Part shown: positions 1 to 64,000 of the stretch, one piece after another
Layout of the letters: each line of letters begins with the position of its first letter
How positions within the stretch are numbered: the first letter of the stretch is position 1
From: Cellulophaga sp. BC115SP
GTDB lineage: Bacteria; Bacteroidota; Bacteroidia; Cytophagales; Spirosomataceae
Assembly (NCBI RefSeq): GCF_009905545.1
Contig: NZ_JAAALB010000015.1
Location: forward strand, 62,001-126,000
Reading direction: 5' to 3'
DNA length: 64,000 nucleotides
Position numbers and translations under genes: made by a program
The notes under the pieces: generated by a model
Seen by the model: only the letters and a program-made list of their open reading frames with translations
The model's database searches: none
What the model was told of the DNA's origin: nothing

Positions 1-1
1 A

Positions 2-88
2 CCAAGTGAACAAGCCTTAGCAGAGGCTTATCAGTTAATCCATGAAATAATAGGGTTCTGTGTTTATAAGGCAATGGGGTATTGCTAA
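2..88 (+). CDS. possible C-terminal tail of a gene cut by the window edge
   Basis: One forward frame is open from base 2 to a TAA at 86-88, giving a 28-residue tail ending in MGYC. The other two forward frames close within 20 bases. A hairpin with a T-run on the same strand (225-261) lies downstream and fits the end of a rightward gene. The tail is too short to assign to a family, and it could be chance. Confidence 0.3.
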   Translation, partial: PSEQALAEAYQLIHEIIGFCVYKAMGYC

Positions 89-224
89 AAGAGAGGGTAA
101 AAGTAATGCTGATCACTATCAACTTTTGAGTGAAAAGTATATAGTGAAAAACTCACTACCACTCTTCACCCGAAAAATTTTATTTTACAGAAAATCCGTA
201 AAACTTTATTTCAGTATTGCTTGG

Positions 225-261
225 CTAGAGCTTTGGCACAATGCCATGAGCTCTAGTTTTT
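225..261 (+). terminator. rho-independent terminator, rightward
   Basis: An outer 8-bp stem CTAGAGCT/AGCTCTAG and an inner 5-bp stem TGGCA/TGCCA close a CAA loop, followed by TTTTT on the plus strand. It lies between the partial gene at the left edge and the end of pfkA. On the minus strand there is no good T-run, so it serves rightward transcription better. Confidence 0.6.
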
Positions 262-272
262 GATTTAGAATC

Positions 273-1244
273 TTATCGAAGAATCGATGCCATTCTCAAC
301 AAATCACTATTGATTAATTTTTTCTTGGTAATAGTGTCGTGAAAAGGTGTGTAAATCAACTCATCATTTACGATACCAGCCATTACATTTTTCTGTCCAT
401 TCAACAACCCTTCTAACGCACCAAGACCCAAACGGCTTGATAAAATACGGTCATAGGCAGTTGGGCTTCCGCCACGTTGAATGTGACCTAAATTGGTTAC
501 GCGAATATCAACAGGCACATCGATGGTTGCCTTGATTTTGTCTGCAACCTCAGCCGCATGACCTTCTTCGTCACCCTCTGCTACAATTACAATAGAAGAA
601 GACTTCTTTCTATCAAAACCAGCTTTCAAAACAGATACCACATCGTCGATAGTTTGTCTTTCTTCAGGAATCAAGATAGACTCAGCACCACCAGAGATAC
701 CAGACTGCATCGCAATATAACCAGAGTCACGACCCATTACTTCGATAAAGAAGATACGATCATGTGAGTCGGCTGTATCACGGATTTTATCAATAGCGTC
801 CAAAGCTGTATTTACAGCAGTATCAAAACCGATTGTATAATCGGTACCATACAAATCGTTATCGATAGTTCCTGGCGCACCAACAGTCGGAATTTGGAAT
901 TCGTTGAAGAAAATCTCAGCTCCAGTAAAAGTACCGTTACCACCAATAGCAATCAAACCGTCGATACCATGTGCTTTTAGCTGATCATAGCCTTTTTTAC
1001 GACCTTCGGGAGTCATAAACTCTTTTGAACGAGCTGATTTCAATATTGTACCACCACGTTGTACGATATTACTTACTGATTGAGAATTAAGAGGAATGAT
1101 ATCACCTTTGATCATTCCGTTGTAGCCTCGGATAATTCCGAACATCTCTAGGCCATAATGTAAACCTCCACGTACAACAGCTCTAATACAAGCGTTCATG
1201 CCTGGAGCATCACCCCCAGAGGTAAATACTGCGACTCTTTTCAT
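273..1244 (-). CDS. pfkA: ATP-type 6-phosphofructokinase
   Basis: It phosphorylates fructose 6-phosphate to fructose 1,6-bisphosphate in glycolysis, in the cytoplasm. Its 323 residues are the usual length for bacterial PfkA. Visible motifs are GGDAPGMNA (10-18), GGNGTFTGA (101-109), the catalytic PGTIDND loop (124-130) and IEVMGRDSGY (167-176). Gly104 is the residue expected of ATP-dependent rather than pyrophosphate-dependent enzymes. Position 103 is Asn where the well-studied enzymes have a Mg-binding Asp. The gene stands alone, with its own promoter-like element at 1316-1323. Confidence 0.96.
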   Translation of the reverse strand: MKRVAVFTSGGDAPGMNACIRAVVRGGLHYGLEMFGIIRGYNGMIKGDIIPLNSQSVSNIVQRGGTILKSARSKEFMTPEGRKKGYDQLKAHGIDGLIAIGGNGTFTGAEIFFNEFQIPTVGAPGTIDNDLYGTDYTIGFDTAVNTALDAIDKIRDTADSHDRIFFIEVMGRDSGYIAMQSGISGGAESILIPEERQTIDDVVSVLKAGFDRKKSSSIVIVAEGDEEGHAAEVADKIKATIDVPVDIRVTNLGHIQRGGSPTAYDRILSSRLGLGALEGLLNGQKNVMAGIVNDELIYTPFHDTITKKKLINSDLLRMASILR

Positions 1245-1315
1245 ATAGACAATTTATTATTTTTAGTCGGTTAAGCTAAATCCCAAATATTATTTGCTTT
1301 TTATGCAAATCACTG

Positions 1316-1323
1316 CAAATTTA
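1316..1323 (-). promoter_or_regulatory. pfkA -7 element (TAAATTTG)
   Basis: The minus strand reads TAAATTTG, a full match to the Bacteroidota TAnnTTTG -7 consensus, 72 bp before the pfkA start. The -33 match (TTCGA near 1342-1346) is weak. Confidence 0.5.
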
Positions 1324-1843
1324 TTGCTTAAAAATGACGTTTCGAATCATTTTCGCAAAAAAATAGCGCAAACAGTTGCAAAAGCTCTAATTATATTATT
1401 TTTCCAATTTTTTGTATAATTTTTTCACTCCAAAAATAATACGCTTAGAAATATCCAAGACCTCACTTAAAATTATACAACAATTTTACGAGTATTTTTT
1501 GACTCTAAAAAAAATCTCTTCATTTATCCCAAATCATTATTCGATTTGTACAAGACTTCTTACATTTAGAAATTCTTCGAATTTTCGCTTAAGTTTTGGG
1601 TAGAAAATGAAAGATTTTACATACCTAAGTACCAATATTTAATCGTTTAATCAAAACGTTCTTGCAAAGTAACGGACTAATTAACGAATTTTGTCTTGAA
1701 TTGGGGGTTAGAATAAAATTAAATTATCAAAAAGAAATGAAAATGCTTTATAAAATCGCCGTACAATAATGAATCCATATTTGGAGTTTAATAAACAGTT
1801 CAGCAGCATTAAAGCTCTTTCGAAAATATTAAACCAACCTTAT

Positions 1844-1851
1844 TAAATTTG
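1844..1851 (+). promoter_or_regulatory. DUF5723 gene -7 element (TAAATTTG)
   Basis: A full TAnnTTTG match lies 96 bp before the start at 1947. A TTTCG at 1818-1822, about 21 nt upstream, can serve as a weak -33 element. Confidence 0.5.
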
Positions 1852-1946
1852 CACCCACAACTAAGTATTATATTTTTATACTCCTCACACCTACCCGTTA
1901 CCCATACATAATCAAACAATAAAACAACTCATAGGCTTTATAATAC

Positions 1947-3500
1947 ATGTTTAAAAGAATAATTACCCTTCTAAGTATTTGCTTCTTGCCAATTATCTCA
2001 CAAGCGCAGCAATGGTTGGGTATTGCTAATAGTAACTATGCAGGCACAAATGCAATCTATGTGAATCCAGCTAATGTTACAGATTCTCGATATAAATTTT
2101 ATTTGAATATCGCAGCAAACGATGCTTTTGCCACCAATAGCTATTTTGGGTGGAATGCTCCGTATTCATATTTATCGCTATTTACTAATAGCGTTTCTAA
2201 CACCTATCGTAATGCCAAAGGTGTGATTGTCTATAAAGATGAATACTTGAGTCCCAATTCCAGTCGCTCATTTGAGTCGGTGTACGCACTCACCGACACC
2301 CGTGGACCTTCGGCACTTTATACTATCAATGACACTCGTTCGGTGGCATTGACAACACGTGTGCGAGCAGGTATGAGCGCCACCAATGTAGATAGTGATT
2401 TTGCACAGGCCATGTATTATGGCATTGACAACATCCAACCAAGTATCACAGCTTACGACCTCAAAAACATGATGGTGAATCTTAATAGCTATGCAGAAGT
2501 TGGAATTACCTATGGACAAACGTTAGTCGACAATGATGAAGAATATATCAAAGTTGGTATTACGGCCAAGAGACTAGCAGGAATGTATGCGGCTTATGCC
2601 CTTATCAATGAAGCCAATTATCAAATTATTCCTGACTTCAGCAATCCAGCTAATAATATGCTATTAATCAATTCTCTAAAGCTTCAATACGGTTATACCG
2701 ATGAAGATGCCCTAAAAAGTGCTAATCCATCATTAGGTTGGTTATTGGGAGGTAATTCCGCTGGTGGTGGTTGGGGTTTAGACCTCGGATTTGTGTATGA
2801 ATATCGTCCAGATATCAACAAATATACCTACCGAGAAAAAGGAAAGCGAAAACTTGATGCAAGCAAAAACAAGTATAAATACAAATTGGGCGTATCCCTC
2901 AATGATATTGGTTATCTCAATTACAATAATCAATTCTACGCCAACAGTTGGGATTTAGCGATAAACAATACTGCTTTTACTCGAGATGATTTTAGAGGTT
3001 CTCGCGGATTTGATGCCTTGTTTAACCAGATCAATAACAAATTAGGAGCTGGTCCAGGCAATAATGAGCAACAATTTATGACCATTTTGCCAGCTACCTT
3101 ACAAGTAACAGCAGATTATCAAGTAAAACCTCACGTATATGTGGCGGGGTATTGGGTGCAGAATCTCACAAATAGTAAAACCAGAGGTCTGCGCACACCA
3201 TCTTTGCTAAGTGTGACGCCACGATATGAACGAAAATGGATAGAAGTAAGCATGCCATTGGTGTTATTTGACAATTATACCAAATTTGGTTTTGGTCTAG
3301 CAACAAGATTAGGCCCCGTATTTGTAGGCACTGATAATCTCGGTTCTTTGTTAAATTTAGGAAAACCTAAAGGATTTGATGCTTACTTTGGTGTAAATTT
3401 ACCCATATTCAATGCAGGACCAACATTACCTAATTCATGCTGGTATGAAGACGAAGGTAAAAAGTCATTTTTACAAAAATTGATGTTTTGGAAGAGGTAG
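1947..3500 (+). CDS. DUF5723-type outer-membrane protein
   Basis: A 517-residue secreted protein of unknown function. Residues 1-20 are a signal peptide ending SQAQ. The mature protein starts with a segment (YAGTNAIYVNPANVTDSRY, 31-49) that I recognise as the hallmark of DUF5723 proteins of Bacteroidota. The rest is rich in alternating aromatic and polar residues and Gly/Asn, as in outer-membrane beta-barrels. The C-terminus is short and basic (FWKR) rather than a classical barrel-ending aromatic. It stands alone with its own promoter. Family assignment is from memory of the motif. Confidence 0.75.
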   Translation: MFKRIITLLSICFLPIISQAQQWLGIANSNYAGTNAIYVNPANVTDSRYKFYLNIAANDAFATNSYFGWNAPYSYLSLFTNSVSNTYRNAKGVIVYKDEYLSPNSSRSFESVYALTDTRGPSALYTINDTRSVALTTRVRAGMSATNVDSDFAQAMYYGIDNIQPSITAYDLKNMMVNLNSYAEVGITYGQTLVDNDEEYIKVGITAKRLAGMYAAYALINEANYQIIPDFSNPANNMLLINSLKLQYGYTDEDALKSANPSLGWLLGGNSAGGGWGLDLGFVYEYRPDINKYTYREKGKRKLDASKNKYKYKLGVSLNDIGYLNYNNQFYANSWDLAINNTAFTRDDFRGSRGFDALFNQINNKLGAGPGNNEQQFMTILPATLQVTADYQVKPHVYVAGYWVQNLTNSKTRGLRTPSLLSVTPRYERKWIEVSMPLVLFDNYTKFGFGLATRLGPVFVGTDNLGSLLNLGKPKGFDAYFGVNLPIFNAGPTLPNSCWYEDEGKKSFLQKLMFWKR

Positions 3501-3549
3501 ACAATATATTCATTAGAAAACCAAGTCCTATTTTGTAGTAAAACTACGT

Positions 3550-4266
3550 ATGATTATGGCAACTGATACTTTCAATCAACAGGGCTTTGATTTTATTCCT
3601 CCTTTATATTCAGAGGATGAAATTCTCGAAATTGTAAATACTATTGAGGTCAATACAAAAGATAAAGCCAATTTTAGAAGGACAAATAACCTATTTGCTA
3701 TTCGTAGATTTTTGTTAGAAGTACCTGAAATTCTCCCATTGGTGTTTACTCAAAAACTCAAATCTATTCTTACAGAGTTACTTGGAGAAAATTATTTTCT
3801 TGTCAAAAGTATCTATTTCGACAAGCCTGTCGATTCAAATTGGTATGTTGCCTATCATCAAGATTTGACTATTTCTGTCAATCAAAAAATAGATACCGAA
3901 GGTTTCGGACCATGGACGGTCAAACCCGATAACTATGCCGTACAACCGCCCTTAGCTATCTTAGAGCAAATGGTGACGTTGAGAATTCATTTGGATGATA
4001 CTTCTGCCGAAAATGGTGCTTTATACATAATTCCAGAGTCACACAATAAGGGTATCTTAAGACCAGAGTTAATTGATTGGAGTAATACCACTGAAAAGGT
4101 TTGTCCTGTAGAAAAAGGCGGCATTATGCTCATGAAACCTTTACTACTCCATAGCTCCAAGCGAACCACCAATCTCCAACCAAGAAAAGTCATACATTTG
4201 GAATTTGCCAATGCTGAATTACCCAATGGTCTGGAATGGGCTGAAAGATGGAATTGGAAGGCATAA
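3550..4266 (+). CDS. phytanoyl-CoA dioxygenase (PhyH)-like Fe(II)/2-oxoglutarate enzyme
   Basis: A predicted cytoplasmic non-haem iron dioxygenase of 238 residues; substrate unknown. The metal site is visible as H103-x-D105 in YHQDLT, with the distal His201 in LLLHSSKRT and the 2-oxoglutarate-binding Arg212 in QPRK. The central IIPESHNKG loop is also typical of the PhyH fold. It follows the DUF5723 gene by 49 bp on the same strand and may be co-transcribed. A strong terminator follows it. Start could be Met1 or Met3. A second, more distant PhyH protein lies at 16614-17429. Confidence 0.85.
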   Translation: MIMATDTFNQQGFDFIPPLYSEDEILEIVNTIEVNTKDKANFRRTNNLFAIRRFLLEVPEILPLVFTQKLKSILTELLGENYFLVKSIYFDKPVDSNWYVAYHQDLTISVNQKIDTEGFGPWTVKPDNYAVQPPLAILEQMVTLRIHLDDTSAENGALYIIPESHNKGILRPELIDWSNTTEKVCPVEKGGIMLMKPLLLHSSKRTTNLQPRKVIHLEFANAELPNGLEWAERWNWKA

Positions 4267-4296
4267 AAAGGTGTTAGTTTTCACTAACACCTTTTT
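4265..4296. terminator. bidirectional terminator
   Basis: A perfect 13-bp stem (AAAAAGGTGTTAG / CTAACACCTTTTT) with a 6-nt loop has A and T tracts on both sides. It lies between the convergent PhyH-like and DUF4394 genes and can end both. Confidence 0.9.
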
Positions 4297-4387
4297 ATCT
4301 TATATACAGTAAGCTAAAATTCTAAATATGTTTTTGAATAAATAAAGGAAACAATTTACCGAAAGCTCAATGCCGACCGCCTAATCA

Positions 4388-5899
4388 TTAAAAACCTGTT
4401 CCAAGCGCAAAGGCTTTCACGTTCACTGGCAAGTCTGCTACTTTGGTTGCTGCACCAGTTGTTAGATTGATTGTATAAAGTGCCGATGTGCTACCCACTC
4501 TCAATGCTGCATAAGCTGTGCCACTTCTACTACCAATATCAAAACCACTAGCTGATTCAACATTGATTCCCAATGCTCCAACTTCTACTTGAGTTCCGTT
4601 GTTAGGTGGATCTTGTTTCGTCAATTTGTCAGTATTTACATCAATGTTGTATAAAATTGTGGTGGTTGCCCCTGCAAAGTTATTAGTGTAAGCCGATGCT
4701 GTAATTGAAGGAGTTCCAGGGTTCAACGCGCCATCTACCGCTGCTATTGCACCCGTTTCAGGATGTAATCTCAAATTTTGACCTGTATTACTTATGCATC
4801 TGATTCTGTCCACAGTTGGGTTAAAATCAAATCCAAACGATGTACCAGAGAGTAAAGTACCAAACGGTGCTGTTCCTACGACTGTAGCCGCTCCCGACGA
4901 GGTATTGAGCACATAGAGCCTACTAGTGCTACCCAATGCATACAATTGACCATTGATTGGACGAAAATCTATACCTAATATCGACTCTCCTGTTTGCAAA
5001 CCAGTAATAGCTTTTGAAACTGGCGTTCCGATATTACTTGGATTAAAGATTACTAAATTATTTGATTCATCAACAGCGTAAGCAACAGGATTGGTTGGAA
5101 TAGCTAAGCCAGTAATATTACCAGATGGCAGATTGCCAATTTTAGTTAATTTCCCTGTCATCAAATCTACTTGATGCAATTCCCAAACATTATTTACTTT
5201 TACAGCTGTTAACGCTTTTGTACCGTCAGGGTTAATATCGAATCCACCAGAAGCTGATATATCAATACCTAAGGCGCCAACTTCTACCAAAGTACCATTG
5301 TTAGGTGGATCTTGCTTGTACAATTTATCTGTTTTTGAATCGATATCATACAAAATTGTTGTACTCGAACCAGCCATGTTTCCAGTATAAGCTACAGATT
5401 CAATCGTTGGACTCATTCCTCCATTAATAACACCGTCTGTAGCGGCAACAGCGCCCGTCTCAGGGTGAATACGAAGGTTCTGACCTGTGTTAGTTACCAA
5501 ACGAATTCTATCCACTGTAGGGTTAAAGTCTAGGCCAACTGCTGTTCCACTGATTGTTGGGTTGAGAGCAGTTGCACCAATCACTCTTGCCATACCTGTT
5601 TCCTGATTGATTACATAGAGGCGATTCATGGTACTTACGCCATACAATTCGCCAGTGGCAGGACGAAAGTCGATAGAAGTTAGTGCATCGCCTGACATCA
5701 AGCCTGTAATTGTTACATTTGCGGTAGTCATATCTGACTGCATTGCATTGATTTTGGCTAGTTTGGTTCCGTCAACAAGAAGATAGAGGTTAACGTCAGG
5801 TTTAGGAGCTGACTCCATTTCGGTTTGTTTACACGAGGACACAAAAAATCCTGTTGACAAGCTTAGAGCCGTCAATGAAATAAGAACTGATTTTTTCAT
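4388..5899 (-). CDS. DUF4394 lipoprotein with two internal repeats
   Basis: A 503-residue predicted lipoprotein. The signal peptide ends in a lipobox with Cys23 (VSSCK). The mature part is a head-to-tail duplication of about 225 residues: both halves carry FRP.(T/N)G.LY, RLYV.N..(T/S)G, GFDFNPTVDRIR or LDFNPTVDRIR, TGQN(L)R.HPETGA.AA, and TILY.ID..TDKL.KQDPPNNGT. This pattern matches DUF4394, which probably folds as a beta-propeller. Function unknown. It is monocistronic, divergent from the broken hydrolase gene with 97 bp between them. The near-identity of the repeat blocks suggests a fairly recent duplication or conversion. Confidence 0.85.
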   Translation of the reverse strand: MKKSVLISLTALSLSTGFFVSSCKQTEMESAPKPDVNLYLLVDGTKLAKINAMQSDMTTANVTITGLMSGDALTSIDFRPATGELYGVSTMNRLYVINQETGMARVIGATALNPTISGTAVGLDFNPTVDRIRLVTNTGQNLRIHPETGAVAATDGVINGGMSPTIESVAYTGNMAGSSTTILYDIDSKTDKLYKQDPPNNGTLVEVGALGIDISASGGFDINPDGTKALTAVKVNNVWELHQVDLMTGKLTKIGNLPSGNITGLAIPTNPVAYAVDESNNLVIFNPSNIGTPVSKAITGLQTGESILGIDFRPINGQLYALGSTSRLYVLNTSSGAATVVGTAPFGTLLSGTSFGFDFNPTVDRIRCISNTGQNLRLHPETGAIAAVDGALNPGTPSITASAYTNNFAGATTTILYNIDVNTDKLTKQDPPNNGTQVEVGALGINVESASGFDIGSRSGTAYAALRVGSTSALYTINLTTGAATKVADLPVNVKAFALGTGF

Positions 5900-5996
5900 T
5901 GTTAGTAAGACAAAGTAAAGTTTGTATGTTTTGTATTAGATACGAGAGATAAGTTGTTTTGGATTTAGAAGGAATGTTTAAATTGATTAAACGGTC

Positions 5997-6659
5997 ATGA
6001 AGAATAGAAAAGTTTACCTCCTCAGTGGATTAGGAGTTGATGGTAGAGTATTCAATAACATTGATTTGAAAGAGTACCAGCCACAGTTAGTTGAATGGAT
6101 TCCTCCTCGTAATCATGAAGGTATTTCTGATTATGCTCAGCGTTTATCAGCTCGAATAGAGCCAAATTCTATCCTTATTGGGCTTTCATTTGGAGGTATG
6201 GTAGCTATTGAAATTGCTAAATATATTCCCATCCAAAAACTCATTTTAATTTCTTCTGCCTCTTATTTTAGACAAATTCCTTGGTTATTTCGACTATGGG
6301 ACTGGAGCAAAATTATCAAAATTCTTCCCAAAAGCTTCATTCTCAAAGCTAACCCTGTAACATTTTGGCTATTTGGCATTACTAGACGACATGAAAAAAT
6401 ACTATTAAGTCAAATTTTAGCCGATACAGACTATCATTTTCTCATTTGGGCGGTTTGACAAATTACACAATGGAAAAATACTGAGGTAAACACAGAGGTT
6501 GTTCATTTGCATGGTACTAAAGACAGGCTGCTACTGAAACCTACAGAGATTTCATCTATTGCTATGTTAAAATATGGGATAGAAAATGGTGGGCATTTTA
6601 TGATAATTACTCATTCCGAAGAAATAACGAGTATCATTAAGAAAGAATTAAACCAATAA
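5997..6659 (+). pseudogene. alpha/beta hydrolase gene interrupted by an in-frame TGA
   Basis: The frame that starts at 5997 reads LLSGLGVDGR and the nucleophile elbow GLSFGG (Ser64), then meets TGA at 6456-6458 after 153 codons. The same frame stays open for 66 more codons to TAA at 6657-6659. That downstream part carries HGTKD and NGGHFM, which fit the catalytic acid and His of the triad. The full 220-codon frame is the normal size for a small hydrolase of this type. As read, the product would lack two of three catalytic residues, so this is a nonsense mutation or a sequencing error. It is divergent from the DUF4394 gene. Confidence 0.85.
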
Positions 6660-6673
6660 CAGCTAAAAACAAA

Positions 6674-6701
6674 AAACGGAACAAATTGCTTTGTTCCGTT
6701 T
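6674..6701 (-). terminator. terminator of tRNA-Leu
   Basis: A perfect 12-bp stem (AAACGGAACAAA / TTTGTTCCGTTT) with a 4-nt loop follows the tRNA directly, overlapping the last base of its CCA. On the minus strand it runs into a T-tract. Confidence 0.9.
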
Positions 6702-6787
6702 GGTACCCAGAGCCGGAGTCGAACCGGCATGCCAATGAAGGCATTGGTGTTTGAGACCAACGCGTCTACCAATTCCGCCATCTGGGC
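6701..6787 (-). tRNA. tRNA-Leu (anticodon CAA)
   Basis: An 87-nt class II tRNA including an encoded CCA. The acceptor stem is GCCCAGA/TCTGGGT. The D arm reads TG GCG GAATTGGTAGA CGC. The anticodon loop is CTCAAAC between TTGGT and ACCAA, giving CAA for the UUG codon. A long variable arm folds on itself (TGCC..GGCA), and the T arm is GCCGG TTCGACT CCGGC. Discriminator A73 is as LeuRS expects. It has a clear upstream promoter and a terminator. Confidence 0.98.
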
Positions 6788-6820
6788 TCAATTCACATCA
6801 TTTTCTGTGTGATTGTGATG

Positions 6821-6852
6821 CAAATTTAGAGGATTAAAATTTACTGTGCAAA
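6821..6852 (-). promoter_or_regulatory. tRNA-Leu promoter (TTTG-20-TAAATTTG)
   Basis: On the minus strand TTTG (6849-6852), a 20-nt spacer and TAAATTTG (6821-6828) match the Bacteroidota primary sigma consensus. The tRNA 5' end is 41 nt from the start of the -7 box. Confidence 0.85.
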
Positions 6853-6994
6853 CGCAAAATTTAAAAAAAATAAAACTTTTTCGTAACATCTACCATAATC
6901 TTCTGATTACTATAGCCTTTATAAAACCATTATTTTTTTAAATAATTTTACATTTATACGTGTTTCAAAAAAGTGCTTGTATGGCTGGTTCATT

Positions 6995-8236
6995 TTATTC
7001 ATATCTCAAAGATTCAATAGGATCTAATTTCGAGGCTTTACTAGCTGGGTAAAAACCTGAAAGGATTCCTACGAAGACACAGACAGCGATACCGAGGAAC
7101 ATCCACAACCAAGGAACAATAAAACTTGATGTTCCAGACATGATACCGCTAGCAATTACGTTTCCGATTGGGATAGCCAAAATCAAACCTGCCAAACCTC
7201 CCAAAACACATATCACAATTGCTTCAATCAAAAATTGTAAACGAATTACTCTTGGTGTTGCCCCTAATGATTTTCTGATACCGATTTCTCTTGTACGTTC
7301 AGTTACCGACACCATCATAATGTTCATCAAGGCAATTGCCGCACCAAGTAAGGTAATAAATCCGATACCAAACCCTCCTATTCGTAATACACCTGTTATA
7401 CTTTCTGATTGTTTTACCAATGAATCTGAACGTTCGATACTGAAAGAATCTTCTCTACCTAACTCATCCTGACGAACGATACGCATGGCTCCACGAGCTT
7501 CCTCCATAATATTTTCAACATCTTTGATATTAGGAGCAGAAGTCACAATATCAAATGTCAGATTACGTCCTTGCGACAGTTTGCGACCCGTTTCGAGTGG
7601 CACAAAAACTACACGGTCGTCACCCCCACCCATAAAACTTCCTTTTTTCTCTAGTAAACCTACAATTTTATATTTTCCACCAGAAATCGTAATTTCTTGA
7701 TTTAGTGGGTTACTATTTTTTTCAAAAAGTTGACTAATTACATCTACTCCAACAATACAAACATTGGCCGCACGCTCCAAATCACTACTTGAAAAATCAC
7801 GACCACTCGCAATTTTATATCCTTTCATATCCAAGTAATTTTCGTCAGTACCGATAATTCTGGAGTTAGGATTTGTCTTTTTTGATTCGTGTTTAATTTC
7901 TGAATTGAATGTAACGTTGGTCTTCATCCCAATAATAGCCTGCTTGCCAAACAATGCTTTATACATTTTTGCCTGACGGTAGTTGATGGGTGGATAATTA
8001 CGTTCTTTTTCTCCTTCTTTTCTAATTCTAAAAACATCTCTATTGCGAATATCGAATGAGTTGGCACCCAATCCCGAAAAGCTATTATCTACCGAGCTTT
8101 GAATCCCGTCTATGGCTGTCAAAATACCCACTAAAGAGGTAATGCCTATGGCAATAATCAGCGCTGTTAAGACCGTTCTCAGCATATTACCTTTGATAGA
8201 ACGTAGGGCTTCTCGTATATTTTCAATAAAGTTCAT
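6995..8236 (-). CDS. MacB/FtsX-type ABC transporter permease
   Basis: A 413-residue inner-membrane permease of the lipoprotein-export/macrolide-efflux (MacB-FtsX) superfamily. One transmembrane helix lies near 19-42, then a large periplasmic MacB_PCD-like domain (about 45-270), then three helices near 285-310, 330-355 and 375-400. The conserved coupling motif SVTERTREIGIRKSLGA follows TM2, and PASKASKLDPIESLRYE ends the protein, as in this family. No ATPase gene is adjacent, so the partner must be encoded elsewhere or the permease uses a shared one. Substrate unknown. Probably monocistronic. Confidence 0.92.
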   Translation of the reverse strand: MNFIENIREALRSIKGNMLRTVLTALIIAIGITSLVGILTAIDGIQSSVDNSFSGLGANSFDIRNRDVFRIRKEGEKERNYPPINYRQAKMYKALFGKQAIIGMKTNVTFNSEIKHESKKTNPNSRIIGTDENYLDMKGYKIASGRDFSSSDLERAANVCIVGVDVISQLFEKNSNPLNQEITISGGKYKIVGLLEKKGSFMGGGDDRVVFVPLETGRKLSQGRNLTFDIVTSAPNIKDVENIMEEARGAMRIVRQDELGREDSFSIERSDSLVKQSESITGVLRIGGFGIGFITLLGAAIALMNIMMVSVTERTREIGIRKSLGATPRVIRLQFLIEAIVICVLGGLAGLILAIPIGNVIASGIMSGTSSFIVPWLWMFLGIAVCVFVGILSGFYPASKASKLDPIESLRYE

Positions 8237-8574
8237 ATAATTGAAATTTAAGTTTTGTGCAATAATGATAATTTGTCACTATTATTTTCTGAACTAAAAT
8301 TTTGTAAAACAATCCTTTATCATGTCGATGTTTGTTAAAGATTATTCTGTACAAAACAACTTCCTTTACGAATCATATTATGTGCTTTGGTGATTAGCAC
8401 TATATTTGTGGTAAGGAATCCTTGCAGAGATATACATTCCACGGTAACATTTTCGTTGAAATATCAACTGTATTTATCCGCTTAGTAGCTTTTTGTACTT
8501 CTCTGGAGTAGTTTGGCTATAATAGTTTTATGACGTAACAAATTTAGGTCTTGTCAGACAAAATTCTCAAACCA
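8237..8574. other. 338-bp divergent intergenic region
   Basis: This lies between the permease gene (leftward) and the asparagine synthetase B-labelled gene (rightward). TATATTTG at 8401-8408 is a full -7 match for rightward transcription and would leave a leader of about 160 nt. The best TTTG (8386-8389) is too close to serve as -33. Small imperfect hairpins (GTGCT/AGCAC around 8383-8400) are present. No gene is seen. Confidence 0.5.
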
Positions 8575-9840
8575 ATGAAGCGCCTTATATTTCCGTTTAT
8601 CATATTTTTTCTTTTTTGCACCCGTGCATGGGCCTCGTACATCCTTATTCCGATGGATGATACCCAAAAAAATCACCTCAAAGCCTATGGCTTGGCCTAT
8701 TGGGTTTTGAAAAACCACGAAACTGAAGTTGAATGGTTATTGAATTATCGTGGTGGTGCTTTTATGGTTCAGCAAGCACAAAAGTTTGAAAACGAATTGG
8801 TGATTCGTGGTATTAGCTATGAAGTTATTTCGGATGGTGATGCTGCTCAAATTCGTACAGAATTGAGTAGTCCTGATGTCAATATGGATGTTGTAAAATT
8901 ACAAAAACCTCCAAAAGTTGCCGTTTATTCTCCCAAAACAGCCCAACCTTGGGACGATGCAGTAACCTTGGCAATGACCTACGCTGAAATTCCTTATGAT
9001 TTAATTTTTGATGAGGATGTGCTAAATAACAAACTACCAGAATATGACTGGTTGCACTTACACCATGAAGATTTTACAGGTCAAATGGGTAAATTCTGGA
9101 ACCAGAGTAGTCAACCTTGGTATCAGGCGCAGTTGCGTGAGGATAAGAAAAATGCGGCGAAATATGGCTTTAGCAAAGTATCTCAGTTAAAATTAGGAGT
9201 GGTCAAAAAAATTAGAGACTTTGTTGCAGGAGGAGGCTATATGTTTGCCATGTGTACTGCAACAGATACCTATGATATCGCTTTGGCAGCCGAAGGGCTT
9301 GATATCGTCGACGCCTTTTATGATGGCGATGGTTATGACCCCAATGCTGACAAAAAATTGAATTATGCCAATTCATTTGCCTTTCAAAACTTTGGGTTAG
9401 TATATCATCCTCAGGTAATCGAATTCTCTACAATCGAGGCGTATCCTAACAACGAGCGTCCAGTAAGAGAAGATAATGACTATTTTAACTTATTTCAATT
9501 TTCAGCGAAGTGGGATCCTATTCCTACGATGTTGACACAAAATCATGAAACAACCATTCATGGTTTTATGGGGCAAACAACTTCTTACAAAAAATCATTG
9601 ATTAAACCAGAAGTAACGATTTTAGGGGAAAATCGCTCACTAAATGAAGCTCGTTATATTCATGGAACTTTCTTGAAAGGCTTTTGGACATTTTATGGTG
9701 GTCACGACCCTGAAGATTATCAGCACTTTGTCAACGAAGAACCTACAGATTTGAATCTTCACCCTAACTCAGCAGGTTATCGTTTGATTTTGAATAACGT
9801 TTTGTTTCCTGCAGCAAAGAAAAAGAAACAAAAGACTTAA
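8575..9840 (+). CDS. secreted protein of the family labelled asparagine synthetase B in Bacteroidota
   Basis: A 421-residue protein with a signal peptide (MKRLIFPF to RAWAS). The ATG at 8575 is preferred over a TTG eight codons upstream because the signal peptide begins there. I recognise the N-terminus (ILIPMDD.Q..HLKAYG.AY) from proteins that databases call asparagine synthetase B. However, it has no N-terminal Cys glutaminase or PP-loop of a true asparagine synthetase. A GGGYMFAMCTATD segment, with Cys in a tight turn after a strand, resembles the nucleophile elbow of class I amidotransferase/DJ-1-like folds. Function unknown. The label is very likely historical. Confidence 0.75.
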   Translation: MKRLIFPFIIFFLFCTRAWASYILIPMDDTQKNHLKAYGLAYWVLKNHETEVEWLLNYRGGAFMVQQAQKFENELVIRGISYEVISDGDAAQIRTELSSPDVNMDVVKLQKPPKVAVYSPKTAQPWDDAVTLAMTYAEIPYDLIFDEDVLNNKLPEYDWLHLHHEDFTGQMGKFWNQSSQPWYQAQLREDKKNAAKYGFSKVSQLKLGVVKKIRDFVAGGGYMFAMCTATDTYDIALAAEGLDIVDAFYDGDGYDPNADKKLNYANSFAFQNFGLVYHPQVIEFSTIEAYPNNERPVREDNDYFNLFQFSAKWDPIPTMLTQNHETTIHGFMGQTTSYKKSLIKPEVTILGENRSLNEARYIHGTFLKGFWTFYGGHDPEDYQHFVNEEPTDLNLHPNSAGYRLILNNVLFPAAKKKKQKT

Positions 9841-9996
9841 TTTAATTTGAAAATGTGCGAATTTGAAAATTTAGGGATTTGAAAATGGGAAGATTTAGAA
9901 ATGCTTTAATCTGCTTTTGTAAATCTCCCCATTCCTGAATTTTTAGACATTTTTCATTTTCAAATCTTCAAATCCCCAAATCTTCAAATCACCTAA
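9841..9996. repeat. spacer made of drifted GATTTGAA-type words
   Basis: The spacer repeats variants of GATTTGAA / GATTTGGGGATTTGAA on one side (about 9846-9900) and their reverse complement (TTCAAATCCCCAAATCTTCAAATC) on the other (about 9950-9992), so the transcript could fold into a long imperfect hairpin. It separates the convergent genes at 8575 and 9997 and may act as their terminator. Confidence 0.55.
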
Positions 9997-12696
9997 TTAT
10001 CTAATTTTCATAGTAAAGGCATATTTTCCAGAACCAAAGGTTTTAGAAATCCATTTACCATCTTGCTTCAAATCAGTCAAAGCTACTCCGTTATTTTTTA
10101 TAGAGCTTATATCCGAAGTCGGGAAATAGACTGTTGATTCGGTATTGGCTGGTACTTCTATTTCTAGGGTCAGCAAATCCCCCTCTATTTTCCAGTTGGA
10201 AGCAATTTTACCATAAGGCGTCAAATAACTACCTTTTGCAAAAGTCAATCCTCCTCCTAGTTCAGGTTTGATAACGCTCAACTTATAGCCAGCTCCATCT
10301 GCTTCCTTGGTATCTATTCCTGCAATGGTGCGATACATCCAATCGCCAACGGCACCATAGGCATAATGATTGAAAGAGGTCATACCAGGGTCTTGGAAAG
10401 TACTATCTGGTTTCATCGAATCCCAGCGTTCCCAAATGGTAGTTGCACCATGCGACTTGATAGGATATAACCACGAAGGATAGGTATCTTGTAAAAGTAG
10501 TTTGTAGGCTATATCATTTTGCCCATAACGTGTCAAAACAGGATTTAGAAATGGCGTTCCTAAAAAGCCCGTAGTTAGATGATACTCGTAAGATTTGATA
10601 TTTTCAACAAGGCGATTTACAGCGTTTTGGCGCAGTGACTCTGGTAACATATCAAACTGCAATGCCAAAATATAGGCGGTTTGCGTTTCTGAAATCAATC
10701 TTCCAGAAGCCGTCATAAATTCTTGCTGAAATGCTTTTTTGACTCTTTGTAATAAAGCCTCATAGTCTGCAACCTCCTCATTTTTCTGCAATACCTTAGC
10801 TGCTTTTATCATCAACTCAATATTATACGCATAAAAACATTGAGCTACCAAATACACATCTGTCACGGCTGATTTTTGTCCGATAGCACTTTTCGAATCA
10901 TCAACTCTATACGACAACCAATCGGCAAATTGAAATCCCATATTCCAGAGGTCATTTTTTGCTAAACCTCTCACATGGTTCAAATATGCCTTCATGCTCG
11001 CATATTGGTCTTGCAAGATTTGTTTGTCGCCATAAACTACATACATGTTGTAAGGAATAATAATACCAGCATCAGACCAACCCGCAGCTCCTGTTACCTT
11101 GCCCAACACATTAGGAATCACAAATGGGATAGCGCCGTCTGGTTCTTGGTCAGCAGTTACGTCTTTGAGCCATTTAGCAAAAAATTGATTTACATTAAAA
11201 TTATAGGCTGCTGTTCTTGAAAATACCTCTGCATCACCCGTCCAACCTAAGCGTTCGTCACGTTGTGGGCAATCGGTAGGAACATCCAAGAAATTGCCTC
11301 TTTGTCCCCACTGAATATTTTTTTGTAGTTGGTTCACCATTGGATTTGAGCACTCAAAACTACCCAGCGGTTTCATGTCAGAATAGAGGGTAACAGCCGT
11401 AAAATCTTCGGGATTAATTTTACCTTCTACCCCTTCTACTTTTACATATCTAAATCCAAAAAAGGTAAAATGTGGCTCAATCGTTTGATTCGGCTCGCCA
11501 CTCAACACATAATGTGCCTGTGCTTTGGCTGAACGTAGGTTTTCAAAATATGGAACGCCATGTTTATCTAACATTTCGACATGATATAGCTTAATCATCT
11601 GACCTGCTTTTCCCGAAATCTTAAACTTTACCCACCCCACTACATTTTGTCCAAAATCTAAAATTGTTTCTCCTTTCGGTGAAGTCAGTACTTTGACAGG
11701 TTTAAATGTTTCATGCTTTTTGATAGGCTCATTTACGGAAGCATTCAAATAATCTGTCGCAAATGAAGCTACTTTTACATTTTGCCATTTAGAATCATCA
11801 AAATTTGCTAAATCCCAACCCTTAATTTCCTTTCTTAAATCCTGACGCTCGCCATCATATATTTCAGAAAATAAAATATGACTGGTCGTTGATTTCCAAG
11901 AATTATCAGAAACTATCCAATCCTCTGAACCATCGGCATATTTGATATGTAACTGAAATAATAAAGCGGTTTCTTTTCCATATAGGTTTTTATGATTTTC
12001 CCAAGCTAATTTCGTTCTGTACCAGCCACTCCCCAATGTAACACCAACAGCATTTTTTCCTGTACTCAATTGTTTGGTAACATCATAAGTCTGGTACTGC
12101 AAATGCTTATTATAACTTGTCCAGCCTGGTGTCAGAAAGGCATCGCCTACTCTTTTACCATTCAAACTTGCTTCATACAAACCTCTGGAGGTTACAAAAA
12201 CTGTTGCGGATGCAATGGGCTTTTTTACCTCAAAAGTTTTTCTTAAATGTGGCACAATTCCATTGACTGAATCCGCCTCAATGCCCGAATTAATCCATTG
12301 CGCTTTCCATTCGTCATGACGCATCATGGCTGTTTGAAAATTGGCGGTTGCCAAGGCAGGAGTTTTCGTTTGGCTATCCCACACTTTTACTTGCCAAGTG
12401 TACTTACTATCTGACTCAAGATTTGCGCCACCATAAGGAATTTTAAGAGAATTATCGGAAGAGATCTTGCCTGTTGACCAAACCAATTTCTTTCCAGAAC
12501 GAACACTAATTTCGTAGGCTGTTTGCTTAACATTTTGTTTGTCCGAATTGAGTTGCCAACTAAAGCGTGGCTGCGCTCTATCAATTCCAATTGGATTGGA
12601 GAGATTTTCTACTGTTAAATTCTGAACTGAAAGCTGTGCCCAACTACTAAAGCTCAAGAGTGAGGCAATTAAAAATGGAGGTAAATGATATTTCAT
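9997..12696 (-). CDS. secreted alpha-L-rhamnosidase, GH78
   Basis: It releases terminal alpha-L-rhamnose from plant or bacterial glycans, probably in the periplasm or on the surface. Its 899 residues begin with a signal peptide (ending SSWAQ). Domains in order: an N-terminal beta-sandwich with the WQVKVWDS and WSTG motifs (about 20-130), further beta-sandwiches (to about 440), the (alpha/alpha)6 barrel (about 445-800), and a C-terminal beta-domain. The GH78 signature is clear at DVPTDCPQRDERLGWTGDAE. It lies downstream of a second rhamnosidase-like gene with a 157-bp gap, probably one operon. Confidence 0.95.
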   Translation of the reverse strand: MKYHLPPFLIASLLSFSSWAQLSVQNLTVENLSNPIGIDRAQPRFSWQLNSDKQNVKQTAYEISVRSGKKLVWSTGKISSDNSLKIPYGGANLESDSKYTWQVKVWDSQTKTPALATANFQTAMMRHDEWKAQWINSGIEADSVNGIVPHLRKTFEVKKPIASATVFVTSRGLYEASLNGKRVGDAFLTPGWTSYNKHLQYQTYDVTKQLSTGKNAVGVTLGSGWYRTKLAWENHKNLYGKETALLFQLHIKYADGSEDWIVSDNSWKSTTSHILFSEIYDGERQDLRKEIKGWDLANFDDSKWQNVKVASFATDYLNASVNEPIKKHETFKPVKVLTSPKGETILDFGQNVVGWVKFKISGKAGQMIKLYHVEMLDKHGVPYFENLRSAKAQAHYVLSGEPNQTIEPHFTFFGFRYVKVEGVEGKINPEDFTAVTLYSDMKPLGSFECSNPMVNQLQKNIQWGQRGNFLDVPTDCPQRDERLGWTGDAEVFSRTAAYNFNVNQFFAKWLKDVTADQEPDGAIPFVIPNVLGKVTGAAGWSDAGIIIPYNMYVVYGDKQILQDQYASMKAYLNHVRGLAKNDLWNMGFQFADWLSYRVDDSKSAIGQKSAVTDVYLVAQCFYAYNIELMIKAAKVLQKNEEVADYEALLQRVKKAFQQEFMTASGRLISETQTAYILALQFDMLPESLRQNAVNRLVENIKSYEYHLTTGFLGTPFLNPVLTRYGQNDIAYKLLLQDTYPSWLYPIKSHGATTIWERWDSMKPDSTFQDPGMTSFNHYAYGAVGDWMYRTIAGIDTKEADGAGYKLSVIKPELGGGLTFAKGSYLTPYGKIASNWKIEGDLLTLEIEVPANTESTVYFPTSDISSIKNNGVALTDLKQDGKWISKTFGSGKYAFTMKIR

Positions 12697-12853
12697 AGTT
12701 TATTTTTCGACAATAAAATTTGGTTTTATTGAAAAATATAAAATATTTTTTGGTAATCTGTCTTGGTCTAGCGTATAGGGTCAGGAAAATCTAACGAGGT
12801 AAGGTTTTAACTTTTCATTGATTTCACGTATTCCTAACCCTTGTTTAAGCGCA
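12697..12853. other. spacer with AT-rich hairpin between the two rhamnosidase genes
   Basis: A hairpin at about 12704-12739 pairs ATTTTTC-GA-CAATAAAA with TTTTATTGAAAAAT. It lies just upstream of the GH78 start on the minus strand and could mark processing or partial termination between the two genes. Nothing else is seen. Confidence 0.35.
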
Positions 12854-15244
12854 CTATAACTTGAATTGATTTTGTCCTTTTTTAAGAATCATCGTTTTCC
12901 CTTTCCAAACAAAAGTACCCTCGACTGGACTTTCTATCTGTATTTTCCATTGATTTCCTATCTGAGAATAATCACAAATTATTTTGCCTTGAGGATGTGG
13001 CATTTCTCCTTTAATTTGAGTTAAATTACCCAAATGAGGTTCTATTTTTACTTTAGAAAAACCTTGGGCGTCAGAATCAATTCCTAATATCACTCGATAA
13101 AATTCAATATTAGGACTGGCCCCCCAAGCATGACAGTCTGAACGAGCGTGTTCTATTTCTGAAATTTCTGCCCATGTAGTTAACCCTAGTTCTATATTAC
13201 GTTTCCAATCGCTCAACCAAGCAATATATTCATCCCCTTTTCCCGCTTTTACCAAAGCTTGGTGCAAATAGTATTTAAAGTAAATTGAGGCTGGAGCTAA
13301 AGATTTATCATTGAGAAGTTTATTACTTACTTGTGCATAATTATTTGGAGAAATTACCTCTGTCAAAATACCAAGGCTATTAGCATGTTGAGAAAATACA
13401 TCTTTATCCTCGGTATCAGCCAATATCCCTTTTGAAGCATCCCAATATTTTTGTAAAATCATTTTTTTCAATTGCAAAGCCTTCTGCGAATACATCTCAG
13501 CATAAGCTTTCATGCCCAACTGACTTTCTAGGTCGGCCGCCACTTGATACCCCCAAAGCAATTGCAAGTCTAATACAGCTGAAGAGCCATTTTTGCCATA
13601 AGGAGCTTCACCGTTACTCCATCCTTTACGGTTTTCGACCCAGTCTGTAAATATCCAGTAAGGAACCTTACGCAATGAGCCTTCAGGATTTTGGTATTTT
13701 TCAAAAAACCACAAGATGTTTCTCACACCTTGCAATTTCTCTTTGATAAAATTGGCATCTCCACGATATTTTAAATAATCCTGAAGCATACCAATATACC
13801 ATAATGAAAAAGTAGGTATTTGTTGGGGAGAAAAAGAAGGGTGACGGCTCAGGGTAATTCCCTCTGCCATACGAGAATGTTCCATTTGATTCAAGGCATT
13901 GCGAGCCAAACGATCATCACCAGCATTGAAATACGACACTAACGCTTGGATACGAGCGTCGCCAATATATTGTAGCTGTTCATAATACGGACAATCCATA
14001 TAAGTATCTACTGCACAAAGCCTTGCTGTACGCCAACCAATAGACAAGTAAGGTTGAAAGTCAATAGTTGCACTTTGTAATTGTGCTTTTTGGGTAAAAG
14101 GAAATCCTACAAAAGTGCTTGATATTTCCTTTATAGTAAGCGGCTCTGCTCCTGTCTGAATCTCTAATTGGACATATCTGAATGTTCGGTAAGTCAAAGA
14201 TTCGAATACCTCAGAATCTTTTCCAGAAAGTAAAAGGCTATCTTTTCGACCTACGATAATTTTACCCTCAATTTCATTACGATTATTTTTCAAAATCTGT
14301 CTCTTCTTCAGTGCTTCGGCATCCATCAATGCTTCGGCATAAGTCAAACCTACTTTAGTATCTTTTCCTTTTTGAAAAATAATTTTAGGAAAAGCATTGG
14401 TCAAAAAACCTTGATCAAGCAAGATTTTCACATGTGTAATAGCAGGTATTTCCCAAGATACATTTTCAAGATTAGGGTTCGTAAGTGTCACTCCTTCAAC
14501 TTTTCTAATTGCACTGAAATATTGTTTTTTATATTCCATTGCAGGCAAAGCAGAGGGTACTAACATCCAGTTATTAATATCTGATATTCCTTTGGGACAA
14601 GCGCCTCTCCAGCCAACTCGTTCAGCAGTAACCCATTGATTATCGTCAAAGTTTTCTGAATTCCAGTTGGATGGCAATGTTTTAGTGAAATCCAATAATT
14701 CACCAGCACCTGCCACATAATAGGCAGGATGACCAACGCCTTTGGACAATGGCTGATAGGCTTGATTCGAAAAGCTCTTCCAAGTTGGATTGGTATCTAT
14801 AATCTTCTCGGCTGAGGTATTGCCTGTCAACACAAATGCGGTGCGGTGCGAAATTTGTCCTTCTGCCCTAAAATTCCCTTCGTTCCACACAATGGCAGCG
14901 ATGGTATTTTTACCTTTTTTAAGATAAGGAGCAATATTTACGGTTTCGAAATTCCAGTAAGATAAATCTCCTCTGGCAGGTCCTTGCGAAATGACGTTAC
15001 CATTGACAAACAGCTTATATCGGTTGTCCGCCGACACATGAATAATAAAATCTGAAGGTTGTTGAGGTAGCTCGAAGTTTTTCCGAAAATGATACACACC
15101 ATACGCTTGCGGAACCGTTTGCGGAGCTGCAATCCAATAGGCGGGCCATATCTTGTTGAGTATATCTGGATGAATTGTTTGGGCAGTGGTAGCCAAACTC
15201 ACACCAAGAAGTAAGAGGAGAAGTTTTAAGGATTGTGTTTTCAT
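12854..15244 (-). CDS. divergent GH78-like rhamnosidase
   Basis: A 796-residue secreted protein with signal peptide (ending TTAQT). An N-terminal jelly-roll carries VSADNRYKLFVNGNVISQGPARGD, typical of the sugar-binding domain of GH78-type enzymes. The (alpha/alpha)6 catalytic domain follows from about residue 390. The block DCPYYEQLQYIGDARIQ stands where canonical GH78 enzymes have DCPQRDERLGWTGD: the arrangement is kept but the acidic DER is YEQ, which marks a divergent subgroup. Specificity may differ from rhamnose. First gene of a two-gene leftward operon with the GH78 at 9997. Confidence 0.88.
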   Translation of the reverse strand: MKTQSLKLLLLLLGVSLATTAQTIHPDILNKIWPAYWIAAPQTVPQAYGVYHFRKNFELPQQPSDFIIHVSADNRYKLFVNGNVISQGPARGDLSYWNFETVNIAPYLKKGKNTIAAIVWNEGNFRAEGQISHRTAFVLTGNTSAEKIIDTNPTWKSFSNQAYQPLSKGVGHPAYYVAGAGELLDFTKTLPSNWNSENFDDNQWVTAERVGWRGACPKGISDINNWMLVPSALPAMEYKKQYFSAIRKVEGVTLTNPNLENVSWEIPAITHVKILLDQGFLTNAFPKIIFQKGKDTKVGLTYAEALMDAEALKKRQILKNNRNEIEGKIIVGRKDSLLLSGKDSEVFESLTYRTFRYVQLEIQTGAEPLTIKEISSTFVGFPFTQKAQLQSATIDFQPYLSIGWRTARLCAVDTYMDCPYYEQLQYIGDARIQALVSYFNAGDDRLARNALNQMEHSRMAEGITLSRHPSFSPQQIPTFSLWYIGMLQDYLKYRGDANFIKEKLQGVRNILWFFEKYQNPEGSLRKVPYWIFTDWVENRKGWSNGEAPYGKNGSSAVLDLQLLWGYQVAADLESQLGMKAYAEMYSQKALQLKKMILQKYWDASKGILADTEDKDVFSQHANSLGILTEVISPNNYAQVSNKLLNDKSLAPASIYFKYYLHQALVKAGKGDEYIAWLSDWKRNIELGLTTWAEISEIEHARSDCHAWGASPNIEFYRVILGIDSDAQGFSKVKIEPHLGNLTQIKGEMPHPQGKIICDYSQIGNQWKIQIESPVEGTFVWKGKTMILKKGQNQFKL

Positions 15245-15382
15245 TGGATAGTTTATTTATATTTTATCATAATTATAAAACAACATGGTAAAATTCTATT
15301 TTATATTAGATTTATTCATAAATGTAAAAATCCTATTCATTCCAACTATCATTGTCAGTCCTTATTCCTTAGAGCCAAAATC

Positions 15383-15430
15383 AAAAAAGGCTAGAAATAT
15401 CACGATAGAGGTGATTTCTAGCCTTTTTTT
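15383..15430 (-). terminator. terminator of the GT2 gene
   Basis: A stem of about 19 bp (AAAAAAGGCTAGAAATATCAC with GTGATTTCTAGCCTTTTTTT, bulged AT on the left arm) and a 7-nt loop, with A and T tracts on both sides. It ends leftward transcription from 15451. Confidence 0.88.
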
Positions 15431-15450
15431 AAAAGAGAAAATAATTAAAT

Positions 15451-16434
15451 TTAATTAGCTTTTCCTACTATTTTCATCAGTTGCCACTTTACATTGGCAT
15501 ATATACCCATGATGCTATGAGGAATCACATAGCTCATTATTACCTTTTTCAAATGCTCTGGTTTATTTGGTCTAGAAAGAACCAGTGACTTCAACGCGTA
15601 GTAACGTGATAAAATAGGGTTGTTACCATATTGAATTGAATTTGCCAACATCAAGTAATACCTAGCAATATTCTTGCGTACTCTTGTATGAAAACGATAG
15701 TCTAATTCTTGATCTATACCCTTATACATACCAATACGATTGAACAAAAATTCTGCATCCTGCTTACCATCTGTAAAACTCATACCTCCTCCATTTTTAC
15801 GATAAACAGACATGACATCGTTCATGTAGTAAAATTTACCATGTTTTCCGAGCAAAATATATCTTGGGATATCGCCACTTTTAGACTCATGAAACCACTG
15901 AGGGTAAGTTTTCATGATTCCATGACGAAACATCACCGCCGAGGTTGCCATATACCAAACCTCGTCTTCGCCTACTAAATCATCAAGCGTTGTAACAACC
16001 TTCTGATCAGGCGTATTGACATATTCATCAGGATGAGAACCATCTTCAAAATGAATTAAAGCATTGTGAAAACAAGCGACAAAGTCAGGGTTAGCATCCA
16101 AAAAATCAACCTGTTTTTGTAATTTATGAGGACTTGTCCAATAATCATCGCCATCCATTGGTGCAATATACTGCCCTTTTGCTTCAGCAAGCGTTGCCAT
16201 TGTATTGTTTTTCCCAAAACCACCCAAGTTTACAGGATGTAACAATGGCTTGATTAAGTGAGGATATTTTTGCTGATATTCTCTAATAATATCAGGAGTG
16301 CTATCGGGCGATGCGTCATCGCCGACAATTACTTCGTAATCAAAATTAACTTGCTGATTAACAATGCTATCGAGCGTTTGACGTATGTAATTTTCGTGCT
16401 TATATGTATGGACAATTACGCTTACTTTAATCAT
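15451..16434 (-). CDS. glycosyltransferase family 2
   Basis: A 327-residue cytoplasmic or membrane-associated GT-A enzyme that probably adds a sugar to the exported polysaccharide. The N-terminal nucleotide-sugar domain is clear: VSVIVHTYKHENYIRQTLDSI (4-24), EVIVGDDASPDSTPDI, and the metal-binding MDGDDYW. No membrane helix is evident. It lies at the distal end of the polysaccharide cluster but behind a terminator (16566-16592), so it is expressed by read-through or from its own promoter in 16435-16560. Confidence 0.93.
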   Translation of the reverse strand: MIKVSVIVHTYKHENYIRQTLDSIVNQQVNFDYEVIVGDDASPDSTPDIIREYQQKYPHLIKPLLHPVNLGGFGKNNTMATLAEAKGQYIAPMDGDDYWTSPHKLQKQVDFLDANPDFVACFHNALIHFEDGSHPDEYVNTPDQKVVTTLDDLVGEDEVWYMATSAVMFRHGIMKTYPQWFHESKSGDIPRYILLGKHGKFYYMNDVMSVYRKNGGGMSFTDGKQDAEFLFNRIGMYKGIDQELDYRFHTRVRKNIARYYLMLANSIQYGNNPILSRYYALKSLVLSRPNKPEHLKKVIMSYVIPHSIMGIYANVKWQLMKIVGKAN

Positions 16435-16565
16435 TGAAATGGGTATTAGGTAGCAATATCTAGAAAAGAAGAAAATACATTAACTTCTTCGAAAACTAGT
16501 ACTGATTTAATTTCTATTACTTAAGTGGAAAGAATAATCGATAAAACCTTTTGTTCAAAAACAAA

Positions 16566-16592
16566 AGACCTGTGAGGGATGCTCACAGGTCT
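16566..16592 (-). terminator. terminator at the end of the polysaccharide operon
   Basis: A perfect 11-bp stem AGACCTGTGAG / CTCACAGGTCT with a 5-nt loop. The minus strand then runs TTTTGTTTTTG. It follows the PhyH gene by about 20 bp. Confidence 0.9.
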
Positions 16593-16613
16593 GCAAAGAT
16601 ACAAGGAATATTG

Positions 16614-17429
16614 TTAGGCAAAAAGTTGCTCTAATTGTTCTTTCTTAGGAAAATCTGGCGTTACCAAATTTTCTTCGGGTTTGTAAATATATGGCATTGG
16701 AAATCCTCTTTCTTGGAAAGTTGGCTCAGCCATATTATTGTAACGCAATTGGATAGACCAGCGAATGTTTTGTGTGATATTATCGCCAGAACGGTGTACC
16801 AAGAATGCTGAGAAAATCAATAAATCGCCTACTTCAAAGGAAGTTTGTACATAATCTTCTTCAGGTAATGCGTCTTGAATAGACCCTGTATAGCCAGAAG
16901 TATCAGCTTGTAACAAACCAACTGTATGACTTGCAGGAATGATTTGTAATGCACCCAAATCTGCATCGCAATCGACTAATGGGAACCACAAAACTACGCT
17001 GTCTAAAGATCCTTGACCTGTACGCCAGTCTTGGTGAGCGCCCAATTTCCAGTGACTACCACCTTTTGATAGATATCGGCTATTGAATTGCATCGCAGGA
17101 CGAACAGCAATGGTCGGAAACTCATACCCAATTTCTTTCAATAGGTTTACAATACGCTCGTCTGTACCCAGACGGTGCATCGAAATCAAGTGTTGTACTT
17201 GTTTACCTGTATTGACAAAAGAAGTGAAATCGGCCTGAAAATAATCAAACATAGCTTTTTCGAAAGTATCACGGTCATTAATATCCACATCGATACCTAG
17301 AACACGCTTGATTTGAATCGCAAAAAGCTGTCTTGCTTCTGTATAAATTTTATTGATTTCTTCTTTTGAAAAGAAGTTTTTCAAAATCAAAAATCCGTCT
17401 TTATTGAATTGTTCTTTTGAGGCTGCCAT
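16614..17429 (-). CDS. PhyH-family dioxygenase of the polysaccharide operon
   Basis: A 271-residue Fe(II)/2-oxoglutarate oxygenase. Iron ligands are visible in HQDWRTG (His-x-Asp) and in FLVHRSGDN (distal His), with Arg in NIRWSIQLRYN as the likely cosubstrate anchor. The LQIIPASHTVG loop is typical of PhyH. No signal peptide, so it acts in the cytoplasm. Last gene of the leftward glycan operon, next to a glycosidase-like gene and a methyltransferase. That context suggests it hydroxylates or otherwise oxidises a sugar or its acyl group; this is inference. Confidence 0.88.
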   Translation of the reverse strand: MAASKEQFNKDGFLILKNFFSKEEINKIYTEARQLFAIQIKRVLGIDVDINDRDTFEKAMFDYFQADFTSFVNTGKQVQHLISMHRLGTDERIVNLLKEIGYEFPTIAVRPAMQFNSRYLSKGGSHWKLGAHQDWRTGQGSLDSVVLWFPLVDCDADLGALQIIPASHTVGLLQADTSGYTGSIQDALPEEDYVQTSFEVGDLLIFSAFLVHRSGDNITQNIRWSIQLRYNNMAEPTFQERGFPMPYIYKPEENLVTPDFPKKEQLEQLFA

Positions 17430-17536
17430 AGCTTTGTGAAATGTTTGGCTAATTGCTTAGCAATGGGTTCAACAATGGCTCAAAATTATAGTACAGGATT
17501 TGGGATTTTTATGACAAATATCAAAAGCCTGAGTGA

Positions 17537-18469
17537 CTATTTTTCTGAAACTGCATAGGCAAAACCTGATGCACCAAAGCCATTGCCATTGTACAACAAA
17601 TATTTTTTGTCATTATGTTCATAATAGTGCGCATAATTTATCATGTTGTAGTCAAAATCTGCTGGATTTTCAGATTTTGCAATACCCACTAAATTATCTT
17701 TACGCTCCCATTTGATACCATCTAACGACTCTGCATAACCCATTCGATAACTTTGATCACGATTCGTACGATAGTCAACCGTATGACGATATGAGTAATA
17801 CATTTTGTAAATACCATCTTCCTTGAACACACTCGGACGACCAACTGCATGTAGAAAATCGTCAAAAGCCAGTACTACATCGCCAGTTGAAGTCCAGTGA
17901 ATACCATCTTTTGATTCTGCATAACGACAGTCATAGAACGGTTCTGGATACCCGTGAATATACTCACATTTTTGACCTGAAATATGCCACATTCTCCAAA
18001 CCCCGTTGTCATACATTACCGAAGGCTGAGCTGCCCAGATTGGATTATGAATCGAACGATCCATGATTGGTCCACGAAACATTTTCTTGAATGACAATCC
18101 TCCGTCATGACTTATCGCCAAGCCCATCGACAAGCGATAAGAGTTATGCGTACGGTTCCAACCTGTATAATACAACCAAATATCGCCATTAGGCATATCG
18201 ACAAACCAAGAAGGCATAGCTCCTGTTTCGTCGTATTCGCCAGGGCCACCCAGTTCTAAGATAGGCTTATCGTGGATATAGCGAATCTGAGTTGGGTCAT
18301 CATATTCAACATCGATAAATGTAGGACGTGATTGACCTTGAGAATCTCTAGTTGAGAAATATATTCTTAAAAAATCTTCGTGTTTGTATGCAAATGGCAC
18401 TTGAGCGTGCGATTGACTATGCGCCAACGAACCATCTGGTTTATAAACTACTCCTTTTTTAACCCACAT
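17537..18469 (-). CDS. cytoplasmic five-bladed-propeller glycosidase-like protein
   Basis: A 310-residue protein with no signal peptide. Repeated blade motifs are typical of GH43/GH32/GH130-type five-bladed propellers: MGLAISHDGGLSFKK, CRYAESKDGIHW, MGYAESLDGIKWERKD, and several (W/Y)..YY(T/S) strands. I cannot assign catalytic acids with confidence. Related proteins are seen in O-antigen and capsule clusters beside WbqC and methyltransferase genes. There they may rearrange or phosphorolyse an activated sugar, or bind it. It sits mid-operon, 92 bp after the methyltransferase gene. Function is open. Confidence 0.75.
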   Translation of the reverse strand: MWVKKGVVYKPDGSLAHSQSHAQVPFAYKHEDFLRIYFSTRDSQGQSRPTFIDVEYDDPTQIRYIHDKPILELGGPGEYDETGAMPSWFVDMPNGDIWLYYTGWNRTHNSYRLSMGLAISHDGGLSFKKMFRGPIMDRSIHNPIWAAQPSVMYDNGVWRMWHISGQKCEYIHGYPEPFYDCRYAESKDGIHWTSTGDVVLAFDDFLHAVGRPSVFKEDGIYKMYYSYRHTVDYRTNRDQSYRMGYAESLDGIKWERKDNLVGIAKSENPADFDYNMINYAHYYEHNDKKYLLYNGNGFGASGFAYAVSEK

Positions 18470-18561
18470 AGTACTTTGATTTTGAATGATAAACGGAGAG
18501 TTGTGAACTCAAAATTTTCTACAATAAAATTCCAAACTCCAACTCTAAACTCAACACTTTT
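18470..18561. repeat. spacer of drifted GAGTT words
   Basis: On the minus strand this spacer reads as GAGTT-containing words repeated with drift (GTTGAGTTTAGAGTTGGAGTTTGG, then TTTTGAGTTCACAACTC). It resembles the other word-repeat spacers in the window (9841-9996, 51204-51370, 53688-53900). No gene or terminator is seen. Confidence 0.45.
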
Positions 18562-19446
18562 TTACGCTTTCTTTTGTGCGTTTCTCTCTGCACGAATTCT
18601 CCAGTTATCTTCAAAATCTTTTCCTGGAATTTGAAGATTTACATTTACTTCTGGAGTTTTGTCAGTTTTCTCAAACGCCAATACGTAGTATCCAAAACCA
18701 AAAATCCAATGTAACTCAAAATTATCAATATTTTTAGGAAGGTCTTCCAAAGGTACTTGATCTGCAAACATTGGGTTGGCAGACATCAACGTTTGGTAAC
18801 TTGATTGGTCACGCAACCATGGCGCAACGCTTTCGTCACCTACTACTACACGACCACCAACTTTTACCACACGATTAAACTCTTCGAACGCCTCTTTACG
18901 CTCTGAGAAGGTATTGATACCTCCAAAGTGGAAAACTGCATCAAAAGTATTGTCTTCGAAAGGCAAATACGTACCGTTGGCAATAAAATAATTTACATCT
19001 ACTCCTTCTGGTTGAAGACGTTGTTTTGCTAAACGTAACATATTTGGAGACAAATCCGACAAAAATGCTTGACCTCCAGGTGCAATGGCCTTGATAATCA
19101 ACTCAGAATCTTTGCCTGTACCAGCACCCACTTCCAAGACTTTCATTCCAGGCTTTAGACCAAGAAGGTTCGTCATTTTTTGGCGAACAGTCGCTTCGTC
19201 AGAATTCAATGACTCAAAAACCCAAGTCACACCACGATCATAACGCTGATAAGCATCATTATAAGCTAATTGTTCTTTACGATCTTGCTCAAATAATTCC
19301 TTAGGATATGTCAAGTCAACGATGTCGTTGATTTCATAAGAAATGGGTTCTTCTGTCGAAGTATTATGTAATGTATTGCCGTCTTCTGCCAAAACCAAAG
19401 CTGTTTTAGTTTTAGGGCAAATAAATTTTTGTTCGTAGTTACTCAT
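18562..19446 (-). CDS. SAM-dependent class I methyltransferase
   Basis: A 294-residue cytoplasmic protein. An N-terminal Trm112-like segment (FICPKTKTALVLAEDGNTL, without paired Cys) precedes a Rossmann methyltransferase. Motif I is VLEVGAGTGKDSE, motif II AFLSDLSPNMLRLAKQ, motif IV FDAVFHFGGINTFS, and motif VI RVVVGDE. It is mid-operon in the polysaccharide cluster, so a sugar O- or N-methylation, or a lipid or ubiquinone-like substrate, are the options; the first fits the neighbours best. Confidence 0.88.
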   Translation of the reverse strand: MSNYEQKFICPKTKTALVLAEDGNTLHNTSTEEPISYEINDIVDLTYPKELFEQDRKEQLAYNDAYQRYDRGVTWVFESLNSDEATVRQKMTNLLGLKPGMKVLEVGAGTGKDSELIIKAIAPGGQAFLSDLSPNMLRLAKQRLQPEGVDVNYFIANGTYLPFEDNTFDAVFHFGGINTFSERKEAFEEFNRVVKVGGRVVVGDESVAPWLRDQSSYQTLMSANPMFADQVPLEDLPKNIDNFELHWIFGFGYYVLAFEKTDKTPEVNVNLQIPGKDFEDNWRIRAERNAQKKA

Positions 19447-19476
19447 TGCGTTGCACGAATTTTTTCGTGATATGAA

Positions 19477-20136
19477 TTATAAATTAATGTCTTTACTAGA
19501 AATTTTTGCTTTTTCAGCAGGATTGCCTTTATAAATACTCCAAGGCTCTGTTTTCTTTCCTGTGAAGTTAGTTCCCATAGCAAACAACGTTCCTTCTGCG
19601 ATATGTACTCCATCGCGAATGGTAGCGTTTACTCCAAAAAAGCAATAAGGCTCAACCACACAACGACCCGAAAGTACCACATGAGAGGTAAAATACACAT
19701 GGTCTTTAATTGTGCCATGATGCCCAATATGATTACCGCTCCAAAGCACGACATTGTTACCAATTGTCACAAAAGGTTGGATGGTATTGTCTTCGAGAAT
19801 AAAGCAGTTTTCACCAATTTTGTCTGTCAGCACTGTAGCTCTTGAGCTGATATACGATATAAATTCATATCCTAAATCTTTGGCTTCTTGATAAACCTTG
19901 GCACGAACTTGGTTCATTTTTCTTTCTGACAGGGGAGCAAAAAACTTGTATTCGTTGGTCGGATACAAAGTCGTTACCTCTTCGAAAGGTACTACTGGCA
20001 AGCCACAAAAGGTTGGCTCTTTAATATACTCTTGATTTACGGTAAAGGCCACAATTTCATGGTCTGTATCAGTAGTCAAATAATAGTGGGCGAGTTCGGC
20101 CACCAGCTCTGTTCCAAAAACAACAACTTTTGCCAT
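19477..20136 (-). CDS. NeuD/PglD-like sugar acyltransferase (left-handed beta-helix)
   Basis: A 219-residue protein with an N-terminal Rossmann-like PglD_N domain (AKVVVFGTELVAELAHYYL, 2-20) and a C-terminal hexapeptide-repeat beta-helix (about 100-200; VLWSGNHIGHHGTIKDHVYF, ATIRDGVHIAEGTLFAMG). Such enzymes acetylate amino or hydroxy sugars with acetyl-CoA. The neighbouring DegT aminotransferase makes an amino-sugar acceptor plausible. Cytoplasmic. Separated by 30 bp from the methyltransferase gene. Confidence 0.9.
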   Translation of the reverse strand: MAKVVVFGTELVAELAHYYLTTDTDHEIVAFTVNQEYIKEPTFCGLPVVPFEEVTTLYPTNEYKFFAPLSERKMNQVRAKVYQEAKDLGYEFISYISSRATVLTDKIGENCFILEDNTIQPFVTIGNNVVLWSGNHIGHHGTIKDHVYFTSHVVLSGRCVVEPYCFFGVNATIRDGVHIAEGTLFAMGTNFTGKKTEPWSIYKGNPAEKAKISSKDINL

Positions 20137-20214
20137 AGTTCGTTTAGTTTATTAGGTCAAAAAAGCTCAACCAGTCTGGTTAGTGTAAATTCATATAGAT
20201 TTTTACCTTAGCAG

Positions 20215-20913
20215 TTATACCAATTCATACGAATCTAAAAATGTTTGTATTTGCTCGACAGAATTGAACATCAAAACATCAATAATGGATAACCAAGGAA
20301 CAAAATCATTCTTTAATTGCGGATATTGAACGGGTTTACTTTTAATAAAATTTAATTGCATTCCCTTTTCTTCGAACACCTCTTTTTGATACAACTCGAT
20401 ACCTCCAATTGGGTTGATATAATGATTAGCCTTTTCTTGTAGACATATATCCAAGATACGAGTTTGCGCTTTCAATTCGATATTTTGGTAAATCGCCGAG
20501 CTAGGAATTATCTCCGTTGTGATGCCCAAATAAGCATTGATAAGCTTTAGATTTTCAACAATAATTTCAGAAAAAATTGTTTTTTCTTGTCCTAATGTTT
20601 GCTCTATGATTGGCCTAACCTGCTGAAAATATGGTGCTTTTTTATAGCTCTGTTCCAGCGTTTTTAACCATTTTGATTTCCAAGCATCATCCCAATTTAC
20701 TTCTATTTCATTGATTAACTTATTCTGACTTGCTTCTTTCAAGGGGATAGTAAAAAGACTATCCTTGCCATTTACCAGAATTCTATTGCGATTAATCCAG
20801 CCTCTGTTGATAAAATTTACATCATCATAAATGACAAATTTATCTACTGCTTTAATCAATTGGAAATACCCTATATATGGAAAAATATAGGGTTGCATAA
20901 TCGCTAGTTTCAT
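20215..20913 (-). CDS. WbqC family protein
   Basis: A 232-residue cytoplasmic protein starting with the WbqC hallmark (MQPYIFPYIGYFQLI, 5-19) and FVIYDDVNFINRGWINRNRI. It also has NPIGGIELY and a terminal LS(I)IDVLMFNS. WbqC proteins are found beside DegT aminotransferases in O-antigen clusters and are thought to handle amino-sugar acylation. The exact reaction is not known to me. It lies 30 bp after the membrane glycosyltransferase gene in the same operon. Confidence 0.93.
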   Translation of the reverse strand: MKLAIMQPYIFPYIGYFQLIKAVDKFVIYDDVNFINRGWINRNRILVNGKDSLFTIPLKEASQNKLINEIEVNWDDAWKSKWLKTLEQSYKKAPYFQQVRPIIEQTLGQEKTIFSEIIVENLKLINAYLGITTEIIPSSAIYQNIELKAQTRILDICLQEKANHYINPIGGIELYQKEVFEEKGMQLNFIKSKPVQYPQLKNDFVPWLSIIDVLMFNSVEQIQTFLDSYELV

Positions 20914-20943
20914 ATCGTAAGCTTCTCCAACAACCGAAGAACT

Positions 20944-23049
20944 TTATTTTAACTTTCTTAAATAATAATCTTCTCCTCTAGTAATCATATTCTTCATGGT
21001 CGTATCTGTTCCCAATCGAATATCCCCAGGCTGAGGTTTAATGACCTTTTTGGCGAAGAATAAATATTGTGCTTCCTTCGGAATTGGTTGAACACCTTTT
21101 TCGAAAGGATTTATAACGATCAAAGTACGGGTCAATTTTTTGCCCCATAGTGGATACTCAAAGTCATCGTTAATAGTAGCCAGCGCAACGGTGGCATCTT
21201 GAGGTACCAACTCGTCAAACTTATGATAGGCAGGCGTTATGTCAGGACGAGCCCATGTTTGAAGGTCAATTCTATCAGTATCAAAAGCAGAAGGACGCCC
21301 CAAGGCTGCAATTGGCAAACAGCGTTCATTCAAATACACAACCAAAATGGCTGATGCCGATGCCACTAATACAACAATTGCTGTATAGAATTTCAATAGT
21401 ATAAACGACCCGCTTTGTAACCTCCATTTATTGCCTTCATGAAATAACAATGTCACCAATGGAACCGCATACACGGCAGTACTAATCATATAACGACCTT
21501 TCCAAGCGTCGTAAGGTGCCGTAAAACTCAGAGCTGCAAAATGCAAACAAAAGGCAACTGCCAATACATAAAACGCAATTCCTCTACGAATCAAACCAAT
21601 CAACACCAATACTACCAGCGGTAAAACAATGGCAAAGCCAAATATTCCCCAGTGAGGGTTTGCATTAAAAAACTCAAACCTTACATTATACGAAAAAGGG
21701 TTAATGGTAAAGTCCGTTTCTTCTTCGAGGCGAAGATGAAGCTTTTTCTCAACTTTCTCGATAGGTTTTCTTATTAATTGATTGACCGTTTCAAATTGTT
21801 CAACATTTCTCAATCCATCCAAATTCACCATATCAATCGAATATCTCACAACATTACGAGAGCCTTGTTTGATAAGGTTTTTCAATGTTCCTGCACGTTC
21901 CACAGATTGGTGTTTTAATGCAGTAGGTGGTCCAATCGGGTGACCAAACAATTGGATATTTCTCAAATAACCTGTTGGTAAAGTAAACAGTACAATCCCA
22001 ACCGTTAAGCCAACAACTAAGTGAGTCAATCTACCAAAGGTTCTTGACCAGAAATGTTGATAAGAGTCACCGAATTTATCAATAAATTTCGCTCTTAAAT
22101 CTTCGCCAAAAACTGTATAAATAATAATCAAAAACAGCGGAGGGAAAGAAAAAACGAAAGTAATCTTATGTCCTAAAGCTATTCCAAAAGTCAATCCAGC
22201 AAGATATAAATAGCGTCTCCAATGTTTTTCTCTGTAAGTAAAAAGAAAATACACCAAACAAGCCAAATACGAACCTAACACGATATCGGTTTCAGTTGAA
22301 ATTGACTGCATCATAACATCGGGCAATAGCCACATTACTAGAGCAGCAAAAACACTCGCCGTAAAATTTTTGGTTAATCTTTCGGCAATACCAAATACGC
22401 CAAAACCAATAATGATATAAGCGGTATGGTGAATCACCTTAAACCAATTTTCTATACGACCACTCATGAGATAATTGTAGATTTGAATCGTACAAACACT
22501 ACGAGGATACGTATCAATATTCCAGTTTGTTCCTCCAAAATGAGCCATAGAACCATGACGCATATAATACATCAACCTGTTCAAATGTCCAGTCATGCTG
22601 TCCCACTCGTTTGGAACAGTATAAAAAATCAGGAAAAGATTGGTGATTTCTGTAATAATAAATGCGCCAAAAAGTAGTCCAAAAGACCATTTTAACCACA
22701 CAGGAAGGTTTCCAAACCAATTCCAAACCAGTTGAGTTCGACTTCCGATTAGTTCAAAAAATGTAAACCGTTCACGTTGATCTCGACCAAATAATTTGGT
22801 GAATTGTACGTAGAATACAAAAGCTGGGATAAAAACTGACAATGCCCAAAAGCGACGATCATCGATTTTACCTATTTCAGAAAGCGCAAATCCTGTCAAA
22901 ATAACACTACCACAAAACGTAATGTATGCCGTAAGTACAATATCCACCAAAGATTTCATGCAAACCCTAGAGGCTATTCTCAACACAAAGCCTATAAAAC
23001 TGGCAAACAGGATTGGATAGATAAAATTCATATCAATAATTTTAGTCAA
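20944..23049 (-). CDS. multi-pass membrane protein, ArnT/PMT-like glycosyltransferase
   Basis: A 701-residue inner-membrane protein with about ten or more hydrophobic helices spread over residues 5-555 and a C-terminal soluble part (about 590-700). The layout and the loop sequence FLIFYTVPNEWDSMTGHLNRLMYYM, with acidic residues after the first helices, suggest a GT-C transferase using a lipid-linked sugar. I cannot name the family exactly. It overlaps the operon tightly, 8 bp downstream of the degT gene. It could polymerise or transfer a sugar to the growing polysaccharide in the periplasm. Confidence 0.7.
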   Translation of the reverse strand: MTKIIDMNFIYPILFASFIGFVLRIASRVCMKSLVDIVLTAYITFCGSVILTGFALSEIGKIDDRRFWALSVFIPAFVFYVQFTKLFGRDQRERFTFFELIGSRTQLVWNWFGNLPVWLKWSFGLLFGAFIITEITNLFLIFYTVPNEWDSMTGHLNRLMYYMRHGSMAHFGGTNWNIDTYPRSVCTIQIYNYLMSGRIENWFKVIHHTAYIIIGFGVFGIAERLTKNFTASVFAALVMWLLPDVMMQSISTETDIVLGSYLACLVYFLFTYREKHWRRYLYLAGLTFGIALGHKITFVFSFPPLFLIIIYTVFGEDLRAKFIDKFGDSYQHFWSRTFGRLTHLVVGLTVGIVLFTLPTGYLRNIQLFGHPIGPPTALKHQSVERAGTLKNLIKQGSRNVVRYSIDMVNLDGLRNVEQFETVNQLIRKPIEKVEKKLHLRLEEETDFTINPFSYNVRFEFFNANPHWGIFGFAIVLPLVVLVLIGLIRRGIAFYVLAVAFCLHFAALSFTAPYDAWKGRYMISTAVYAVPLVTLLFHEGNKWRLQSGSFILLKFYTAIVVLVASASAILVVYLNERCLPIAALGRPSAFDTDRIDLQTWARPDITPAYHKFDELVPQDATVALATINDDFEYPLWGKKLTRTLIVINPFEKGVQPIPKEAQYLFFAKKVIKPQPGDIRLGTDTTMKNMITRGEDYYLRKLK

Positions 23050-23057
23050 TAGAAGTA

Positions 23058-24131
23058 TTAGAGATTTTCGTTTACGATACGTGCAATTCTATACACATCT
23101 TCATGCGCCAAATCATAATATAACGGCAAAGCCAAAGCTCTTAAGGCAAAATCGTCGGAAATAGGACAAGTACTTTCTTCTGTTACGAATTTGAGTGTAC
23201 TCAATGATGGGTAAAAGTAACGACGAGGCATAATCTGATTTTCAGACAAAGCATCTCTTACCTTCAGCAAAGCTGCTTCAGATTCGAAGAAAACAGGATA
23301 ATACGCATAATTTTTCACCGTGTTTAGTGAAAGCTCTGGTCGACCAAGTTTCTCCCAATTTAATTCCTGATCATATATATCGAAAATTGCCTTACGAGCG
23401 GCAATAATTTCTGGCACTTTAGGAAGATTTACCAAGCCCATAGCAGCATGGAACTCAGAGTTTTTCCCATTAATTCCAATCGTAAGATAATCGTCGCCAA
23501 TATGTCCAAAGCTTCTATATCTATCTAGAAGCCAAGCGTATTCGTCATTATTGGTAATCACTGCTCCACCCTCAACCGTATGGAATACTTTCGTAGCATG
23601 AAAACTACAAGTGCTAATATCACCAAAAGAAAGAAGTGATTTATCATCTACGGACGCTCCGAAAGCATGCGCTGCATCGTAAATAAGCTTAACATTATGT
23701 TTGTCAGCTATTTTCTGCAACTCATAAACTTCACAAGGATTGCCATATACGTGAGTAGCTAAAATTGCTTGTGTATTTTCGGTAATCGCAGCTTCAACCT
23801 TTTGTGGATCAATACACAAATCTGAACGCAGAATATCGGCAAAAACAGGGGTACAGCCCTCCCAAACTACAGAATGGGAAGTTGCACAGTAAGAAAATGG
23901 TGTAGTAATAACTTCTTTGGTTACTCCTAATACTTTAAGTGCTAACTGAATAGCAATAGTACCATTTGATACAAACAAGCAATGCTTTACGCCTAAATAA
24001 TCCTTAATTTTTTGTTCTAATTCACGTACTAGCGGGCCATTGTTCGTGAGTTGATTTCGCTCCCAAATGCCCTTTAGGTAGGCTTCATATTCCTCATAAG
24101 GAGGTAAATATGTTTTAGTTACATTAATCAT
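23058..24131 (-). CDS. DegT/DnrJ/EryC1/StrS family sugar aminotransferase
   Basis: A 357-residue PLP enzyme that transaminates a keto-nucleotide sugar to an amino sugar. Visible features: LFVSNGTIALQ-like substrate loop (VSNGTIAIQLAL, 54-65), DAAHAFGAS (152-160) with the PLP-contacting Asp, and the Schiff-base Lys181 in SFHATKVFHTVEGGA. No SDR dehydratase is in the window to supply the keto-sugar, so it must be encoded elsewhere. WbqC and NeuD-like genes downstream probably modify its product. Confidence 0.95.
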   Translation of the reverse strand: MINVTKTYLPPYEEYEAYLKGIWERNQLTNNGPLVRELEQKIKDYLGVKHCLFVSNGTIAIQLALKVLGVTKEVITTPFSYCATSHSVVWEGCTPVFADILRSDLCIDPQKVEAAITENTQAILATHVYGNPCEVYELQKIADKHNVKLIYDAAHAFGASVDDKSLLSFGDISTCSFHATKVFHTVEGGAVITNNDEYAWLLDRYRSFGHIGDDYLTIGINGKNSEFHAAMGLVNLPKVPEIIAARKAIFDIYDQELNWEKLGRPELSLNTVKNYAYYPVFFESEAALLKVRDALSENQIMPRRYFYPSLSTLKFVTEESTCPISDDFALRALALPLYYDLAHEDVYRIARIVNENL

Positions 24132-24211
24132 TTAGCGTAATCTGGATATAAGTTTCAATTTCGAAGTTTCTCTTTTCTAGCAAAAAGCAGAAAGCTTTAG
24201 TTAATTCAATA

Positions 24212-25468
24212 TTAAATAGCGTTTTCGTATTCCAACTGCATAATTGGAAACTCAATTTTCGGACGTACATATCCTGGCCATTTACCATACCACACTGTTC
24301 CTTCACGATAGTCCTCAATCTCGAAAATCAACGCTTCTTCAAAATTATAAATCACAGAGGCAGTGTCTTTCACAATCATAAAAGAGAGTGAATAAGAACC
24401 ATCATTTAAGAAATCACTAGGAATTTCACATTCTGCGGAGATAATACCTTTTTCAAATTTGATAGAAGGTGTACCAATATTAAAAATACACTCACCTGTC
24501 AACGAATTCACATGGAGACTAATATTCAAGTTAGCTTGATCCATGAAATTCCAAAACTCAATTTGGATTTTGAATGAAGTACGAACATCCAAATGGTTTT
24601 GGTTATCCAAATAATTAGGTACAAGTTTAACACTTTTCAAACGAACTCGGTCGTTGCCAGGTGCTTCATTCTGATTAGAATAGGTAACTTGTAAATCTGT
24701 TTTTTGAATTTGACTCAAATAGTTTGACATAATGAGATTAGTCTCTCCCATTTGAATCAATTGTCCTTTTTGCATGTACATAGCTTTATTACACAGACCT
24801 TGTACTGCTGTTAGGTTATGACTTACAAATAAAATAGTACGTCCTGAAGTCGAGGCATCCTTCATTTTGCCAAGACATTTACGCTGGAAGTCTGCATCTC
24901 CTACAGCCAACACCTCATCAACAATCATGATTTCTGGCTCCAAGTGTGCAGAAATAGCAAAACCTAATCGAACGTACATCCCTGACGAATAACGTTTTAC
25001 AGGAGTGTCAAGAAATTTTTCAACACCTGCAAAATCAACGATTGCATCAAAATGCTTCTTGATTTCATCACGCTTCATGCCAAGAATAGCACCATTCAAA
25101 AAGATATTCTCACGACCTGATAATTCAGGGTGAAAGCCTGTACCAACCTCCAATAAACTGGCAACACGACCTTTGATGGTGATCTTGCCTTGAGTAGGTT
25201 CTGTGATACGGCTTAATACTTTCAAAAGTGTTGATTTTCCAGCACCATTTGAGCCTACTACCCCAACTCTATCACCTTGCTCTATTTTAAAACTTACATC
25301 TTTAAGGGCCCAGAAGTCTTCATGTTCAACTTCATCTTCTTCCCCTTTAGTAAACATATTTCTAAACGTATTGGTAATCACCTCACGAAAGGTATCTGAC
25401 TTTGCATTACCTTTTTTGTGATCAATGATGTATCTCTTACTAACGTTTTGTGCCTCAATAACAGTCAT
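24212..25468 (-). CDS. ABC polysaccharide exporter ATPase (Wzt-like, with substrate-binding C-domain)
   Basis: A 418-residue cytoplasmic ATPase powering polysaccharide export. Walker A GSNGAGKST (72-80), signature YSSGM, Walker B IMIVDEVLAVGD and the switch SHNLT define the NBD (about 1-240). The rest (about 260-410) is a beta-sandwich similar to the Wzt C-terminal domain, which in studied systems recognises the terminally capped glycan. The adjacent permease (25483) completes the transporter. The presence of the extra domain suggests capping-dependent export. Confidence 0.94.
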   Translation of the reverse strand: MTVIEAQNVSKRYIIDHKKGNAKSDTFREVITNTFRNMFTKGEEDEVEHEDFWALKDVSFKIEQGDRVGVVGSNGAGKSTLLKVLSRITEPTQGKITIKGRVASLLEVGTGFHPELSGRENIFLNGAILGMKRDEIKKHFDAIVDFAGVEKFLDTPVKRYSSGMYVRLGFAISAHLEPEIMIVDEVLAVGDADFQRKCLGKMKDASTSGRTILFVSHNLTAVQGLCNKAMYMQKGQLIQMGETNLIMSNYLSQIQKTDLQVTYSNQNEAPGNDRVRLKSVKLVPNYLDNQNHLDVRTSFKIQIEFWNFMDQANLNISLHVNSLTGECIFNIGTPSIKFEKGIISAECEIPSDFLNDGSYSLSFMIVKDTASVIYNFEEALIFEIEDYREGTVWYGKWPGYVRPKIEFPIMQLEYENAI

Positions 25469-25482
25469 TCTACTTCAATATT

Positions 25483-26310
25483 TTAAATGTAATCAACAAA
25501 CGAGTTTTCTCTTTTTCTAAAGAAAATAATCGCAATAATTGTGGTTAGACAAACAAAAATAATGGTTGGCAAAAAGCTATCCCATGTAAAATATGGATAG
25601 TTTGGAATCAAACACCAACGGAAACCTTCAATAATACCAGCTAATGGATTCAACCAAGTATAGAAAGGATACCAAGATAGTTCTTTTATAGAGGAAGTAG
25701 AATATGCTACAGGACAAATAAAGAAACCATATTGAACAATCAATGGAACAATTTGTTGAAAATCACGGTATTGTACATTAAGAGAAGCAAAAATAATCCC
25801 CAAACTTAATGCTGCCATAAAGGCAAAAAATAGAAACACTGGCACAAAAAACAAGTGATAGTCTACCGAAATACCGCTATAAATCAAAAATGGTACTAAT
25901 ACAATAAAACCTACAAAAAAGTCTAACAACGGAACTGCCACTGAGCTTAAAGGCATTAGCAATCGAGGGAAATATACCTTCGAAACGAGATTGGCATTAC
26001 CTGTAATACTATTACTTACTTGCTGAAAAGCAGTAGCAAAAAAGTTCCAAAAAATTACCCCAGTGAATACGATGATTTTAAAATCAACGCCTGAAGTATC
26101 TTCAATTTTGGCAACCTTATGAAAAGCAAATACAAACACCAATACCGTCATAATTGGCCTGACAACTGCCCATGCCACTCCAATCATAGTTTGTTTATAA
26201 CGCACTGTGATATCACGAACTGCTAAAATCCATAGCAATTCTCTAAATCTAATAATGTCAGCCCAATAATGCTTTTCAGACCTTCCTGCCTCAATGACTG
26301 TTTCTTGCAT
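25483..26310 (-). CDS. ABC-2 type polysaccharide export permease (Wzm-like)
   Basis: A 275-residue membrane protein with about six helices. It has the typical start LLWILAVRDITVRYKQTMIGVAWAVVRPI and the end WNLFPTIIF-like helix. It forms the channel half of the exporter with the Wzt-like ATPase, whose gene starts 14 bp downstream. Confidence 0.94.
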   Translation of the reverse strand: MQETVIEAGRSEKHYWADIIRFRELLWILAVRDITVRYKQTMIGVAWAVVRPIMTVLVFVFAFHKVAKIEDTSGVDFKIIVFTGVIFWNFFATAFQQVSNSITGNANLVSKVYFPRLLMPLSSVAVPLLDFFVGFIVLVPFLIYSGISVDYHLFFVPVFLFFAFMAALSLGIIFASLNVQYRDFQQIVPLIVQYGFFICPVAYSTSSIKELSWYPFYTWLNPLAGIIEGFRWCLIPNYPYFTWDSFLPTIIFVCLTTIIAIIFFRKRENSFVDYI

Positions 26311-26321
26311 TGTTTAATTAA

Positions 26322-27404
26322 CTATTTATTTTTCTTATCTTTTAACTTCTGAATTACGTCGCGGCCAGCAACAAATAATAGCGCTAATACTAAACCAATG
26401 GTTCCACCGAGTTTAATTCCTTTACCTTTGAGGGTAACATCGGCGCCAATTGGCAATTCTGAATCATCGATTCTTGTAAACAGAGGAGATTCTTTCACCA
26501 TCGAAAATCTCAAGTTATCAAGGTTTCTAACTGCTTCTTGATACATCCCTTGTAATTGTGCAGAATTAGTATTTAATCTTTGTTGTTCAATCATCCCTTG
26601 CTGCATAATCACTTGTTGATTTTGGTCAACAACCTGTGCATATCTTCTTTGAGTACCATATAACTGACTTTTCAACGAGTCTACACGGCGTTCCATAATA
26701 CCTAGCAACTCACGTGTTTTCTTTGTCTTTGTTTCAATATAAAAGTCAGTGACTGTTTTCAAAAATAAATTTGTCCAAACATGAGACAAAGTATCGTTTC
26801 GAGTTGTCGCAGCCATTGTCATCAAAGAGGATTTCTTATTATCATTAGAAATTGATGTTAGAGGTTCTAAAAATGCTTGTAACATTCTGATTTTAGAACG
26901 CTCATTAGCTGTGAGCTTTTCGTAATTAGTTTCTTTAAATCGAAAACGCTTCATCTCTTCATTATCTTTCCACTCATCTTGCAAGCCTCCTGACTTCTCA
27001 ATTAAAAAGTTACCAAAAATGACAGACTTTCCATTGACTTCAACTTTAGAGAGTATCGCTCTATTATAGATATTTTTAGTTTTCAATAATTCAAAGAAAT
27101 TTTCTCCACTAAATAGGCTACTACTAGGACTAGACCCTCCACCAATACCGAAGGCACTTGCCAAATCTGAAAGCCCACCACCACCGCTCGTTCCATTATC
27201 CATATTAAATAGAATTCTAGATGTATATGTTGATGGTTTCTTTGTTAAAATATCTATCGTATATCCAATAGCCAAACCTAGTAAAGTTATCACTAAGATA
27301 GTTTTCCAATTGGCCACGATTAAATCTTTGAAAACAATGATTTTTCTTACTATATCTTCAAAAGAAAATTGATCCTCTGGTAATACATTTTGAATTTGGG
27401 ACAT
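26322..27404 (-). CDS. Wzz/Chain-length-determinant-like inner-membrane protein
   Basis: A 360-residue polysaccharide co-polymerase-like protein. Two membrane helices (about 34-52 and 333-350) flank a periplasmic domain with a Gly/Ser-rich stretch (LSDLASAFGIGGGSS) and a long coiled-coil region (about 205-295, rich in Q, R, L; KKTRELLGIMERRVDSLKSQ). No cytoplasmic tyrosine kinase domain follows. It probably links export to the outer-membrane SLBB channel, whose gene is immediately upstream. Confidence 0.9.
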   Translation of the reverse strand: MSQIQNVLPEDQFSFEDIVRKIIVFKDLIVANWKTILVITLLGLAIGYTIDILTKKPSTYTSRILFNMDNGTSGGGGLSDLASAFGIGGGSSPSSSLFSGENFFELLKTKNIYNRAILSKVEVNGKSVIFGNFLIEKSGGLQDEWKDNEEMKRFRFKETNYEKLTANERSKIRMLQAFLEPLTSISNDNKKSSLMTMAATTRNDTLSHVWTNLFLKTVTDFYIETKTKKTRELLGIMERRVDSLKSQLYGTQRRYAQVVDQNQQVIMQQGMIEQQRLNTNSAQLQGMYQEAVRNLDNLRFSMVKESPLFTRIDDSELPIGADVTLKGKGIKLGGTIGLVLALLFVAGRDVIQKLKDKKNK

Positions 27405-27438
27405 ATATCTCTTCTTATAAATGCTAAAATTTAAAAAA

Positions 27439-29967
27439 TTATTGGATTGTTCGGATTAATAAAACAATGGTAGTTATTCCTGATAATGAAGCAGTAATTG
27501 TTGAAATAGTACTCAACAATTGTTGGGTAACAAGCTGCTTTTGATTGATTCTAGGAACTACAATTTCTGCGCCTGGGTTAACTTTAGGATAAATATTCAC
27601 TAAGCCTAATAACTTACGAGTACGATCTACAGAGCCATTTGCGTAAATAACATAGGAGCGTTTACGTGCAGAAAGAGACGTAAAGCCACCTGCTTCAGAA
27701 ATATAATGTTTGAATGAAGCTCCACTAATGAATCTAGTAGAAGTAGGATATAGGATTTCACCTTGCATTCTTACAGTTTGAGGCTCCTTAGGAATTCTAA
27801 TAATATCACCATCTTGTAACAATAAATTCGATTTTGAACTTTCATCAGACAACACATCTACTAGGTCTATCCCAATAGATTCTTCATAAACTTGCTTGAC
27901 AGGTTCTACTCTTAAAGTTGCATCAGTATTATTATCATTTAATTCTTGTAGCTGTTTTGACTTTCTTTCTACCTCTTGATCTGTAAGTCTTACCTTTCTA
28001 ATCAAAGTAGCACCGGCTGGGTATGCTTGAGCGTTTAGTCCCCCAGCACGTTTGACAACATCATATAATTTTTCGTCTTTTCTCTCCAAGGCATAAACTC
28101 CTGGAAAAATTACTTGCCCCTCAATTGATACAAATTGCTGTCTTTCGTAATTAGGAGAAGAACGTACAAATACCTCGTCAAATGGCTCTAATATAAATTT
28201 AGATGCTGAAGGGCTTATCGACAAATCTGGATTAATTCCAAATTGAAATTTCTCGCCAATGGTAGGAGTAATTTGAGACGGGTCATCTTTCCAAATATTC
28301 TTTTTTCTTCTAATTACTTCTACTCTACCTGTTGCAGCAGATTCCTTTAACCCACCAGCTTTAACAATCAAATCTTCAACAGTCATATTTTTAACATATG
28401 GGAATGTCCCAACAGAAGGTGTTTCTGTATTCGATGGTAACGCTCCCACTGATGTAGATCCAGAAGCAAACCTTTCTGCTAATTTCTCTCTCGCAATCAA
28501 ATTAATTTCACCTTGTATCCTTACAGTATAGGTTTCCATCATTTCGATCCCAGAGTATACTGTAATCTCATCCTCTCTTTTAAGAGTAACATCTGGAATG
28601 ACTCCTGATAAAATGTCTCGGTAATTAATAGCAATATTTTCTTTTGTTAAATCATCTTTAAGACGGACTAACGTAATACGATCTAGAAAAGCATCCTCTT
28701 TAAAACCATCAGCTCGTTTAATCAACTTAGTTAACGTTGGATTATCATTTAATGAATAACGCCCAGGTCGGAAAATAGCGCCTTTCAAATTAATAGCATT
28801 CTCGTATCTATTGAAGAGAATTTGGTCTATTGTGATAAAATCACCTGATTTTGGAAAGAATGAAGCAAGTATATCTCCACTAAGATCTATTAGTTTTCTT
28901 TCTTTATCAGTAAATCTAGTAACTTTAAACACACCCTTATATGCTTCAGGTAAAAATCCACCAGCATAATCATTGATTATCATTTCTAAATTTTCACCAG
29001 GTAGAACCTCAAAAATTGCAGGTTTCTTTACTTTCCCAACAATTTCAATACGTGACTTATATGGTGTAACTTGAATAATGTCTTGATCTTGTAATGCTAT
29101 ATCTTGACGTAAATTTCCAGTTGTTAATAAATCATACAAATCCACACGAGCTACTAGCTTTTTACCCCTAATTACTTTGATTTCACGGAATGTACCATTT
29201 TCGTTAGGTCCTCCTGCTTGATATAGTACATTAAACACTTTAGCCAATGATGGAACAGCATATGTACCAGGAGCAATAACCTCACCTATAACCGTTACAC
29301 GTATTGTTCTAATATTGCCTAGAGAGATAGTAGCAGTAGTATTTGCGGGAGCTCCTCCACTTGCTTTTAATCCAACATAAATTTGAGACAATCTACTTAC
29401 AATCCTTTTTTTGGCTTCTTCAATAGTTAATCCACTAACAAAAATATTACCTACACGGTCTACCTTAATATTACCATCAGGTGATACAGGCAACGTAGCA
29501 TGGCTCTCAGAATAGCCATTAATATCAATAATTATTTCATCGTCTGGTCCCAATATATAATTTTTTGGGGTTGCCATACGTGCATAAGAATCAAATGTTA
29601 TTTTCGAATTGTTAAAGATTGAATAACCAAAAATCTTCTTTCTTAGATTAACTATGTTAGAATCTACCTCATTTAAAGCTAATTCTTTCTTTCTTTTCAA
29701 AGAATCTACTTCGTTTTTCTCAGCAGCGATTTCAGTGACCTTTCTTGAACTAGAATTTTTGGTACCAGTTGAAGTGGTGGTTGGGCGTCCAACAGATGTA
29801 GGAAATGACATATTTGCAGGTATGCCAGGGATTTGTGCAAAAGAATTCAAACTCCATAAAGCAATCATCAATAAAGATATAGAGCGTAAGTTAACCGCAG
29901 ACATAAATGAATGACGTGATTTTATAGTCTTCAAAACAAGATTACTGGGTTTTTTGAGTTGTAGCAT
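27439..29967 (-). CDS. SLBB-domain outer-membrane polysaccharide exporter (Wza-like)
   Basis: An 842-residue protein, larger than Wza. A signal peptide is visible at about 23-45 (ending NSFAQ); starting at Met22 (29904) would give it a normal length, so the true start may be there. A Poly_export domain (NYILGPDDEIIIDINGYSE, about 134-210) is followed by several SLBB repeats (VRVTVIGEVIAPGTY, IEIVGKVKKPAIFEV, INLKGAIFRPGRY, VSIEGQVIFPGVYAL, VRMQGEILYPTS), then a final membrane helix near the C-terminus. First gene of the leftward polysaccharide operon. The promoter is likely in 29968-30100. Confidence 0.94.
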   Translation of the reverse strand: MLQLKKPSNLVLKTIKSRHSFMSAVNLRSISLLMIALWSLNSFAQIPGIPANMSFPTSVGRPTTTSTGTKNSSSRKVTEIAAEKNEVDSLKRKKELALNEVDSNIVNLRKKIFGYSIFNNSKITFDSYARMATPKNYILGPDDEIIIDINGYSESHATLPVSPDGNIKVDRVGNIFVSGLTIEEAKKRIVSRLSQIYVGLKASGGAPANTTATISLGNIRTIRVTVIGEVIAPGTYAVPSLAKVFNVLYQAGGPNENGTFREIKVIRGKKLVARVDLYDLLTTGNLRQDIALQDQDIIQVTPYKSRIEIVGKVKKPAIFEVLPGENLEMIINDYAGGFLPEAYKGVFKVTRFTDKERKLIDLSGDILASFFPKSGDFITIDQILFNRYENAINLKGAIFRPGRYSLNDNPTLTKLIKRADGFKEDAFLDRITLVRLKDDLTKENIAINYRDILSGVIPDVTLKREDEITVYSGIEMMETYTVRIQGEINLIAREKLAERFASGSTSVGALPSNTETPSVGTFPYVKNMTVEDLIVKAGGLKESAATGRVEVIRRKKNIWKDDPSQITPTIGEKFQFGINPDLSISPSASKFILEPFDEVFVRSSPNYERQQFVSIEGQVIFPGVYALERKDEKLYDVVKRAGGLNAQAYPAGATLIRKVRLTDQEVERKSKQLQELNDNNTDATLRVEPVKQVYEESIGIDLVDVLSDESSKSNLLLQDGDIIRIPKEPQTVRMQGEILYPTSTRFISGASFKHYISEAGGFTSLSARKRSYVIYANGSVDRTRKLLGLVNIYPKVNPGAEIVVPRINQKQLVTQQLLSTISTITASLSGITTIVLLIRTIQ

Positions 29968-30304
29968 GATTTTTAATTTTGTTCTTGGTTTGATTTGAGA
30001 ATGATTTTTTCAAAATAATCCAAAAAACGGTACTTTTATTATTAAGATAAGTTTGAATTAAATTGCAAAGTAAATGAACTTTTGGCTAAATCTCGACAAT
30101 CTTACGCAGATTAATTAGGGAGTGGACAATTAAATTAATATAGGCGTACGATTTTTAATGCTTTTTTGTAGATTTGCTAACTTCTTAATCCAAAACTATA
30201 TTTCTGAGTCATATCGATTAGATTTCAGCTCAAAAACATAGCCAATATGTATTTTTTTAACTTGTTTTGATGAAACATCAATAAACCATTCTTTCTCTAG
30301 CAGT
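29968..30304. other. divergent promoter region between polysaccharide operon and parE
   Basis: This 337-bp region carries a full TAGATTTG -7 match at 30169-30176 for parE. On the minus strand a one-mismatch TTACTTTG (30063-30070) with a TTG about 26 nt upstream fits the polysaccharide operon. No gene or repeat is seen. Confidence 0.5.
30169..30176 (+). promoter_or_regulatory. parE -7 element (TAGATTTG)
   Basis: A full TAnnTTTG match lies 129 bp before parE. The -33 is weak. Confidence 0.5.
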
Positions 30305-32182
30305 ATGTCAACAATTCCAAATAATGAGGTTCAATATACCGAAGACAGTATTCGGTCACTAGATTGGAAAGAACATATCCGCCTTCGCCCTGGTATGTAT
30401 ATTGGTAAGCTCGGCGACGGTTCTTCGTCCGACGATGGAATATATGTATTAGTAAAAGAAATCGTCGATAACTCTATCGATGAGCACATGATGGGACATG
30501 GAAAAGCCATCGATGTGAAAATTTCAGACCACCGTGTAGAGGTTCGTGATTATGGACGTGGTATTCCACTAGGAAAAGTAATCGACTGTGTATCTAAAAT
30601 CAATACTGGTGGTAAATATGATTCGGGTGCTTTCCAAAAGTCTGTCGGTTTGAACGGTGTCGGTACAAAAGCAACCAACGCGTTATCAAGCTTTTTTAGA
30701 GTACAGTCGTTTCGTGAAGGCAAAACAAAATGGGCTGAATTTAGCAAAGGAGAAATGCTTTCTGAATCAGATGGCGAACCAGAAAGTAACGCTAAAAATG
30801 GTACACAAACAATTTTTGAACCTGATAACACTATCTTCAAAAATTACCATTTTATCCCTCAATATCTAGATAATCTTTTCTGGAATTATGCTTATTTGAA
30901 TGCTGGTTTGTCTATCAATTTTAATGGACAGAAGTATTTTTCTCAAAAAGGTCTTTTTGATTTATTAAGTAAAAAAACCAACGAAGAGGAAAATCGTTAT
31001 CCCATTATTCATCTGAAAGGAAATGATATTGAAATTGCTATGACGCATGGCAACCAATATGGAGAAGAGTACTATTCGTTTGTAAACGGTCAGAACACCA
31101 CTCAAGGTGGTACACACTTGCAAGCTTTTCGTGAAGCAGTGGTTCGTACAGTACGTGATTTCTATAAAAAAGATTACGCTCCCGAAGATATCCGTGCCAG
31201 TATTGTTGCTGCTGTAGCTGTACGTGTTCAAGAACCAGTTTTTGAATCTCAAACAAAAACCAAATTAGGGTCAATCACCATGTCCCCAGATTCTAGCTCT
31301 CAAACCGTTAGAAGTTTTGTAGGAGATTTTATCAAGACAGAGTTGGATAACTTTTTGCACAAAAATCCAACAACTGCTGAGGCCCTTAAAAAACGTATCG
31401 AGCAATCTGAGCGTGAGCGTAAAGATATTGCTGGTATCAAAAAATTGGCGAATGAACGTGCGAAAAAAGCCAATTTACACAACAAAAAATTACGTGATTG
31501 TCGTGTGCATTTATCTAACGAAAAGTCCGATAATCGTTATGATTCAATGTTGTTCATTACCGAAGGTGACTCAGCTAGTGGTTCAATTACCAAATCTAGA
31601 AATGTGCAAACTCAAGCAGTGTTTAGCTTGAGAGGTAAGCCACTTAACTGCTTTGGATTGACCAAAAAGATTGTTTACGAAAACGAAGAATTCAACCTAC
31701 TCCAGCATGCCTTAAATATCGAAGATGGCTTGGAGGGGCTTCGTTATAACAAAATCATTATTGCAACCGATGCCGACGTAGATGGTATGCACATTCGTTT
31801 GCTGATGATGACATTTTTCTTGCAATTTTTCCCAGATTTGGTACGCAATGGTCATTTGTATATTTTGGAAACACCTTTATTCCGTGTTCGAAATAAAAAA
31901 GAAACGATCTATTGCTATTCCGACGAAGAGCGTCTGAATGCCATTCAAAAATTGGGTCCAAAACCAGAAATTACACGTTTCAAAGGTTTAGGTGAGATTT
32001 CTCCAGAAGAATTTGGTAAATTTATAGGCGATAATATTCGTTTAGAACCTGTAATTTTAGAAAAGGATACAACCATCCCTAAAATTCTAACATATTTCAT
32101 GGGTAAAAATACCCCTGACCGTCAGAGGTTTATTATCGACAATCTCATTATTGAAAAAGACCCTGCCGAGGCAGCAGCATAG
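30305..32182 (+). CDS. parE: DNA topoisomerase IV subunit B
   Basis: A 625-residue type IIA topoisomerase ATPase subunit that decatenates chromosomes with ParC. The GHKL ATPase domain shows [17 protein letters not shown] and [14 protein letters not shown]. The transducer carries QTKTKLG (switch Lys), and the TOPRIM domain has EGDSASG and [12 protein letters not shown]. ParE is preferred to GyrB from the shorter length and the sequence style, but the split is by recognition only. parC is not in the window. A 28-bp palindrome follows the stop codon. Confidence 0.92.
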
Positions 32183-32190
32183 GATATAGG

Positions 32191-32218
32191 TTAGAACTCA
32201 ACAATTGTTGAGTTCTAA
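32191..32218. repeat. 28-bp perfect palindrome after parE
   Basis: The 14-base half TTAGAACTCAACAA is followed immediately by its exact reverse complement. It begins 9 bp after the parE stop codon and ends 52 bp before pheA. As RNA it gives a 12-bp stem with an AATT loop, without a T-run, so it is not a classical terminator. As DNA it could be a dimer-protein binding site. Confidence 0.9.
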
Positions 32219-32270
32219 TTCAACTATCTCTTTTCCTGCTCATTCGCAGAAATATCCTGTTAACCATAAT

Positions 32271-33347
32271 ATGACCCTAGAACAATTACGACAACAGATT
32301 GATGAGCTTGACAACGAAATGCTTGAGATACTTAACAAGCGTATGGAAGTTGTAAAGCATGTTGGAGAGCTTAAAAAAACGACTCAGACCGTTATTTATC
32401 GTCCTGAGCGTGAGAAACAAATCATCGACCGTCTTGCAGAAATGAGCCAAGGTCTATTGACTCGTCCTGCGATTGAGGCTATTTACCTCGAAATTTTTGC
32501 AGTATCTCGTAATCTCGAATTGCCAGAACGCATTGCTTATTTGGGTCCTGAAGGAAGCTTTACTCACCAAGCAGCCGAAAGCCGCTTTGGCGCTATGAGT
32601 GACTACTTGCCTTTGCCAAGCATTCGCTCTGTTTTTGAAAGCGTTGATACAGGTCGTGCAAGATTCGGTGTTGTTCCTATCGAAAATAACCTAGAAGGTA
32701 TCGTAAAGGAAACGATTGATTTGCTAAACGAAACAGATTTGAAAATTGTAGCTGAAGTGGTTATTCCTGTTCACTTTACGTTTGCTACCAAATCTGAAAA
32801 ATTATCTGATATCAAACGTATTTATTCAAAAGACATTGCTTTTGGACAATGTGAAAAATTCTTGAATGAGTATTTTAATGGTAAAGATGAAGAGTTTTTT
32901 GTACAAGTAGATTCAACTTCAAAAGCGGCTAAATTAGCCTCTCAAGATGAGCAATCTGCCGCTGTTTGTTCTCATATTGCTGCCAAATTGTTTGATGTTC
33001 CTATCTTGTTTGACAATATTCAAGATTCGTCTCAGAACAGAACAAGATTTTTTATTATTGGAAAAGATTTTGTCAACCAAAAGAGTGAAAAAGACAAAAC
33101 CACCATTATTGCTAAACTCCCAGACGATGGTAAGCCAGGAACACTGGTAAGATTCTTACAGGAGTTTGAAAATCGTGGTATTAACCTTGTAAAAATTGAA
33201 TCAAGACCTGTAAAAGAAGGTGAAACGTTCAACTTCTGGTTCTTGATGGAATTTGATGGGTATTTCTTAGATGAGAATGTTCAACATATCATGAAAAAAC
33301 ATGAATCCGACATCAAGTGGTTAGGTAGTTATGTAAAAATGGTATAA
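32271..33347 (+). CDS. pheA: bifunctional chorismate mutase/prephenate dehydratase
   Basis: It converts chorismate to prephenate and on to phenylpyruvate for phenylalanine synthesis. The start at 32271 (358 residues) is preferred. A TTG 22 codons upstream lies inside the palindrome and its extra residues do not look native. Domains: AroQ-type chorismate mutase (about 1-85; QIDELDNEMLEILNKRMEVV), prephenate dehydratase (about 92-265; YLGPEGSFTHQAA, VPIENNLEG, RTRFFIIG) and a C-terminal ACT domain (about 275-350; GTLVRFLQEFENRGINLVKIESRP), the usual Phe feedback site. It follows parE at a distance of 88 bp. Confidence 0.95.
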   Translation: MTLEQLRQQIDELDNEMLEILNKRMEVVKHVGELKKTTQTVIYRPEREKQIIDRLAEMSQGLLTRPAIEAIYLEIFAVSRNLELPERIAYLGPEGSFTHQAAESRFGAMSDYLPLPSIRSVFESVDTGRARFGVVPIENNLEGIVKETIDLLNETDLKIVAEVVIPVHFTFATKSEKLSDIKRIYSKDIAFGQCEKFLNEYFNGKDEEFFVQVDSTSKAAKLASQDEQSAAVCSHIAAKLFDVPILFDNIQDSSQNRTRFFIIGKDFVNQKSEKDKTTIIAKLPDDGKPGTLVRFLQEFENRGINLVKIESRPVKEGETFNFWFLMEFDGYFLDENVQHIMKKHESDIKWLGSYVKMV

Positions 33348-33352
33348 AAATA

Positions 33353-33381
33353 AAAGCCGTTAGCGACAAACTAACGGCTTT
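33353..33381. terminator. bidirectional terminator after pheA
   Basis: A perfect 11-bp stem AAAGCCGTTAG / CTAACGGCTTT with a 7-nt loop, T-tracts on the plus side and A-tract upstream. It lies between the convergent pheA and bestrophin-like genes. Confidence 0.9.
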
Positions 33382-33385
33382 CTTT

Positions 33386-34273
33386 TTATCTTAAAACTGA
33401 TTCTTCTTGAAATATTTCACCTATATGCTTTTGAATATTTTTACACATCTGTGCTAATGGTAAGTCGTTAGCATCTGTCCCAAATGGATTTTCAATTTCT
33501 TCTGCAATCAGCTCTAAACTTGCCAACACATAAAACACAAAAACTACCACAGGAATCACTATATAACCTAGCGTAAAAACATAACCAAAGGGCAAGGTCA
33601 TTACATAAAAGAAGATAAATTTTTTCAAAAAGACCGTATAGGAAAAAGGAATTGGCGTATTTTTGATACGTTCGCAAGCTCCACAAATATCCGTAAAAGT
33701 TCGAATTTCTTCATTAATAAAGAGCAGTTGCTCGCCAGAAATGATATTTTTCGCGTACAATGCCTGTATTTGATCCACAAGCAATTTGGCAATATAATTA
33801 GGTTTATGATATTCAGACTTTACTTTATATTCAGAAATAAACAACTCGCTATCATTCTGATGACCACGCAAATGGCGTTTTAAAGCAAAAGCATATTCTA
33901 CGATAAGCTTTTCAATTAAGGCTCTTTCTACTACCAGCTCTTTGGGCACTATCGCCTGAATTTTAATGGCAAAATTGCGTGAGGCATTTGTCAAAGCACC
34001 CCAGTTACGTCTCCCCTCCCACCAGCGGTCATAGGCAGTGTTTGTTCTAAATACCAACAACATCGAAATCACAAAACCTAGCATTCCATGCATAGCTGGA
34101 ATATTTTTGATATGCGAATTTTCACTTAATTTAAAAACATCTACTTCCAAATAAGCAATCAAGCCAGAATAAGCCCCTATGGCTATCAACATAGGAAACA
34201 ATTTTCTGAAAGTATCGGCTTTGTGAAAGCGAAAAATAAAGGTGAACCATTCTTTAGGATTATAATTGATCAT
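33386..34273 (-). CDS. bestrophin-like chloride/anion channel family protein
   Basis: A 295-residue inner-membrane protein with about four helices, matching bacterial bestrophins (formerly UPF0187). It begins MINYNPKEWFTFIFRFHKADTFR-like, has MLGFVISMLLVFRTNTAYDRWWEGRRNWG (helix with the typical RTN.AYDRWWE signature) and PFGYVFTLGYIVIPVVVF. These form pentameric anion channels in studied bacteria. It is monocistronic and separated from sufB by the sufB terminator. Confidence 0.92.
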   Translation of the reverse strand: MINYNPKEWFTFIFRFHKADTFRKLFPMLIAIGAYSGLIAYLEVDVFKLSENSHIKNIPAMHGMLGFVISMLLVFRTNTAYDRWWEGRRNWGALTNASRNFAIKIQAIVPKELVVERALIEKLIVEYAFALKRHLRGHQNDSELFISEYKVKSEYHKPNYIAKLLVDQIQALYAKNIISGEQLLFINEEIRTFTDICGACERIKNTPIPFSYTVFLKKFIFFYVMTLPFGYVFTLGYIVIPVVVFVFYVLASLELIAEEIENPFGTDANDLPLAQMCKNIQKHIGEIFQEESVLR

Positions 34274-34340
34274 AGAGATAAGAATAATTTAGTAACAGTT
34301 TGAATGTGAAGATAAATTTAATACACGACGATACAAACAA

Positions 34341-34371
34341 AAACAGCTTCTATCGAAAATAGAAGCTGTTT
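34341..34371 (-). terminator. terminator of sufB
   Basis: A perfect 13-bp stem AAACAGCTTCTAT / ATAGAAGCTGTTT with a 5-nt loop and T-rich flanks on both strands. Only sufB ends near it. Confidence 0.9.
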
Positions 34372-34400
34372 TTATATCTATCAGAATAAAACTCGATTCA

Positions 34401-35849
34401 TTAACCTACTGAACCTTCCAATGAGATAGCGAGAAGTTTTTGTGCCTCTACTGCAAATTCCATTGGTAATTGATTCAAGACTTCTTTAGCATATCCATTC
34501 ACAATCAAAGCAATAGCTGCTTCTGTAGAAATACCACGTTGATTACAATAGAAAATTTGATCTTCACCAATCTTCGAAGTAGTCGCTTCGTGCTCTACAG
34601 TGGCAGTGTTATTTTTTACTTCAATGTACGGGAAAGTATGAGCACCACAACGGTCACCCATCAATAATGAGTCACATTGCGAGAAGTTACGAGCATTTTC
34701 GGCACGTTTCATCACTTCAACTAAACCTCTGTAAGAGTTTTGAGAACGGCCAGCAGAAATACCTTTAGAAACGATACGTGACTTAGTATTTTTACCAATA
34801 TGTACCATTTTCGTACCTGTATCTGCCTGTTGCATATTATTAGTAACAGCTACAGAATAAAACTCACCGATAGAGTTATCACCTTTCAAAATCACAGAAG
34901 GGTATTTCCAAGTAATTGCCGAACCTGTTTCTACTTGAGTCCAAGAGATTTTTGAGTTAGCACCATCACAAATACCACGTTTTGTTACGAAGTTATAAAT
35001 ACCCCCTTTACCATCCTTATCACCAGGATACCAGTTTTGAACTGTTGAGTACTTAACTTCTGCATTTTCATGTGCTACGATTTCTACTACAGCTGCGTGC
35101 AATTGATTTTCATCACGCATTGGAGCAGTACAACCTTCTAGGTAACTTACGTAAGAAGATTCGTCAGCAACAATCAAAGTACGTTCGAACTGTCCAGTAC
35201 CAGCCGCATTGATACGGAAATACGTAGATAATTCCATTGGACATCTTACTCCTTTTGGAATATAACAGAATGAACCATCAGAGAATACCGCAGCGTTCAA
35301 TGCCGAAAAGAAGTTATCTTTTACGGGAACAACTGAACCCAAGTATTTTTTGATTAATTCAGGATGTTCTTTAATTGCTTCAGACATTGAACTAAAAATA
35401 ATACCTTTTTCAGCCAAAGTCTTTTTAAATGTAGTAGCAACTGAAACGGAGTCAATTACAGCATCTACCGCAACTCCAGAAAGGCGCTTCTGCTCATCAA
35501 GAGAGATACCTAATTTCTCGAAAGTACGACGTAACTCAGGATCAATTTCATCCAATGAATTAACAACTTTCGTTTGTTTTGGAGCTGAATAATATTTGAT
35601 TGCTTGGTAGTCAACTTTTTTATAGTCAACATTAGCCCATTCTGGTTCTTGCATATCCAACCAAGTACGGTATGCGCTCAAACGCCATTCCAACATCCAT
35701 TCTGGCTCGTCTTTCTTAGCCGAGATTTGACGGATAACGTCTTCATTCAAACCTGCAGGTACTTCATCTGTTTCGAAGTGACTTTCGAAACCATATTTAT
35801 ACTCAGAGGAGGTGATTTCTTCGAGAATGTCTATTTCTTCTTTTGCCAT
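34401..35849 (-). CDS. sufB: Fe-S cluster assembly scaffold SufB
   Basis: A 482-residue subunit of the SufBC2D iron-sulfur scaffold. Recognisable blocks are [75 protein letters not shown] and [25 protein letters not shown]. The N-terminal [16 protein letters not shown] is also conserved. Unusually, it is followed directly by its own terminator, so the sufCDS genes normally found next to it are not co-transcribed here. Confidence 0.96.
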
Positions 35850-35924
35850 TGTATTTAATCTGTTACAGCAATTGGTATATCAGTGATTTTGTGCTAGACA
35901 ATGAAGTAATTTTAAAGCATGTTA

Positions 35925-35950
35925 AAAAATCATTCTAAAAAATGATTTTT
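35925..35950 (-). promoter_or_regulatory. hairpin with T-run upstream of sufB
   Basis: A perfect 10-bp stem AAAAATCATT / AATGATTTTT with a 6-nt loop, followed by T on the minus strand. It lies about 75 bp upstream of sufB and downstream of a possible -7 box (36008-36015, TATTTTTG). It is either the end of the Lrp transcript or an attenuator-like hairpin in the sufB leader. Confidence 0.5.
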
Positions 35951-36114
35951 GTTAGCTTTTCAACTAATTATTGACCTTTGAATTCATTCACTGAAATAAT
36001 TGGTCTACAAAAATAAACCAAAAAGCGCAAGAAAAGTTCTGTTGTTTAGAATTTTTCTAAGATGTCCCCTAATTATTCCTAATTTTTGAAGAAAAGACCA
36101 CCTAAACACTCCTT

Positions 36115-36588
36115 TTAAGTCGGATTAGCAAACGGAACCGAACGATTTACAGACTCCTCCAATGATATAAATGTTTCAGTTCTCTGAATTCCTGCCACTT
36201 TTTGTATTTTATCGTGCAGTACTTCTCTTAGGTGAACGGTATCGCGACAAACAATTTTGGCAAAAATAGAATAGATACCTGTGGTGTAATTAATACTTAC
36301 CACTTCGGGAATCTGCATAAGTTGGTCTGCTACCTCAGCATACAGCGAACTTTTATCCAGATAAATACCTAGAAAAGCCGAAATATCCCAACCAAGCCTA
36401 GTATGGTCAACAATCAATTGAGAACCTTTAACAATTCCCATTTCTTCCATTTTTGCCATCCGAACATGGACTGTACCACTCGAAACATGGATTTTTTTAG
36501 CAATTTCAGTATAGGGCATAGTAGCATCGCTCATCAAAAGCCCTAATATTTTTAAATCAACTTGGTCAATTCCTGGTACTTTTTCCAT
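36115..36588 (-). CDS. Lrp/AsnC family transcriptional regulator
   Basis: A 157-residue DNA-binding protein, usual for the family. The N-terminal helix-turn-helix is AVPGIDQVDLKILGLLMSDATMPYTEIAKKIHVSSGTVHVRM-like (1-45). The C-terminal RAM domain (about 70-145) with VSINYTTGIYSIFAKIVC binds amino acids or related ligands. Divergent from the tRNA-like RNA gene, with about 200 bp between. A -7 match (TATTTTTG) is at 36673-36680. Confidence 0.93.
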   Translation of the reverse strand: MEKVPGIDQVDLKILGLLMSDATMPYTEIAKKIHVSSGTVHVRMAKMEEMGIVKGSQLIVDHTRLGWDISAFLGIYLDKSSLYAEVADQLMQIPEVVSINYTTGIYSIFAKIVCRDTVHLREVLHDKIQKVAGIQRTETFISLEESVNRSVPFANPT

Positions 36589-36672
36589 AGGTATTAATAC
36601 AGTCTAAAGTTTTTATTAACAATTTCGCAAAAAATGAGGCTTTGAGAATTATCATTTTTAACGATTCGTTAA

Positions 36673-36680
36673 CAAAAATA
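36673..36680 (-). promoter_or_regulatory. lrp-like gene -7 element (TATTTTTG)
   Basis: A full TAnnTTTG match on the minus strand lies 85 bp before the regulator start. A good -33 is not visible. Confidence 0.4.
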
Positions 36681-36727
36681 GTGAATTTTTGAAAATACTA
36701 TAAATTTTAACATTTTTTTCTAAAATA

Positions 36728-36759
36728 TTTGCAAAATATCAGAACACCTGTTAACTTTG
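36728..36759 (+). promoter_or_regulatory. promoter of the tRNA-like RNA (TTTG-20-TAACTTTG)
   Basis: TTTG at 36728-36731, a 20-nt spacer, and TAACTTTG at 36752-36759: the same spacing as the tRNA-Leu promoter and the same -7 box, including the following GCA/CA, as tRNA-Ala. Transcription should start near 36766, about 28 nt before the tRNA-like body. Confidence 0.85.
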
Positions 36760-36793
36760 CATTGTCAAGTTAAAAGAACAACGACACACACAA

Positions 36794-36953
36794 TGTAGGG
36801 TGATGAAATTTGGCAGACGTGCCCTCCTGTCTCGGGGGTGGTGATTACGGGATAAAGTTAGTATAATGCCTATCGCAAGATAGACTGGGGTTGACCACCA
36901 GATTTTGTACTATACCTAACTACGCCGTGGAGGTTCGAGTCCTTCTCCTACAG
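36794..36953 (+). ncRNA. tRNA-like RNA with a 90-nt structured domain in place of the variable arm
   Basis: Pairing found by eye: acceptor TGTAGGG (36794-36800) with TCCTACA (36946-36952), 7 bp; D arm ATG/CGT with a 12-nt GG-containing loop; anticodon stem CCCTC/GGGGG with loop CTGTCTC (anticodon GTC, 36829-36831); T stem GGAGG/CCTTC with canonical loop TTCGAGT (36934-36940). Between anticodon and T arms lie 90 nt (36839-36928) with their own fold: ACGG/CCGT; GTTAG-TATA with TATA-C-CTAAC; hairpin CTATC GCAA GATAG (GNRA loop); and hairpin CTGGGG TTGA CC-A-CCAG. The discriminator is G and CCA is not encoded. The D arm is nearly the same as in tRNA-Leu at 6701. Canonical promoter and terminator flank it. 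I do not recognise a named family. Alternatives are an aberrant functional tRNA, a tRNA-derived regulatory RNA, or a decaying tRNA with an insertion. Confidence 0.75.
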
Positions 36954-37092
36954 CAATTATCTGAAATTTTGGGGATATACGATTTGGCAAAATAAAATTT
37001 CCTGATTACCTTTATTCCCAGATTATCAGATTGACTACGAATATAAAAAAGTAGTTTTATTTGGTTTTTAGTTTGTTGATGAAGTGTAATTC
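36954..37092 (+). ncRNA. 3' domain of the tRNA-like transcript
   Basis: If transcription runs from about 36766 to the terminator at 37093-37124, the tRNA-like body is followed by about 140 nt. This part can fold into a long closed domain: ATCTGA (36959-36964) with TCAGAT (37026-37031) and GGGGATA (36971-36977) with TATTCCC (37013-37019). Whether it stays attached to the tRNA-like body or is cut off by tRNA-processing enzymes cannot be told from sequence. Confidence 0.45.
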
Positions 37093-37124
37093 AAAAAAGC
37101 AGTCTTACTGAGTCTGCTTTTTTT
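37093..37124 (+). terminator. terminator of the tRNA-like transcript
   Basis: A 10-bp stem AAAAAAGCAG / CTGCTTTTTT with an 11-nt loop ends in seven T on the plus strand. Confidence 0.88.
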
Positions 37125-37362
37125 GTTTTTATAGCCTTTAGAACTTCATAAAACTCCCCTATTGAGCACATTCAGCTCTTTTTCCATTTTATCTTCTTTG
37201 GTTAAGCCTCGTATTGGTTTGCTTATTTTACAAATTTCCCAAATAATATTTCAATTTAGCAAAGCAGTACTTTCATTTCGATTTTATCCTTTTTGATAAC
37301 AAAAAGAAAGAAAAGTTCTTTTGTTCCTACCGATTACTCAAATATCCCTATCTCAAAATAGA
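37125..37362. other. intergenic spacer with a small hairpin
   Basis: This 238-bp spacer separates the RNA gene from the GH43 gene. CTTTTTG-ATAA-CAAAAAG near 37289-37306 is a 7-bp hairpin that resembles the ACTTTTTGT/ACAAAAAGT hairpin of the element at 55833-56019. Otherwise nothing is seen. Confidence 0.35.
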
Positions 37363-37392
37363 AAAACCTCAACCCAAAAGAGCCGAGGTTTT
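37363..37392 (-). terminator. terminator of the GH43 operon
   Basis: An 8-bp stem AAAACCTC / GAGGTTTT with a 14-nt loop; the minus strand ends in TTTTT. It follows the GH43 gene. Confidence 0.75.
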
Positions 37393-37416
37393 ATTAAATA
37401 TTCACGATGCGAGGAA

Positions 37417-38793
37417 TTACTGGACTTTAAATTCCCAAATACCCGCAACTCCTTTCAAGAACTTAATTCTTAGATATTGAAATTTCTTGTTCAAAATATC
37501 TGTATGTGGGGATTTGATTTGAATATCATCATGTCCTCCACATTTTACCCAAGTTTTACCATCTTGCGAGCCTTCCAAAATGTATGCATGACCAGCAGTT
37601 GGTTTCACAAAGTATGTCTCTACTTTCTTAATGGTTTGTGATTTAGAAAGTTTTGCCGTAAAAGTGGCTAAAGAGTCATTGGCTTCTGCCATCCAACGAG
37701 TACCATTTGACCAATCCGTTGCGTTGGCAGGATTGTAGTATTCGGTGCGTTTGAGTGTTGCATCATAAATATGTGGCACTTTGTATTCTGGCTTAGTTGA
37801 AGAAGCACTTGTTTCCTCAATTTTCAATCCTTTATCTTTTACATTCAATGGATTTACACCTTTATTCGTCAATTTTACGGGTTTGATAGTACCATCTTCA
37901 TTAAACTCCATTTTATTAATCCAAACCTGACGATTGGTACCTGAGCGACCAAATTCGAGATAAGTGAAATAATAATCGTCGCCGATATTAAAAACATTAC
38001 CGTGTCCAGGACCATAGATTTTTTCAGTAGTATCAGTTTTAGCGATAATTTCTTCCTTAGGGAATTCGTAAGGACCAAAAGGAGACACCTTGCTGTATTG
38101 ATACGCATAGGCATAATGCTCATGACCACTCAAGGTGTACATATAATAGTAAATACCTTTTCGTTTAAAAAAGATTGGTCCTTCAGAGTAGCCATTTCTC
38201 TTAGTTTGAATCACCTGAATATCGCCATCCAATTCGGTCATATTAGGCTTTAACTTAGCAGCCCCACGTTGTGCCCAAAACAAATATGGTGTTTTATCAT
38301 CATCGATAAAGATTTCAGCATCAATCCCTTTGGTCTTTTTAGGACCATCCATTAGTACAAGCGGAGCTGGAGCTTTACCTTTTTCGAAAGTATCTTCTCC
38401 TACTAATTTGAAAGGTCCCTTCGGCGAAGAAGCTTTTGCTACATAAATATGAGTGTTTACTGTAGGGTAAAAGAAATAATCATTTCCTACTTTTTGGGCA
38501 TAACTTGGAGCCCAAAAAAGTTGCTTGGCTGCCGATGGAAAGAATATTCCGTCAAAAGACCAATTCACCAAATCTTTAGATTGCCAAAGGACTGGAGGAC
38601 CCGAAGTTGCCAAACCTTTATCATAACCATCTGTGGTGGCATAACAATAAAAAGTATCTCCAAATTTCACAATACTTGGGTCTGCAACTAAGTCAGGAAT
38701 AATTGGATTATAATTTCGAGTGGTTTGTGCGACAGTAGCTTCTGCTATTGACAAGCACAGACCAATTCCTAGAAGAGATTTGAATAATTTCAT
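37417..38793 (-). CDS. GH43 family glycosidase with C-terminal discoidin-like domain
   Basis: A 458-residue secreted enzyme (signal peptide ending VAQT) likely acting on arabinan, xylan or galactan. The five-bladed propeller starts NPIIPDLVADPSIVKFGDTFYCYATT, where the Asp in ADPS is the catalytic base. GIDAEIFIDDDKTPYLFWAQRG carries the pKa-modulating Asp, and GYSEGPIFFKRKGIYYYMYTLSGHE the Glu acid. Residues about 340-458 form an F5/8 type C-like carbohydrate-binding module (ATDWSNGTRWMAEAN, FQYLRIKFLKG.AGIWEFKV). Third gene of a leftward operon with DUF2264 and GH88 genes. Confidence 0.92.
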   Translation of the reverse strand: MKLFKSLLGIGLCLSIAEATVAQTTRNYNPIIPDLVADPSIVKFGDTFYCYATTDGYDKGLATSGPPVLWQSKDLVNWSFDGIFFPSAAKQLFWAPSYAQKVGNDYFFYPTVNTHIYVAKASSPKGPFKLVGEDTFEKGKAPAPLVLMDGPKKTKGIDAEIFIDDDKTPYLFWAQRGAAKLKPNMTELDGDIQVIQTKRNGYSEGPIFFKRKGIYYYMYTLSGHEHYAYAYQYSKVSPFGPYEFPKEEIIAKTDTTEKIYGPGHGNVFNIGDDYYFTYLEFGRSGTNRQVWINKMEFNEDGTIKPVKLTNKGVNPLNVKDKGLKIEETSASSTKPEYKVPHIYDATLKRTEYYNPANATDWSNGTRWMAEANDSLATFTAKLSKSQTIKKVETYFVKPTAGHAYILEGSQDGKTWVKCGGHDDIQIKSPHTDILNKKFQYLRIKFLKGVAGIWEFKVQ

Positions 38794-38944
38794 GGTTTGT
38801 TTATTAAAGGGATTACATAACTTTTAGAGATTGACTTGTAGTGATAAGTGTCAATTACACACAATTATACTCAAGCCATTATATAAAAGGATTTATTGGG
38901 TGAAATTTCAATTAAAATTATCTGATTGAAGCACTAAAAGTCAT

Positions 38945-40195
38945 TTAATCAATGGCATGATCTGGTGGAACTGGCAATCCTTGCCAAATTCGTTGTGATG
39001 TCCAAGGTTGTGGGCTTGAACTCCAAAACTCGTCCGTTTCTGGCAAGCCTAATGGAAGCAGAATAAAAGAACATAAATATAAACTTCCCGTTGTGATATA
39101 TGAATCTGCGATTTCGGGTTGAGCGCCATAAAATCCGATTTTTAACCAACCTTTTTCGTCAAAAGTTGATTTTGATTCTGTTGTTTTCTTTAAAATTGCC
39201 GTTAAAGCTTCACGAGTTTGCGCAACACTAATTTCCTTTGGAAGATTATGAACCAGAGCCATATCAGCTAAATGATGGAAAGCACCTCCTCTATATACCA
39301 ACGACCTGCCTATGGCAGGAAATGTACCATCGGGGTTCACTAATTTTTCCTGAATATGTGCGTAACGTTGTGCACGCTCCATAATTTTTTTCCCAGCCCA
39401 ATTAAAAGAAGGATTTTTTGCACTTACCACTTGATGAATATTTACCAGAAAAGGCTGAATAACATAGCTGTTGTAGTAGTCATAATGAAACTTTTCGCCA
39501 TCGCCATAGATACCATCACCCAAATACCATTGTTCAAACTGGCGATAACAATACTCTATACGAAGTATATCCCATGAATAGCCATATTTACAGAAAAAGG
39601 CTTCAATCATACCTGAAAATAATATCCAGTTACTAAAACCAGGTTTTATATCTCTTGTTTTCACAAAAGAGTTTACCACATTTTGCTTAGTTGTAGCATC
39701 CAAATGCTCCCAAAGCCAAGGAGAGCGCACAAAAGCCAAAGCCAAAAATGCCGCATCGACCAAAGGCTGCCCAGCCCCCTCGAATTTCATATAATCTTTT
39801 GCCTGAGGATTTACGGCATTAGCAACAGCTTTTACAGCCCATTGTCTGTAAGTATCTCTTAGCGCAACCTCAGCGGGATTACCACCTTCAGCATTGAGCC
39901 ATGGCGCTATACCACATAACAAACGACCGAAAGCTTCGAGATACGCCACTTGCGAACGGCTTGCTTTGTTATCTATATGAACAGATAACTCGACAGGCAT
40001 TTTAATTTTGAGGCTATCATTTGCTAAACTTTGCAAGACAGGTCGTGACAACTGATCGAGATGTGCGAGCCATATCTCACGTGTAGTAAGCGCAGGCACT
40101 TCGATAGCCATTTCTTTTTTCTTTTTCGTTTTCTGTGCGGTAGCTTGATAGCTTAAAGCACAAGCCATAAGAGAGGCAAGGATAAGTTTTTTCAT
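38945..40195 (-). CDS. DUF2264 protein, putative glycoside-processing enzyme
   Basis: A 416-residue secreted protein of the DUF2264 type. The start at 40195 is chosen because the signal peptide (MKKLILASLMACALSYQATAQ) begins there; an ATG 11 codons upstream is less likely. Motifs include RLLCGIAPWLNAEGG, NWILFSGMIEAFFCKYGY and GDGIYGDGEKFHYDYYNSYVIQP, which resemble an (alpha/alpha)6 barrel. DUF2264 genes are often found among pectin- or glycosaminoglycan-degrading genes, and here it lies between GH88 and GH43. Reaction not established. Confidence 0.85.
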   Translation of the reverse strand: MKKLILASLMACALSYQATAQKTKKKKEMAIEVPALTTREIWLAHLDQLSRPVLQSLANDSLKIKMPVELSVHIDNKASRSQVAYLEAFGRLLCGIAPWLNAEGGNPAEVALRDTYRQWAVKAVANAVNPQAKDYMKFEGAGQPLVDAAFLALAFVRSPWLWEHLDATTKQNVVNSFVKTRDIKPGFSNWILFSGMIEAFFCKYGYSWDILRIEYCYRQFEQWYLGDGIYGDGEKFHYDYYNSYVIQPFLVNIHQVVSAKNPSFNWAGKKIMERAQRYAHIQEKLVNPDGTFPAIGRSLVYRGGAFHHLADMALVHNLPKEISVAQTREALTAILKKTTESKSTFDEKGWLKIGFYGAQPEIADSYITTGSLYLCSFILLPLGLPETDEFWSSSPQPWTSQRIWQGLPVPPDHAID

Positions 40196-40282
40196 AGGTT
40201 TGTAATGTGAAAAATCAATTTGGCTCAAAGCATTTTATCTAAGCCTTGAACCAAATTGAGAGAGATCTTACTTTGATAATTC

Positions 40283-41500
40283 TTATTTTTTCAATTCTTG
40301 ATAGCGCTTCATAGCTTCCAAGAAATAGTAATCTGCATACGTTAAAGGCACATCCACTTCTGTATTTTGAGGAATATGACCAACACAATGCTTGATGAGA
40401 AAGCCACCATTTTTGCCATAAGCAGCTTTGTATGGAGCGTTTGATAAACTCCAAAGCATTTTCTCCGCTGAAGACACATAAGTTTTAGCCAAAGGAGCCT
40501 TTACATATCCTTGTAATTCCAATAGTGCCGAAGCTACAACTGAAGCTGCTGAAGCATCACGCAAGGCTTCTGGTTGATTTGGCGCATTGAAGTCCCAAAA
40601 AGGAATTTTATCTGCTGGAAGGTTTGGATTGTTTAAATAAAAATTAGCAATCTTATTTGCCTGTTCTAAGTAAATCGGATTTTTAGTCACGCGATACATT
40701 ACTGTATATCCATACAAACCCCAAGCCTGACCACGTGCCCAAGCCGATTCATTGGCAAATCCTTGTGCCGTTTTCTTCTGTTTTACCTCACCAGTGTTAG
40801 CGTCATAATTAATCACATGATATGAACTATAATCAGGACGGAAATGGTGTTTCATCGTTGTATTCGCATGGGTTACCGCAATCTTATAATAGCTAGAATC
40901 TCCCGTTACTTCGGTTGCCCAAAACAACAATTCTAGGTTCATCATATTGTCGATAATCACCAAAAAATCATCAGGCTTTGAATCCCATGATTTAATACAG
41001 CCTACTTTTGGGTTAAAACGAGTAGCAAGAGACTTGGCAGAAGTCAGCAAAATTTCTTTATATGCTGGTTTTGGAGCAATACGATTAGCATTACCAAAAC
41101 TACAAAACATCATAAAACCCAAATCGTGGGTAGTGGTATTATACTTTTCCTTTTCTAGGTCTTTCAAAATACGTTCTGCTTCCTGATACGTAGCTTGGTC
41201 TTTGGTTTGTTCATAAATATAAAGCAAAGAGCCAGGGTAAAAGCCACTACACCACCAATCAGAGTTGCTAAACTCATAGCGGTCTGTGTTGGGAAAATAC
41301 GTTTTAGGAAATTTACCAGCGGGAAGATGTTGAGCCAAAAACTGATATTGTTTTTGTGCATCGGAAAAATTTTGTTTGAATTGCTTCAACAAAAGAGGTC
41401 TTGAAATAGCTTGAGAGGCTTTTTGTGCCATACTCGTAAAACCTAACAAGCAGCAAAGGAATAAAAGAAGACTGTAGTTTTTAATAAATTGGGATTTCAT
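40283..41500 (-). CDS. GH88 family unsaturated glucuronyl hydrolase
   Basis: A 405-residue secreted enzyme (signal peptide ending SMAQK) that removes 4,5-unsaturated uronic acids left by polysaccharide lyases. The (alpha/alpha)6 barrel carries SNSDWWCSGFYPGSLLYIYEQT near the start, IDNMMNLELLFWA (with the catalytic Asp expected here), and ESAWARGQAWGLYGYTVMYR. It is first in a three-gene leftward operon. With GH43 and the GH78 pair elsewhere, it fits rhamnogalacturonan or ulvan-like substrates. A -7 match lies at 41591-41598. Confidence 0.93.
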   Translation of the reverse strand: MKSQFIKNYSLLLFLCCLLGFTSMAQKASQAISRPLLLKQFKQNFSDAQKQYQFLAQHLPAGKFPKTYFPNTDRYEFSNSDWWCSGFYPGSLLYIYEQTKDQATYQEAERILKDLEKEKYNTTTHDLGFMMFCSFGNANRIAPKPAYKEILLTSAKSLATRFNPKVGCIKSWDSKPDDFLVIIDNMMNLELLFWATEVTGDSSYYKIAVTHANTTMKHHFRPDYSSYHVINYDANTGEVKQKKTAQGFANESAWARGQAWGLYGYTVMYRVTKNPIYLEQANKIANFYLNNPNLPADKIPFWDFNAPNQPEALRDASAASVVASALLELQGYVKAPLAKTYVSSAEKMLWSLSNAPYKAAYGKNGGFLIKHCVGHIPQNTEVDVPLTYADYYFLEAMKRYQELKK

Positions 41501-41590
41501 GACATAAAGTTTTAAAATGTTAGAGGCTTATGCCCGAAACAATAAAGCTCAGAATAGGTAATACTTTACTCAAAGCATGAAAAAGTTTTT

Positions 41591-41598
41591 CAAAACTA
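41591..41598 (-). promoter_or_regulatory. GH88 operon -7 element (TAGTTTTG)
   Basis: A full TAnnTTTG match on the minus strand lies 91 bp before the GH88 start. No clear -33. Confidence 0.4.
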
Positions 41599-41705
41599 CA
41601 GAATTAAAAAGAACGTCTATCCTTGGTTGGGGAGAGCGTATGCATACATTTGATTGATTTGGGGAGCTAATATTTATGATTTACTATCAAGTTTAGCGTG
41701 TTCAG

Positions 41706-42176
41706 CTATAAGTTAATTTGATACTGTATTCTCTTATTTCGAATAATGAGTTCTAGTTCCTTAATAGTTAGTAAAGCGAAGGAAGAGCCTTTTTCATGTA
41801 AGCTCACAAAGCAAAATCTAAATTTTTCTCCCAATATTTCTCCAAAATTAAATTCGTTCTCCGTGGCGCCAAAAAAGAAACCTTTGGGATTATTGGGTAA
41901 ATATTTCTTGGTTGTCTTTAGTTCAACCAGTACCATATCTTCCAAATAGGTCTCTATTTTATCTCCATTAATCTCCTTCCCAACAAAATCTGGGATGTAT
42001 ATCATATCAAAGGATTGAAGGAAACGATGTTCAATCTGTAGCAAATCCAGAATTTTCTTTTTGGCTGGTAAGTCCATTTTGAAGAAGCCTGTATGATTTT
42101 CTATTAGGTAATTTACTCCCTCTTTCTCTGTGACATTGTTGTATAATGTTAACGTAAAAGAATGTTTTCCTGACAT
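41706..42176 (-). CDS. hypothetical protein, possible PD-(D/E)XK nuclease-like fold
   Basis: A 156-residue protein of unknown function with no signal peptide. The segment DKIETYLEDMVLVELKTTKKYLP contains an E...ELK spacing as in PD-(D/E)XK nuclease cores (acid, then E-x-K on the next strand). A later FRFCFVSLHEKGSSFALLTIKELE looks like a small beta-alpha unit. This resemblance is only suggestive. It lies 76 bp after a 73-residue Cys-containing gene on the same strand, so the two probably form an operon. Confidence 0.6.
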   Translation of the reverse strand: MSGKHSFTLTLYNNVTEKEGVNYLIENHTGFFKMDLPAKKKILDLLQIEHRFLQSFDMIYIPDFVGKEINGDKIETYLEDMVLVELKTTKKYLPNNPKGFFFGATENEFNFGEILGEKFRFCFVSLHEKGSSFALLTIKELELIIRNKRIQYQINL

Positions 42177-42252
42177 TAATTTTAAGGTTTTGGTGATAAC
42201 TATCTTTATTGTCCTTTATAAAAAACAAAGTCAATTTGTAAAATATTTAAAT

Positions 42253-42474
42253 TTAGGATGTTTTGTTGCGCTCTCTCATAGGTTTCACTAGAAGATATTC
42301 AACTAACGCCTGTCTAAGTTCTTCGTTAAACATTTCTTTAATGCTCACTTTAAAATCTTCACAACAGGCTGTAATCTCCAAGTTATCCTCCTCATAAGTT
42401 ACCTTAGGATTTTTTCCATGCACAGGACAAACCTGCTGCTCACAATTGTGAATAATTACTTGAATATCAATCAT
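42253..42474 (-). CDS. small hypothetical protein with four Cys and CPVHGK motif
   Basis: A 73-residue protein. Cys at positions 11, 16, 37 and 38 (CEQQVCPVHGK and ACCEDF) could bind a metal, though a single His sits in the first motif. It is acidic in the middle, with a helical C-terminal half. I do not recognise a named family. It lies upstream of the 156-residue gene, and both are probably co-transcribed. Codon use looks like that of its neighbours. Confidence 0.65.
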   Translation of the reverse strand: MIDIQVIIHNCEQQVCPVHGKNPKVTYEEDNLEITACCEDFKVSIKEMFNEELRQALVEYLLVKPMRERNKTS

Positions 42475-42676
42475 ATTAAAAGATGTTTGTTATAGGGTTT
42501 GATAATATCTAATGAATAATTTATTAATACAAGCCAAGAATAAATGGAAACTTGATGCTCTTACACAGAAGTATGAACAACAACGCTTTATTACAATAGC
42601 TAGATCAGAAGGTATTTGGATATTGACAAGGTTAAAATTAATATATGGACGAGATATTGGGAGGATAAAAACTAAA

Positions 42677-42706
42677 AAGGCATCTACAAAAACTTGCAAA
42701 TGCCTT
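42677..42706 (-). terminator. terminator of tRNA-Ala
   Basis: A 7-bp stem AAGGCAT / ATGCCTT with a 16-nt loop, followed on the minus strand by TTTTTAGTTTTT. It lies 10 bp after the tRNA 3' end. Confidence 0.7.
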
Positions 42707-42716
42707 AAAATCAAAG

Positions 42717-42790
42717 TGGAGAAGATGGGGCTCGAACCCACGACCTCTTGACTGCCAGTCAAGCACTCTAGCCAACTGAGCTACATCCCC
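42717..42790 (-). tRNA. tRNA-Ala (anticodon GGC)
   Basis: A 74-nt cloverleaf without encoded CCA. Acceptor GGGGATG with CTTCTCC has a T-T mismatch at pair 6-67 and a G-T at 3-70. D arm is GCTC/GAGT, anticodon loop CTGGCAG between CTTGA and TCAAG, T arm GTGGG TTCGAGC CCCAT, discriminator A. The G3-U70 pair that identifies tRNA-Ala is present. Two open frames over this region are tRNA shadows. Confidence 0.96.
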
Positions 42791-42806
42791 ATTGGAATTG
42801 GTACTG

Positions 42807-42836
42807 CAAAGTTATCATTTCAAAATACTTTTGCAA
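42807..42836 (-). promoter_or_regulatory. tRNA-Ala promoter (TTG-19-TAACTTTG) inside an inverted repeat
   Basis: On the minus strand TTG (42834-42836), 19 nt and TAACTTTG (42807-42814). The -7 box is the same as that of the tRNA-like RNA. The promoter sits inside an inverted repeat (GAATTGGTAC 42795-42804 with GTACCAATTC 42837-42846, plus TGCAAA/TTTGCA), which may also act as a roadblock or hairpin at the end of the upstream gene. Confidence 0.8.
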
Positions 42837-42851
42837 GTACCAATTCTATTT

Positions 42852-43382
42852 TTAAAAATTAAGTCTTGCTCCTATACCTGCTTGTGGGTGGAAATAAAAT
42901 ACTGAAGGTACTAGCTCTACATACGCTCCAACTTCCATGAAGATAGAAAGTGGCGAGTCTGGAGAAAAATATTCTAATCCTGCCGAACCTACGCCTCCTA
43001 ATCCTGTCGCTGGAATTTCTTTTTTGTAGGCAACTCCGTTGAAAGTGTCATCTACAAAATACTTTCTCGAAGTGATTTGTCCACCAAAACCATAGTAGTT
43101 TTTAAATCGACTGCTTCCCATTTCGTTATGCCATAGATACAATCCGCTTACAGCAATACCAGAACCGTTGAATGCACCATCTTTGTAGCTGTCTTTTACG
43201 CCCCAGATACCTCCATAAATTCCAAAATTAATTTCGATAGCATTTTTGTCATTTCTTAGGTAGTTGCGTAGACTTAGTCCCGATGGTTCTCCAATTTTAC
43301 CGCCTATCGCCCAGTCTTTGTTTTGAGCAAATGCACCTACAGATGCTACCAAGAGTAGAAGAAACAATACTGATTTTTTCAT
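42852..43382 (-). CDS. small outer-membrane beta-barrel protein
   Basis: A 176-residue secreted protein of unknown function. Signal peptide is 1-19 (ending AFAQN). The rest alternates aromatic and small residues over eight or so strands, with a final aromatic F (GIGARLNF), as in outer-membrane beta-barrels. It lies 20 bp after hisC in the same direction, so it may be transcribed with the his genes, although no link in function is evident. Confidence 0.8.
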   Translation of the reverse strand: MKKSVLFLLLLVASVGAFAQNKDWAIGGKIGEPSGLSLRNYLRNDKNAIEINFGIYGGIWGVKDSYKDGAFNGSGIAVSGLYLWHNEMGSSRFKNYYGFGGQITSRKYFVDDTFNGVAYKKEIPATGLGGVGSAGLEYFSPDSPLSIFMEVGAYVELVPSVFYFHPQAGIGARLNF

Positions 43383-43402
43383 AACATTGTTATTTAATTG
43401 AT

Positions 43403-44458
43403 TTATGCCTCATAAGAACGAAGATAACCCATTAAAATGGAATTTTCGTCTTTTGTTCCGACGGAGATACGCAAACAGTTGTCACATAAAATCACCTTTG
43501 AACGGTCACGAACGATTGTTTTGTTCTCAATTAAGTAATCAAATACAGCTTTTGCTTCTTTGAAACGAACCAATAAGAAATTCGCATCTGAAGGGTAGAT
43601 ATGTTCAACATTTGGCAATTCGCTTAACTCTTTTTCAAGTTGAGCTCTATTTTTGTTGAGTGTAGCTACCGATTTTTTTACAAAATCTGTATTGTCTATA
43701 TTCTCAATTAATAACTTTTGCGTCAAACCATTAATATTATAAGGGTATTTAATTTTGTTCAAAAGTGTAATTAATTCTTCTTGTGCAAAGGCCATTCCTA
43801 AGCGTAATGAAGCTAATCCCCAAGCTTTTGAAAAAGTCTGAAGTACCATCACGTTAGGGTATTCGTCTAAGCTTGGAATGAATGACGGCTCATCAGAAAA
43901 ATCATTATAGGCTTCATCGATAATAACGATACCTTGTTGGAAGTTTTCGATGATTTGTAAAATTGCCTCACGATTAATCAAGTTACCTGTTGGATTATTC
44001 GGAGAACAAATAAATATCAATTTTGTTTTTGAATTTATCGCCTCCAAAATCGCATCAATGTTCAATTGATAATCAGGCGTAAGCGGTATTTTCTGAATTG
44101 CCACATTATTTACTGAAGCACTCACTTCGTACATTCCGTAAGTTGGTGGTAAGATAATAATATTATCAACTTTTGGTTCACAAGTCAATCGAATAATTAA
44201 ATCGATAGGTTCATCAGAACCGTTTCCTAAGAAAATTTGTGTTGGACGACAGCCTTTGATAGGAGCTAATTTTTCCTTAATCGCAAATTGATAGGGATCT
44301 GGATAACGATTCCAGTTTTCGGGCGTTGCCGAACCAATTGGATTTTCGTTTGCATCTAAAAAAACACCTTCTTTACCTGTATATTCATCACGTGCAGAAG
44401 AGTATGGAGCAAGATTTAAGATGTGCGGACGCACGACTGAGTGTATGTCAAATTTCAT
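43403..44458 (-). CDS. hisC: histidinol-phosphate aminotransferase
   Basis: A 351-residue PLP enzyme that converts imidazole acetol phosphate to histidinol phosphate. Key features: ENPIGSA and GSDEPIDLIIR near the N-terminus, FICSPNNPTGN, IIDEAYNDFSD with the PLP-ring Asp and Tyr, and the Schiff-base Lys in LQTFSKAWGLASLRLG. Third gene of hisGDC. The gap to hisD is 154 bp, so part of its expression could be separate. Confidence 0.95.
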   Translation of the reverse strand: MKFDIHSVVRPHILNLAPYSSARDEYTGKEGVFLDANENPIGSATPENWNRYPDPYQFAIKEKLAPIKGCRPTQIFLGNGSDEPIDLIIRLTCEPKVDNIIILPPTYGMYEVSASVNNVAIQKIPLTPDYQLNIDAILEAINSKTKLIFICSPNNPTGNLINREAILQIIENFQQGIVIIDEAYNDFSDEPSFIPSLDEYPNVMVLQTFSKAWGLASLRLGMAFAQEELITLLNKIKYPYNINGLTQKLLIENIDNTDFVKKSVATLNKNRAQLEKELSELPNVEHIYPSDANFLLVRFKEAKAVFDYLIENKTIVRDRSKVILCDNCLRISVGTKDENSILMGYLRSYEA

Positions 44459-44612
44459 AAGTTTGTTTCTTGGATTTAGTGAAATAAGTAAATTTTAGCG
44501 ATTGCCTCAGTTTACGGACTGTTGACAATACTGCCCCATTTAACAACAAAAGGTGACGCATCTCAACCGAATGAGGAGCTATCACCTAGTTTGTTGGTTC
44601 TATGACAAAAAA

Positions 44613-45872
44613 TTATGCCAATCTTACACGAACCGCATTGGCATGGGCACGTAAAGATTCGGCTTCGGCCATTTCAATAATGGTATTACCCAACTGTTGA
44701 ATGCCTTCTTTCGTAATTTTCTGAATCGTTATTTTTTTGACGAAGCTGTCCAAACTTACCCCTGAATAGGCTTTAGCAAAACCGTTGGTTGGCAAAGTAT
44801 GGTTGGTTCCTGAAGCATAATCTCCTGCTGATTCTGGTGTGTAATTTCCTAAGAAAATAGAACCTGCATTAAAGATTTGCTCAGATAATTCTTCTGCATT
44901 TTCGACAGACATAATCAAGTGCTCGGCAGCGTACTGGTTGAGCATATCAATCGCAATATCTTGATTTTCAACTAATACTGCTTGACTGTTTTCTAAAGCT
45001 TTAGCTGCAAACTCTGCACGAGGTAATACCGCCAATTGTTTTTCTAATTCTTGGTTTACAGCCTCTATTATTTCCTCTGAAGTGGATACCAACAAAACTT
45101 GTGAGTCGATACCATGCTCTGCTTGTGATAATAAATCAGCCGCTACAAAAGCAGGGTTAGCCGAATTGTCTGCCCAAACTGCTACCTCTGAGGGACCAGC
45201 AGGCATATCGATGGCTACACCTTCTTTGTTTACCAACATTTTGGCTGCGGTAACATATTGATTACCTGGTCCAAAAATTTTATAAACCTGAGGAATAGAT
45301 TCTGTTCCATAAGCCATAGCAGCAACTGCTTGCGCGCCACCAACTCGGAAGATTTTAGAAATACCGCAAAGTTTAGCCGCATACAAAATCGCAGGGTGAT
45401 CAGAAGGTGTACATAAGACTACTTCTTTGCAACCAGCTATTTGCGCAGGTACACCAAGCATCAACACCGTAGAAAATAATGGTGCTGTTCCTCCGGGAAT
45501 ATATACTCCAACTTTTTCGATACCAACCGACTTGCGCCAACAAGTAACACCAGTGGTAGTTTCGATTTTTTCAGGAGCTTGTTTCTGCGCTTCGTGGAAT
45601 TTATAAATATTTTGATACGCTGCATGAATAGCAGTTTTAAGCTCTTCGCTCAATAATCCTGCTGCTGCTTCTAATTTTGAAGCATCCATTTCAAGCGTTT
45701 CTAATGTTACTTTATCAAATTGTAATGCCAATTCAAAAAGTGCCTTGTCACCTTCCTTCTTTACTTTTTCAAGAATAGGGATGACTCTTTGTTCAATCAC
45801 TGACATATCCTGTACTGGGCGAGTAAGAATCGCTTGGTATTCGGATGGTGATGGATATTTTATAATTTTCAT
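44613..45872 (-). CDS. hisD: histidinol dehydrogenase
   Basis: A 419-residue zinc enzyme that oxidises histidinol to histidine with 2 NAD. The start at 45872 (MKIIKYPSPSEY) is preferred; the frame is open 12 codons further. Conserved blocks: EKVGVYIPGGTAPLFSTVLMLGVPA, GPGNQYVTAAKMLV, IDMPAGPSEVAVWAD, DLLSQAEHGIDSQVLLVS (with a zinc-site Gln-x-x-His), AEHLIMSVEN and the C-terminal LRAHANAVRVRL. Part of the leftward hisGDC group. Confidence 0.97.
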   Translation of the reverse strand: MKIIKYPSPSEYQAILTRPVQDMSVIEQRVIPILEKVKKEGDKALFELALQFDKVTLETLEMDASKLEAAAGLLSEELKTAIHAAYQNIYKFHEAQKQAPEKIETTTGVTCWRKSVGIEKVGVYIPGGTAPLFSTVLMLGVPAQIAGCKEVVLCTPSDHPAILYAAKLCGISKIFRVGGAQAVAAMAYGTESIPQVYKIFGPGNQYVTAAKMLVNKEGVAIDMPAGPSEVAVWADNSANPAFVAADLLSQAEHGIDSQVLLVSTSEEIIEAVNQELEKQLAVLPRAEFAAKALENSQAVLVENQDIAIDMLNQYAAEHLIMSVENAEELSEQIFNAGSIFLGNYTPESAGDYASGTNHTLPTNGFAKAYSGVSLDSFVKKITIQKITKEGIQQLGNTIIEMAEAESLRAHANAVRVRLA

Positions 45873-45979
45873 GCAAAAGGAATACTTTTTGCATTCAGCC
45901 TTTGGCATTCGGCTTGGGAAATTTTGAACCCATTGAGATTATTTTCAAATCTCGAAATGTCATTTGCTGAAAGCAATTA

Positions 45980-46840
45980 TTAAAAAATCATTTTCTCGAT
46001 TGGCAATACCAAAATCCCTTCAGCACCTGCATCACGAAGTTTTTCGATATTTTGCCAAAAATCCTGCTCCTCAATTACTGAATGCATCGACACCCAACCT
46101 TCGTCTGCTAATGGCAAAATTGAAGGGGCTTTCATACCTGGAAGCAATTGGCGAATCAAAGCAATATTTTCTTGTTTGGTATTTAGCACAACATATTTGC
46201 GGTTTTTAGCACGTTGTACTGAGTCTATTCTAAACAAGATTTGATTCAGAATGTTTTGTTTTTCTGGCGAAAGGTTTGGATAGCCGATCATAATGGCTTC
46301 CGAACGGAAAATAACTTCCACCTCTTTCAATCCATTACTCAACAAAGTACCTCCTGAGCTTACAATATCACAAACAGCATGTGCCAATCCAATACTTGGA
46401 GCGATTTCTACTGAACCAGATATTTCATGAATATGGGCAGTTACACCATTATCTTTCAAGAAGTTACCTAAAATCACTGGATAAGAAGTAGCAATACTTT
46501 TGCCTTCTAACTCTTTTACGCTGCCATAAGTTTCGCTGCGAGGAATTGCAATTGAAAGGCGACATTTTGAGAATCCAAGTAATTTAACTTCGTTTACATG
46601 CTTGCTTGTTTCGACATGAACGTTTTGTCCAACAATTCCGATATCCGCTACTCCATCTTCTACATAACCAGGAATATCGTCGTCTCTGAGAAACAAAAAT
46701 TCTGCGGGAAAGTTTGAAGATGTCGCTTTTAATTTACCAGCACCATTATCAAATTTGATTCCGCACTCCTTGAAAAGATTTAGTGAATCTTCACTAAGGC
46801 GACCCGATTTTTGGACCGCAATTCTTAATACTTCGTTCAT
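45980..46840 (-). CDS. hisG: ATP phosphoribosyltransferase, long form
   Basis: A 286-residue enzyme catalysing the first step of histidine synthesis. The start at 46840 is chosen because MNEVLRIAVQKSGRLSEDS matches the family start. The frame runs 55 codons further, but those residues look non-coding and contain the promoter (-7 at 46912-46919). The C-terminal extension (about 210-286) is the ACT-like regulatory domain of the long form, the site of histidine feedback in studied enzymes. First gene of hisGDC. Confidence 0.95.
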   Translation of the reverse strand: MNEVLRIAVQKSGRLSEDSLNLFKECGIKFDNGAGKLKATSSNFPAEFLFLRDDDIPGYVEDGVADIGIVGQNVHVETSKHVNEVKLLGFSKCRLSIAIPRSETYGSVKELEGKSIATSYPVILGNFLKDNGVTAHIHEISGSVEIAPSIGLAHAVCDIVSSGGTLLSNGLKEVEVIFRSEAIMIGYPNLSPEKQNILNQILFRIDSVQRAKNRKYVVLNTKQENIALIRQLLPGMKAPSILPLADEGWVSMHSVIEEQDFWQNIEKLRDAGAEGILVLPIEKMIF

Positions 46841-46911
46841 TTTCAGCATTTGAGGCTGTCCTAATAGATTGTTTTTTGGTACATACGGCGTACTCGGGAC
46901 AACTTCGGGTG

Positions 46912-46919
46912 CAAAATTA
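46912..46919 (-). promoter_or_regulatory. his operon -7 element (TAATTTTG)
   Basis: A full TAnnTTTG match on the minus strand lies 72 bp before the chosen hisG start. It supports that start over the longer frame. Confidence 0.5.
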
Positions 46920-47226
46920 CGGAATCGTACGTAGCTTTCGACCTGTTTTGGATAAATTATGGTAAAAAATATAGATGAGGGATCAGGTATTGAGGGATTA
47001 GGCACAAAGTGACTAGTTTATTTTGTCAAGAAATAGACAAACTTCAAAAGTTGAGCATTGCTGATTTCTGTGAATGTTATGGCTTTTTACAGATAGAAAA
47101 AATGGTTTTGACACCTCTCTTGACCATTTACTCACTGTAAGCCTCTATCCTTGTTCAACTTTGTGCCTTTTCTCTTTTTCTCCTAACTTTGAAAAATACT
47201 TTGTAACGCTACTTAATGATATGCTT

Positions 47227-49104
47227 ATGAGAAATTCACTTATCTACCTCTTTTGCTTTTTATCTTTTTTTGTAAAAGCACAATCAACCTATCAATACTC
47301 TGTTGCTCAGGATTCGGCGTATATTCGAAATAATTACGTCAAATCTGAATTCATGGTCAAAATGCGTGATGGTGTTCAGCTTTTCACACAGGTGTATGCA
47401 CCCAAAGACAAATCAAAGCTGCACCCTATTATCATGCAAAGAACACCCTATTCTTGCAATCCTTATGGTACTGACAAATACAAAAAGAGAATAGGACCTA
47501 ATCCGTTTATGATTCGTGAAAATTATATTGTGGTTTATCAAGATGTACGTGGTCGTTGGGCTTCGGAAGGAAAATTTATTGAAATGACGCCACATCTTGA
47601 TAAAAAATTGTCAGAGAAAGATATTGATGAATCCACGGATACGTATGATACCATCGACTGGTTAACCAAAAATATTCCAAGCAATAATGGCAAAGTTGGT
47701 CAATGGGGTATCTCCTACCCAGGCTTTTTTACTTCGGCTGGTTCGGTTTCGCAACATCCTGCCTTAAAGGCCTCCTCACCACAAGCGCCAATGGCAGATT
47801 TGTGGCGTGATGATGCCTTTCATTTAGGCGCTTTTATGCTGGGAGCTAATTTTGGTTTTTATAACTTTTTCCAAGCCCAAACACAACCGACTAAAAATCG
47901 TCCTGCACCCTATTTCTCGTTTGACAGTCCAGATGGTTATGATTTTTACCTGAAAATGGGTCCGACTCGTAATGCAGAAGATCAATATTACAAAAAGCGT
48001 AATGAGTACTTTCATGAAAATTTTGACCACCCTAATTTTGATGAGCATTGGCAAAAACGTAATATTTTGCCCCATTTACAGAATATCAAACATGCCGTAT
48101 TGGTAGTTGGAGGTTGGTATGATGAGCAAGATTTGTACGGAACATTCAAGACTTATCAAGCCATGGAGAAACAATCTCCTAACAATGATATTCGCTTTGT
48201 GGTGGGTCCTTGGGTTCATGGAGGATGGGCAGGTGCTTCAGGACAATCATTGGCAGATGTTGAATTTGGGTCAAAAACGTCTTTATATTATCAGGAAAAA
48301 ATTGAAAGCCCTTTCTTCAATCATTACCTTATAGACGAATCTTTACCTTTGAGTTTAGCTGAGGCTACATTGTTCGAAACAGGTAGTAATCAATGGAAAA
48401 GCTTTGATACATATCCTGCAAAAAATGCACAAGAAACGGTCTTGTATTTACAAAATGGTGGAAAATTAGGTTTTACGAAACCTCAAAACGAAAACGGCGT
48501 AACTAGCTATATATCTGACCCTAGTCGTCCTGTGCCATTTTCTGGAAAAATCAATGATGGCTTTTCTGCTGAATACATGGTGGAAGACCAACGATTTGCC
48601 TATCAGCGTCCAGATGTGATTAGTTTTGAAACCGATACGCTCAAAGACGATTTGACAATGGTGGGTAATATCCTAGCAAATCTGAAGGTTTCAACATCAG
48701 GAACTGATGCCGACTGGGTAGTTAAAGTTATTGACGTATATCCAAACGATACACCCAATGACCCAGCGCATCCTGATGTGGTATATGGTGGTTACCAACA
48801 ACTGATTCGTAGTGAGATTATTAGAGGAAAGTATCGCAACGACTTTACAAAACCAGAAGCATTTGTCCCAGGTAAACCAACGGAAGTAAAATTAGAGCTT
48901 CAAGATGTATTACATACGTTCAAAAAGGGTCATAAAATAATGGTGCAAATTCAGAGTTCATGTTTTCCTTGGGCTGATAGAAATCCTCAGAAATTTATAA
49001 ATATTTTCGAAGCAAAAGAAAGTGATTATCAAAAAGCCACACAAAAAGTGTATCACCAAAAAGCTTATCCTTCATTTATAACTTTTGGTGTTTTGAAGAA
49101 TTAA
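47227..49104 (+). CDS. CocE/NonD family secreted serine hydrolase (copy 1)
   Basis: A 625-residue secreted alpha/beta hydrolase of the X-Pro dipeptidyl-peptidase (S15)/CocE family. Start 47227 (or the ATG at 47221) is chosen because the signal peptide starts there (MRNSLIYLFCFLSFFVKAQS); the open frame runs 50 codons further upstream without family features. The catalytic Ser is in WGISYPGF (G-x-S-Y-P-G). VVYQDVRGRWASEG and WPPH-like VVGPWVHGGW (catalytic His region) also fit. The C-terminal half is a jelly-roll. A paralogue follows at 49315. Confidence 0.92.
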   Translation: MRNSLIYLFCFLSFFVKAQSTYQYSVAQDSAYIRNNYVKSEFMVKMRDGVQLFTQVYAPKDKSKLHPIIMQRTPYSCNPYGTDKYKKRIGPNPFMIRENYIVVYQDVRGRWASEGKFIEMTPHLDKKLSEKDIDESTDTYDTIDWLTKNIPSNNGKVGQWGISYPGFFTSAGSVSQHPALKASSPQAPMADLWRDDAFHLGAFMLGANFGFYNFFQAQTQPTKNRPAPYFSFDSPDGYDFYLKMGPTRNAEDQYYKKRNEYFHENFDHPNFDEHWQKRNILPHLQNIKHAVLVVGGWYDEQDLYGTFKTYQAMEKQSPNNDIRFVVGPWVHGGWAGASGQSLADVEFGSKTSLYYQEKIESPFFNHYLIDESLPLSLAEATLFETGSNQWKSFDTYPAKNAQETVLYLQNGGKLGFTKPQNENGVTSYISDPSRPVPFSGKINDGFSAEYMVEDQRFAYQRPDVISFETDTLKDDLTMVGNILANLKVSTSGTDADWVVKVIDVYPNDTPNDPAHPDVVYGGYQQLIRSEIIRGKYRNDFTKPEAFVPGKPTEVKLELQDVLHTFKKGHKIMVQIQSSCFPWADRNPQKFINIFEAKESDYQKATQKVYHQKAYPSFITFGVLKN

Positions 49105-49131
49105 AAACCCATCTCTAATATGGATTATGCT

Positions 49132-49193
49132 AAGCGTCACAAGCTGGTCTAAACTTCCAATATGGATTTTATACCAATTTGTGACGCTTTTTT
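49132..49193 (+). terminator. terminator after first CocE gene
   Basis: An 11-bp perfect stem AAGCGTCACAA / TTGTGACGCTT with a 36-nt loop, then TTTT. An AATATGGATT repeat occurs before the stem (49118) and again inside the loop (49159). Confidence 0.7.
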
Positions 49194-49314
49194 ATTTGAT
49201 TGTTAATCTATCATTCAAGCTTATTTCAGCTAAAAAACACATTGTCTTCTCATGAAAACCGATTCTTTGTTTTAATTTTAACAAAAAACAAATCTGAATC
49301 AACACTCCTAAAGC

Positions 49315-51201
49315 ATGAAAAAACTCTTCCTTTTATTGAGCTTGTTGGTAGGTATGACTAAAATTTCAGCACAATCATTGTCCGTTGCTCAACAAGACTC
49401 GGCTTTTGTGCGTGAAAACTATGTGAAATACCAATACCAAATCTCCATGCGTGATGGCGTTAAGCTTTTCACCAATGTATATGTTCCCAAAGATGCTTCT
49501 GCAAACAATAAGTATCCTATCGTCATGCAACGTACTTGTTATGATGTAGCTCCTTACGGCAAAGATGACTATCCACAAATGCTATATTATTCTCGCCACA
49601 TGATGCGTGAAAAATTCATTTTTGTAGAGCAAGATGTACGTGGTCGTTGGATGTCAGAGGGGACTTGGACCAATATGACACCTCATATTGCCAACAAAAA
49701 AGCCAAAACAGACGTAGATGAGGCTTCGGATACCTATGATACGATTGATTGGTTGGTCAAGAATATTCCTAACAACAATGGTCGTGTAGGGCAATATGGT
49801 ATCTCCTACCCAGGTTTTTACACTATTGCAGGTGCTCTTTGTGGTCACCCAGCGCTTAAGGCTTCTTCACCACAAGCGCCAGTTTCAGATTTCTTCTTTG
49901 ATGATTTCCATCACAACGGGGCATTTACGATTGGTTATGGATTGACGTTCCCTGTGTTTGGTGTTCAGCATCCAAAACCAACCACCGAATCTTGGTACGA
50001 TAATTTGTTTCCAAAAAGAAATACACAGGACGGATTTGATTGGTACAGAACTCAAACACCTTTAAAAAATCTTGGGGCAAATTACAAGGATAACTTTTTC
50101 TGGCAAGAGCACGTAGACCATCCAAACTATGATGAGTTTTGGCAAAAGCGTAGTATCATTCCTCATCTGAAAAACATCAAAAACGCTCCTGCGATCATGG
50201 TTGTTGGTGGCTGGTATGATGCTGAAGATTTGTACGGACCTTTGACAATTTATAAAAACGTAGAAAAAAACAACCAGAACATCTACAATACCATCGTAAT
50301 GGGTCCATTCGGACATGGTGATTGGGCTAGAGAAAGAGGTCATCACATGCACTCAAATGTATATTTTGGGGATAGTGTAGCTACATTTTTCCAAAGAAAT
50401 ATTGAGTTGAAATTCTTCAAGCATTTCTTGAAAGGTGCAGGCGATGGTAAATCAGATTTGCCAGAAGCGTATTTGTTTGACACGGGTAAAAAACAATGGC
50501 AAGAATTTAAAGAATGGCCTGCAAAAACAGCTCAGAAAGTGAATTTCTACTTGAGTAATTCTGGAAAACTGACTGACAAAATCACTTCAGACGGGTATTC
50601 TGAATTTGTGTCTGACCCAAATAAACCTGTGCCATACACAGAAGACAACAAGCAACTTTTTGGTTTTACCCCGCGTGCGTACATGAGCGAAGACCAACGT
50701 TTTGCAGGTCGTAGAACAGACGTATTGACTTTTGAAACAGATATTTTGACAGAAGATGTTACATTAGGTGGCGAGATTTTAGCAAAACTCAAAGTGGCCA
50801 CAACTGGCACGGATGCTGACTGGTTTGTGAAGTTGGTGGATGTATATCCTGGCGATGAGCAGAATACGCCATTTACTCCTAAACATATTACTCTGGCAGG
50901 CTACCAACAAATGGTGAGAAGTGAGATTATGCGTAGCCGTTTCAGAAATAGTTTCTCAAAACCAGAGCCATTAGTTCCTAACCAAATTACTGATGTGACT
51001 TTCCGTTTGCAAGATGTATTGCATACTTTCAAAAAAGGTCATAAAATCATGATTCAGGTACAATCTACAGTTTTCCCTTTGTTTGATATTAATCCTCAAA
51101 AATTCGTTGACAATATCTACAAAGCAGATGCTTCAGATTTTATCAAAGCTACTCACAAAGTGTACAACAGCAGTGCGATAGAAGTTGAGATATTGAAGTA
51201 A
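49315..51201 (+). CDS. CocE/NonD family secreted serine hydrolase (copy 2)
   Basis: A 628-residue tandem paralogue of the gene at 47227. Signal peptide ends KISAQS. The same blocks are present in the same order: YQISMRDGVKLFTNVYVPKD, FVEQDVRGRWMSEG, YDTIDWLVKNIPNNNGRVGQYGISYPGF (catalytic Ser), DEFWQKRSIIPHLKNIK, VVGGWYDAEDLYG (Asp region), GPFGHGDWAR (His region), and the C-terminal FRLQDVLHTFKKGHKIMIQVQS. Substrates unknown; peptides with Pro or esters are typical. Confidence 0.92.
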   Translation: MKKLFLLLSLLVGMTKISAQSLSVAQQDSAFVRENYVKYQYQISMRDGVKLFTNVYVPKDASANNKYPIVMQRTCYDVAPYGKDDYPQMLYYSRHMMREKFIFVEQDVRGRWMSEGTWTNMTPHIANKKAKTDVDEASDTYDTIDWLVKNIPNNNGRVGQYGISYPGFYTIAGALCGHPALKASSPQAPVSDFFFDDFHHNGAFTIGYGLTFPVFGVQHPKPTTESWYDNLFPKRNTQDGFDWYRTQTPLKNLGANYKDNFFWQEHVDHPNYDEFWQKRSIIPHLKNIKNAPAIMVVGGWYDAEDLYGPLTIYKNVEKNNQNIYNTIVMGPFGHGDWARERGHHMHSNVYFGDSVATFFQRNIELKFFKHFLKGAGDGKSDLPEAYLFDTGKKQWQEFKEWPAKTAQKVNFYLSNSGKLTDKITSDGYSEFVSDPNKPVPYTEDNKQLFGFTPRAYMSEDQRFAGRRTDVLTFETDILTEDVTLGGEILAKLKVATTGTDADWFVKLVDVYPGDEQNTPFTPKHITLAGYQQMVRSEIMRSRFRNSFSKPEPLVPNQITDVTFRLQDVLHTFKKGHKIMIQVQSTVFPLFDINPQKFVDNIYKADASDFIKATHKVYNSSAIEVEILK

Positions 51202-51203
51202 TA

Positions 51204-51370
51204 ATGTTGAATTTTGAGTCGTGAATTAGTGGTGCTTAAAGTATTATGAGAAGCCATCTATTTCAGATAGCGGATTGGGGATTGCGGAAGTGTAACATAT
51301 TTTTTTGAATCCTATTTTGTATTTAATAAAGGCATATTTCCGAAATCAGAAATCCCCAATCCACAATTGT
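51204..51370. repeat. imperfect palindrome and word repeats after second CocE gene
   Basis: GGATTGGGGATT (51272-51283) pairs exactly with AATCCCCAATCC (51351-51362), and CGGAA (51285-51289) with TTCCG (51338-51342). The right arm (TTTCCGAAATCAGAAATCCCCAATCC) recurs with two or three changes near 53866-53895. TGAATTTTGAGTCGTGAATT near 51205 has a counterpart near 53693. This is a dispersed intergenic repeat type. Confidence 0.6.
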
Positions 51371-51400
51371 ATCATAGCTCTCAATTTAGCATTTATTTTT

Positions 51401-51426
51401 ACAGAGGAGACTCCACTCTCCTCTGT
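51401..51426 (+). promoter_or_regulatory. 10-bp hairpin in front of dacB
   Basis: A perfect 10-bp stem ACAGAGGAGA / TCTCCTCTGT with a 6-nt loop ends 30 bp before the dacB start. It lacks a T-run, so it is more likely a leader structure or protein site than a terminator. Confidence 0.5.
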
Positions 51427-51456
51427 GATTACTTGAACCACCCTTACCCTTGATTT

Positions 51457-52935
51457 ATGAAACTACTTGCCTTACTACTAACTCATTGGTTATTACCTTT
51501 ACAAAGCTCTGATAGTCTAACGCTCAAATGGCAAACCCAAGTCAATCGCAGATTGGATAGTTTGAGTAACTCCCCTTTTTTACAGACAGGTATGGTTGGA
51601 ATGAGTGTAAAATCTGCCAAAACGGGGAAAAACGTTATTTCTTTTCAAGCTAAAAAAAGCCTTGCTCCTGCCTCCACGATGAAGTTGCTTTCTACAGCAA
51701 CTGCCTTAATGACTTTGGGTGATTCTTTTATGTACCAAACCACCTTGGAATATAGTGGAAGTATTGTCGACAGTGTACTGAATGGCAACGTCTACATCAA
51801 AGGCAATGGCGACCCTTCACTGGGTAGTTGGAGATTCAAAAATCAGCCAGATTACAAACAACTATTAGATGCATGGGCAAGTAAAGTAAAAGCTTTGGGT
51901 ATCAAAAAAATCAATGGCAGAATCATGGGAGATGCGAGTTTCTTCAACGCCAACGTGATTCCTAGCACTTGGATTTGGGGCGATATGGGTAATTATTATG
52001 GTGCAGGCTGTTATGGATTGAATATCAATGAAAACCTATTTTGGGTGACCTTTCAACCAAAAGGTTATATGGAATCGGCAGGATTCGTCAAAACTGCCCC
52101 TGATTTACCTTATTTAACCAAAATCAACAAAGTCCTAACAGACCGAGCTGGTACGGGCGACCAAGTCATGATTTATTCTACGCCCTATCAAGATGCGGTA
52201 TTGATGGAAGGTTTTGTGCCTCAAGGCAACAGTTTTTCAGTAAAAGGATCTATTCCTGACCCTGCCTTTTATATGGCTTTTGCATTGGGCAAAAAATGTG
52301 AGGAGTTGGGTATTCAAATTCAGGAAGGACCAACCTCTACATTGGAATTAGACAAACGTTATTTAACACATAGCAAACCCAATGGTACGATGACTATTGC
52401 TACACAAAACTCTCCTAGTTTAAAAGAATTAGTGAAAGCTTGTAATTATCAAAGCATCAACCTGTATGCTGAGGCTTTTTTGAAAACACCTTCGGTTCTG
52501 CTCAATATGGGAAATGGCACGAGCGATGCGGTAAAAGGTTTTGAACAAATTTGGCGAGCCAAAGGGTTGAATATGCAAGGATTGAAAATGAAAGATGGCA
52601 GTGGCTTATCTCCAAGCAATGCCGTTACTACCGATATTATGACCGATGTTCTGTCAATTATGACTACCGAAAAAAGCTTCAATTCTTATTATGAGTCTAT
52701 TCCAGTAGTTGGGGTATCGGGCACGGTTGCCAACCTTGCCAAGAAAAGTAAAGCTGCTGGAAATATCCATGCCAAAAGTGGTTCTATTGAAGGCGTAAGA
52801 GCGTATGGAGGCTATTTTACGGCTTCTAATGGTGAGTTGTACTGTTTTTCTATCATCTTTAATAAATATGATTCTAACTATGGCAACGCTACCAAGGAGC
52901 TAGAAAAACTCATGATTATGTTGACCGACCTATAA
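51457..52935 (+). CDS. dacB: D-alanyl-D-alanine carboxypeptidase/endopeptidase, PBP4 type
   Basis: A 492-residue periplasmic penicillin-binding protein that trims peptidoglycan cross-links. The acyl-enzyme Ser is in LAPASTMKLLSTATAL (S-x-x-K), the SxN motif is Y-Q-S-I-N-L, and the third motif is HAKSGSIEGVRAYGG, a KSG variant of the usual KTG. The inserted domain between motifs 1 and 2 is the PBP4-type insertion. The signal peptide is short (MKLLALLLTHWLLPLQS). Single gene with a bidirectional terminator behind it. Confidence 0.94.
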   Translation: MKLLALLLTHWLLPLQSSDSLTLKWQTQVNRRLDSLSNSPFLQTGMVGMSVKSAKTGKNVISFQAKKSLAPASTMKLLSTATALMTLGDSFMYQTTLEYSGSIVDSVLNGNVYIKGNGDPSLGSWRFKNQPDYKQLLDAWASKVKALGIKKINGRIMGDASFFNANVIPSTWIWGDMGNYYGAGCYGLNINENLFWVTFQPKGYMESAGFVKTAPDLPYLTKINKVLTDRAGTGDQVMIYSTPYQDAVLMEGFVPQGNSFSVKGSIPDPAFYMAFALGKKCEELGIQIQEGPTSTLELDKRYLTHSKPNGTMTIATQNSPSLKELVKACNYQSINLYAEAFLKTPSVLLNMGNGTSDAVKGFEQIWRAKGLNMQGLKMKDGSGLSPSNAVTTDIMTDVLSIMTTEKSFNSYYESIPVVGVSGTVANLAKKSKAAGNIHAKSGSIEGVRAYGGYFTASNGELYCFSIIFNKYDSNYGNATKELEKLMIMLTDL

Positions 52936-52938
52936 AAG

Positions 52939-52978
52939 AAAAAGTTTGTGCCAGAGACATTGCTCGCACAAACTTTTT
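52939..52978. terminator. bidirectional terminator after dacB
   Basis: A 13-bp stem AAAAAGTTTGTGC / GCACAAACTTTTT with a 14-nt loop and T-tracts on both strands, between the convergent dacB and DUF2490 genes. Confidence 0.9.
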
Positions 52979-53001
52979 GCTAATCACGTATAGTCCGTTT
53001 A

Positions 53002-53655
53002 CTACAATTTTAACTTGTAAGTTAACCCAATGGTATAAACATCGAGGTCGGTAGGCACGAGAGCATAGTCTCTAAAAAATGTGAGTCCCACACTATTGCG
53101 TTTGTTTATGGTATAATCAACGCCTGCCTTATATCTTATTTGGTCAAAGTCCTCTCCAATTTTGTAAAAAAAGTCTGCCGAAATAGACGGTGTAAACCTT
53201 GTTTTATTTGGATAGGCTAACTCAATTTTGTTTCTTAAATAACTCTTTGTTTCTTCCAACCCTGTATCTGTATCCTTAAATTGGTCTTGATAACGAAGTC
53301 GGTAACTCAATTTGAAAATGGAGATTTTTCTATCATAATCAATATTGGCATAAAACCGATGAAAAGGTTTATAGATATAGGCATCTTCGCTTTTATCCCA
53401 TTTTTGTCTTTTCGAAAATCGATAATAAGCCGAAACCTCCCAGTGTTTATTGATTTTATATCCTAATCCAAACTCTCCTACGTAAGAACCAACCGCTGTA
53501 AAATTATCCGTTGTTCGAACCTGTAAATTGGCATTCAAACTAATATGTTTATTTAGCTTTTTCTCTAATGACACTCCCGTCCACGAACGAATATCTGTTT
53601 CCTGCCCCAACATCTTTCCAGATATAAGAAGCAAGAGTAAAAGGATTTTTTTCAT
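53002..53655 (-). CDS. DUF2490 outer-membrane protein
   Basis: A 217-residue secreted protein (signal peptide ending MLGQE) matching DUF2490. RSWTGVSLEKKLNKHISLNANLQVR, LGYKINKHWEVSAYYRFSKR and a Y-rich barrel pattern (YRLRYQDQF, FTPSISADFFYKIG) end in YTIGLTYKLKL with an aromatic C-terminal strand. Function unknown. It lies downstream of the DUF4956-VTC genes with a 268-bp gap and may belong to that locus. Confidence 0.88.
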   Translation of the reverse strand: MKKILLLLLLISGKMLGQETDIRSWTGVSLEKKLNKHISLNANLQVRTTDNFTAVGSYVGEFGLGYKINKHWEVSAYYRFSKRQKWDKSEDAYIYKPFHRFYANIDYDRKISIFKLSYRLRYQDQFKDTDTGLEETKSYLRNKIELAYPNKTRFTPSISADFFYKIGEDFDQIRYKAGVDYTINKRNSVGLTFFRDYALVPTDLDVYTIGLTYKLKL

Positions 53656-53923
53656 ATTAAACTTATATGTGGTTGGATGATTAGGTGATAATGCTGAATT
53701 ATGAATTGTGAATGTATATTTTCTGCTATTAGGAATTTATATTCAACATCGATAAAATCTTATTCTGCATGATTGTTTACCTATTTTTGAATCATTAACA
53801 ATGAAATACCAATGATTTGCCCCGTATTTTGAAGCTTAATTCGTAAACAAAGGTATTTTTCAATATTTCCGAAATCAGAAATCCCAAATCCGCAATAGCT
53901 CGAAATCCGTCGTGCAGTCCTCG
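53656..53923. repeat. spacer with dispersed word repeat
   Basis: This 268-bp spacer contains TTTCCGAAATCAGAAATCCC and AAATCCGCAATAG (about 53866-53898), a one-armed copy of the repeat at 51338-51367, and TGAATTATGAATTGTGAATG near 53693. No terminator or gene is seen. Confidence 0.5.
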
Positions 53924-54541
53924 CTAATGATAAAAAATGGTCATTCTCGTAGCATCTTTCAGAAAGTCTATTTCGTGGATTTCGACTCTATGAACGGCTA
54001 AGCCTGTACGTGTTCTTAAATCTTGCAAAAGTTCTTCCTGTTTATCAGGTGTAATCAACTCAATACGCTCATACATAACGACCTTCGAGTATTCCTTTCG
54101 CATGATTAAGCCACTTTCGAGCAACCATGTAACAAACAAAATCAATCCATTCAATACTGATAATTCATCCCAACCACCTTTGCTCACTGCCGAAATCAAC
54201 CCTATGGCTATCACCATAAACAAATAGGTCATATCCTTCGCTGAAATACCCTCGGTACGATAACGTAGCATCGAAAACACCGCAAACAACCCAAAAGCCG
54301 CTCCCATCGACATTACCACTTTATTGAGCATATAGGTCAATAAAAAAATGATAATATTGAATACAAAAAAGGTTAAAAACAGATCTGCACGGCGATAATT
54401 TTTATAATAGATCAACCTAATCAATACCAAAACAGAGAGTAAGTCTATTCCCATTCGGATAAAGAACTTGGCTGGTAATTTGTCTATCCACTGAAAACTC
54501 TCAGTAACTTGTGGTGAGGTTAGTTGTTGCAAGATGGTCAT
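53924..54541 (-). CDS. DUF4956 membrane protein
   Basis: A 205-residue inner-membrane protein with about four helices (near 30-47, 56-74, 76-96, 108-140) and a cytoplasmic C-terminal domain (about 150-205, ferredoxin-like: VVMYERIELITPDKQEELLQDLRTRTGLAVHRVEIHEIDFLKD). DUF4956 proteins are usually encoded next to VTC polyphosphate polymerase genes, as here: its start overlaps the end of the VTC gene by 41 bp, suggesting coupled translation. Role unknown; a membrane partner of the polymerase is the simplest idea. Confidence 0.9.
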   Translation of the reverse strand: MTILQQLTSPQVTESFQWIDKLPAKFFIRMGIDLLSVLVLIRLIYYKNYRRADLFLTFFVFNIIIFLLTYMLNKVVMSMGAAFGLFAVFSMLRYRTEGISAKDMTYLFMVIAIGLISAVSKGGWDELSVLNGLILFVTWLLESGLIMRKEYSKVVMYERIELITPDKQEELLQDLRTRTGLAVHRVEIHEIDFLKDATRMTIFYH

Positions 54542-55310
54542 GGTGCGCCAATATTTTTGAAACTCTTCTTAAATGTTTTTTAAACTTATTTTGTTTGATT
54601 TGGTGGTATAAACTGATGATTCCAAAACAATATTTGCTGATTCCACCTTGCTTGAGTCGATACTTGCGCATGAGGTCAATAAAAGGAGATTGTCCCAATT
54701 TTTCTTGTTTTACCTCCGCAATTACCATCGCTGCATATACCTTTTGTTGCTCTTCAAATTCAAATGTTAGATTTAAGTCAATTGTCAATCTTTCTGGACC
54801 GACTTTGCTTACCAAAGTAATACGTTGATAATTGACCCAAAGAATCCCTTTTAAAGATTCTGGAATTATATTTTGTGTAGTTTTTTGTAAAAAATCTGCA
54901 CTACTCTCCTCCAAAAAATCTGTAATTTCAGGTTGTCTTATTCGCGTTTTTTTGGTTCTCCCTTTATTGTTTTTATATTTTATTTCAAAAAACGACAAAC
55001 TCGATTCCACATAATTACGAGCCCGAACCTTGTAGCGATTCAACAAACCATTTTGATGAGCCTTGTAAAGCGCCAAATCATCTGTGTCATAATACAAGGT
55101 TTTGTAGTTACAGAGACGATTATTTTCTATTTCCAAAATCTTGTAATAAGGCTGTGCTTCTCGAAGAATATCAGACAATAAAGCCAAGGGAATCAAATAC
55201 TTTACATCCATACGATCCATCAGTTTTACCCCATCCATTTGGGCTAAAGTAATTGGCTCAAACAAGCTTGCTTGGATTTGAACATCCTGCATGAAAGTAT
55301 CAGAAACCAT
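54501..55310 (-). CDS. VTC-domain polyphosphate polymerase-like protein
   Basis: A 269-residue cytoplasmic VTC-fold protein. The tunnel-lining basic and acidic residues are in MDRMDVKYLIP (K and R), RYKVRARNYVESSLSFFEIKYKNNKGRTKKTRI (R-x-R and E-I-K motifs), RITLVSKVGPERLTIDL and the late AEVKQEK. In yeast, VTC makes polyphosphate from ATP. Bacterial homologues share the tunnel, and their product is less clear. It overlaps the DUF4956 gene by 41 bp and the upstream YD-repeat gene by 11 bp. Same locus as CotH. Confidence 0.9.
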   Translation of the reverse strand: MVSDTFMQDVQIQASLFEPITLAQMDGVKLMDRMDVKYLIPLALLSDILREAQPYYKILEIENNRLCNYKTLYYDTDDLALYKAHQNGLLNRYKVRARNYVESSLSFFEIKYKNNKGRTKKTRIRQPEITDFLEESSADFLQKTTQNIIPESLKGILWVNYQRITLVSKVGPERLTIDLNLTFEFEEQQKVYAAMVIAEVKQEKLGQSPFIDLMRKYRLKQGGISKYCFGIISLYHQIKQNKFKKHLRRVSKILAHHDHLATTNLTTSY

Positions 55311-55785
55311 ACGAATACTTTTTGATTTGAATTAATTTACCCTTCGCATCATAAGTCTTCTTTTCAGTCTTCAGTCCGTTGCCATTGATGATATATACAG
55401 ACCTGCTATCCAATTCATTTCGCTCATTGTAGTGAAGTACTTCTGATTTTTCTTTGAAAGAATCATATTTGTACACCTCTCGTTCTACTTGATGATTGTT
55501 GGCATCGACGATAGTCTCCTCTACTTTATCGTCAAACTCATTGTATCTTGAAATCACTTTGCGCTTGAGCTTTCCTGTTTTATCATATTCTATCTCCTCT
55601 AATACTTCACCTTGTTTATTAAACTTTTTATAACTGTCGTTACGAGTAATTTCCTTGCCTCCTACATAATCTGTGATTTGTTCGGTGACAGTTTTAATTT
55701 TATTCTTCTTAACCTCTTTTTTGCTTTGAGCAAAAGCAGAAACAGTCAAAATGGAAAGAAGTACGACAATGGTGAATTGCTTCAT
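55300..55785 (-). CDS. secreted YD-repeat-like small protein
   Basis: A 161-residue protein. The start at 55785 (MKQFTIVVLLSILTVSAFAQ) begins the signal peptide; an ATG 11 codons upstream is less likely. The mature part repeats a pattern like Y(D/N)..GKL(K/I)...(K/I)..Y(N/S/K) about five times (EYDKTGKLKRKVISRYNEFDD, VYKYDSFKEKSEVLHYNERNEL, TYDAKGKLIQIKKYSYG), resembling RHS/YD or MORN-type beta repeats. First gene of the overlapping set with VTC and DUF4956. Function unknown. Confidence 0.75.
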   Translation of the reverse strand: MKQFTIVVLLSILTVSAFAQSKKEVKKNKIKTVTEQITDYVGGKEITRNDSYKKFNKQGEVLEEIEYDKTGKLKRKVISRYNEFDDKVEETIVDANNHQVEREVYKYDSFKEKSEVLHYNERNELDSRSVYIINGNGLKTEKKTYDAKGKLIQIKKYSYGF

Positions 55786-55832
55786 TGTATAAAATTTAGA
55801 GATTTTATATTGGTACATAAAAGATTTAACAA

Positions 55833-56019
55833 TGAAACTGTTTAAACTTTCGTAAAACTGCTTGCGTAAGCAATGAATTTATACTGTTTGAGCGAAGCGA
55901 GTTTATAAATTCTTGATTTTTTTGCGGCCGCCGCTGCGGTTACTTTTTGTATCAAGACAAAAAGTAAGACGAAGAATTAATCAATAAAATATGTCTTTTG
56001 AAAAGTTTAAACAGCTTCA
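55833..56019. mobile_element. 187-bp MITE-like palindromic element
   Basis: Terminal inverted repeats TGAAACTGTTTAAACTTT (55833-55850) and its complement at 56002-56019 differ at one base. Inside are nested hairpins: TGCTT/AAGCA (55859-55872), GAATTTATA/TATAAATTC (55875-55912), a GC-rich patch GCGGCCGCCGC, and a perfect 11-bp hairpin TTACTTTTTGT/ACAAAAAGTAA (55940-55967). No open frame fits a transposase. It lies between the YD-repeat gene and cotH. Target-site duplications are not clear. Confidence 0.65.
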
Positions 56020-56341
56020 ATAATATTCGTGGTATTAGTTTTTTTATCTATCATGACTGACTATTCTAAGAAACTGTTGCCTGCTTATTAAAAAAGATTC
56101 TAAATAATATTTATTTTTCTCAAACTATTCTGTGTATGACCAAGGCACTTTATTCAAATATACACAATCTCCGTTGACTATTTATGAACTTCGCTTTCGT
56201 TGAAAATACTAGCGTCCATCGAAATCCTTCACAAATCACGGAAGAAATTTTGAGACCACGACTATGGTAATGTTAGTGTGTAGAAATTGCCTTTTTATCT
56301 GTCGACTTTAACATTTCTTAACAAGAATTTTATGCAAAAAA
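56020..56341. other. intergenic spacer downstream of cotH
   Basis: AT-rich spacer between the MITE-like element and the cotH terminator. I see no gene, RNA or repeat in it. Confidence 0.5.
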
Positions 56342-56367
56342 TGGCGTTTTTTAGTCCAAAAACGCCA
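56342..56367 (-). terminator. terminator of cotH
   Basis: A perfect 10-bp stem TGGCGTTTTT / AAAAACGCCA with a 6-nt loop; the minus strand then runs into TTTTTT (from 56335-56341). It follows cotH. Confidence 0.85.
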
Positions 56368-56440
56368 CTCGTCTACATAAATCCTATAAGTTTCGACAAT
56401 TGGTAACATCCGTAAAATTTATCAAGTCTTTAGGCTTGGT

Positions 56441-57910
56441 TTATTTCACTAAAGGCTTTTCTGCCAAAAATTGGTCTATTTCAGTTGCTCTTTTACCAAT
56501 TTGCTTTTGCAAACTCTGGATTCCTTCTTCAAAGCTTTTCTCATTTGTCAAGTGTGAATAAGGCGCTTTCTCTTTACTAGCAGCCTGTTTTATCAAAAGA
56601 GCATACGCTGCAATTTGCTTAGTCAGTTTAGTAGCTTGCCAATCGTTTTTTCTGAAAGCAGCTATTTCTTTCAAATATTTAGCATAATACACAGGGTCCT
56701 GAGCGATGTAGGTAATCAAAACAAAATGTTTAGGGCAATCCTTCAACGATAAAGACAAACCTCTATTAGGCATTCTGAAATTTTTAGGAGGCACTGGCAT
56801 ACCTTCAGGTATAGGAAAATTGGGCTTGTCGTTGGTCGAAATTGCTTCATTGTTATCCCAAGGAATCCAGACCAAACCACGATTGGGTGCGTTGTACAAA
56901 TAAAAATTGTGAGCCATCGCACCATAGGTATCCCAATTAGTCATAGCGGTATTGATAGCCAACCATTTGATAAAGTGATTAGTGTCAAAAGTCTTTTCAA
57001 GATTTGTACGCCACAGGGCAGGTGCCTTGATTCTGCTTGAGTCGTTGAGTGCCGATACAAATGCCTGAACATCTTGGAATTTCTTCTCTTTTTTAAAGTT
57101 CTTTTTCTCGAATTCTTTCTCCCTGAATCGCTGAAAGGTTGATTCCGGTTTATAAATATTGCCTGTTGAGCTACCAAATTGTGACTGAATCATTGTATCG
57201 TCAATCACCTCTACCATGGTGTACACCCCTGCATATTGTACGCCATCGCCATAGTCGAGATATACCTCATAAAAAGCCGTCTGAGCCGTTGGAATACCAG
57301 CTTGTCGGTAAATATCGCTTGCTAGTTTTTCACGAATCAGGGAGTTGTCATGAAAAGCGGGAGACATCGATAGTTCATGAAAACCATACAAATCCGATTT
57401 CTCATATTTATCAAAATCTAACCTAAAGGGCATTTTATATACTCCCGCTCCCCACGAGCTCATTAAGCTCGAATTACCTTTGAGTCTGAATCCAATACTA
57501 TTCCATTTTTTTCCCTCAAATTCCACTTGGCAAGCAACGTAACGAGGCTCTTCGGATGTCCCCATAGGAGGAGGCATCATTTCGCCATCACCTCCACGCT
57601 GTGGTGGAAATCCTTCTGGTCGTTTGCCATCTTGTGACATCGGTGGAAAACCCTGCTGATTAGGACGTTCACCATTGGGTGGTCCCATACGAGGAAATGG
57701 AGATTTGCCAAAATCGGTTTTGAACTTTTCCTTCATGTCTATTTTGATACTATCCCAATCTGCTTTCGAAATAGAAATAGTGATTTTGTTCAGTCGGTTT
57801 TGTGAAAAAACCTTGGCGTAATCTGGTGTAGAAGAAACTTGTGCCTCTCCCCATGAAAAGTTGCCCAATACGACCAAAGACAACAACACACCTACAAGTG
57901 TTCTTTTCAT
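56441..57910 (-). CDS. secreted CotH-type protein kinase
   Basis: A 489-residue secreted atypical kinase (signal peptide ending GEAQV). CotH kinases phosphorylate secreted proteins on Ser. Visible: ISKADWDSIK (N-terminal), GFRLKGNSSL (glycine-containing ATP loop region), ELSMSPAFHDNSLIREKLASDIYRQAG, NWDTYGAMAHNFYLY and WIPWDNNEA, where NWD and DNN hold the catalytic and metal-binding Asp expected in CotH. An unusual Pro/Gly/Met-rich linker (71-117; GPPNGERPNQQGFPP, MMPPPMG) interrupts the N-terminal part. Divergent from the lytS-like gene, with 284 bp between. Confidence 0.92.
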   Translation of the reverse strand: MKRTLVGVLLSLVVLGNFSWGEAQVSSTPDYAKVFSQNRLNKITISISKADWDSIKIDMKEKFKTDFGKSPFPRMGPPNGERPNQQGFPPMSQDGKRPEGFPPQRGGDGEMMPPPMGTSEEPRYVACQVEFEGKKWNSIGFRLKGNSSLMSSWGAGVYKMPFRLDFDKYEKSDLYGFHELSMSPAFHDNSLIREKLASDIYRQAGIPTAQTAFYEVYLDYGDGVQYAGVYTMVEVIDDTMIQSQFGSSTGNIYKPESTFQRFREKEFEKKNFKKEKKFQDVQAFVSALNDSSRIKAPALWRTNLEKTFDTNHFIKWLAINTAMTNWDTYGAMAHNFYLYNAPNRGLVWIPWDNNEAISTNDKPNFPIPEGMPVPPKNFRMPNRGLSLSLKDCPKHFVLITYIAQDPVYYAKYLKEIAAFRKNDWQATKLTKQIAAYALLIKQAASKEKAPYSHLTNEKSFEEGIQSLQKQIGKRATEIDQFLAEKPLVK

Positions 57911-58069
57911 AATTTATTCAAATTGAAATGTTTAGATAATCAGTTTTTCCTCTGTTAGCATAACTAGACATAGCTACAACAAAGCCATAAACAACTGTTT
58001 TTCAAAACTATACAAATATTCTGTGAATAAATTTATAAGGTAATGGATGATAGATATAGAATGTTTATT

Positions 58070-58104
58070 TGTAGAAAAGTCTAATGCTCGAGCATTTATC
58101 TACA
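58070..58104. promoter_or_regulatory. palindromic site between cotH and lytS-like genes
   Basis: AATGCTCGAGCATT (58083-58096) is a perfect 14-bp palindrome, flanked by TGTAGA (58070-58075) and TCTACA (58099-58104), again complementary. The position in the divergent promoter region suggests an operator for one or both genes. Confidence 0.65.
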
Positions 58105-58194
58105 CAAAGGCATTCTTGATAGACAGTTGGCGTGGTTTTGGAATTTTCTTACGTTAGTTCAACACTTTGTTATAATAGCACATACTTGAAAAGC

Positions 58195-59283
58195 ATGAAA
58201 GTATTCGAAAAATATCAGTTAGTATTTCACATTGTTGGTTGGTCGTTGGTATTCTTTTTACCAGTGCTCATGATGCCCAATAGTTTTTATAATCGACCTG
58301 AGTTTAGCCGATTTTTTACCGTCCAGTGTTTTAATAATTTGGCATTGATGGCGGCATTTTATATCAATTTACTGGTACTTGTTCCAAAGTTTTTGATGAA
58401 AAAAAGGGGCGATATATTCTCTCTTTATATCATTCTGGGATTTGTAATCATATTGGCTCTGCATTGGGTATGGTCGCATTATTTTCTCAAAATGCACGGC
58501 TTTGATATGGGTATGCCCAAGATGCCTCCGCCATCGGAATGGAAAAACAGGCCTAATAATATGCCTCGTCCACCGAGAATGTTCTTGCCATTTCCGCAAT
58601 TGATGAATGCCACCTTGACCTATTTTTTCTCGATTATTTTCAGTACTTCGTTGGCATTATGGCAAGAACGTTTGCGAAACCACGACTTACAACAGCAAAT
58701 TTTATTAGAAAAAGTTGCCGCCGAATTAGCAGTCTTAAAACTTCAGGTGAGTCCACATTTTTTGTTTAATACGCTTAATAATATTCGTTGGCTAGCACGC
58801 AAAAAATCTGAAAATACAGAAGACGCTATTGTGAAACTTTCACAACTTTTAAGATACATGTTGTACCAGTCTGAGAGTGACAAAGTGCCTCTCACTCAGG
58901 AACTAGACTATCTCCAAAATTATATTGAATTACAGAAAATGCGTATCTCGGGTAAAAACTCAGCCGAGTTTTCGTACGAAGGACCTATACATTTGTATTC
59001 GATTGAACCACTGCTATTTATACCGTTGGTCGAAAATGCTTTCAAATACGGGCTGCACAGTATAGAAGAATCACATATTTTGATTAAACTTTCTGTAGAA
59101 AATGACACTCTAAGATTTATTACCGAAAACCGCAATTTTGACCATAATTTTAAGGAAGAAGACAAGACGGGTATAGGTTTGCAGAATGTAAAAAAACGCT
59201 TGGCTTTACATTATCCTGAAAAACATGAGTTAAAAATAACAGAAAACGGTCTTTTCATCGTTGAAGTATATATACAGTTATAA
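58195..59283 (+). CDS. LytS-family sensor histidine kinase
   Basis: A 362-residue membrane sensor kinase. The start at 58195 is preferred (MKVFEKYQLVFHIVGW); the frame runs 21 codons further. Four helices lie near 8-24, 44-62, 75-93 and 140-158. The loop between helices 3 and 4 (about 98-135), which should face the periplasm, is unusually rich in Pro and Met (GMPKMPPP, NNMPRPPRMFLP). The His_kinase domain has LQVSPHFLFNTLNNIRW with the phosphorylated His; the ATP lid follows as FIPLVENAFKYG and TGIGLQNVKKRL. Pairs with the LytTR regulator at 59458. Confidence 0.92.
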   Translation: MKVFEKYQLVFHIVGWSLVFFLPVLMMPNSFYNRPEFSRFFTVQCFNNLALMAAFYINLLVLVPKFLMKKRGDIFSLYIILGFVIILALHWVWSHYFLKMHGFDMGMPKMPPPSEWKNRPNNMPRPPRMFLPFPQLMNATLTYFFSIIFSTSLALWQERLRNHDLQQQILLEKVAAELAVLKLQVSPHFLFNTLNNIRWLARKKSENTEDAIVKLSQLLRYMLYQSESDKVPLTQELDYLQNYIELQKMRISGKNSAEFSYEGPIHLYSIEPLLFIPLVENAFKYGLHSIEESHILIKLSVENDTLRFITENRNFDHNFKEEDKTGIGLQNVKKRLALHYPEKHELKITENGLFIVEVYIQL

Positions 59284-59362
59284 TTATCCTCAACCCGAGT
59301 GATTCCCAAAACGAAGCGATTTAGTTTGCTTTTTAACCAATAATTAAACACGACTACCTACC

Positions 59363-59436
59363 AAGATAAGGTTATCTTCGGCACTCTCTCCTATTTGTAA
59401 TCTAATATACGAATCCCTTTATTCTTATTTGTAATC
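59363..59436 (+). promoter_or_regulatory. inverted repeat and 11-bp direct repeats before the LytTR gene
   Basis: AAGATAA-GG-TTATCTT (59363-59378) is a perfect inverted repeat. TATTTGTAATC occurs twice (59392-59402 and 59426-59436), 34 bp apart, about three helical turns. LytTR proteins bind direct repeats, so these are candidate autoregulatory sites, although the spacing is longer than typical. Confidence 0.5.
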
Positions 59437-59457
59437 GCTCAAAATCCATCAACCTTT

Positions 59458-60216
59458 ATGAATTTTATGAAACCATCAACTCAATCTGACTATCCCACTA
59501 AACTAAAATGTATCGCAGTAGATGACGAGCCATTTGCATTAGAAATGATTGCCGACGATATTCAAAAAGTCCCTTATTTGGAGCTTGTGAATACTTTCTC
59601 TAGTCCATTTGAGGCTTGGGAATTGATTAATTCGGGGCAAATAGATTTGGTCTTTTTAGATATTCAAATGCCTACACTAACGGGTACGCAATTTTTACGA
59701 AGCTTGATTCAGCCTCCCATGGTCATTTTTACCACGGCATATCAGCAATATGCCATGGAAGGATATGACCTCAATGTGATTGATTATTTGCTCAAACCAA
59801 TTCCGTTTGACAGATTTTTGAGAGCCACCAACAAAGCGTATGAACTATACACGTTACGTCACAAAGAAGTCGCCGAAACTACTGCTCCTGAAGTAGACTA
59901 TGTCGTAATTAATGCTGATTATAAGAAGATTAAGCTATTTTACCAAGATATTTTATTTGTAGAAGGACTTAAAGACTATGTAAAAATCTTTACGGTAAAT
60001 GACAACAAACCTATCCTTACTCGTTCAAACTTGAAGGCTATGGAAGGAAAGCTTCCTGCTCAGTTTTTTTGTAGAGTACACAATTCATACATTGTTTCTT
60101 TACAAAAAATTACAGCTTTTCAAAAATCTAAAATAGAGATTGGTCGTGTGGAAGTTCCAGTAGGAAGTAGGTTTTTACCAGCATTTGAAGAAATTTATCA
60201 GGGGCAACTTCGATAG
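59458..60216 (+). CDS. LytTR-family response regulator
   Basis: A 252-residue regulator. The receiver domain (about 15-130) has KCIAVDDEPFALEM and the phospho-acceptor Asp in VFLDIQMPTLTG, then TTAYQQYAMEGY and the conserved Lys in YLLKPIPFDRF. The LytTR DNA-binding domain (about 150-250) shows ILFVEGLKDYVKIFT, MEGKLPAQFFCRVHNSYIVSLQKI and EVPVGSRF. Partner of the upstream histidine kinase. The divergent cotH and nearby VTC genes are the obvious candidate targets. Confidence 0.94.
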   Translation: MNFMKPSTQSDYPTKLKCIAVDDEPFALEMIADDIQKVPYLELVNTFSSPFEAWELINSGQIDLVFLDIQMPTLTGTQFLRSLIQPPMVIFTTAYQQYAMEGYDLNVIDYLLKPIPFDRFLRATNKAYELYTLRHKEVAETTAPEVDYVVINADYKKIKLFYQDILFVEGLKDYVKIFTVNDNKPILTRSNLKAMEGKLPAQFFCRVHNSYIVSLQKITAFQKSKIEIGRVEVPVGSRFLPAFEEIYQGQLR

Positions 60217-60356
60217 TTTGATACTCATTTTTAATGAGTTGGTCGATAAATCCAGATAATTCGTCACAAAGTGAGGAAGTTCGGACAACGTTATGGGTGG
60301 GTTTTATGTCTAAGTTTTTGAGTAATCAAAGTTTTACCGCCCAACTCCTAATTGTC

Positions 60357-61256
60357 ATGAGCTTTATCAATACCTTACAAGAAAGAAACCACCCTGAAGT
60401 GGATACCAAGAAGCAGTTCTCTATTTTAATTCCTTCTTGGAACAACTTACCTTATTTAAAGCTTTGTATTGAAAGTATCAGGAAAAACTCGCTGTTCAAT
60501 CACCAAATCATCGTTCACGTCAATGAAGGCAAAGACGGAACGTTGGACTGGGTTCGTGAACAATCAGATATTGACTATACTTACAGTGCAAATAATATAG
60601 GTATTTGTTACGCTCTGAACTATGCTGCCCAACAGGCAACCACCGATTATATTTTATACATGAACGACGATATGTATGTGTGTCCAGACTGGGATAAAGC
60701 GATTTCGGAAGAAATCAAAGCCATCGGACACCCCTATTTTTTCTTGTCGGCAACCATGATTGAGCCTTACAATACCAATAATAATTGTGTGATTCATCAT
60801 GATTATGGGACAGATTTAAAGTCGTTTAATGAAGCAAAACTTTTAAAAGAGTACCAAACTTTCAAAAAGCCAGATTGGACTGGTGCTACTTGGCCTCCCA
60901 ATATTGTACACCGTGACATTTGGAATGCAGTTGGCGGATACAGCGTTGAGTTTCATCCTGGTATGTATTCTGACCCTGATTTTTCGATGAAGCTCTGGAA
61001 AATGGGCATTCGATTATTCAAGGGCGTTGGCGAAAGTAAAGTATATCATTTCTCTGGTCGCTCGACAGGACGAGTAAAGAAAAACAAAGGGTATTTTACT
61101 TTTATCCAAAAATGGGGAATGACATCTGGATATGTTATGACGCATTTTTTACATAAAGGAGAAGAATTTCACGGCATGCTCACCGAACCAGTCGATAATG
61201 CTGCCGCAAAGGTTAAGAACTTATTCAAGCGTGTTTCTGCAAGTTTGCATGCTTAA
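60357..61256 (+). CDS. glycosyltransferase family 2
   Basis: A 299-residue GT-A enzyme. The frame is open from 60234, but the first 41 codons there have no GT features. Met at 60357 (MSFINTLQERN), near the first strand FSILIPSWNNLPYL, is preferred; the alternative start would give 340 residues. The metal motif is LYMNDDMYV and the acceptor region GGYSVEFHPGMYSDPDFSMKLW. A helical, basic tail follows. It is 140 bp behind the LytTR gene and ends at a strong terminator. Substrate unknown. Confidence 0.88.
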   Translation: MSFINTLQERNHPEVDTKKQFSILIPSWNNLPYLKLCIESIRKNSLFNHQIIVHVNEGKDGTLDWVREQSDIDYTYSANNIGICYALNYAAQQATTDYILYMNDDMYVCPDWDKAISEEIKAIGHPYFFLSATMIEPYNTNNNCVIHHDYGTDLKSFNEAKLLKEYQTFKKPDWTGATWPPNIVHRDIWNAVGGYSVEFHPGMYSDPDFSMKLWKMGIRLFKGVGESKVYHFSGRSTGRVKKNKGYFTFIQKWGMTSGYVMTHFLHKGEEFHGMLTEPVDNAAAKVKNLFKRVSASLHA

Positions 61257-61291
61257 TGGTCTGTAAAGGTTCATTATAAGAATAGAATATC

Positions 61292-61322
61292 AAAAGTCTT
61301 TTGCTGTCAACAAAAGACTTTT
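61292..61322 (+). terminator. terminator after GT2
   Basis: A perfect 12-bp stem AAAAGTCTTTTG / CAAAAGACTTTT with a 7-nt loop. The flanks are T-rich on both strands. Confidence 0.8.
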
Positions 61323-61343
61323 ACCTATATTACGTTATATAAC

Positions 61344-61375
61344 AAAGCCGAGTAATGTAAGTTCCTCGGCTTTTT
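61344..61375 (+). terminator. second terminator hairpin, 25 bp before the YiiX-like gene
   Basis: A 9-bp stem AAAGCCGAG / CTCGGCTTT with a 12-nt loop, then TT on the plus strand. It ends 24 bp before the next start codon, so it may be a second terminator or an attenuator in the leader of the YiiX-like gene. Confidence 0.75.
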
Positions 61376-61399
61376 GTATTTATTTAACCTCCATCTACT

Positions 61400-62005
61400 A
61401 TGAAATCAATCTTATGCTTCGCCCTATTTTTTGTATTGGAAAGCTGTCATTCCTCTACAAAAGCCTATAAAAATGGGGATATTATTTTTCAAATTTCTCT
61501 TTCGGCTCAAAGCAAAGCTATTCAGCTAGCTACACAATCACAGTATTCGCATTGTGGTATTATTTATCAAAAAGGCAAAGAGTATTTTGTATTTGAAGCG
61601 GTACAACCTGTCAAGCTTACTCCTCTCAAAGAATGGATTGCAAGAGGAAAGAACCAACACTATGTAATTAAAAGGCTCAAAAATGCACAAAGCATTCTTA
61701 CGCCAAAAGTATTAGTCTCGATGCAAAAAGAGGGTGAAAAATTTCGTGGTAAAAAGTATGATATCTACTTTGGATGGGACGATCAGCGTATTTACTGCTC
61801 CGAACTTGTTTGGAAAATATATAAGCGAGGTGCCAATATCGAAATTGGAAAACTTCAAAGATTAAGGGATTTTGACATAGATCATAAAGTTGTCAGAAAA
61901 AAATTGAAAGAAAGGTATGGAGAACGAATCCCTTTGAGCGAAAAAGTTATTTCTCCAGCGAGCATTTTTGAAGATTCACAGCTTATTGAGGTAGAACGAA
62001 ATTAA
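61400..62005 (+). CDS. YiiX/YebB-like permuted papain-fold lipoprotein
   Basis: A 201-residue predicted lipoprotein or secreted protein (signal with a lipobox-like LESC, Cys16). The NlpC/P60-related permuted papain motif is visible: NGDIIFQ, QYSHCGIIY (catalytic His), and RIYCSELVWKIY (catalytic Cys); YDIYFGWDDQRIYCSE is typical of YiiX. It probably hydrolyses an amide bond in lipid or peptidoglycan, but its substrate is unknown. Preceded closely by a terminator hairpin. Confidence 0.9.
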   Translation: MKSILCFALFFVLESCHSSTKAYKNGDIIFQISLSAQSKAIQLATQSQYSHCGIIYQKGKEYFVFEAVQPVKLTPLKEWIARGKNQHYVIKRLKNAQSILTPKVLVSMQKEGEKFRGKKYDIYFGWDDQRIYCSELVWKIYKRGANIEIGKLQRLRDFDIDHKVVRKKLKERYGERIPLSEKVISPASIFEDSQLIEVERN

Positions 62006-62068
62006 AAATAGGTGTAGGGTCCAAGTTAACTAATAGTATAGTAGAGAAGTTTAGAGGTTAAACTAAGA

Positions 62069-63001
62069 TCAAAATCTCATTATTTCATCGTGGTCTTTTA
62101 CCTCTCTGAAAATGGGACTTAAGATTTTTACAAGATTATCAATCAGTCTTTGGGCATATATGCCATAAGGGTCAAGGGTTGGGTCTAATATGGTCAGTTG
62201 TATGCCTGCTACCTTCGGATGCGCCATCAAGGGTATCAAAAGTTCTCGAAGCTCATCGTATGACATTCCTCCCTGTTGGGGGCTATCTACAGCTGGCATT
62301 ACTTTATGATCTAATACATCGACATCGAGATGAATCCAGAAACCATCCCATTTTTTTGCTTCTATATGCATAAAAAATAGAGATAGTAGGGTATCTATTC
62401 CCATCTCACGGAGGTGTGACAACGGCACATATTCAATCTGCGAAGATTGTATGAGACCCACGTATTCGGGGTACCAATACCTATTACCTATACACCAAAC
62501 ATTTTCTTCTTCAAAGTAGGGTTCTAACTGATGAATATTGGTTAGCTTATGATGACCATGTCCCGTCACAATGGCCAAGTCCATCCCAGCAGCACCGCCA
62601 GTTTGTGACATAGAAGGCAACACAAAATCTGTGTGACCATCCAGATACATCAAACCATAATTTCCTAATTCTTTCAATGCCAAGGCATTGCCTATCAAAA
62701 TACTACAATCACCTCCAATTACAACAGGAAATGAATCTGTTGCCAAGACTCTTTTAAGTTCCTGTGCTTGTGCTTTGGCGTACTCAACTATCTTGTAGGC
62801 ATTGAGCACACCCGAAGCTTCATCAAGCTGCGAGCTATATGGAGGAGCCGCCAAATGGATTATCTGAGCAGGGTTCAGTTTATCGTACAAACCATGCTTT
62901 TTCAAATGCTGAGGCAGTTTACTTACACCTGGCTCTTTTCCTTGGGCAGACTCTTTCAAACCCAAATTAGAGGGTGATTCAATGATAATAAGGGGTTTCA
63001 T
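62069..63001 (-). CDS. atypical arginase/agmatinase-family protein
   Basis: A 310-residue ureohydrolase-fold protein. The metal motif corresponding to GGDHS is GGDCS, so a Mn-ligand His is Cys. The second motif is LDGHTDF (DAHTD in classical enzymes, so D, H, D are kept), and the third is HLDVDVLD (both Asp kept). The Cys variant occurs in a subgroup whose substrate I cannot name. It may be arginase, formiminoglutamase-like or another guanidine hydrolase. Monocistronic, leftward. Confidence 0.85.
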   Translation of the reverse strand: MKPLIIIESPSNLGLKESAQGKEPGVSKLPQHLKKHGLYDKLNPAQIIHLAAPPYSSQLDEASGVLNAYKIVEYAKAQAQELKRVLATDSFPVVIGGDCSILIGNALALKELGNYGLMYLDGHTDFVLPSMSQTGGAAGMDLAIVTGHGHHKLTNIHQLEPYFEEENVWCIGNRYWYPEYVGLIQSSQIEYVPLSHLREMGIDTLLSLFFMHIEAKKWDGFWIHLDVDVLDHKVMPAVDSPQQGGMSYDELRELLIPLMAHPKVAGIQLTILDPTLDPYGIYAQRLIDNLVKILSPIFREVKDHDEIMRF

Positions 63002-63149
63002 AAGCCTTATATCGTTTTATATGGAACAAAGTAATCAAATCTGTTGAGCTTTGAACAGAACAATAGTAGCAAACCGACCTTAAGTAAAACCTTAACACAG
63101 CACTGAGACTGTTATCGGCGAAATTAAATTATTGTTAGTCAAATAATCA

Positions 63150-63383
63150 CTATTCAATCCATTCACAGAAATAGCCCCAAGAATGTAAATGCTTGGGTAT
63201 GGCTTCTATTTCTAAGTGAGGACTATCAACTCTCAAAATCCTATCACAATCCTCTAAATCGAAATTGAACTTATCATTCGGAAATACTTCATGCAAAAGC
63301 TGAAGCAATTTGGCGGCGGTCTTCGGACAACTAACCTCTGTCCGAAATATTTCTACTTGGTTTAGAGCAGTCGACATAATCAC
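63150..63383 (-). CDS. small HMA-fold-like hypothetical protein
   Basis: A 77-residue cytoplasmic protein. The predicted pattern beta-alpha-beta-beta-alpha-beta (VEIFRTEVSCPKTAAKLLQLL; RILRVDSP; EAIPKHLHSWGYFCEW) resembles a heavy-metal-associated domain that lacks the CxxC metal site; a lone Cys is in EVSCPK. Start could be Met1 or Met3. A good promoter (63444-63473) precedes it. Function unknown. Confidence 0.7.
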   Translation of the reverse strand: MIMSTALNQVEIFRTEVSCPKTAAKLLQLLHEVFPNDKFNFDLEDCDRILRVDSPHLEIEAIPKHLHSWGYFCEWIE

Positions 63384-63443
63384 GTTTTTTATTTTTTACG
63401 TAAAAATATAGACAAATAAATTATTTTGCGAGGTTATTTATGA

Positions 63444-63473
63444 CAAAAGTAATGGTTTTTTACGACAATCAAA
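63444..63473 (-). promoter_or_regulatory. promoter of the HMA-like gene (TTTG-18-TACTTTTG)
   Basis: On the minus strand TTTG (63470-63473), 18 nt and TACTTTTG (63444-63451). The start codon is 61 bp downstream of the -7 box. Confidence 0.6.
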
Positions 63474-63534
63474 CAATTTGAACACTTTTTTTATTCAAAA
63501 ACTAAAAATATTTATCTGCAAATAGTAGGCAAGG

Positions 63535-63843
63535 CTATTTTACGATTCCTTCAAGTTGCTGGAAGATAGGCACGAGGGATTGTCCTCTTTCGGAAAGATT
63601 GTATTCGATATGGAGTGGCTTTTCGCTGATGATAACTTTGTGTAGGATACCTTCAGATTCTAATTCTTTGAGGGCAGTTGCTAACGATTGCTTGTTGGCA
63701 CCTTCTATTTCTCTCAATAATGTATTGAAACGAATAGGGCCATTGACCGCAAAACGGAAAATTTGAGGCTTCCATTTTCCTGACAATGTCTTTAATAATC
63801 CTTCGGCAGGACAAGTGTTTTCGGCTTGGTTTTTGGTAGTCAT
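63535..63843 (-). CDS. HxlR-family winged-helix regulator
   Basis: A 102-residue MarR-like transcription factor. A single Cys near the N-terminus (TCPAEGLLKTLSGKWK) matches redox-sensing HxlR proteins. The DNA-binding region is RFNTLLREIEGANKQSLATALKELESEGI, and the wing is ISEKPLHIEYNLSERGQSL. Members sense aldehydes, thiols or other electrophiles and control a neighbouring gene; a target is not visible to the left. A palindrome and -7 box lie in front. Confidence 0.93.
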   Translation of the reverse strand: MTTKNQAENTCPAEGLLKTLSGKWKPQIFRFAVNGPIRFNTLLREIEGANKQSLATALKELESEGILHKVIISEKPLHIEYNLSERGQSLVPIFQQLEGIVK

Positions 63844-63880
63844 GTTTTTTTGACCTCTTGTTTATAAAAAAATTGGTGCC

Positions 63881-63910
63881 CAAATTTACTGATAATTACT
63901 CGTAGGAGTA
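63881..63910 (-). promoter_or_regulatory. hxlR-like promoter and operator
   Basis: The minus strand has TAAATTTG (63881-63888). Next to it, TACTC-GTAG-GAGTA (63897-63910) is a perfect inverted repeat over the expected -33 position, a likely autoregulatory site. A divergent gene probably begins beyond the right edge. Confidence 0.55.
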
Positions 63911-64000
63911 TATGATATTTGTTAATAAACAAAATGGTAACTAATGTTTGGCGTAGTTTATTGTTCGAATAAGTAGAATGTTGTAATGAGTCATAACGAG

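Follow-up and report, generated by a model that had tools for sequence, protein, structure and literature searches.

The window, by which we mean the whole stretch of 64,000 nucleotides analysed here, carries one copy of a gene for a tRNA-like RNA of class II (160 nt, 36794-36953, plus strand), and a gene for a regulator of the Lrp/AsnC family is its divergent partner. The features of the locus are as follows.

36115-36588, minus strand: AsnC-like regulator of the Lrp/AsnC family, divergent partner of the RNA (PDB 2cg4, NCBIfam)
36728-36759, plus strand: Bacteroidota-type promoter TTTG-N20-TAnnTTTG, with TTTG at 36728-36731 and TAnnTTTG at 36752-36759 (sequence reading, enrichment among homologues)
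36794-36953, plus strand: mature tRNA-like RNA, from T1 (36794) to the discriminator G73 (36953) (match to covariance model R1, covariation)
36794-36800, plus strand: 5' strand of the acceptor stem, TGTAGGG, containing U1 and G2 (invariant in 110 of 110 copies)
36803-36820, plus strand: D arm with a 3-bp stem and a class II-type loop, AAATTTGGCAGA, without a 20a base (covariation)
36822-36838, plus strand: anticodon arm CCCTC-CTGTCTC-GGGGG, with the anticodon GUC at 36829-36831 and C38 at 36833
36839-36928, plus strand: variable domain of 90 nt (covarying helices 4-7)
36929-36945, plus strand: T arm GGAGG-TTCGAGT-CCTTC with a 5-bp stem (alignment)
36946-36953, plus strand: 3' strand of the acceptor stem, TCCTACA, and the discriminator G73 (C71, A72 and G73 invariant)
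36954-37096, plus strand: 3' trailer, placed from the positions of promoter and terminator
37097-37119, plus strand: intrinsic terminator hairpin AAGCAG...CTGCTT followed by a T run (sequence reading)

The element and its sequence lay where the first-pass annotation had described them, and its account of a complete cloverleaf with a 90-nt insert was borne out by the 7-bp acceptor stem and the presence of all of the arms, the insert being the variable region. The anticodon stem, with its loop CTGTCTC, comprises 6 bp if the 26-44 pair is included. Within the variable domain, an outer helix (36840-36843 with 36923-36926) is followed by a conserved internal loop GANAAA/CUAA and an inner helix, together with a GNRA hairpin and a second hairpin having the loop GGUUGACCA. 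That loop, found in the long forms only, includes a GAC complementary to the anticodon GUC; both triplets are invariant where present, the shorter forms being without that hairpin, and a kissing contact between the two is possible in the long forms, judging by this complementarity. The promoter and terminator noticed earlier were likewise both read in the sequence, with TAnnTTTG occurring within 110 nt upstream in 93 of 126 distinct upstream regions against 9.3 expected, and a terminator-like signal in 60 of 126 homologous copies. The absence of an encoded CCA was correctly noted at first pass, although it carries little meaning, as the tRNA-Asp of the host likewise lacks it; the base 3' of G73 seemingly is always C across the copies, though CCA is seldom encoded. 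The likeness to tRNA-Leu also held in part, the class II body being shared but the acceptor end and anticodon being Asp/Asn-like, with GUC and G73 instead of a leucine anticodon and A73.

ARAGORN made no call over the RNA in the window, neither of a tRNA nor of a tmRNA, and Rfam at gathering thresholds gave no match over it, neither to tRNA (RF00005) nor to another family, with only junk matches at E≤10. The folding of the single window sequence was also unremarkable (z = −0.30), and since neither these programs nor the fold made a case for it, this one sequence alone proves nothing. The homologues, however, were informative. Using blastn, the RNA was found in 73 of 99 relatives, and RNAalifold on 59 distinct aligned copies gave a structure with changes on both sides in 18 of 30 pairs. 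With a 40-pair structure named by hand, 96.0% of the cells were paired and 25 pairs had changed on both sides, with double changes in 264 cells compared to 71.5 in shuffles; none of 500 shuffles attained any of the covariation measures, and sliding of the pairing partners made the signal collapse. The D stem (pairs 10-27 and 11-26), the anticodon stem, the outer variable helix, the inner helices and the T stem all covaried, while nearly all copies had a D loop of the GGCA type. Homologues with covarying stems, the lack of which would have spoken against the first-pass reading, were thus abundant, and no known Rfam family accounted for either the RNA or its insert. What is defined here is hence a new RNA family, missing from Rfam and passed over by ARAGORN. 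The proposal of a stable RNA derived from a tRNA stands in that the RNA is stable-looking and conserved, and very probably non-decoding.

A covariance model separated true members, scoring from about 78 bits upwards with lengths of 107–195 nt (the window RNA, at G000:C56:98794-98953, scored 158 bits), from matches of the tRNA-Leu/Ser type, which scored below about 60 bits with lengths of 79–87 nt. The RNA was found in most of the Cytophagales genomes searched, with members throughout the order except in reduced genomes and certain families; elsewhere in Bacteroidia its occurrence is patchy and extends to many other families. Named records containing it came from Dyadobacter, Spirosoma, Algoriphagus, Cyclobacterium, Flammeovirga, Saprospiraceae, Chitinophaga and Flavobacteriales. 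In one tandem array six copies lie about 190 nt apart (L032:1528-2637, plus strand), and Flammeovirga pacifica and Phaeodactylibacter xiamenensis (L315 and L295) each have five exact pattern matches in tandem arrays.

Across 110 copies, U1-A72, G2-C71 and G73 were invariant, and G34, U35, C36 and C38 were kept in 106. Positions 33 and 37, which are needed for decoding, had drifted: position 33 was T in 89 copies, G in 16, A in two and C in two, and position 37 was T in 98, G in six, C in five and A in one, i.e. a pyrimidine in 103. The aspartate identity set consists of G73, G34, U35, C36 and C38, with G2-C71 as a minor element, and Asp-to-Asn amidation by GatCAB is determined by U1-A72, with G1-C72 and U20a as the antideterminants of tRNA-Asp (PMC9976931). 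Compared with these published elements, the RNA has the AspRS set, in the loop in 106 of 110 copies and at G73 in 110 of 110, and has the features of a GatCAB substrate, with U1-A72 and neither G1-C72 nor U20a, both of which are found in the host tRNA-Asp. It thereby departs from tRNA-Asp, since all of the 110 copies have U1-A72 in place of G1-C72, and from tRNA-Asn, since the anticodon is GUC and not GUU. As read from its sequence, the RNA combines the AspRS identity set with the identity pair for GatCAB and has no 20a antideterminant. The invariance of these marks, seen together with the drift at positions 33 and 37, suggests that selection keeps the features read by AspRS and GatCAB and releases those read by the ribosome.

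These observations make it very unlikely that the RNA is a genuine tRNA-Asp isoacceptor that decodes and has an unusual variable arm, as its complete cloverleaf, its GUC anticodon and the U33 of 89 of the 110 copies could otherwise suggest. The host already has two ordinary tRNA-Asp genes, in addition to an ordinary tRNA-Asn (GUU), 20 copies have G, A or C in place of U33, position 37 was a pyrimidine in nearly all, many members of the family carry a bulge in the T stem, and the invariant U1-A72 would turn a decoding tRNA-Asp into a GatCAB substrate, leading to Asp-to-Asn misreading. That the RNA should be the sole Asp tRNA was rejected on the basis of the two normal genes, and an ordinary tRNA on the basis of the absent ARAGORN and Rfam calls. 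A tmRNA was also rejected, with an anticodon arm being present and ARAGORN giving no tmRNA here, as was a role of the conserved GGAYAAA strand as an Asp codon mimic, all four bases being found at the Y position. The host genome, finally, has seven tandem tRNA-Lys(TTT) genes elsewhere (G000:C152:205897-206905).

The divergent regulator had E. coli AsnC as its best solved relative (PDB 2cg4, E = 6.8e-30) and scored 155 bits with the NCBIfam AsnC model (NF008384), which is below the cut-off of 227 bits for that model, compared to 40 bits for Lrp; it is AsnC-like by these scores and not the curated E. coli AsnC equivalog. Of 105 loci across the class, 85 have its orthologue adjoining the RNA; the arrangement is head-to-head in 84 of them, and the remaining one is a two-copy locus that was scored as convergent. 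An asnC orthologue (E<1e-50) was found in 30 of 31 genomes with the RNA versus 22 of 49 without it, or 7 of 33 of the latter outside family f12. The genes downstream of the RNA differ between loci, and a cis-regulatory leader was rejected because no gene stands constantly downstream and the element ends in a terminator of its own. The asnA gene of E. coli is activated by AsnC, asparagine acting as the feedback signal (PMC8707732). The locus resembles that pair in that an AsnC-like regulator stands beside a gene known or, here, predicted to serve asparagine synthesis, which encodes a protein in E. coli and an RNA in the window.

We then read the divergent site in genomes that keep the asnC-like gene but lack the RNA. 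In four of these (G210, G243, G279 and G282), from two genera of one family, the site encodes an archaeal-type asparagine synthetase A, AS-AR, of 317–318 amino acids, so that the asnC-divergent partner in these relatives is an asparagine synthetase as in the E. coli pairing. The four genes, each divergent from the asnC-like gene, are located as follows.

L229:1856-2812, plus strand: AS-AR
L233:520-1473, minus strand: AS-AR
L234:2155-3111, plus strand: AS-AR
L235:508-1461, minus strand: AS-AR

The site protein matched the archaeal AS-AR of PDB 3p8t at 2.2e-57, and the two that were tested scored 319.9 and 313.4 bits with the NCBIfam asparagine synthetase A model (NF005054; cut-off 309); among 80 genomes, only these four had AS-AR over the cut-off. 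AS-AR thus shares its site with the RNA, but it is a protein enzyme and acts on free Asp. Other genomes of the same family have decayed tRNA-like remnants (51.1 bits in L231 and 17.9 bits in L236; also L232 and L237) at the asnC-divergent site, and possess AsnA. In these remnants, G73 and the GUC loop appear to be lost. Such degenerate copies in genomes that gained AsnA are what a functionless element derived from a tRNA, be it a pseudogene or mobile, could have left, but as an explanation of the family this is hardly credible, being refuted by the covariation, the invariant determinants and the synteny conserved across the class.

The remaining asparagine routes and the partner enzymes were thereafter compared between genomes. 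GatB, from which the presence of GatCAB was judged in genomes with the RNA, was found in 56 of 59 relatives and in all of the 45 tested that have the RNA, while the three without GatB were also without the RNA. AsnRS-family matches were found in all 59 genomes, over the cut-off in 57, with AsnB over the cut-off in 35 and AsnA in one. In eighteen genomes with the RNA, a few of them incomplete drafts, GatB is present and none of AsnA, AsnB and AS-AR is over the cut-off, and all 18 have AsnRS-family matches, over the cut-off in 16. Four genomes lacking the RNA had no asparagine route at all, whereby auxotrophy is possible. Mutual exclusion of the RNA and AsnB was not supported, with AsnB homologues over the cut-off in 27 of 45 genomes with the RNA and in 8 of 14 without it. 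Both AsnB homologues of the host are located among glycosyltransferase genes in a glycan gene cluster and may for that reason not be the housekeeping enzyme. AsnA was over the cut-off in 21 of 291 genomes of the order, most of which retain the RNA, giving a weak trend between the two.

In three genomes of one family, all lacking the RNA, GatB is fused to AspRS in a protein of about 1100 amino acids (1105–1106) that is encoded downstream of gatA.

L224:1254-4571, minus strand: GatB::AspRS fusion
L225:2950-6270, plus strand: GatB::AspRS fusion
L227:1330-3958, plus strand: GatB::AspRS fusion, cut by the contig end

The AspRS part, of bacterial type, has the motif RDHG, which it shares with enzymes that the PDB names tRNA(Asp/Asn) ligase, with RDKG in the host enzyme and RDLG in those of E. 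coli and Thermus. We take this motif residue to separate the discriminating from the non-discriminating type; the motif thus fits a non-discriminating AspRS in the fusion, a mark that the host AspRS seems to be without, as judged from this one residue. The fusion, and likewise the absence of GatB, was confined to genomes without the RNA (Fisher's test, p = 0.011 each, phylogeny being ignored).

Because the AspRS and GatCAB determinants are invariant, the neighbour is AsnC-like and a synthetase replaces the RNA at the locus, we regard the RNA as probably being a carrier tRNA that does not decode and would serve solely for the making of asparagine by AspRS and GatCAB. The decoy, sensor or regulator suggested at first pass is less well supported as a role. 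An RNA that regulates or senses asparagine homeostasis, charged with Asp or Asn, in which the charging state or the titration of AspRS, GatCAB or AsnRS would be the signal and the RNA no source of Asn, is an alternative that we think unlikely. The AsnC-like partner and the stand-alone transcription unit would suit it, a binding partner could be recognised by the conserved internal loop and hairpin loop within the variable domain, and synthetase regulators resembling tRNAs have been described (PMC9976931). It is, however, difficult to reconcile with the 18 genomes that have the RNA and no other asparagine source over the cut-off, or with an enzyme and not a regulator occupying the same site instead, and arrays of up to six copies fit a carrier better than a signal.

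As a carrier, the RNA would be matured by RNase P processing and CCA addition, with the 3' trailer trimmed off. Ordinary AspRS would load it with Asp, and, if discriminating, would not charge tRNA-Asn; GatCAB would then convert Asp-RNA to Asn-RNA, a step proposed because U1-A72 is present and the 20a base is missing. This misloaded GUC tRNA would be kept out of translation by its long variable domain and by the drift at positions 33 and 37; the bulged T stem that many members from the host family have may contribute as well. Asn would be freed by hydrolysis or by a putative deacylase and would then feed AsnRS, while the AsnC-like protein may sense asparagine and induce the RNA under asparagine shortage, as with AsnC and asnA in E. 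coli. We know of no dedicated hydrolase for release of Asn from the RNA. By our own estimate, spontaneous hydrolysis is probably too slow for bulk Asn supply, and would require many RNA copies, which the tandem arrays might supply. Also counting against the carrier are the restriction of the AS-AR replacement to one family with two genera, the AsnB homologues in 27 of 45 genomes with the RNA and the four genomes with neither the RNA nor any asparagine route, and U1-A72 in place of G1-C72 may slow the charging, since G1-C72 is reported to be important for bacterial AspRS and is strictly conserved in bacterial tRNA-Asp (PMC9976931).

The same identity elements would also serve an aspartyl or asparaginyl carrier for another end product, such as envelope, lipid, peptide or protein modification, and tRNA-dependent non-ribosomal Asp transfers do exist, e.g. 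that of ErdS (PMC9437257). This we consider quite unlikely, since the varying downstream genes include no conserved transferase gene adjoining the RNA, and its replacement by AS-AR indicates free asparagine as the product. In wider terms, we lean towards the view that many Bacteroidia make asparagine on a dedicated, non-decoding chimera of tRNA-Asp and tRNA-Asn, AsnC-type regulated and insulated from the ribosome, which proteins have replaced in some lineages.

The chemistry would itself be that of known tRNA-dependent asparagine synthesis, in which a non-discriminating AspRS and GatCAB act upon tRNA-Asn, as in Deinococcus, Thermus, Bdellovibrio and Staphylococcus (PMC4206432). The predicted enzymes, the order of Asp charging and amidation, and the U1-A72 and G73 elements are alike. 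In contrast to tRNA-Asn, the RNA has the anticodon GUC, a variable domain that is long and structured, and loop changes unsuited to decoding, and as a carrier separate from the translating tRNA-Asn it could be used with a discriminating AspRS; the tRNA-Asn route delivers Asn to the ribosome, whereas the product of the RNA would have to be released. What would be new, as far as the literature was searched, is the separate non-decoding asparagine carrier, of which we found no earlier description, subscription papers lying mostly outside the search. Such a carrier would explain the asparagine source in Bacteroidota that have AsnRS and GatCAB and no recognisable synthetase, a puzzle raised when Bacteroidetes were listed among the genera with AsnRS, GlnRS and GatCAB but lacking asparagine synthetase (PMC4206432). 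It would also be a widespread tRNA existing solely for metabolism, as an RNA cofactor of amino acid biosynthesis, and a natural case in which the identity for charging and amidation is split from decoding. Its RNA part would have been swapped for proteins (AS-AR, AsnA or GatB::AspRS fusions) in some lineages, and replacement of an RNA by a protein at the same locus would bear on the idea of some amino acids first arising on tRNA.

Among tRNAs with unusual bodies, tRNA-Sec, the selC* tRNA-Cys species and allo-tRNAs (PMC7609411) share with the RNA a class II body, unusual arms and recoded use, but they have a lengthened acceptor domain and a decoding function, whereas the RNA class has a 7/5 acceptor-T domain, a variable region of 40–90 nt or more and a predicted non-decoding role. 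In other families within the class, the variable domain is reduced to about 40 nt with the outer helix and traces of GANAAA/CUAA kept, and four loci there (L184, L187, L188 and L200) have enlarged D loops of roughly 24–38 nt. Staphylococcal tRNA-Gly species that serve cell-wall bridges are non-proteinogenic and kept off EF-Tu and the ribosome. They are thereby tRNAs specialised for work outside translation, as predicted for the RNA, but differ from it in their class I body, their role as cell-wall donors and their use of glycine, with no amidation and no variable domain. A reduced member of 76 nt, scoring 65.7 bits, was also found away from asnC (L223:1939-2014, minus strand); it is without the variable domain, has the loop CTATCTC with the anticodon AUC, and was called tRNA-Asp(atc) by ARAGORN. 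Several genomes of the same genus had their best matches in a similar score range.
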